Positions 1-22,491 of a DNA stretch of 22,491 nt are shown piece by piece (position 1 is the stretch's first letter; every line of letters starts with the position of its first letter). This stretch comes from a virus: IMG/VR virus record IMGVR_UViG_3300033145_000417, positions 1-22,491 of that record. The stretch is one strand, 5' to 3'. The notes beneath the pieces are model-generated. The model was not told the DNA's origin. It ran no database searches and was given only the letters and a program-made list of their open reading frames with translations. The position numbers were made by a program, and so were the translations under genes.

Positions 1-54
1 CCTTCGCGCAAGATTTTTTCCCAAAATGAAAACTTTTCAAAGGGGGTGGTGGCT

Positions 55-612
55 ATGCCCGGCAGACCGCCAAAACCTGTTTCCGTTTTAAAATTCGAAA
101 AAAAGAGCCACCGCACCAAGGCTGAACTCGAAGCTCGGGAAAAAGCAGAACAACAGCTCTTGACCGGTGTCAAAATGAAGGCTTGGCCGGAGGTCAGGCA
201 AAACAAACTTGCCAACAAGGAGTTTAACCGGGTTAAAAAACTGCTGGAGAAAATCGGACACAACGACGCTCTGCATGAGGCCATCATCAACCGCTACTGT
301 ATTCTTATAGCTGAGTGTAAGCAGGCTGAACAGACCATTAATGAACTAAGGGATGACCTGATAGAGCTGGCCAAAATGCAAAAAGAGGGTGAAATAGATT
401 TTGTTCAATACCTTGATGAAAGGGGCAAGCTTCAAGACCGCATCATCGCCTGGGACAAGAAGCTGATGGACAAGCGTAAGATGCTTCTTCAAATTGAGAA
501 GGAATCTGTAATGACTATTCTTGGCGCTCTTCGGGCCATTCCGAAGAAGCCGGAGGAAAAGAAAAAAAGCCCCATGGCCGAGTACCTGCGGAGGCAGCGG
601 AAAGGCTCGTGA
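55..612 (+). CDS. Terminase small subunit (P27-like)
   Basis: This is probably the DNA-recognition subunit of the packaging motor, which binds phage DNA and hands it to the large subunit encoded next. The 185-aa product begins MPGRPPKPVSVLK, the basic Gly/Pro-rich opening typical of P27-family small terminases. It continues as a highly charged, mostly helical protein with likely coiled coil around residues 80-150 and a Lys-rich tail. I chose ATG 55 because the purine-rich Shine-Dalgarno stretch AGGGGGTGG (41-49) lies just upstream; in-frame GTG codons at 46 and 49 fall inside that stretch. The gene directly precedes the large terminase, the usual order. Assignment rests on the N-terminal motif, size and position; no catalytic motif is expected. 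Confidence 0.8.
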   Translation: MPGRPPKPVSVLKFEKKSHRTKAELEAREKAEQQLLTGVKMKAWPEVRQNKLANKEFNRVKKLLEKIGHNDALHEAIINRYCILIAECKQAEQTINELRDDLIELAKMQKEGEIDFVQYLDERGKLQDRIIAWDKKLMDKRKMLLQIEKESVMTILGALRAIPKKPEEKKKSPMAEYLRRQRKGS

Positions 613-618
613 TAAAAC

Positions 619-2166
619 ATGCACAACAAGCAACGGGCTCTTGCCGTAATTGAATTTATTCAGCTATTGCACCACACAGGCGACTTTTACGGTCAGCCTT
701 TTTTATTGCTTGACTGGCAGTATGAGGTCATTTGGGATGTTTACGGAACCGTTAATGAAAAGGGATACCGGCAATATCAATATGCATACCTGGAAATACC
801 CAAGAAAAACGGCAAGACTGAGTTAACAGCTGGCCTTGCTTTATATCATTTATACAACGATCCACCGAGCGGTCAGATATATTGCTGTGCAGCGGAAAAA
901 GAACAGGCAGCCTTGGTTTACAGGGCCGCAAAGGAAATGATTGAACAGGACGAGGCCCTACAGGAACTGGTTAAGGTTATTGACAGTAAAAAGGAAATCC
1001 ATAACCGGGAAACCGGTACATTTATTAAGGTTTTATCAGCGGAAGCGTATAGCAAACACGGCTTGAACCCAACGGTTGTAATATTCGACGAGCTTCACGC
1101 CCAGCCTAACCGTGACCTGTGGGATGTTATGACCTTCGGCGCCGGTGCCGCCCGCAAAGAGCCGATTTGGTGGGTAATTACGACTGCCGGCGATGACCCG
1201 GACCGGCACTCCATCGGGTGGGAGGTTCACGAATACGCCCGGAAGCTGATTGACGGGGAAATAGACGACCCCATTTGGTATGCTAAAATATACGCCGCCG
1301 ATGAGGATGACGACATATTTGATGAGGCCATTTGGTACAAAGCTAACCCCAGCCTGGGCCACACTATTGACATTGAAAAGGTCCGGCAGGAGGCTATCGG
1401 GGCTCGCAACGATGAGGGCAAGGAAAAGCTTTTCCGCTGGCTCCGGTTAAACCAATGGGTTGCGGTCAAGTCTGTTGGTTGGCTGCCACTGACCCTGTGG
1501 GATGCGACGGTGGGCGACTGGAACCCCGCCGACCTAGTAGGTAAAAAGTGTTATATAGGCCTGGACTTGTCCAGCACCATCGATCTGACGGCGGCGGCTT
1601 TGCTTTTTCCACCCCAGGGTAAACAAAAAAACTGGCGGGCCATCTTTGAGGCATGGATTCCCGAGGAAAAAATGAAAGAGCGCATAAACCGGGATCATGT
1701 GCCTTATGACCGCTGGGTAAAAAACAAATACCTTTACGCTACCCCAGGTAATGCTGTTGACTATGACTTTGTAGAGGCCAGGATTAAGGCCATGGCGCAG
1801 CAGTATGATGTCCAGTACCTGTGTACTGACCCATGGAACAGCCGAATGTTAACCCAACGACTGGCTAAAGCGGACATTGAGCCCGTTGAAGTGCCGCAAA
1901 CAATTGCCGGTATGTCCCCGGGCATGAAAGAGCTTGAACGCTTGATGCGTATCGGCCAGTTGACTCACGAAAAAAACCCGGTTGCCCGCTGGTGTTTTGG
2001 CAATATCGTGGTGGCTGTGGATGGCAATGAGAATATGAAACCCATGAAAAACAAATCAAAGGGCCGGATTGACGTCTTTGTGGCTCTGATTAACGCAATG
2101 AATATCGCTATAAGGTTTGAGGATAAAACGAGTGTATATGAGGAGAGGGGGCTGCGTAGATTGTGA
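619..2166 (+). CDS. terL: Terminase large subunit
   Basis: This is the ATPase/nuclease that drives DNA into the prohead and cuts it. Visible motifs are a Walker A-like PKKNGKTE (residues 61-68), Walker B VVIFDELH (153-160, with D157 and E158) and the coupling motif ITTAG (187-191). The C-terminal RNase H-like nuclease has Asp316 in GLDLSSTIDLTA, Asp404 in CTDPW and Asp485 in KGRIDVF as the likely metal-binding acids. At 515 aa it is full length for the family. The start lies 6 nt after the small-subunit stop and has only a weak Shine-Dalgarno match (GAAAGG about 13 nt upstream), so it is probably translationally coupled. The 3' end overlaps the portal gene by 4 nt. Confidence 0.96.
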   Translation: MHNKQRALAVIEFIQLLHHTGDFYGQPFLLLDWQYEVIWDVYGTVNEKGYRQYQYAYLEIPKKNGKTELTAGLALYHLYNDPPSGQIYCCAAEKEQAALVYRAAKEMIEQDEALQELVKVIDSKKEIHNRETGTFIKVLSAEAYSKHGLNPTVVIFDELHAQPNRDLWDVMTFGAGAARKEPIWWVITTAGDDPDRHSIGWEVHEYARKLIDGEIDDPIWYAKIYAADEDDDIFDEAIWYKANPSLGHTIDIEKVRQEAIGARNDEGKEKLFRWLRLNQWVAVKSVGWLPLTLWDATVGDWNPADLVGKKCYIGLDLSSTIDLTAAALLFPPQGKQKNWRAIFEAWIPEEKMKERINRDHVPYDRWVKNKYLYATPGNAVDYDFVEARIKAMAQQYDVQYLCTDPWNSRMLTQRLAKADIEPVEVPQTIAGMSPGMKELERLMRIGQLTHEKNPVARWCFGNIVVAVDGNENMKPMKNKSKGRIDVFVALINAMNIAIRFEDKTSVYEERGLRRL

Positions 2167-3452
2167 GTACAGACCAGAAACGAATCAGGACACCTACCAT
2201 TCGCCAGAGGCTGGCGGCGGCCTGGGCGGCCATCCGCGGGCAGGCGTACAGCATGGACGATTTTAATCGCGACGTCAGGCGCTGGCTGAGTGGCGGACCA
2301 ACCCATGCCGGTGTGAATGTAAACGAAGACCGTGCCCTGCGCTACGTGACCGTATACTCCTGCGTCCGGGTCCTGGCCGAGACACTGGGAAGCCTGCCCC
2401 TTTTCGTTTACCGGGAACGTGCCGATGGCGGGAGGGAAAAGGCTAAAGACCACCCGTTATTTTGGCTGCTACATGACGAGCCAAATGACGAAATGGATAG
2501 CCTAGCTCTTCGGGAAACAATAACCAGTCAAACGGCGCTGTCCGGCAACGGGTACGCGGTTTTAACTTTAAACCGCCGCGGTGAGGTAATGGAAATTTAC
2601 CCGTGGGAATGGGACCAGATACGCCCGGACCGTGACCCGGAGACGCGCAAAGTATTTTACTGGATCAGGGACCGGGGCAAGGAAGAAAAACTACCGGCTG
2701 ACCGGGTATTGCATGTACACCTTTGGGGGCCTAGTGGTCTTTACGGTTACTCTCCCATTAGGATGGCCCGTGAAGCGGTGGGGCTGGGGCTAGCAGCTAC
2801 TGAGTTTGCGGCCCGGTTTTACGGCCAGGGCATGAATGTTGGCGGTGTTTTAGAGCACCCCAATGCGTTAGGCGATAAGGCTTATGAACGCCTGAAAGAA
2901 TCTATCAATAAAGAATGGGCGGGGCTGGCCAACTCCTGGCGACCAATAATCCTGGAAGAAGGGATGAAATACAACCGCATCCCAATGCCGCTAAAGGATG
3001 CCCAGTTCATTGAACAGCAAAAGTTTACCCGGGATGAGATTTGCGCGCTGTTCAGGGTGCCCCCGCACCTGGTGGCCAACTTGGAACGTTCAACACACAA
3101 CAACATCGAACACCAATCCCTGGAGTTCGTAATGTATACGATGCTTCCGTGGATTACCCGGTGGGAACAGGCGATAAACCGGCGGTTATTTACCCGCCGG
3201 GAACGGGAGCGGGGCTACTACTGCAAGTTTAACCTGTCCGGGTTGCTCCGCGGTGATTCAAAGAGCCGTGCTGAAGCGCTACACATCATGCGTCAGGACG
3301 GCGTTATTAATGCGGACGAGTGGCGCGAGCTGGAAGAGATGAACCCGCAAGAGGGAGGCGTTGGGAAATTGTATTTGATTAACGGCAATATGGTGCCGAT
3401 TGGCCCCGATGGCCGGCCGCAAAAACCAGATGAAGGAGGTGGTAAGAGTTGA
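2163..3452 (+). CDS. Portal protein, HK97 family
   Basis: This forms the ring at the capsid vertex through which DNA passes and to which the tail joins. The 429-aa product has family hallmarks: an early YVTVYSCVRVLAETLGSLPLFVY segment (61-83), the YGYSPIRMAREA region near 198, and FTRDEICALFRVPPHLV followed by THNNIEHQSLEFV near 288-320. The C-terminal tail is Gly/Lys-rich. It starts at GTG 2163, overlapping the terminase stop by 4 nt, with an AGGAGAGGGG site at 2141-2150. It lies between terminase and prohead protease, the standard head order. I see no truncation. Confidence 0.95.
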   Translation: MSTDQKRIRTPTIRQRLAAAWAAIRGQAYSMDDFNRDVRRWLSGGPTHAGVNVNEDRALRYVTVYSCVRVLAETLGSLPLFVYRERADGGREKAKDHPLFWLLHDEPNDEMDSLALRETITSQTALSGNGYAVLTLNRRGEVMEIYPWEWDQIRPDRDPETRKVFYWIRDRGKEEKLPADRVLHVHLWGPSGLYGYSPIRMAREAVGLGLAATEFAARFYGQGMNVGGVLEHPNALGDKAYERLKESINKEWAGLANSWRPIILEEGMKYNRIPMPLKDAQFIEQQKFTRDEICALFRVPPHLVANLERSTHNNIEHQSLEFVMYTMLPWITRWEQAINRRLFTRRERERGYYCKFNLSGLLRGDSKSRAEALHIMRQDGVINADEWRELEEMNPQEGGVGKLYLINGNMVPIGPDGRPQKPDEGGGKS

Positions 3453-4348
3453 AGAAAAACAAAAAGTTCTGGCAGTTTCGGGCGGCAGATGATGATTCCA
3501 ATGTAGGTGAACTACTTATATATGGGATTATCGGCGACTGGTTGTGGGACGATGTTTCTCCCAAGCAGTTCAAAGAAGACCTTGATGCCCTGAGCGATGT
3601 GGAAGAGATCAGGGTTTTTATTAACTCTGATGGCGGGGATGTGTTTGCTGGTCAGGCTATTTACTCGATGCTGAAACGTCATAAAGCCAAGATCAGCGTA
3701 TATATTGACGGATTGGCCGCGAGCATTGCTTCTGTAATCGCCATGGCCGGGGACGTTGTTTACATGCCTAAAAACGCCATGATGATGGTTCATAATCCCT
3801 GGACCATTGCCAGGGGTGATGCCAACGAGTTCAGGGAATTGGCCGAGGTCCTGGACAAAGTGCGTGATAGCCTTATCGTAGTGTATCAGGATAAGACAGG
3901 CCTTGAACGCGAGGAAATTATTGAACTGCTGGACGCCGAAACCTGGATGACCGCCGAGGAAGCGGTTGAGAAAGGTTTCGCAGATGAGATAGAAGAGACC
4001 AAACAGGTTGTCGCGCTGTTTGACAAAAGCAATAACAAGCTTATTGTAAACGGCCAGGAATTTGATCTTAGCCGGTTCCAGAATCTGCCACAGTTGGACC
4101 ATATTCCGGAGGCAAAAGCCAAAGGAAAAGGTCGAGAGCAAAACGAGTCTATTGTTGAATTAATAGACAGCATGAAAGCCCACGATCAAGTCCTTAAAGA
4201 AGTTTGCAACAGTTTAAATGACATTTTAAAACAGTTAAATACTCAAAATGAGAGCAACAAAAAAGAATCCCTTGTATCCCAGCGGCAACCGCCGCTGGAT
4301 TTTTATGAAAAGCGCTTGCAGGTCAATGAAAGGGTTTTTAAATATTAA
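3449..4348 (+). CDS. ClpP-like prohead maturation protease
   Basis: This serine protease processes the prohead, probably removing the N-terminal delta domain of the capsid protein encoded next. Residues about 20-185 form a ClpP/S14 fold. The catalytic Ser is Ser92 in GLAASIAS and the His is His115 in MMVHNPW. The acid position in ETWMTAEEAVEKGFADE (from 164) is Glu164 where ClpP usually has Asp, as I recall for other phage members. Residues 195-299 form a charged, helical, partly coiled-coil extension absent from ClpP that could act as scaffold; that role is inferred. It begins at TTG 3449, 4 nt inside the portal gene, with a strong AAGGAGGTGG site at 3434-3442. A terminator-like hairpin lies within its last codons. 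Confidence 0.92.
   Translation: MKKNKKFWQFRAADDDSNVGELLIYGIIGDWLWDDVSPKQFKEDLDALSDVEEIRVFINSDGGDVFAGQAIYSMLKRHKAKISVYIDGLAASIASVIAMAGDVVYMPKNAMMMVHNPWTIARGDANEFRELAEVLDKVRDSLIVVYQDKTGLEREEIIELLDAETWMTAEEAVEKGFADEIEETKQVVALFDKSNNKLIVNGQEFDLSRFQNLPQLDHIPEAKAKGKGREQNESIVELIDSMKAHDQVLKEVCNSLNDILKQLNTQNESNKKESLVSQRQPPLDFYEKRLQVNERVFKY
4279..4304 (+). terminator. Intragenic terminator-like hairpin upstream of capsid gene
   Basis: A perfect 8-bp GC-rich stem, CCAGCGGC (4279-4286) and GCCGCTGG (4291-4298), closes an AACC loop and is followed by A and five Ts (4300-4304). It has the form of a rho-independent terminator but lies inside the last 25 codons of the prohead protease, 58 nt before the capsid start. 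It might attenuate read-through, or act as a processing or stability element at the 5' side of the capsid mRNA. The stem and T-run are seen directly; the function is inferred. Confidence 0.5.
4316..4344 (+). promoter_or_regulatory. Weak candidate promoter before major capsid gene
   Basis: TTGCAG (4316-4321) is followed after 17 nt by TAAATA (4339-4344), a partial sigma-A match. Transcription would start near 4351, which leaves only part of the AAAGGAG site (4347-4353) in the transcript. That makes the promoter doubtful, and chance similarity in AT-rich sequence is quite possible. It is listed because it lies between a terminator-like hairpin and the most highly expressed gene of the phage. 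Confidence 0.22.
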
Positions 4349-4362
4349 AAGGAGTGAGGCAA

Positions 4363-5727
4363 ATGGATCTGAAGGCATTGCTTGAAGAGCGTGCTAAGCT
4401 AATCAAAAATCAGCGTGAATTAATCGACAAAGCCAAAGAAGAAAATCGTAACCTGACGGAAGCGGAAGCCAAAAGCTTTGACGACCTGGAAGAACAGATC
4501 AAGGCGCTGGATGAAAAAATCGAAGCTATTAAAGCTCAAGAAGAGCGCGAGCGGAAAGTTGCCGAGCGTGAAAAAACTTTGAAGGATGCTGCGCATAAAA
4601 TGTATCGCCCTAACGGCGTGGTTCCCGGTGACCCTTCGCAAAACAACAGGGAGCTAGACGACGGTGGATTTAAAAACATCGGTGAGTTTATTGACGCCGT
4701 ACGTTTTGGGGACCGTGCCGGCCGACTGAAGGATGTTAAGGTGGATGAAAACGGGGCTTACGAGGTACCCGATGCTTTCAAGGCAATCCTGTTGCCCCGT
4801 CTCCGCAACGAGTGGACCATGGGCACTGGCAGCGAGGGTGGCTTCGCTGTACCGGAGCAGTTCCGGCAGGAAATATTGATGCTCCGGCCTGAAGCAGCTA
4901 TTATTCGCCCGCGGGCAACCGTTATCCCGGCCGGTGACCCGCCTGATTCCAAGATTACCATTCCGGCGTTTCACCAGGGCGCTAATGGTATCTGGGGCGG
5001 CGTAGAAGTAAAGTGGACGGAAGAAGGCGGAGAGATTGGTGAAACAGATGGATCCTTAGAGGATGTCTCCATGGAGCCTCACGAGGTATCCGCTTTAACT
5101 GTGGTAACTGATAAGCTTCTGCGTAACTGGGAAGCTGCTAACGCTTTCCTAACCTTCCTGCTGCGTGGGGCCATGATGGCCGCAGAGGACCTAGTGTTCA
5201 TCAAGGGCAATGGCGTTGGTAAGCCGATTGGTGTAATCAATGGAGACGGCGCCATTGCTGTCAACCGTGATACTGCAAACACAATTAAGTATATCGACAT
5301 TGCGAACATGCTGGCCAAGCTCCCGCCTGAAAGCCAGAGCAACGCCATGTGGATAGCTAATCAGAGCGCAATGCCGCAGCTTATGACGTTGCAGGACGCC
5401 GCCGGCAATTACATCTTTATCCGTGGCGATGCTACCCGCGGTATCCCTGACACGCTGGCCGGTATCCCGATTCGTTTTACCGGCAAAACCTATCCGCTGG
5501 GCAGTAAAGGCGACTTGGTCTTGGTTGATCTGCAGTACTACCTAATCAAGGACGGCAGCGGCCCGTTTATTCGTGCCAGTGAGCATGTATACTTCAAGCA
5601 AAACAAAACCGTTATTAAGGCTTTCTGGAACGTGGACGGCAAGGGCTGGGTCAATGAGCCGCTTACGCTTGAGGACGGTTCTACCCAGGTTAGCCCGTAC
5701 GTTGTGCTTGACGTTCCTGCTGCGTAA
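4363..5727 (+). CDS. Major capsid protein, HK97 fold
   Basis: This is the structural shell protein. Residues 1-80 are highly charged and heptad-like (LLEERAKLIKNQRELIDKAKEE at the start), matching the scaffolding delta domain that the upstream protease normally removes. The HK97 core follows from about 110, with the typical stretches EGGFAVPEQFRQEIL (158-172), the central VVTDKLLRN (247-255), LVFIKGNGVGKPIGVIN (277-293) and the C-terminal YFKQNKTVIKAFWNVDG (410-426). I chose ATG 4363 because AAAGGAGTG sits 7-15 nt upstream; the in-frame GTG at 4354 overlaps that site. The 454-aa length fits a capsid protein with a delta domain. Hairpins lie on both sides (4279-4304 and 5747-5771), which may set its expression. 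Confidence 0.95.
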   Translation: MDLKALLEERAKLIKNQRELIDKAKEENRNLTEAEAKSFDDLEEQIKALDEKIEAIKAQEERERKVAEREKTLKDAAHKMYRPNGVVPGDPSQNNRELDDGGFKNIGEFIDAVRFGDRAGRLKDVKVDENGAYEVPDAFKAILLPRLRNEWTMGTGSEGGFAVPEQFRQEILMLRPEAAIIRPRATVIPAGDPPDSKITIPAFHQGANGIWGGVEVKWTEEGGEIGETDGSLEDVSMEPHEVSALTVVTDKLLRNWEAANAFLTFLLRGAMMAAEDLVFIKGNGVGKPIGVINGDGAIAVNRDTANTIKYIDIANMLAKLPPESQSNAMWIANQSAMPQLMTLQDAAGNYIFIRGDATRGIPDTLAGIPIRFTGKTYPLGSKGDLVLVDLQYYLIKDGSGPFIRASEHVYFKQNKTVIKAFWNVDGKGWVNEPLTLEDGSTQVSPYVVLDVPAA

Positions 5728-5746
5728 TGAAGTTAATTGAATAACT

Positions 5747-5771
5747 GAAGGGAGGATAATCCCCTCCCTTC
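5747..5771 (+). other. Intercistronic hairpin after major capsid gene
   Basis: A perfect 9-bp stem, GAAGGGAGG (5747-5755) and CCTCCCTTC (5763-5771), has a 7-nt loop and begins 20 nt after the capsid stop. No T-run follows (the next bases are AAATTAAAAA), so it is a poor intrinsic terminator. It is better read as an RNA stability or processing element, or a partial attenuator, between the capsid gene and its less abundant downstream partners. The structure is seen; the role is inferred. Confidence 0.6.
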
Positions 5772-5793
5772 AAATTAAAAAGGAGAGATCGAC

Positions 5794-6201
5794 ATGCCTA
5801 TGAAGATAACCGAGCGTGTGCAAATTAAAGAAGCAGTAACTCCGCAGGATATTGCGACAGCTGACGTGACCAGCGCCTACTACGACATGAAAGGCAAGGG
5901 GCGTGTGGTGGCTGTGCTGACTACATCCACCATAGCTGAAGGCAAAAAAGCCACCGTGCAGCTGATGCAGGCCAAGGATGACCAGGGCACCGATGCCAAA
6001 GCTCTCGGTACTGCCGTGGAAGTAGTTGCCGGTACCGGTGGAGGGAAATTGCTGGTGACCGCCGAGGCTACAGCCGCGGAGATGGACCACGCCAACAGCT
6101 ACAGCTACGTGGGGGTGAAGGTCGGCACCGACGACCCCAATGCTACGCCTCCGGAAGGCGCGGCCATTTTGATTCTCGGCGACCTTTCCTTCCGTGGTTA
6201 A
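5794..6201 (+). CDS. Putative head accessory/decoration protein
   Basis: I do not recognise a named family. The 135-aa product is rich in Ala, Thr, Val and Gly with alternating hydrophobic residues, which suggests a beta-sandwich. A repeated style of strand and loop (VVAVLTTSTIAEGKKATVQLMQAKDDQGTDAK, about 38-69, then YSYVGVKVG near 103-111) resembles small capsid-associated proteins seen just after major capsid genes. It has no membrane segment or enzyme motif. The start ATG 5794 follows AAAAGGAGAG (5777-5786). Its place between capsid and head-tail connector genes suggests a head decoration or auxiliary role, but that is inferred from position and composition only. Confidence 0.5.
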   Translation: MPMKITERVQIKEAVTPQDIATADVTSAYYDMKGKGRVVAVLTTSTIAEGKKATVQLMQAKDDQGTDAKALGTAVEVVAGTGGGKLLVTAEATAAEMDHANSYSYVGVKVGTDDPNATPPEGAAILILGDLSFRG

Positions 6202-6213
6202 GGGGGAATTGCT

Positions 6214-6513
6214 TTGGCTAAGTATAAAGTAATCAATGAGTTTGTGGACACTGAGGCCAAGGGCCGCCGCCGGCGGCCCGGAGAGCTCGTCGAGCTCACC
6301 GACAAGCGAGCTCAGAGGTTGTCCGAGAAGAGCCTTATCGACCCGACTCCTGTAACGGAACCGAAGCCCACAAAACCCGATCTGGAACCAAAACCCAATC
6401 CGAAGCCGGAACCGGGGCAAGAACCAGGGCCTAGTCCGGGGCCGGAAACGGGGGATAAGGTTAAGGGCAAAGAAAAGGCACTGGAGGCGGAACGAGCACT
6501 AGGCGGTGAATAA
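6214..6513 (+). CDS. Small phage protein with Pro-rich tail
   Basis: This 99-aa protein has two parts. Residues 1-42 (KYKVINEFVDTEAKGRRRRPGE and ELTDKRAQRLSEKSLIDP) form a compact basic segment found in short proteins of phage head-tail regions. Residues 45-80 are a low-complexity tail of Pro-Glu, Pro-Lys and Pro-Gly repeats, probably extended and exposed. I know no enzymatic role. The start is TTG 6214, 12 nt after the previous stop, with AGGGGGAA (6201-6208) as ribosome site. Two GC-rich palindromes lie in its first third (6261-6297). It could be a capsid or connector accessory protein whose tail reaches the particle surface; this is a guess. Confidence 0.55.
   Translation: MAKYKVINEFVDTEAKGRRRRPGELVELTDKRAQRLSEKSLIDPTPVTEPKPTKPDLEPKPNPKPEPGQEPGPSPGPETGDKVKGKEKALEAERALGGE
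6261..6297 (+). repeat. Two adjacent palindromes in 5' coding region
   Basis: The first has arms GGGCCGCC (6261-6268) and GGCGGCCC (6272-6279), perfect over 8 bp with a 3-nt centre. The second, four bases later, has arms GAGCTCG (6283-6289) and CGAGCTC (6291-6297), perfect over 7 bp around one base. They encode the RRRRPGELVEL stretch, so they may reflect codon choice, but they could also slow translation or serve as protein-binding sites. Confidence 0.5.
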
Positions 6514-6516
6514 CAA

Positions 6517-7116
6517 ATGGCACTAAAGCTTATTACTCCCCCGGCCGTTGAACCGGTTACTCTTGATGAAGCGAAAGAACATTTACGGGTGGATGGTACC
6601 AATGAGGATAATTTAATTGCTGCGCTTATTGCTGCTGCCCGGCGCTGGTGCGAACAATTCCAGCGCCGGGCTTACATTACCCAGATTTGGGAGTTGTGGC
6701 TGAATGAATGGCCATGCGATACAGCCGGTTATTCCAAGGGCTATATTACCGTCCCGCGTCCGCCTTTGCAGGACGTTACCAGCATCAAGTATTATGGCAC
6801 AGACAATGTTGAATATACATTTGATTCCGGTAATTATTTTGTTGACACCAAATCGGAGCCTGGGCGGGTGGTACTTGGTTATAATAAAAGCTGGCCTTCC
6901 GCGACGCTTCGCCCCGCGAATGGGGTAGTGGTTATTTTTACTGCCGGGTACGGCGATACTGCAGATAAAGTGCCCGGGGAGGTAAAGCACGCAATAAAGC
7001 TGCTCATTGGTCATTGGTACGAAAATCGGGAAGCAGTTATTGTGGGGTCTATTTCCAGGGGAATTGAACTTGCAGTTAATAGCTTGCTTTGGCCGGACAG
7101 GGTGGTGCTGGCGTGA
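6517..7116 (+). CDS. Head-tail connector, gp6-like
   Basis: This protein sits under the portal and adapts the head to the tail. The N-terminus (LKLITPPAVEPVTLDEAKEHL, then NLIAALIAAARRWCEQFQRRAY) is the conserved start of the gp6-like connector family, in which a first helix begins with the T-L-D-E-A-K-E-H-L pattern. The middle (VPRPPLQDVTSIKYYGTD) and the C-terminal VKHAIKLLIGHWYENREA stretch also fit. At 199 aa it is normal for the long form of the family. The ATG at 6517 is 3 nt after the previous stop. Its TGA overlaps the next ATG by 1 nt. A perfect 12-bp inverted repeat lies in the region encoding residues 41-52 (6637-6671). Confidence 0.88.
   Translation: MALKLITPPAVEPVTLDEAKEHLRVDGTNEDNLIAALIAAARRWCEQFQRRAYITQIWELWLNEWPCDTAGYSKGYITVPRPPLQDVTSIKYYGTDNVEYTFDSGNYFVDTKSEPGRVVLGYNKSWPSATLRPANGVVVIFTAGYGDTADKVPGEVKHAIKLLIGHWYENREAVIVGSISRGIELAVNSLLWPDRVVLA
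6637..6671 (+). repeat. 12-bp perfect inverted repeat inside connector gene
   Basis: The arms GCCCGGCGCTGG (6637-6648) and CCAGCGCCGGGC (6660-6671) are exact reverse complements separated by 11 nt. The arms code for two Arg-containing stretches (ARRW and QRRA). The RNA hairpin would be very stable for a coding region. There is no T-run after it, so it is not a terminator. Confidence 0.6.
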
Positions 7117-7442
7117 TGAGGGCGGGAAATCTGCGCCACCGGGTAATTATTCAGCACCTTGTAGAAACTCTTGACGAATACAAGACACCAACTATTACGT
7201 GGCAGGACTATGCTACGGTGTGGGCGTCAGTGGAGCCAATTCGCGGCCGGGAATATATAGAGTTGCAAAATACTAATTCTGAATTGACGGTTCGGATCCG
7301 CATTCGCTACTTGCCCGGGGTAACAAATGATATGCGCGTCCTCTACGGTTCCCGTGTGTTTAATATTCAATCGGTTATTGACATTAACGAACGTCACAGG
7401 GAAATGGAGCTTATGTGCATCGAAAATACGGGTGATTCTTAA
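7116..7442 (+). CDS. Head-tail adaptor (SPP1 gp16-like joining protein)
   Basis: This small head-completion protein connects the gp6-like ring to the tail. The product of 108 aa begins MRAGNLRHRVIIQHL and continues with WQDYATVWASVEPIRGREYIEL and IRYLPGVTNDMRVLYGSRVFNI, the pattern of the phage head-tail joining family (short beta-barrel proteins of 100-120 aa). I chose ATG 7116, which overlaps the previous TGA (GTGATGA context). Longer in-frame starts at 7089 and 7113 would extend it with a Gly-rich stretch out of character for the family. The next gene overlaps by 1 nt. Confident on family, less on exact start. Confidence 0.88.
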   Translation: MRAGNLRHRVIIQHLVETLDEYKTPTITWQDYATVWASVEPIRGREYIELQNTNSELTVRIRIRYLPGVTNDMRVLYGSRVFNIQSVIDINERHREMELMCIENTGDS

Positions 7443-7900
7443 TGGAAATTACACTGGAACAATTCCAAAGACAACTGCAAAAAGCTCAGGCTCAGGCAAG
7501 TGAAAAACACCAGGAATTGTTAAAGCAGGCAGGCGAATTGCTTCTGGATAACGCGGCCGAACAAACACCAGAAGATGAGGGTAGATTAAATTCGTCGTAT
7601 AAACGCATCCCCTGGGAAGGTAAACAGGAATGGGTATTAGAGGTAATAAACGATGAAGTAAAAGCGGGTACTAATGTATTTTATGCCCGTATGGTTGAAG
7701 AGGGCCACGAGCTGGTCAGGGTTAAGCGAAGGGTGCGCCGCGGCCGGCGGGTCTACCGCGTCAAAGAGCAGCTGGGTTTTGTGCCTGGTAAACATTACTT
7801 CCGTAAAGCTTTTGAGCAGACAGAAAATGAGTTACCGGAGCTGGTGGAAGATTTTTTCCGCGAGCTAGGCAAGGAGATGGGGTTAGATGTTAAGGGATAG
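7442..7900 (+). CDS. HK97 gp10-like tail completion protein
   Basis: This is a probable head-tail junction protein. The 152-aa product has an N-terminal charged helix (residues 3-38), then AEQTPEDEGRLNSSYKRIP, then FYARMVEEGHELVR and a C-terminal PGKHYFRKAFEQTENELPEL. The TPxDxGxLxxS, Y-A-x-x-V-E-x-G and F-x-x-A-F elements are the signature of the gp10 family. A strongly basic patch (VKRRVRRGRRVYRVK, about 94-108) stands out and may contact DNA or an acidic partner. It starts at ATG 7442, overlapping the previous TAA by one base, and its 3' end overlaps the next gene by 14 nt. Confidence 0.87.
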   Translation: MEITLEQFQRQLQKAQAQASEKHQELLKQAGELLLDNAAEQTPEDEGRLNSSYKRIPWEGKQEWVLEVINDEVKAGTNVFYARMVEEGHELVRVKRRVRRGRRVYRVKEQLGFVPGKHYFRKAFEQTENELPELVEDFFRELGKEMGLDVKG

Positions 7901-8333
7901 CCTGGACGCGCTACGTGCCGTGTTACACAGTACCTTTCCTGATGCGAACAGGATATATATTGGCAATGTTCCAGCTGGGTTTAAGCGGCCCAGCTTTCTT
8001 GTTGCCCTTGTTAGTCGTGCTGAGGAACACTTAAACAAAAATATTTATCGGCTTAGGGTTACTTGGCAGATTGTTTATTTTGCGCCTGAAGATAACGTTA
8101 AGAACCCGGACAAGCTAGACCAATACAGTGTGTCGGATACTTTAAAAACAAAGTTGATGGAGGAGATGATTATAACCGGCCCCAGCGGAAAAGTGTATAG
8201 GATACTTGACTGCAGCGGGGGGCCAAGAGATGAAGAAGTGTATTTAACGGTTCGGCTTGAAGCTGAACAGCGCAGGCCAGAACCCGCTTATGACTTGATG
8301 CAAGATGTTGTTCATGCTATTAAGGAGGAATGA
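7887..8333 (+). CDS. Tail terminator-like protein (DUF6838 type)
   Basis: This protein probably caps the tail tube at its head-proximal end. The 148-aa product has the family pattern of an N-terminal helix (DSLDALRAVLHSTF), a conserved NVPAGFKRPSFLVAL loop-strand, then a long strand pair (YRLRVTWQIVYFAP) and a second pair near 93-125 (KVYRILDCSGGP, VYLTVRLEAE). Its position between the gp10-like and sheath genes is where PBSX-type phages carry the corresponding xkdJ/yqbJ-like gene. The start ATG 7887 has AAGGAGATGGGG at 7870-7881 and lies within the last 14 nt of the previous gene. Function follows from family and context. Confidence 0.75.
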   Translation: MLRDSLDALRAVLHSTFPDANRIYIGNVPAGFKRPSFLVALVSRAEEHLNKNIYRLRVTWQIVYFAPEDNVKNPDKLDQYSVSDTLKTKLMEEMIITGPSGKVYRILDCSGGPRDEEVYLTVRLEAEQRRPEPAYDLMQDVVHAIKEE

Positions 8334-8337
8334 TTAA

Positions 8338-9420
8338 ATGCCACTTCCGAGTGTAATCATTACGTTTCAGAGTAAGGCGATAGCAGCTATTGAACGTGGC
8401 GCCGTGGGGATCCTAGCGGTAGTCCTGAAGGATGCCAGTGTAGCAGATGTGACGGAATACAAATTACAAGATGTTGCCGATATTCCGGACACCTTGAGCG
8501 CAACTAACCAGGGATACCTGGAGCAGGCCTTTAAGGGTACACCGAAGGAGGTTAAAGCGGTTGTAATTCCGGACACCGCCGCTGATTACACCGATGCGCT
8601 TACTTATCTGGAGACAATTAAATGGAATATAGGTTGCATTCCAGGGATTGCGGACCTTGATGTCCCTACCATAGCCACCTGGGCTAAGGGGATGCGTGAT
8701 AATAAAGAACGTAAAATTATGATGGTACTTCCGGATGAAGCTGCAGACCATGAAGCAGTAATCAACTTTGTTGTTGAGGATGGCGCCGATGTAGCCGGCA
8801 ATGTGACTGTCGGGGAAGATACCTATACCGCCAGCCAGTATAGCGCCCGGATTGCCGGACTTATTGCTGGTTTGTCGCTTACCGTGGCACCGACCTTCCA
8901 GGTGCTTACTGAAGTGGACGACGTGCCGCATATAACCAAATCAGAAGCTGACACCAAAATTGACGCCGGCAAGTTTATTCTTTACCATGACGGGGAAAAG
9001 GTAAAGATTGCCCGGGGTGTTACCAGCCTGGTAACCACTACTGAAACCAAGGGCGCCGACTGGAAGAAGATTAAGATCGTCCGGATCTTGGACATGATTT
9101 ACCACGACGTAAAGAGTACTATTGAGGATGTTTACATTGGCAAGTACCAGAACAGCTACGAAAATAAGCTACTTCTAATTGCGGCCATTAACGCCTATTA
9201 TGAAACTTTGGAGCTGGCGCGCGTCCTTGACCCCGGGAAGAACAAGTGTGAAATTGACGTGGCGGCACAGAAGGCTTATCTACGGTCCATTGGGGAAGAT
9301 GTTGACAATATGACTGAGCAGGAGATCAAGGAAGCTAATACCCGGGACAAGGTGTTTCTGGTATCCACTGTGCGCCCGCTGGATGCGATCGAGGATGTCC
9401 AGCTGGTTGTTAACCTGTAG
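8338..9420 (+). CDS. xkdK: Contractile tail sheath protein
   Basis: This forms the outer tube that contracts during infection; its presence makes the phage a myovirus. The 360-aa product opens PLPSVIITFQSKAIAAIERGAVGILAVVL, typical of short PBSX-like sheaths. The C-terminal half carries the conserved core used for sheath polymerisation: VKIARGVTSLVT, KKIKIVRILDMIYHDVKSTIEDVYIGKYQNS, and a final VFLVSTVRPLDAIEDVQLVVNL strand. It is shorter than PBSX XkdK (about 460 aa from memory) and closer in size to sheaths of Clostridioides phages and diffocins. The start ATG 8338 follows AAGGAGGAATG (8323-8333), which overlaps the previous stop. Confidence 0.93.
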   Translation: MPLPSVIITFQSKAIAAIERGAVGILAVVLKDASVADVTEYKLQDVADIPDTLSATNQGYLEQAFKGTPKEVKAVVIPDTAADYTDALTYLETIKWNIGCIPGIADLDVPTIATWAKGMRDNKERKIMMVLPDEAADHEAVINFVVEDGADVAGNVTVGEDTYTASQYSARIAGLIAGLSLTVAPTFQVLTEVDDVPHITKSEADTKIDAGKFILYHDGEKVKIARGVTSLVTTTETKGADWKKIKIVRILDMIYHDVKSTIEDVYIGKYQNSYENKLLLIAAINAYYETLELARVLDPGKNKCEIDVAAQKAYLRSIGEDVDNMTEQEIKEANTRDKVFLVSTVRPLDAIEDVQLVVNL

Positions 9421-9432
9421 GGGGTGTGATGA

Positions 9433-9864
9433 TTGAACGGAGAACGTGTTATTAACGGCACTCATGGAGAGTTCTGGCTTGATGGCGACAAAGTAAGTGA
9501 ATGCTATGGCCTTGAAGCCAAGATTGAATTTAATAAAGAAGAAGTTGAAATCTGCGGTAAGCAGGGAACTGATACCAAGTTCATGGGGTATAAGGGCACC
9601 GGTACAGTAAAGCTGCATAAAGTCAACAGCCGGATGATGCTGAAACTTTCGGCAGAAATCAAGAGTGGTATTAACCCGCGTTTTCAAATTCTCAGCGCAT
9701 TGAAGGACCCGGCCGCCTACGGTGCAGAGCGTATCTTAATTAAGGACGCCGCTTTCGATGACCTTACCTTGGTTGGATGGGAAGCGAAGCAAAAAGGATC
9801 AGTTGAGGCCTCATTTACATTTACCGATTGGGATTTGCTTGACACCATTGAACCGAAAGAATAA
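9433..9864 (+). CDS. xkdM: Tail tube protein (XkdM-like)
   Basis: This is the inner tube of the contractile tail. The product of 143 aa shows the XkdM (DUF2001) pattern: RVINGTHGEFWLDGDKVSECYGLEAKIEFNKEEV at the N-terminus, then CGKQGTDTKFMGYKGTGTVKLHKVNSRMM, and a closing EASFTFTDWDLLDTIEPKE. The start is TTG 9433; a TGA lies directly upstream in frame at 9430, so this is the first possible start, and GGGGGTG (9419-9425) provides the ribosome site. The neighbours are sheath upstream and tail chaperone downstream, exactly the PBSX order. An 11-bp hairpin begins at its stop codon. Confidence 0.93.
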   Translation: MNGERVINGTHGEFWLDGDKVSECYGLEAKIEFNKEEVEICGKQGTDTKFMGYKGTGTVKLHKVNSRMMLKLSAEIKSGINPRFQILSALKDPAAYGAERILIKDAAFDDLTLVGWEAKQKGSVEASFTFTDWDLLDTIEPKE

Positions 9865-9887
9865 ACCGGGGGTAAAACCCCTGGTTT
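9863..9887 (+). other. Hairpin immediately after tail tube gene
   Basis: The arms AAACCGGGGGT (9863-9873) and ACCCCTGGTTT (9877-9887) pair over 11 bp with one G-U pair and an AAA loop. The left arm begins inside the TAA stop. The tract after it is TTTAAAATATT, with only three Ts belonging to the stem, so it is at best a leaky terminator. It separates the abundant tube gene from the low-abundance chaperone and tape measure genes, which suggests a role in setting mRNA levels. Confidence 0.6.
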
Positions 9888-9906
9888 AAAATATTAGGAG
9901 GTAATT

Positions 9907-10302
9907 ATGAGTACACTGGATTTACTTCTAAAAATGGATGAAACAAAAATTAAAAAGCCTACAAAAGGGGTTGAAATAAGAAGACTTTCGGAGGTTGCCG
10001 GCGAGAAGGTTGTTTTTGTTTGTGAGGCTGTCACTCATAATAAAATGGCCGAGATACAGGAGATGGCTTTCGATATAAAGTCGCAGCAAATGGACATTCA
10101 GGAAATGCAAGTAATGACTGTTTTGGCTGGTGTTAAGGAGCCCAACTTTAAAAGCAAAGAGCTGCTGGAAAAGTTTCATGCGCCAACTCCTAAAGAATTG
10201 GTGCAAAAACTGTTATTGCCGGGAGAAATAACAAATCTTTATAACGTTATATCCGAACTTTCCGGATTTGGTTCTGATGCGGTGGCGGAAGTAAAAAACT
10301 AA
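9907..10302 (+). CDS. xkdN: Tail assembly chaperone, short form (XkdN-like)
   Basis: This non-structural chaperone binds the tape measure protein during tail assembly. The 131-aa product (LDLLLKMDETKIKKPTKGVEI, then VFVCEAVTHNKMAEIQEMAFD and MQVMTVLAGVKEPNFKSKELLEKFHAPTPKELVQKLLLPGEI) matches the XkdN family. The ATG at 9907 follows TAGGAGGTAATT (9895-9906). The final codons read GTA AAA AAC TAA, placing an A AAA AAC slippery heptamer directly before the stop. A -1 slip therefore gives a 194-aa fusion (next entry). It sits between tube and tape measure, as in lambda G/GT and many other tails. Confidence 0.92.
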   Translation: MSTLDLLLKMDETKIKKPTKGVEIRRLSEVAGEKVVFVCEAVTHNKMAEIQEMAFDIKSQQMDIQEMQVMTVLAGVKEPNFKSKELLEKFHAPTPKELVQKLLLPGEITNLYNVISELSGFGSDAVAEVKN

Positions 10303-10369
10303 TTAAAACCGATGGCCTTGCAGAAATGTGTTACTATTATTGGTCAAGAAAAGGCATAAGGCCGTCGGT
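10293..10369 (+). promoter_or_regulatory. Programmed -1 ribosomal frameshift site
   Basis: Three elements line up. First, the heptamer A AAA AAC (10293-10299) is in the proper X XXY YYZ phase of the chaperone frame. Second, TAA (10300-10302) follows at once. Third, a stem starts 8 nt after the heptamer: ACCGATGGCCTT (10308-10319) pairs with AAGGCCGTCGGT (10358-10369) over 12 bp with a single U-G pair and a 38-nt loop. The -1 frame is open across the site and for 63 codons beyond. Spacing, heptamer and stem all fit known -1 frameshift signals; the efficiency cannot be read from sequence. Confidence 0.88.
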
Positions 10370-10490
10370 AATATATAACATGCCACCGGGCGAAAAGCGT
10401 TTTGTTCGGGGGTGTTATGAAATAGAGATTGAAGAAAAAGACAAGCTTATGAAAAAAGGCATCTCTTGTCCTTACTTTGCCGTTTTTTAG
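10299..10490 (+). CDS. Frameshift extension of tail assembly chaperone (GT-type)
   Basis: This 63-codon reading frame is open from 10299 to the TAG at 10488-10490 and is reached by a -1 shift from the chaperone gene. It has no good start of its own: the first ATG (10326) has no ribosome site. The translation runs LIKTDGLAEMCYYYWSRKGIRP, then SVIYNMPPGEKRFVRGCYEIEIEEKD, ending KKGISCPYFAVF. The W-S-R-K-G-I-R-P-S-V-I-Y-N-M pattern followed by GEK and an acidic helix resembles the short T-domain-like proteins annotated near tape measure genes, which in the lambda model bind the tape measure. The fusion of 131 + 63 residues should be the minor product. The gene ends 15 nt before the tape measure ATG. 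Confidence 0.85.
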   Translation, partial: LIKTDGLAEMCYYYWSRKGIRPSVIYNMPPGEKRFVRGCYEIEIEEKDKLMKKGISCPYFAVF

Positions 10491-10505
10491 TTGGGGTGGT
10501 AATCA

Positions 10506-12686
10506 ATGATATTAGGAGCATCGTTGAAGCTAAAAGACAATTACACCAATACAATGTTGAAAGCATATCAAGCTACAGAAAAAACCACCCAGTCCATACG
10601 TTCAGCTCAGGTTTTCACCGGTGAGCTTACAAAATCAACCAGTCAATTAAGCAGCCAAATGAGGCTGTACAAAGCAGAACTTAGAGCAACACTGGCCAGA
10701 ATAGATGACACAAAAAATTCAACCGAGGCTTTAAAAGCCAAGTCAGAATCCTACAGCAAGCAACTTGTTTTACAACGACAGATACTCAATTCACTGGCTG
10801 AGAAATATAAAAAAGTTGTAGAGGCTGAAGGCGAGAGCTCACAGCAGGCAATACGTCTGGCGACATCAATACAAAGAGCCCGGGCTGAAGAGGCAAGAAT
10901 CGAGAACCAGCTCAGAAGGACCAACGATGCTATTAAAGATCAGTCTAGCGCTTGGCGGCGGTTGAAAAACGATTATGATAAAGCGAAAGCTGATGCGGCA
11001 CCGAGTTCAAGGTTTGATGTTATGCGCGGTGCCGGTACTGCCGTAATGGGCGCTGGTGTGGCAATGTCTATAGGTCTAGGCGCTACAGTAAAAACTGCTG
11101 CAGACTTTGAAAGTGCCATGAGCAGGGTTGGTGCACTATCCGGGGCCACAGATACAGAGCTACAAAAAATGATGGATACCGCCCAGGAATTAGGCCGGAC
11201 AACGGCTTTTAGCGCGACCCAGGCCGCGGAAGGCATGCAATTCCTTAGCATGGCAGGATTTAAGACAAACGAAATCATTGCTGCTATGCCCGGTATGCTG
11301 GACATGGCGGCTGCTGCTCAAATAGATCTGGGACGCGCCGCTGATATTTCATCTAATATTCTCTCTGCTTTTGGACTACAGGCAAATGAAATGGGCCGGG
11401 TTGGCGATGTGTTGACTAAAGCTTTCACGTCTTCTAACGTTGACCTTGAAATGCTAGGGCTAACAATGAAATATGTTGGTCCCGTAGCAAAAGCAGCCGG
11501 TTTTAGTTTGGAGGAAATGTCTGCAGCGGCGGGGATACTGGGTAATGCCGGCATTCAGGGGGAGCAAGCAGGTACTACTTTAAGAGCAACAATTTTAAGG
11601 CTTGTTAAACCGCCCAAAATGGCTGCTGAAGCCCTTGATAAATTAGGTGTAAAAATAAATGATTCAAATGGGAAAATGCTTCCCATGGCAGATATTCTGG
11701 AGCAAATCCAAAAAGGCATGAAGGGCATGACTGACGCCCAAAAGACTGCACTAGCGGGACAGATAGCAGGCACCGAAGCAGCAAGCGGTTTTCTTGCACT
11801 GTTAGATGCTGGGCCAGCCAGTTTAAGGAAATTTACTGGTGAACTTGAAAACGCCGGCGGCACTGCTAAAAAGATTGCCGACAAACAATTAGATAATCTA
11901 AACGGTAGTCTGACTATGCTAAAATCTGCAACCGAAGGTGCGGCAATATCAATAGGTGTAACGCTTTCTCCTTATATAAGGAAAGCAGCCGGGTTTTTTA
12001 ATCGTTTGGTTAATAGTTTTAATAACCTTTCTCCTGAAATGAAAAAGGCTATTGCCATAACTGCAGCATTAACCGCAGGGTTTATGCTCTTGGGGGGTCC
12101 GTTGCTTTTATTTATAGGATTTCTTCCCAGTATTGCAGCTGGGCTTGGGATGATTGGTATTAGTGCAGGAACCGCAGCCATCGCACTTGGCGCTATTCCC
12201 TTGATTATTGCCGCGGTGGTTACAGCTGGCGTGCTTTTATATAAAAACTGGGACAAAGTTAAAAGCGCAGCCGGCAACCTATGGGAGGGCATTAAAAACG
12301 CTTTTAAGATGGGAGTTAATTTTGTCATAGGCTTATTAAATGAGTTGATTGACAAAATTAATTTAATACCGGGAATAAATATAGACAAGATACCAAAATT
12401 AAGTATAACCAACACATCAACAACTTACAGCCCGATGGCGCATGGCCACGCTGCCGGCCTGCCATATGTGCCTTATGATAATTATCCGGCCTTGCTGCAC
12501 AGAGGGGAGCGGATACTTACAGCGGCGGAAAACCGCCAGTATAGCGGCGAGCGGCCGAGTGTAACCATCATGATACCCAAACTTGCGGACCAGATTAACG
12601 CCAGTGACCCGGCTGACGTGGATAGGTTGTTAGACCGCCTGGAGGAACGCATACTGCAAACCGCCCTCAATATGGGTACCGCGTAG
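10506..12686 (+). CDS. Tail tape measure protein (TP901 family)
   Basis: This protein sets tail length and is injected or ejected with DNA. Residues 1-165 are long charged helices (likely coiled coil). About 200-470 form the TP901 core, with the landmarks AADFESAMSRVGALSGATDTEL, FSATQAAEGMQFLSMAGF and LGNAGIQGEQAGTTLRA. Residues 513-578 hold two to three hydrophobic segments that could span the host membrane during entry. The C-terminus has the common PYDNYPALLHRGERILTAAE motif. At 726 aa it is short; at roughly 0.15 nm per residue the tail would be near 110 nm (inference). The start ATG 10506 follows GGGGTGG (10493-10499), 15 nt after the chaperone extension. Confidence 0.93.
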   Translation: MILGASLKLKDNYTNTMLKAYQATEKTTQSIRSAQVFTGELTKSTSQLSSQMRLYKAELRATLARIDDTKNSTEALKAKSESYSKQLVLQRQILNSLAEKYKKVVEAEGESSQQAIRLATSIQRARAEEARIENQLRRTNDAIKDQSSAWRRLKNDYDKAKADAAPSSRFDVMRGAGTAVMGAGVAMSIGLGATVKTAADFESAMSRVGALSGATDTELQKMMDTAQELGRTTAFSATQAAEGMQFLSMAGFKTNEIIAAMPGMLDMAAAAQIDLGRAADISSNILSAFGLQANEMGRVGDVLTKAFTSSNVDLEMLGLTMKYVGPVAKAAGFSLEEMSAAAGILGNAGIQGEQAGTTLRATILRLVKPPKMAAEALDKLGVKINDSNGKMLPMADILEQIQKGMKGMTDAQKTALAGQIAGTEAASGFLALLDAGPASLRKFTGELENAGGTAKKIADKQLDNLNGSLTMLKSATEGAAISIGVTLSPYIRKAAGFFNRLVNSFNNLSPEMKKAIAITAALTAGFMLLGGPLLLFIGFLPSIAAGLGMIGISAGTAAIALGAIPLIIAAVVTAGVLLYKNWDKVKSAAGNLWEGIKNAFKMGVNFVIGLLNELIDKINLIPGINIDKIPKLSITNTSTTYSPMAHGHAAGLPYVPYDNYPALLHRGERILTAAENRQYSGERPSVTIMIPKLADQINASDPADVDRLLDRLEERILQTALNMGTA

Positions 12687-12698
12687 GCAGGTGATAAC

Positions 12699-13337
12699 TT
12701 GGAATTCTGGCTCTCCTTCAACAATTTCCAGGAAAAGCTCCAACTCCCCGTCAATCCCGGGGAGTTTCGCATTGTCACTGGTAATAAAAATACCGTGGTT
12801 GATATTCAAGCCCTGGGTGAATTAAACCTCACTGGTGGTGAAAAGCTGGCGGAAATTCAGCTTTCTTCTTTCTTCCCGGCTAACTATGCCCCGTATTGTG
12901 CTTATCGGGATATTCCGGATCCTTATGATGCGGTGGAGCAAATTGAAAAGTGGCGTAAATCGAAGCGACCCATCCGGCTGATTATCACTGATACACCAAT
13001 CAATCTGGCCTGCGCAATTCAGCAATTTGAATATGGGGAACGTGGCGGGATCAGGGATGTGAATTACACTCTAAGTTTACGTGAATACCGGTTTATCCAG
13101 GTCCGCAAAGTAACCGATCCCACGCCAACCGGTATGAGCGCGTCACGCCCGGACACTAGGCCAAAGCCGAAAACCTACACGGTAAGATATGGTGATACTC
13201 TTTACATGATTGCCAAGAAAATTTATGGCAACGGCGACAGGTGGCGTGATTTATACGCTGCAAATAAGGCAGCTATAGGGCCGGATCCTAATACGCTCAA
13301 AAAGGTTACCAACCAGCAGTTGGTGGTGCCGGCATGA
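12699..13337 (+). CDS. xkdP: LysM baseplate/hub protein (XkdP-like)
   Basis: This is a structural protein joining the tail tube to the baseplate hub, equivalent to T4 gp53 and PBSX XkdP. Residues 1-140 are the tail-specific part (MEFWLSFNNFQEKLQLPVNPGEF, and RPIRLIITDTPINLACAIQQFEYGERGG). A Pro/Arg linker follows, then a LysM domain at 159-211 (YTVRYGDTLYMIAKKIYGNGDRW, ending NQQLVVPA). In baseplates this LysM unit is structural, so the protein should not be called a lysin. It starts at TTG 12699, 12 nt after the tape measure stop, with AGGCAGGTGA (12685-12694) upstream. A 9-bp inverted repeat lies 43 nt into the gene, and the 3' end overlaps the next gene by 4 nt. Confidence 0.9.
   Translation: MEFWLSFNNFQEKLQLPVNPGEFRIVTGNKNTVVDIQALGELNLTGGEKLAEIQLSSFFPANYAPYCAYRDIPDPYDAVEQIEKWRKSKRPIRLIITDTPINLACAIQQFEYGERGGIRDVNYTLSLREYRFIQVRKVTDPTPTGMSASRPDTRPKPKTYTVRYGDTLYMIAKKIYGNGDRWRDLYAANKAAIGPDPNTLKKVTNQQLVVPA
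12742..12766 (+). repeat. 9-bp inverted repeat near start of LysM gene
   Basis: The arms AACTCCCCG (12742-12750) and CGGGGAGTT (12758-12766) are exact complements with a 7-nt centre, 43 nt downstream of the TTG start. As RNA it could slow early elongation on a gene that starts with TTG. No T-run follows, so it is not a terminator. Confidence 0.55.
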
Positions 13338-14326
13338 GTTATATGGTTGAAAACGTAACTCAAGATGGCGTATTTGATTTAACGCCCCTGGTCCGGTCCA
13401 TAAAATGGGGCGGCGATATTCGCCAGGCGGCCAGGAAGTTGGAGGTTGATTTAGCCTTCGGCCTGGATGCCTACCTGCCAAAATACGATGTGCCTTTGGG
13501 CTCTTTACTGGTGCTGAAAAATGACACCGGGGAAATACTACGCAGCGTGGTATTCGACCGGCAGAAAAACACTGACGGCGGATATCATGTAGTTGGTTAT
13601 GAACATCTCATTTACCTGTTGAAATCAAAGGGTACTTATATTTTCCGGGGTATGACCACCGAAGCAATTATCAAAAAACTATGCACCGATTTCAGTATCC
13701 CGGTGGGTGATATAGCCGCCACCGGGATTACTTTATCCAAACTTATCCTCCGGGACATGACCATCTATGATATGTGCCTGGTGGCCCTGACGGAGACTAT
13801 GAAGCGCAACGGTAAAAAGTATGTCCTCCGGATAAAGGAGGGTAAGCTGCACGTCATTGAGAAGGCCAAACAGACAGTCCGCTGGCTGATAACCGAAGGA
13901 AGTAACCTGATACAGGCATCCTACTCCGAGAATATCAATGACATGAAAAACCGAATCCTCATCGTTGGCGACAAAGACCAGGTGCTGGCCAGGGTGGAGG
14001 ACGCCAACCTGATTAAGCAGTACGGCGTCCTCCAGGAACTAAAAAGGGAAAATAACATCAAAACCGGTGAGGCCCAGACTATAGCAAAAAACCTGTTGAA
14101 AGACCTGGGTCGGGTATCCCGGGAAGCATCCATCACCTGTCTGGGCCTGGACGACGTGGAGGCCGGCACTGCCATAGAAGTAAAGGAAACACTCACCGGC
14201 TTGGCAGGAACCTTTTACGTTGATACTGATGACCACACGGTACAGAACGGTCAGCACACCATGAGCCTGAAGCTCAACTGGACCGATGAAGTGGCCACTA
14301 GGGATGCTCCGGAGGTGAAGGAATGA
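13334..14326 (+). CDS. xkdQ: Baseplate hub protein (XkdQ-like)
   Basis: This is a central hub component at the tail tip, related to phage D/gp27-type hub proteins. The 330-aa product shows the XkdQ pattern: DLTPLVRSIKWGGDIRQAARKLEVDLAFG at 16-44, then YEHLIYLLKSKGTYIFRGMT, TIYDMCLVALTETMKRNGKKYVLRIKEGKL, and NDMKNRILIVGDKDQVLARV. The closing segment HTMSLKLNWTDE is also typical. ATG 13334 overlaps the previous TGA in an ATGA arrangement, and the gene ends in the same way with the next one, so all are probably translated by coupled reinitiation. It is full length for the family. Confidence 0.9.
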   Translation: MSYMVENVTQDGVFDLTPLVRSIKWGGDIRQAARKLEVDLAFGLDAYLPKYDVPLGSLLVLKNDTGEILRSVVFDRQKNTDGGYHVVGYEHLIYLLKSKGTYIFRGMTTEAIIKKLCTDFSIPVGDIAATGITLSKLILRDMTIYDMCLVALTETMKRNGKKYVLRIKEGKLHVIEKAKQTVRWLITEGSNLIQASYSENINDMKNRILIVGDKDQVLARVEDANLIKQYGVLQELKRENNIKTGEAQTIAKNLLKDLGRVSREASITCLGLDDVEAGTAIEVKETLTGLAGTFYVDTDDHTVQNGQHTMSLKLNWTDEVATRDAPEVKE

Positions 14327-14763
14327 GCGGCGGAAGCGGGTTAATAGAATTGATGCGGAAACAAGCGAAATTGCTCATGCCAATAGGGATCGAACTTGCT
14401 ACGGTAATAGCACCGCCACCGAATTTGGTTATCCGCATAAACAATATGGATATTAACCTCGAAGGTGACGACCTGATTGTTTGTCAGCACCTGTTAAATT
14501 ATGAACGGGTGGTAACATTGGAGCATATGGAAAACGTCTCCCGGGACCTGGGTAATGGAACCGGTAAAGATATGGTTTCCGGCGACGGACAAATATTTAC
14601 GGTCAACGATGACGGGCAGGCGCCTTATTCATCCTTCACGTATGATAACATCCGCCTTAGTTTTAATGATGTTCTGAAGGCCGGAGATCGGGTAGCCGTG
14701 CAAGCATTGCCGGGCGGCCAGAAGTACCTTGTCATAGATAAGGTGGTGGAAATGGGTGGCTGA
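14323..14763 (+). CDS. xkdR: Baseplate protein, DUF2577 (XkdR-like)
   Basis: This small baseplate spike-associated protein is probably an OB-fold-like component at the tail tip. The 146-aa product has the family shape: an N-terminal amphipathic helix (GLIELMRKQAKLLMPIGIELATV), a strand PPPNLVIRINNMDINLEGDDLIVCQHLL, and a C-terminal strand pair (LKAGDRVAVQAL, QKYLVIDKVVE). The middle (NVSRDLGNGTGKDM and VNDDGQAPY) is polar and likely a loop. It begins in an ATGA overlap with the hub gene and ends with an 8-nt overlap with the next gene. The family's exact biochemical role is not well established. Confidence 0.83.
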   Translation: MSGGSGLIELMRKQAKLLMPIGIELATVIAPPPNLVIRINNMDINLEGDDLIVCQHLLNYERVVTLEHMENVSRDLGNGTGKDMVSGDGQIFTVNDDGQAPYSSFTYDNIRLSFNDVLKAGDRVAVQALPGGQKYLVIDKVVEMGG

Positions 14764-15199
14764 ATCAATATTTCCTGATATCACAGTATCGGAAACTGAC
14801 CAAACGAATCCCGAGCCTGTAACCTACGGCAAGGAGTTGGCTTTTGATTTTGAGAAGGGCGATTTTATCATGGAGGATGGCGCCCCGAAAGTTGTTGAGG
14901 GTATCGAGGCCCTGAAGGTTTGGATTGAGAAAACCATACGGACGGTCCGGTACCGGTTTCCGGCGTACTCTTTTCAATATGGCTGTGAGTTGGAGGACAT
15001 CATCGGCCTGGATATTCCCCGGGCAGTATTAGAAAGCGAAGTCCGGAGGCTAATACGGGAGGCCCTTATTTACGATGACCGCATCCAGGACGTGCGCGAT
15101 TTTGTGATTGAGCGGGGCGGGGACTGGCTCAAAGTTGAATTTGCCGTGATTACTTTTGACGATAATTCCTTCAGGCAGGAGGTGGCCACCGGTGTATGA
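14756..15199 (+). CDS. xkdS: Baseplate wedge protein, gp25-like (XkdS)
   Basis: This is a gp25/W-like baseplate wedge component that nucleates sheath assembly. The 147-aa product has the XkdS/DUF2634 layout. A leader (SIFPDITVSETDQTNPEPVTYGKELAFDFEKGDFI) precedes the core VEGIEALKVWIEKTIRTVRYRFPAYSFQYGCELEDIIG, and the C-terminus runs ESEVRRLIREALIYDDRIQDVRDF. The start is GTG 14756, with AAGGTGGTGG (14740-14749) upstream and an 8-nt overlap with the previous gene. The following J-like gene also overlaps by 8 nt. No defect is visible. Confidence 0.87.
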   Translation: MAESIFPDITVSETDQTNPEPVTYGKELAFDFEKGDFIMEDGAPKVVEGIEALKVWIEKTIRTVRYRFPAYSFQYGCELEDIIGLDIPRAVLESEVRRLIREALIYDDRIQDVRDFVIERGGDWLKVEFAVITFDDNSFRQEVATGV

Positions 15200-16256
15200 A
15201 GATCAAACTGAAGATGTAATAAGGCAGCGGATGCTGGACAGGGTTTCCTCCGACTTGGACAAGCGGGAGGGCAGCTTTATTTATGATGGTATCTCCCCGG
15301 CCGCTATTGAACTGGCCCTAGCTTACATCGAACTGGACCGGGTATTGCAGCTCGGGTTCGCACAGACGACTTATGGCCAGTACCTGGATTACCGGGCGGC
15401 TGAACATGGCCTTACTCGTAAGGCTGCAACTAAGGCTACCGGCCAGGTCACCATTACCGGCAGCCAGGGGACTGTAGTGCCGGCGGGGTCTGTTTTCTCC
15501 ACAGGCTCCGGAGTTGAGTTTTCCACTACTGCCGAGGTAATCATTGATGCAACCGGCCAGGTTACCGCAAACATTGAAGCCATAGAGGCCGGGACAGCCG
15601 GCAACGTGCCCGCGGGAACCATCACGGAAATACCGGTGGCGATTGCCGGTGTCACCGGGGTGACCAACGCAAACCCGACCACCGGGGGGACGGATGAGGA
15701 AACCGATGAAGCCCTTGTAGCCAGACTGCTGGAAAAAGTGCGGTTACCAGCTACCAGCGGGAATGCCGCCCACTACAAGCAATGGGCGCTGGAAGTGACC
15801 GGGGTGGGGGACGCAAAAGTGTTTCCTGTCTGGAATGGACCCTTAACTGTCAAGGTGGTTGTGATCGACGGCAATAAACAGCCGGCCAGTGCGGAAATTG
15901 TTCAAGACGTAGCTGACTACATCGAAGAGGTAAGACCTATTGGGGCCACTGTAACGGTGGAAAGCGCGACAGGACTAAGTATTGACGTAACGGCTACTGT
16001 TATGCTGGACACCGGGGCGGTTTTGGCTGATGTTCAGGCTGCTTTTGAGTCTTCGCTCACTGACTACCTGGAAAGCATTGCTTTCCAACAGAATTACGTG
16101 AGCTATGCAAAGGTTGGGAGCTTGCTTTTAGATACCGCCGGGGTATTGGATTATTCAAACTTGCTGCTAAACGATGCTGCAGCAAATGTTTCAGTGGGGG
16201 ATACGGCCGACAATTGCCAGGTGGCCATCAAAGGGACGGTGACCCTGAGTGAATAG
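15192..16256 (+). CDS. xkdT: Baseplate J-like protein (XkdT)
   Basis: This is a gp6/J-like wedge protein that forms the baseplate ring around the tube. From GTG 15192 the product is 354 aa, starting MYEDQTEDVIRQRMLDRVSSDLDKREGSFIYDGISPAAIEL, the conserved N-terminus. The middle has repeated Gly/Thr-rich beta strands (TGQVTITGSQGTVVPAGSVFSTGSGVEF, EAGTAGNVPAGTITEIP). The conserved TGGTDEETDEALVARLL and ATSGNAAHYKQWALEVTGVGDAKVFP follow. I rejected the longer in-frame TTG at 15156 because it lacks a ribosome site, whereas AGGAGG (15177-15182) fits GTG 15192 and gives the same 8-nt overlap seen for the adjacent genes. Confidence 0.92.
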   Translation: MYEDQTEDVIRQRMLDRVSSDLDKREGSFIYDGISPAAIELALAYIELDRVLQLGFAQTTYGQYLDYRAAEHGLTRKAATKATGQVTITGSQGTVVPAGSVFSTGSGVEFSTTAEVIIDATGQVTANIEAIEAGTAGNVPAGTITEIPVAIAGVTGVTNANPTTGGTDEETDEALVARLLEKVRLPATSGNAAHYKQWALEVTGVGDAKVFPVWNGPLTVKVVVIDGNKQPASAEIVQDVADYIEEVRPIGATVTVESATGLSIDVTATVMLDTGAVLADVQAAFESSLTDYLESIAFQQNYVSYAKVGSLLLDTAGVLDYSNLLLNDAAANVSVGDTADNCQVAIKGTVTLSE

Positions 16257-16806
16257 GGCAGATATAATGCTGGCTTACGTCCCGAAATTCATCCAGCAGA
16301 CTCAGGCCTATAAGGCGATAATCGACGCCCAGGGCCCAGAGTTTGACCAGTTGCGGACCAATATTGAGGATATCCTGAAGCAATTTTACGTCGAGACCGC
16401 AACCGAGTGGGGCCTTGAACTTTGGGAACAGATGCTCAACCTTAAAAGTTACGCCGGCAAACCACTGGACCAGCGCAGGAGTCGGATCATATCCAAGCTG
16501 CGGGGGATGGGGACAGTTACAATATCCCTCATTAAAAACGTGGCTGAGAGCTATGTAAATGGCACTGTGGAGATTACCGAAGATAATGTAAATTACAGCT
16601 TTATAGTTAAATTTGTAGATGATCTTGGCGTGCCTCCAAACCTGCAGGATTTACAACAGGCCATTGAGGAGATTAAACCGGCGCATCTTGCGGTCCAGTA
16701 CGAATATAAATACCTGCTCATTAAAGACATCCATGAGATTATGACCATAAGCGAAATCGAAACCCACCCGCTTACGGACTTTGCTCCGTTTGAGCCGGTG
16801 CTGTAA
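16249..16806 (+). CDS. xkdU: Baseplate/tail protein, DUF2313 (XkdU-like)
   Basis: This is an I-like baseplate component linking the wedge to fibres. The 185-aa product has the DUF2313/YmfQ pattern: early Tyr-rich helix (YVPKFIQQTQAYKAIIDAQGPEFDQLR), then VETATEWGLELWEQMLNL and LDQRRSRIISKLRGMGTVTISLIKNVAESYVNG, and late IEEIKPAHLAVQYEYKYLLI. The start is GTG 16249, an 8-nt overlap with the J-like gene; the upstream sequence has no strong Shine-Dalgarno match, so coupling is likely. It ends 12 nt before the tail fibre start. Confidence 0.88.
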   Translation: MNRADIMLAYVPKFIQQTQAYKAIIDAQGPEFDQLRTNIEDILKQFYVETATEWGLELWEQMLNLKSYAGKPLDQRRSRIISKLRGMGTVTISLIKNVAESYVNGTVEITEDNVNYSFIVKFVDDLGVPPNLQDLQQAIEEIKPAHLAVQYEYKYLLIKDIHEIMTISEIETHPLTDFAPFEPVL

Positions 16807-16818
16807 GGAGGGATTTAA

Positions 16819-18189
16819 TTGGCAAGTAATACCCCAAAGCTGGGGCTTTACAAAAAGGACCCAGTGGTCGACGGCAACGACACCTTTAACATTCAAACCA
16901 TGATGAATGACAATTGGGATAAAATTGATACACTTGCGGCCCTGGAGCAATTCCCGATCAAATCCCTAAGCTATGACTCTGGAAATAACCGGATTGCCAT
17001 TACCTTTGGTCCGGGCCTGGCTGAGTTATTCGACGGTAACGACGCCCGGGCTTTTGTGCAGAAAGACAATGACACTATATACTACATCGATGCTCCGGCC
17101 ATAAACACCACCTATTACGTCTACATCCAGGCCGATGGAACATTTGCACACAATACTTCCGGTATAATCCCGGCCAATGCTGCGCTGCTCTGGAACGTAA
17201 CCACTGGGGCTGAACTGACCACCTTAACCGCCCTGGACCGACGGGCAATTTTGAGCGCGACTGGTGCCCGGCTTGCTGCACATTTGGCCGAAACTGCGCA
17301 AACCGATGATGTCCACGGCCTAAAAACCCTGTTCCAAAACCAGCAATTCGTCAATCTCTTCAAAAACGGCGATTTTGCAAGCTGGAGTGCAGGGGATACT
17401 GCTGCGCCGGATGGGTGGAGGTTACTGAATAATGCTACCGTTGCTAAAAGTACAAACGCTAAAGTAGGTCAATATTCCGCTGAAATTACAGGTGATGGAA
17501 CATATGCCCCGCTAATAGAAGCAAGGATAGGGGTGGCAGATACAGGCCAAGGGTGGCTGCTTTCGGACTTTGACGGTAAAACAGTAACAGCGTGTGCTTT
17601 CGTAAAAACAACAGATACAACAACACAGCTTTCAATATGGGATGATGATGGAACAGGGGCAACAAGTTCAGGTAGTAATTATCATAGTGGAAGTGGAGAT
17701 TGGGAATTGCTTACCGTTACAAGAACATTAAGAACGGGATTAACGGATTTTATAGTACGGTTAAGTTTTTCTACTGCTACTGCTGTTTTTAATGTTGATA
17801 GCGTTATTCTTGTTTTCGGCGAACTCCCCGTAGCCTTCGCCAACCACCCCAACGACCAGCATTTAAAGGCGGTGGATTACCAGGATAGCGCGGGGGCGAA
17901 TTATGAGTATGGGTTATTGAAAATGCAATGTGGCAAGGTAAATCTAACATCTGATACCGCAGGTACTGCTGTTACAAAAACCGTAACTCTGCCAGTCACA
18001 TTTACAAAATTGCTTGCCGTAAGTTTAATTCATACAGAAACGATAAATCTTGGCGGGAAACGTGTAATACCTTATACCTATAATTGGACGAATGGAAGTT
18101 TTGTAGTTGGTGCAGGAACGGCAGATTTGACAACCTTTGCTTCGGTTGAAACTAAGGGATTTTCATGGGTAGCCGTGGGAGTGGGATAA
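16819..18189 (+). CDS. Tail fibre/receptor-binding protein, mosaic
   Basis: This protein probably binds the host surface. The 456-aa product has an N-terminal particle-binding part (NTPKLGLYKKDPVVDGNDTFN and NDNWDKIDTLA, 1-45). Next is a beta-rich segment ending in LAAHLAETAQTDDVHGLKTLF (153-173), a motif common in phage fibres. A sandwich-like module begins NLFKNGDFASWSAGDTAAPDGWRL (about 180) and resembles carbohydrate-binding modules. A short HPNDQHLKAVDYQDS linker leads to a C-terminal domain (about 370-456) like gp53-type fibre ends. The start is TTG 16819 with AAGGAGGGA (16806-16814). Base composition changes sharply along the gene, suggesting module exchange. The receptor is unknown. 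Confidence 0.82.
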   Translation: MASNTPKLGLYKKDPVVDGNDTFNIQTMMNDNWDKIDTLAALEQFPIKSLSYDSGNNRIAITFGPGLAELFDGNDARAFVQKDNDTIYYIDAPAINTTYYVYIQADGTFAHNTSGIIPANAALLWNVTTGAELTTLTALDRRAILSATGARLAAHLAETAQTDDVHGLKTLFQNQQFVNLFKNGDFASWSAGDTAAPDGWRLLNNATVAKSTNAKVGQYSAEITGDGTYAPLIEARIGVADTGQGWLLSDFDGKTVTACAFVKTTDTTTQLSIWDDDGTGATSSGSNYHSGSGDWELLTVTRTLRTGLTDFIVRLSFSTATAVFNVDSVILVFGELPVAFANHPNDQHLKAVDYQDSAGANYEYGLLKMQCGKVNLTSDTAGTAVTKTVTLPVTFTKLLAVSLIHTETINLGGKRVIPYTYNWTNGSFVVGAGTADLTTFASVETKGFSWVAVGVG

Positions 18190-18528
18190 ATGCAAATTAA
18201 ATACGTTTCTCAAAAATCAACGAAACAAAAAGGCTTCTGGCAGCCTACCGTAATTGACAACGGGGATGGTACGGTAACTCTCCAAGCAACTACTTTCTAT
18301 TTCCGTGATTTGGAAATAGCCATCCCTGAAGGAACATGGACACCAGCCGAAGGTGACAGGATTTACGTCGAAAATAATACTACTGACCCGCTTTACTGTG
18401 TCCCTGCTGATGCAGAGCAGGATTACCAACCGCTGAGCGGGGAAAAGGAATCTTCTCCCCCCCCGGTTATGTGGGTTGAGAATGGGATTCTTTATGTTTT
18501 GACACATGAAGGGGAGGTGACTGAATGA
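18190..18528 (+). CDS. Unrecognised small protein after tail fibre
   Basis: I do not recognise this 112-aa protein. It contains alternating strands (KGFWQPTVIDNGDGTVTLQATTFYFRDLEIAIPEG, then EGDRIYVENNTTDPLYC), a run of prolines in KESSPPPVMWVENGILYVL, and an acidic end. It has no membrane segment or signal peptide. It starts directly after the fibre stop (18187-18189) and overlaps the next gene by 4 nt, so it is in the fibre operon. It could be a fibre-associated structural or chaperone protein, by position equivalent to PBSX xkdW; the sequence does not prove this. Confidence 0.6.
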   Translation: MQIKYVSQKSTKQKGFWQPTVIDNGDGTVTLQATTFYFRDLEIAIPEGTWTPAEGDRIYVENNTTDPLYCVPADAEQDYQPLSGEKESSPPPVMWVENGILYVLTHEGEVTE

Positions 18529-18701
18529 GAGTAGCGAAAATCCCACCGGAAGTAATTGAGCGCAAGCAACGAGAAAAACAGAGAAGGCAGGCCAGGGAGC
18601 AGTTAATAAAACAATTAAAAGGTAAGCAGGTTTTAACACAGCAGGATAAGGATGATTTGCTTATTGAGCTTGCTAGACAGCACGGTCTTGTTGCAGATTA
18701 G
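18525..18701 (+). CDS. Small basic phage protein, 58 aa
   Basis: This short gene encodes MRVAKIPPEVIERKQREKQR at its start and ends DKDDLLIELARQHGLVAD. The first half is strongly basic and helical (five Arg and five Lys in residues 12-34), and the second half is an acidic-then-hydrophobic helix. Small proteins of 50-65 aa with this kind of C-terminal helix are common directly after tail fibre genes in Firmicute phages, in the place of PBSX xkdX, but I know of no function. ATG 18525 overlaps the previous TGA (ATGA), with GGGGAGGTGA at 18511-18520. It is the last gene of the structural run before the AT-rich accessory block. Confidence 0.68.
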   Translation: MRVAKIPPEVIERKQREKQRRQAREQLIKQLKGKQVLTQQDKDDLLIELARQHGLVAD

Positions 18702-18711
18702 GATTTAAATA

Positions 18712-18731
18712 TGTATTAGTGTGTATTGATG
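18712..18731 (+). repeat. Tandem 10-bp direct repeats over RHH promoter
   Basis: TGTATTAGTG (18712-18721) is followed without a gap by TGTATTGATG (18722-18731); 8 of 10 bases match. The spacing is one helical turn and the second copy contains the -35 box of the promoter for the ribbon-helix-helix gene. RHH proteins often bind tandem or inverted half-sites at such spacing, so this is a candidate autoregulatory operator. The repeats are short, so chance is possible. Confidence 0.4.
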
Positions 18732-18755
18732 TTTACCGATGCGGACTTGTATAAT
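18726..18755 (+). promoter_or_regulatory. Sigma-A-like promoter of RHH gene
   Basis: TTGATG (18726-18731) and a consensus TATAAT (18750-18755) are separated by 18 nt. Transcription would start near 18762, just before the AAGGGGGG ribosome site (18763-18770), giving a very short leader. This is the best promoter match I found in the window. It suggests that the RHH gene is expressed independently of the late operon, perhaps in the lysogen. Confidence 0.65.
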
Positions 18756-18776
18756 CGTCCCCAAGGGGGGATGATT

Positions 18777-18944
18777 ATGGCAGCGGCTACCAGGCGGGTA
18801 AACATTACCCTTGACCCAGATGTGTATGAACGTTTCATCAAAATAGCCGAGAAGAAAGGTATGAAAGTTTCGACCTGGATTAATCAGCGAATGAAAGAGT
18901 TTGTTGAGGAGGAAGAGAAAAATTTAAACAGTAAGGGCACCTGA
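18777..18944 (+). CDS. Ribbon-helix-helix (CopG/Arc-type) regulator
   Basis: This is a small DNA-binding protein, probably an autoregulated repressor or an antitoxin-like regulator. The 55-aa product has a compact RHH fold: strand RRVNITL (6-12), helix DPDVYERFIKIAEKKG (13-28) and helix VSTWINQRMKEFVEEEE (31-47), with a Lys/Asn-rich tail. The T-L-D-P and S-T-W-I-N patterns are typical. I chose ATG 18777, 6 nt after AAGGGGGG; ATG 18771 abuts that site and a farther upstream start would overlap the promoter. It has its own promoter and a hairpin at its end. No toxin gene directly follows in the same operon. Confidence 0.78.
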   Translation: MAAATRRVNITLDPDVYERFIKIAEKKGMKVSTWINQRMKEFVEEEEKNLNSKGT

Positions 18945-18957
18945 CTGGGGTGCCTTT
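18933..18957 (+). terminator. Rho-independent terminator after RHH gene
   Basis: The arms AAGGGCACC (18933-18941) and GGTGCCTTT (18949-18957) pair over 9 bp with one G-U pair; the 7-nt loop begins with the TGA stop of the RHH gene. The Ts are partly in the stem (TTTACTT), so termination may be moderate. Position supports a single-gene transcript. Confidence 0.6.
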
Positions 18958-18988
18958 ACTTAAAAATTTGTTGCACATTATTATTTAC

Positions 18989-19047
18989 TTGCCCGTAGAA
19001 ATGCCCATAAACCCTTATAAATAGCGGTTTATGGATATACCGGGCAA
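18989..19047 (+). repeat. Compound inverted repeat in 154-nt intergenic gap
   Basis: The inner arms CCATAAACC (19005-19013) and GGTTTATGG (19026-19034) are exact complements over 9 bp with a 12-nt centre. Outer arms TTGCCCG (18989-18995) and CGGGCAA (19041-19047) are exact over 7 bp. The nested arrangement would fold as a two-part stem or serve as a dyad operator. It occupies most of the gap between the RHH gene and the Cys-rich gene, so it may be an RHH binding site, an RNA structure, or a remnant of a recombination site. No open reading frame is seen here. Confidence 0.6.
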
Positions 19048-19098
19048 ACGGATTTTTATGCGCAATATACATCGACAAGCAACAGTGAGGTGAAATAA

Positions 19099-19326
19099 TT
19101 GTTTGGACTGGATATAACTATCCAAGGTTATAAGGAATTACTTTCTCAACATAATCTTAAGGGTCACGAGCTTAGAAAAATTCTTCGAGAACACAAAAAG
19201 AAAGGTTGCTGTTTATCTTGTTTAGCTGAAAAAGAATATGATGCTGAAAACGGGACTGACTATGGGGATTTATCACCGTACTGTTGTTGCAATCTTAAAG
19301 AGGAGATAAATAAATATTCGCCATAA
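19099..19326 (+). CDS. Cys-rich small protein, possible metal binder
   Basis: I do not recognise this 75-aa protein. An N-terminal helical part (YKELLSQHNLKGHELRKILREHKKKG, 11-36) is followed by six Cys in two groups: Cys37, Cys38 and Cys41 (CCLSC) and Cys62-64 (CCC), separated by an acidic loop. The arrangement could bind zinc or another metal. The start is TTG 19099 with GTGAGGTGA (19085-19093) upstream. It lies in the AT-rich block between tail fibre and lysis genes and may be a lysogenic-conversion or host-interaction gene; that is inference from position only. Confidence 0.6.
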   Translation: MFGLDITIQGYKELLSQHNLKGHELRKILREHKKKGCCLSCLAEKEYDAENGTDYGDLSPYCCCNLKEEINKYSP

Positions 19327-19372
19327 ATCAAGGATTTAAATGCGTAATAATTAGCTCCTATCCCTGAAATTA

Positions 19373-19401
19373 TTTACAGGACCTCTCCAGCTTTATAAAA
19401 T
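19373..19401 (+). promoter_or_regulatory. Candidate promoter for two-gene accessory unit
   Basis: TTTACA (19373-19378) and TAAAAT (19396-19401) are separated by 17 nt. Transcription would start near 19408, before the GGGAGGGGG ribosome site (19409-19417) of the 229-aa protein. The match is moderate in AT-rich sequence. If used, the transcript would lack the left arm of the hairpin at 19382-19414, so promoter and hairpin are alternative readings unless read-through transcripts also occur. Confidence 0.4.
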
Positions 19402-19414
19402 GAAGCTAGGGAGG
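19382..19414 (+). promoter_or_regulatory. Hairpin that would cover the ribosome site
   Basis: CCTCTCCAGCTT (19382-19393) pairs with AAGCTAGGGAGG (19403-19414) with one mismatch and one U-G pair; the loop is 9 nt. The right arm contains part of the Shine-Dalgarno sequence for ATG 19425. In a read-through transcript from upstream this fold would hide the site and lower translation, while a transcript from the local promoter would not form it. This logic is inferred from sequence. Confidence 0.42.
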
Positions 19415-19424
19415 GGGATTTATA

Positions 19425-20114
19425 ATGACAGATAATCTGAAAGAAAAAATACGAGAAACTCTTGATCTTGCTCTATCAGGAGGAGTAGAAACTGGGGCTG
19501 TTGCTTTAAGCCAGGCCTTATCTGATGTCTTAATTGGACAGGTAGTGCCAGGTATAACAACTGCATTTATGTCCTATAAACAAAAAAGAACGGAAAAAAT
19601 GGTTATGGCTGCAATTGCTGACATCAGTGGTCGCCTAAATGCACTTGAAGAAAAGCTGAGTAAGTTATCAAGTGAAGACTTGTTATTTATCAAAGAGTCA
19701 TTTCTTCCTGTTCTTCTAGATGTCATTGCAGATGAGCAGCAAGAAGAGAAAATATCATTATTGGTTAACGGTTTTCAGACTGTTATAGAATACCAGCTAA
19801 CTGATTTGGATATAATAACTCTTTATTACGATATAATAAGGGAATTACGGGTTCTTGATTTGAAAACCCTCATGTGGTTTGCTGGTAAATCGGATGTCGA
19901 AGCTTATGTTGAAACGTCAATTAGCCGTGATGACGTGCATAATTCAAGTATCAATCATATCGTTAAGAAATTAGAAAGGCTGCACCTTATAGGTATTCCA
20001 AAGTTATGGGGTGAGATTGAGGGGAAGGAATTTACCATTAGTAGGGAAAGAGGCGAGCTAACGGTACTCGGAGAAAGGTTTATTGATTTCTTCAGGATGA
20101 AAGGAGGACTCTAA
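19425..20114 (+). CDS. Unknown 229-aa protein, Abi-alpha-like layout
   Basis: I do not recognise this with certainty. Residues 1-55 include a hydrophobic, Gly/Ala-rich stretch (ALSDVLIGQVVPGITTAF) that could sit at a membrane. A coiled coil follows (about 68-85), then a helical middle with the QQEEKISLLVNGFQ pattern (104-117), and a C-terminal winged-helix-like end (INHIVKKLERLHLIG, then GELTVLGERFIDFF). This order resembles DUF4393/Abi-alpha proteins, some linked to abortive infection, but the match is by eye. The gene is AT-rich (about 30% GC over 19741-19800). ATG 19425 follows GGGAGGGGG. It overlaps the next gene by 1 nt, so the two form an operon. Confidence 0.6.
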   Translation: MTDNLKEKIRETLDLALSGGVETGAVALSQALSDVLIGQVVPGITTAFMSYKQKRTEKMVMAAIADISGRLNALEEKLSKLSSEDLLFIKESFLPVLLDVIADEQQEEKISLLVNGFQTVIEYQLTDLDIITLYYDIIRELRVLDLKTLMWFAGKSDVEAYVETSISRDDVHNSSINHIVKKLERLHLIGIPKLWGEIEGKEFTISRERGELTVLGERFIDFFRMKGGL

Positions 20115-20251
20115 TGGATAGAGAAATGGAGGAGTTTATTAGGAGTTGTCTTGAGCTTGGTAAAGAGCTTTTAGATAAAGATCATCTTTCTGAGAAAGAA
20201 CAACAATTCTTGGACAAGTTGGATTCAATAGTAAATAAGTACTTGAGCTAA
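20114..20251 (+). CDS. Small acidic partner protein, 45 aa
   Basis: This short gene encodes MDREMEEFIRSCLELGKELL at its start and ends KLDSIVNKYLS. It is an acidic helical peptide (12 Asp/Glu against 7 Arg/Lys, by hand count). The ATG at 20114 shares one base with the TAA of the 229-aa gene (TAATG), and AAAGGAGGA (20099-20107) lies in the preceding coding end, so translation is strong and coupled. Small acidic partners are common in immunity or toxin-antitoxin pairs, but nothing in the sequence proves that. A strong terminator follows 27 nt after its stop. Confidence 0.65.
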   Translation: MDREMEEFIRSCLELGKELLDKDHLSEKEQQFLDKLDSIVNKYLS

Positions 20252-20278
20252 GAAGGCTTTTTTATGGGATGAACAACA

Positions 20279-20304
20279 GCGCCCGGGGTGGGGGCGTCTT
20301 TTTT
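20279..20304 (+). terminator. Strong rho-independent terminator closing accessory block
   Basis: GCGCCC (20279-20284) pairs with GGGCGT (20292-20297) over 6 bp (one G-U), with a 7-nt loop, then C and six Ts (20299-20304). This is the best terminator in the window. It separates the accessory genes from the lysis cassette, which therefore needs read-through, antitermination or its own promoter. A second GCCCGGGG at 20307 duplicates part of the stem and might allow an alternative fold. Confidence 0.8.
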
Positions 20305-20329
20305 ATGCCCGGGGGCGTGCCTGGGTGAT

Positions 20330-20345
20330 TATTTCACATGAAATA
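20330..20345 (+). repeat. Short palindrome upstream of lysis genes
   Basis: TATTTCA (20330-20336) and TGAAATA (20339-20345) are exact complements around CA, in the 63-nt gap between the terminator and the first lysis gene. It could be an operator for the lysis cassette. I found no convincing promoter there, and a 7-bp dyad may occur by chance in AT-rich sequence. Confidence 0.35.
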
Positions 20346-20367
20346 TTTTAAATCCGGAGGTGGGGTG

Positions 20368-20583
20368 ATGGACCTGGCCGAGGAAATTATGGCCATCAAA
20401 ATTGAGCAGGGAAAACATGCGGAAAGGTTGGACGACCTTGAGGAGCATCAGCGCAAGCAAAACGGCTCCTTGCAGCGAGTGGAGAGTAAGGTTGAAAAGA
20501 TGTATCAAATGGTCATAGGCCTTATGGGCGGGGTAATTGCCTCGCTCATTTTACTTGTAGTAAATTTAGTTTTGAAAGGGTGA
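20368..20583 (+). CDS. xhlA: XhlA-like lysis/holin-associated protein
   Basis: This is a membrane-anchored helper for host lysis, acting with a holin and an endolysin. The 71-aa product has an amphipathic, charged coiled-coil (residues 2-45, with IKIEQGKHAERLDDLEEHQRKQ) and one C-terminal membrane helix (49-69, IGLMGGVIASLILLVVNLVL) ending in Lys-Gly. That is the XhlA layout. I chose ATG 20368, directly after a GGAGGTGGGG site (20356-20365); the longer frame from ATG 20338 lies in the upstream palindrome and lacks a ribosome site. It is the first gene of the lysis cassette and stops 4 nt before the peptidase gene. Confidence 0.85.
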   Translation: MDLAEEIMAIKIEQGKHAERLDDLEEHQRKQNGSLQRVESKVEKMYQMVIGLMGGVIASLILLVVNLVLKG

Positions 20584-20587
20584 TTAT

Positions 20588-21568
20588 ATGTTCACACCTG
20601 GTGCAATCCAATCCCCGGGTGACCCCCAGGACTATATCTACAGTCAACTTATAGCCGCCGCGCCATTACCTGAGAAGTTTATGCTTGACGAATGGCCGGT
20701 TCGGGATCAAGGCAAGTTCGGCACCTGTGTTGGCCAGGCGGCAGCCGGGGTAAAGGAGTGGCAGGAGGCAAAGAACTATCCTACGGAAAAACCGGCGCTT
20801 TCACCTTTGTTTGTTTACTCCGAATGCAAGAAAGCTGACGGCATCCCGGAGATGGAAGGCACTTATCCCCGCGTGGCCATGAAGGTGCTGCACAAACAAG
20901 GTATCTGCTATGAATCCACCATGCCTTATAGCCTCATGGGCAAGCCGGTACCTGGTGCGCCACCTAACGCCTACAACGAGGCAAAACGCTTTCTTATTGG
21001 GGCTTACGCCCGGGTGCAGACCATGGAGGAACTAAAAAGGGCAATCTACCGCGACGGTCCCGTACTGGGGGCCGTTTTAGTTTGTCAAAATTTCTTGGAG
21101 CCGGGTACTGGCGGGTATATCAATATGCCGCAGGGACGTATATTGGGCGGTCATGCTATCGCAGTAACCGGTTGGGATGACCACCTAAAACATAGCGGTC
21201 GCCAGGGTTTCCTCCGGGTGAGAAACTCCTGGGGCCCGGATTGGGGGGATAACGGCTATTGTTGGATACCTTATGAATTCTTCCTTGGTCGCCTGGATAC
21301 CGGGCAGCCTTACTGGTTTGAATCCTGGTCCTCGGTGGATGTGGTGCTGCCGTCGATGAGGGCGAGGGAGATTATCTTGTGGCCGAAAAAGGACACCGCC
21401 TTGGTAGATGGTCACAAGGTACACCTGGACCAATCCTGCTTTATCGTCCCTGAAACCGGGCGGCTGATGCTGCCGGCGCGGTTCCTGGCTGAGCGCATGG
21501 GGTATAGTGTGACTTGGGACGGCGAGAAGGCCGTTTTAAGGAGGCGGAATAGTGCGCCTAATGCTTGA
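20588..21568 (+). CDS. Papain-family (C1) cysteine peptidase with stalk domain
   Basis: This is a papain-like protease inside a phage lysis cassette. Residues 30-250 carry the C1 catalytic residues: oxyanion Gln41 and nucleophile Cys47 in VRDQGKFGTCVGQA, His189 in GGHAIAVTGWD, and Asn213 in VRNSWGPDWGDNGY. No signal peptide is visible, so it may need holin-type release. A C-terminal copper-amine-oxidase-like domain (about 270-320, TALVDGHKVHLD then GRLMLPARFLAERMGYSVTWDG) may anchor it to cell-wall or surface material. Start ATG 20588 has a weak AAAGGGTGA site. Its end overlaps the amidase gene by 17 nt, and that frame provides the amidase ribosome site. The substrate is unknown: cell-wall peptide, surface-layer protein or phage protein are possible. 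Confidence 0.88.
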   Translation: MFTPGAIQSPGDPQDYIYSQLIAAAPLPEKFMLDEWPVRDQGKFGTCVGQAAAGVKEWQEAKNYPTEKPALSPLFVYSECKKADGIPEMEGTYPRVAMKVLHKQGICYESTMPYSLMGKPVPGAPPNAYNEAKRFLIGAYARVQTMEELKRAIYRDGPVLGAVLVCQNFLEPGTGGYINMPQGRILGGHAIAVTGWDDHLKHSGRQGFLRVRNSWGPDWGDNGYCWIPYEFFLGRLDTGQPYWFESWSSVDVVLPSMRAREIILWPKKDTALVDGHKVHLDQSCFIVPETGRLMLPARFLAERMGYSVTWDGEKAVLRRRNSAPNA

Positions 21569-22226
21569 TGCCGGCCATATTCCCGGAAAAGATCCCGGCG
21601 CAGTAGCTAATGGCCTCCAGGAAGCTGACCTCACTGGCGACCTGGTTGACCGCATAGCCACCAAGTTAACGGCTTATGACGTGGAGGTATTACAGGCCCC
21701 GCGTACGTCTCTGGCTGACCGCAGCGTCGCAGCTAACAAGGCCAACGTTAATTACTTTTTGAGTATCCACGTCAACGCCGGCGGGGGTACCGGGTTTGAA
21801 AGCTTCATTCACCCTGCAGCTGGACAAAAAACAAAGCAGTACCAGGAAACGGTTCATGATGCCGTTGTTGGGTTTATGGCGGGTTACGACCTGCCGGATC
21901 GGGGGATGAAGCAAAAGAATTTTCAGGTTCTCCGGGAAACAGCTATGTCGGCGTTATTGTTGGAATGCGGTTTTATCGATAACCCGAAGGACGCGGAACT
22001 TTTAAAGGATGATGCCTTCTTAAACGGCTTGACTAATTCAATCACGGCAGGCCTGGTGTTGGCATTGAAATTGAGGCGGAGGAAAGAATCGGTTCTGGAA
22101 AAGCGGATCACAGAGCTGGAGATGGCCCTGGCAAGGGAGCAAGAATTAAACCAACGGTACCGGCAGATTTTTAAGCAGATAGCAAACATGACGGCCCCGT
22201 TTGTTGCTAACAGGAAGGAGGGATAG
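21552..22226 (+). CDS. N-acetylmuramoyl-L-alanine amidase (endolysin)
   Basis: This enzyme cleaves the bond between N-acetylmuramic acid and L-alanine in peptidoglycan, releasing progeny phage. The Amidase_3 fold is clear: zinc ligands His9 (MLDAGHIPGKDPGA), Glu24 (GLQEADLTGDLV) and His73 (FLSIHVNAGGGTGFESF), with catalytic Glu138 in LLLECGFIDNP. The catalytic domain ends near residue 172; instead of a known wall-binding repeat there is a basic patch (KLRRRKE) and a coiled coil (about 177-210). The start is GTG 21552 with AAGGAGG (21538-21544), inside the peptidase gene. The 224-aa length is complete for a single-domain lysin. The next gene starts one base after its stop. Confidence 0.93.
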   Translation: MRLMLDAGHIPGKDPGAVANGLQEADLTGDLVDRIATKLTAYDVEVLQAPRTSLADRSVAANKANVNYFLSIHVNAGGGTGFESFIHPAAGQKTKQYQETVHDAVVGFMAGYDLPDRGMKQKNFQVLRETAMSALLLECGFIDNPKDAELLKDDAFLNGLTNSITAGLVLALKLRRRKESVLEKRITELEMALAREQELNQRYRQIFKQIANMTAPFVANRKEG

Positions 22227-22227
22227 C

Positions 22228-22407
22228 ATGAAGCCGTTAAAGCCAGCATGGAAATCCAGGAAGTTTTGGATGGCGGTAGTATCAGGCGCCCTGGTGGTAT
22301 GTAACCAGGGTCTGGGTCTCAACCTGCCCGAAGAAGCAATTATGACCGTTGCCGGTGTGGCAATTGCATATATTCTCGGTGAGGCATACGTTGATGCAAA
22401 GAAGTAG
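22228..22407 (+). CDS. Small holin-like membrane protein
   Basis: This protein may form the membrane pore or pinhole that starts lysis. The 59-aa product has a basic N-terminus (MKPLKPAWKSRKFW), two hydrophobic segments (about 13-31 and 38-54) joined by a short LNLPEEA turn, and a charged end (YVDAKK). That is the two-helix plan of class II holins, though I do not match it to a named family. I chose ATG 22228, 5 nt after AAGGAGGG (22215-22222); upstream in-frame starts lie in the amidase coding end. It completes the lysis cassette. A strong hairpin follows 60 nt after its stop. Confidence 0.7.
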   Translation: MKPLKPAWKSRKFWMAVVSGALVVCNQGLGLNLPEEAIMTVAGVAIAYILGEAYVDAKK

Positions 22408-22467
22408 CCCGGATAATTTCCGCTCATGCGGGACAACCTAAACTAAAATCCTCCTTGTATTTCCCAC

Positions 22468-22491
22468 ACCCCACCCCTCGCCGGGTGGGGT
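22468..22491 (+). terminator. Hairpin at window end, likely late-operon terminator
   Basis: ACCCCACCC (22468-22476) and GGGTGGGGT (22483-22491) pair perfectly over 9 bp with a 6-nt loop. It follows the last lysis gene, so it is probably the terminator of the late transcript. The window ends on the last base of the stem, so the T-run that would confirm it cannot be seen. Between 22408 and 22467 I see no gene. Confidence 0.6.

Follow-up and report, generated by a model that had tools for sequence, protein, structure and literature searches.

A predicted programmed −1 frameshift in the XkdN-like tail assembly chaperone of a contractile-tailed phage and its relatives

Does the tail assembly chaperone gene of this phage encode one protein or two? 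The virus record analysed here, which we call the window, is 22,491 bases long and carries a contractile-tail module of sheath, tail tube, chaperone and tape measure. A sequence-only reading of it had proposed a −1 frameshift signal at the 3′ end of the chaperone gene, on the G/GT logic of phage lambda. Levin is said to have described the programmed −1 frameshift of lambda gpG/gpGT in 1993; the lambda slip site is G GGA AAG. The features of the window that bear on the question are the following.

8338-9420, plus strand: tail sheath of a contractile tail (PF04984/PF17482; phrog_1480, E 1.6e-123)
9433-9864, plus strand: tail tube protein (PF09393, E 8e-49)
9907-10302, plus strand: tail assembly chaperone, zero-frame product ('G-like'), 131 aa (PF08890 Phage_TAC_5; phrog_389 XkdN-like; PDB 3klu YqbN)
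10293-10299, plus strand: slippery heptamer A AAA AAC (direct reading; AAAAAAC in 74 of 79 distinct relatives)
10300-10302, plus strand: zero-frame stop TAA, directly 3′ of the heptamer (direct reading; stop position conserved)
10300-10307, plus strand: 8-nt spacer from heptamer to stem (direct reading)
10308-10319, plus strand: 5′ arm of the putative stimulatory stem (direct reading, fold, compensatory changes)
10358-10369, plus strand: 3′ arm of the same stem (direct reading, fold, compensatory changes)
10299-10490, plus strand: −1 frame extension ('T-like'), 63 codons from CTA to TTT plus TAG at 10488-10490 (phrog_2722, E 2.9e-11; protein-level constraint)
10506-12686, plus strand: tape measure protein (PF10145, E 2e-58; phrog_1533, E 3.5e-137)

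The zero-frame product, whose gene is preceded by the Shine-Dalgarno sequence AGGAGG at 9896-9901, is a clear member of Phage_TAC_5, the XkdN-like family of PBSX/skin type (PF08890, E 1.3e-28; 100 bits against a gathering cut-off of 27, over nearly the full length). It is also matched by the 'XkdN-like' phrog_389 (E 2.9e-34), and its nearest solved relative is YqbN (PDB 3klu, E 9e-6). NCBIfam gave no match above cut-off for either the zero-frame product or the extension, and nothing in Rfam matched within the window. Elsewhere in the record, between the tail and lysis genes, a 229-aa protein (19425-20114) matches phrog_11520 (E 5e-20) and has no Pfam match above cut-off.

Direct reading of the codons agrees with the earlier account of the slip site. 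The chaperone gene ends GTA (10291-10293) AAA AAC TAA (10300-10302), which places A AAA AAC in X XXY YYZ phase with the stop following at once. The −1 frame is open from CTA at 10299 to TAG at 10488-10490, adding 63 residues past the slip to the 131 of the zero frame, for a fusion of 194 aa, again as had been read from the sequence alone.

To see how widely this arrangement is kept, we compared 79 distinct loci, the window included, drawn from viral contigs, genomes and named phages. In 77 of them the gene carries a slippery heptamer in phase, and past it the −1 frame stays open (74 with AAAAAAC and three with AAAAAAA), so that the conservation which the sequence-only reading had proposed as a check is borne out. 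The background frequency of in-phase AAAAAAC, taken from the bodies of related chaperone genes, is 0.00036 per codon (0.036%), against which its presence at the 3′ end of 74 of the 79 is more than chance. The zero-frame stop lies 0 or 3 nt past the heptamer in 76 of the 77, and the extension has a median length of 59 codons, the sole short one (L052, 18 codons) being cut by a contig end. Individual loci depart from this layout. In the chaperone of Bacillus phage BalMu-1 (L072, 1079-1528) the heptamer lies 18 nt upstream of the zero-frame stop, a distance that hardly any relative shares, and one locus (L058, G233 C128) carries the variant A AAA AAG in phase, with a zero frame 17 codons longer, so that the two frames overlap.

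The extension itself evolves as a protein. Between relatives whose extensions share 70% identity or more, the −1 frame shows 607, 397 and 1745 differences at codon positions 1, 2 and 3, and with this bias to position 3 the frame bears the mark of a translated one; the downstream frame, whose conservation was another of the checks proposed, is kept open in homologues and under protein-level constraint. Pfam has no match for the extension. The PHROG family that matches it, phrog_2722 (E 2.9e-11), is annotated 'unknown function' and catalogued as a protein of its own. We searched both families in 398 genomes, namely those of the phylum of a Clostridium relative, in a search centred on the Clostridium genome that holds locus L001. 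Phage_TAC_5 was found in 51 genomes and phrog_2722 in 18, and comparison of coordinates placed phrog_2722 30-42 nt behind a Phage_TAC_5 match in 18 of 18 cases. From this position phrog_2722 appears to be the C-terminal half of the chaperone, reached by frameshifting, and that is the best reading of the family. No family or structure match supplies a function for the extension; by analogy, it may serve in binding the tail tube.

Downstream of the heptamer, ACCGATGGCCTT (10308-10319) pairs with AAGGCCGTCGGT (10358-10369) to give 12 bp with one U-G pair (10313-10364), beginning 8 nt past the heptamer and enclosing a loop of 38 nt, exactly as the stem had been described before. In the minimum-energy fold (−29.1 kcal/mol; z −2.94) the outer 11 pairs persist and a 2-nt bulge leads on to three further pairs; none of 200 dinucleotide shuffles folded as well. 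The best stem begins 3-10 nt downstream in 68 of 77 relatives, with a mode of 8. When the peptide is recoded with random synonymous codons, the RNA past the heptamer loses stability: the native sequences have a mean z of −2.34 over the 77 relatives, with z below −1 in 67 and above +1 in none. Stem strength is uneven, and in about 10 relatives the RNA folds no better than the recoded sequence.

Compensatory changes in the stem, which had been named as a further check, were sought in the 31 relatives that could be aligned without gaps, by shuffling synonymous codons within columns. The stem register of the window is paired in 84% of cases against 75% in the shuffles (z 8.5, from a control that only partly removes the shared ancestry of the relatives), while the twelve neighbouring registers, from six below to six above, gave z of −1.0 to 1.8. 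Pairs that join two wobble positions vary on both sides; at offsets 10/67, for example, A-U, G-C, C-G, G-U, U-G and U-A are all seen, with one failure in 31. An excess of pairing over synonymous shuffles, present in one register only, indicates that base pairing in the RNA is selected over and above the needs of the peptide. The suggestion that the loop might form a pseudoknot found no support, as the longest helix between the loop and downstream sequence has the length that synonymous shuffles also reach (4.68 against 4.61).

Taken as comparative evidence for a programmed −1 frameshift, these data are very strong, and we hold with high confidence that the phage makes a short and a long tail chaperone by −1 ribosomal frameshifting at AAAAAAC. 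Most ribosomes would terminate at TAA (10300-10302) and release the 131-aa chaperone. A minority would be paused by the stem at 10308-10369 and slip one base back on A AAA AAC, the tRNAs re-pairing from AAA/AAC to AAA/AAA. These ribosomes would then resume at CTA (10299-10301) and produce the 194-aa fusion with its 63-aa C-terminal domain. What the sequences show are the elements themselves, their conservation, the protein-level constraint on the extension and the covariation of the stem; slippage, its rate and a division of labour between the two products are inferred from them.

Three other accounts of the locus deserve consideration. The extension could be a small gene in its own right, with a start codon within the stem-loop, and the heptamer incidental. 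The sequence-only reading had held that the extension has no start of its own, and this needs amending: an ATG at 10326, in the −1 frame, opens a 54-aa ORF, and the second piece is annotated as its own CDS in PBP180 (ORF21), a Lachnospiraceae phage and Javan336. Direct reading nevertheless finds no Shine-Dalgarno sequence before this ATG, and the conserved L-I-x-T-D-G follows immediately on the slip, ahead of every possible start. Moreover, whole subfamilies (e.g. L045 and L040) have no early ATG in the extension, and the phase of the heptamer is kept almost universally; we regard an independent gene as very improbable. That the two frames really form one gene, split by a sequencing error or as a pseudogene, draws on the record of Streptococcus phage EJ-1, in which one additional A ahead of the run joins the two frames. 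This account is refuted by the conservation of the two-frame layout, which recurs with the same heptamer in dozens of independent sequences, from isolate genomes and metagenome contigs to phage records, and we give it next to no credence.

The remaining account keeps both products and changes the machinery, the fusion message arising from RNA polymerase slippage on the A-run rather than from ribosomal slippage. The slip site is indeed an A-run, and a sister clade carries A9 with little or no stem, A9 being a known efficient polymerase slippage site (PMC5009743). Polymerase slippage is expected at uninterrupted runs of about 9 or more A or T, but the run in the window is only A6, with a C after it, and A9 is confined to the sister clade; ribosomal slippage is characterised by just such a strict X XXY YYZ phase, spacing and covarying stem. 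We therefore consider polymerase slippage in the window extremely unlikely, and ribosomal frameshifting remains the preferred reading.

The sister clade is of interest in its own right. In this clade of the chaperone AAA AAA AAA TAG replaces A6C. Scans for the extension in the clade yielded 13 members with A9T, together with A9C, A8G and A8T variants. Together these make up one branch (support 100/99), which is nested in the family and has the window's branch, of 34, as its sister; the loci with an A9 run before TAG or TAA are L080, L083/L131, L110, L113, L118-L121, L124-L126, L133 and L135. Recoding leaves their downstream RNA on average as stable as before (mean z −0.18, where 74 A6C members have −2.58; Mann-Whitney p 9e-6), a comparison in which the members of the branch are not independent, because it has a single origin. 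As A9 is an efficient site of RNA polymerase slippage in bacteria (PMC5009743), a switch of mechanism in the sister branch is plausible, although A AAA AAA is slippery for ribosomes too. We tentatively suggest, at somewhat less than even likelihood, that the A9 branch swapped the ribosomal cassette of A6C and selected stem for polymerase slippage, with the same two-product outcome.

In the A8T variant (L086, about 1445-1487, and L112) the extension lies in the +1 frame; L086 is the out-of-phase exception among the 79 loci. A +1 extension is beyond the reach of −1 ribosomal slippage, and polymerase loss of one A could reach it. The variant could reflect slippage of the polymerase, an error in sequencing a homopolymer, or a copy that is broken, and the case may be one of a single genome or of sequencing error.

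How does the locus compare with known systems? Frameshifted tail chaperones are a textbook case, described for lambda and many dsDNA phages (PMC5009743, which cites Xu, Hendrix and Duda, 2004). In this type a stimulatory structure downstream of the slip site is frequent without being universal. The lambda logic invoked by the sequence-only reading fits the gene order, in which the chaperone stands between tail tube and tape measure, and also fits the chaperone family, Phage_TAC_5. As for lambda gpG/gpGT, the −1 slip would occur near the 3′ end of the gene and give short and long products with a common N-terminus. Unlike in lambda, A AAA AAC directly precedes the stop and is followed 8 nt downstream by a covarying stem, the phage is contractile-tailed, and the chaperone belongs to another sequence family. 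Judged by its sequence, the predicted frameshift is a case of the known lambda G/GT type of tail chaperone frameshift, in contractile-tailed Firmicute phages. What the present analysis adds is the rule across Phage_TAC_5, the role of phrog_2722, the evidence from stem covariation and the A9 branch. In the open-access literature we found no relevant paper that links XkdN or Phage_TAC to frameshifting.

Phage phiCD508 shows the same gene order. Its gp57 (an XkdN-like chaperone) and gp58 (small, of unknown function) precede the tape measure gp59, and its virions contain neither gp57 nor gp58 (PMC11948020), as would be expected for assembly factors. By its number and position, gp58 would correspond to the extension.

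Annotation has generally followed the zero frame. Neither the Phage_TAC_5 family models nor most public records go past the zero-frame stop, and they lack the −1 extension. Specifically, the zero frame alone is annotated in CD1801, BboS-125, BalMu-1, Javan308, MissE2, MismyG, phiOH2, jlb1, phiCD27, AQ113 and PVJ1, and the second piece is listed as a separate hypothetical protein in PBP180, the Lachnospiraceae phage (IMGVR 15430980) and Javan336. Among 12 further named phage records (L098-L109), the heptamer A AAA AAC is retained in 11, which have extensions 54-65 codons long. In the EJ-1 record (L098, AJ609634.1, 895-1491) the extra A, seen against the close relatives MismyG and Javan336, gives a single 198-aa ORF55; in this old record it may be a sequencing error or a natural fusion. 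Two C. difficile phages, phiC2 (L100) and phiCDKH02 (L109), have no tape measure annotated within about 0.9 kb downstream of the chaperone, which in phiCDKH02 is labelled 'portal protein'; their tail modules are either mislabelled or rearranged.

For Firmicute phages and prophages with contractile tails, the frameshift would be close to a general rule among XkdN-like chaperones. It would give a role to phrog_2722, a family catalogued as unknown, and would mean that a second chaperone product is missing from most public records. If the suggested switch in the sister clade is true, nature would have run an experiment in the A9 branch, exchanging a ribosomal recoding signal for a polymerase one.
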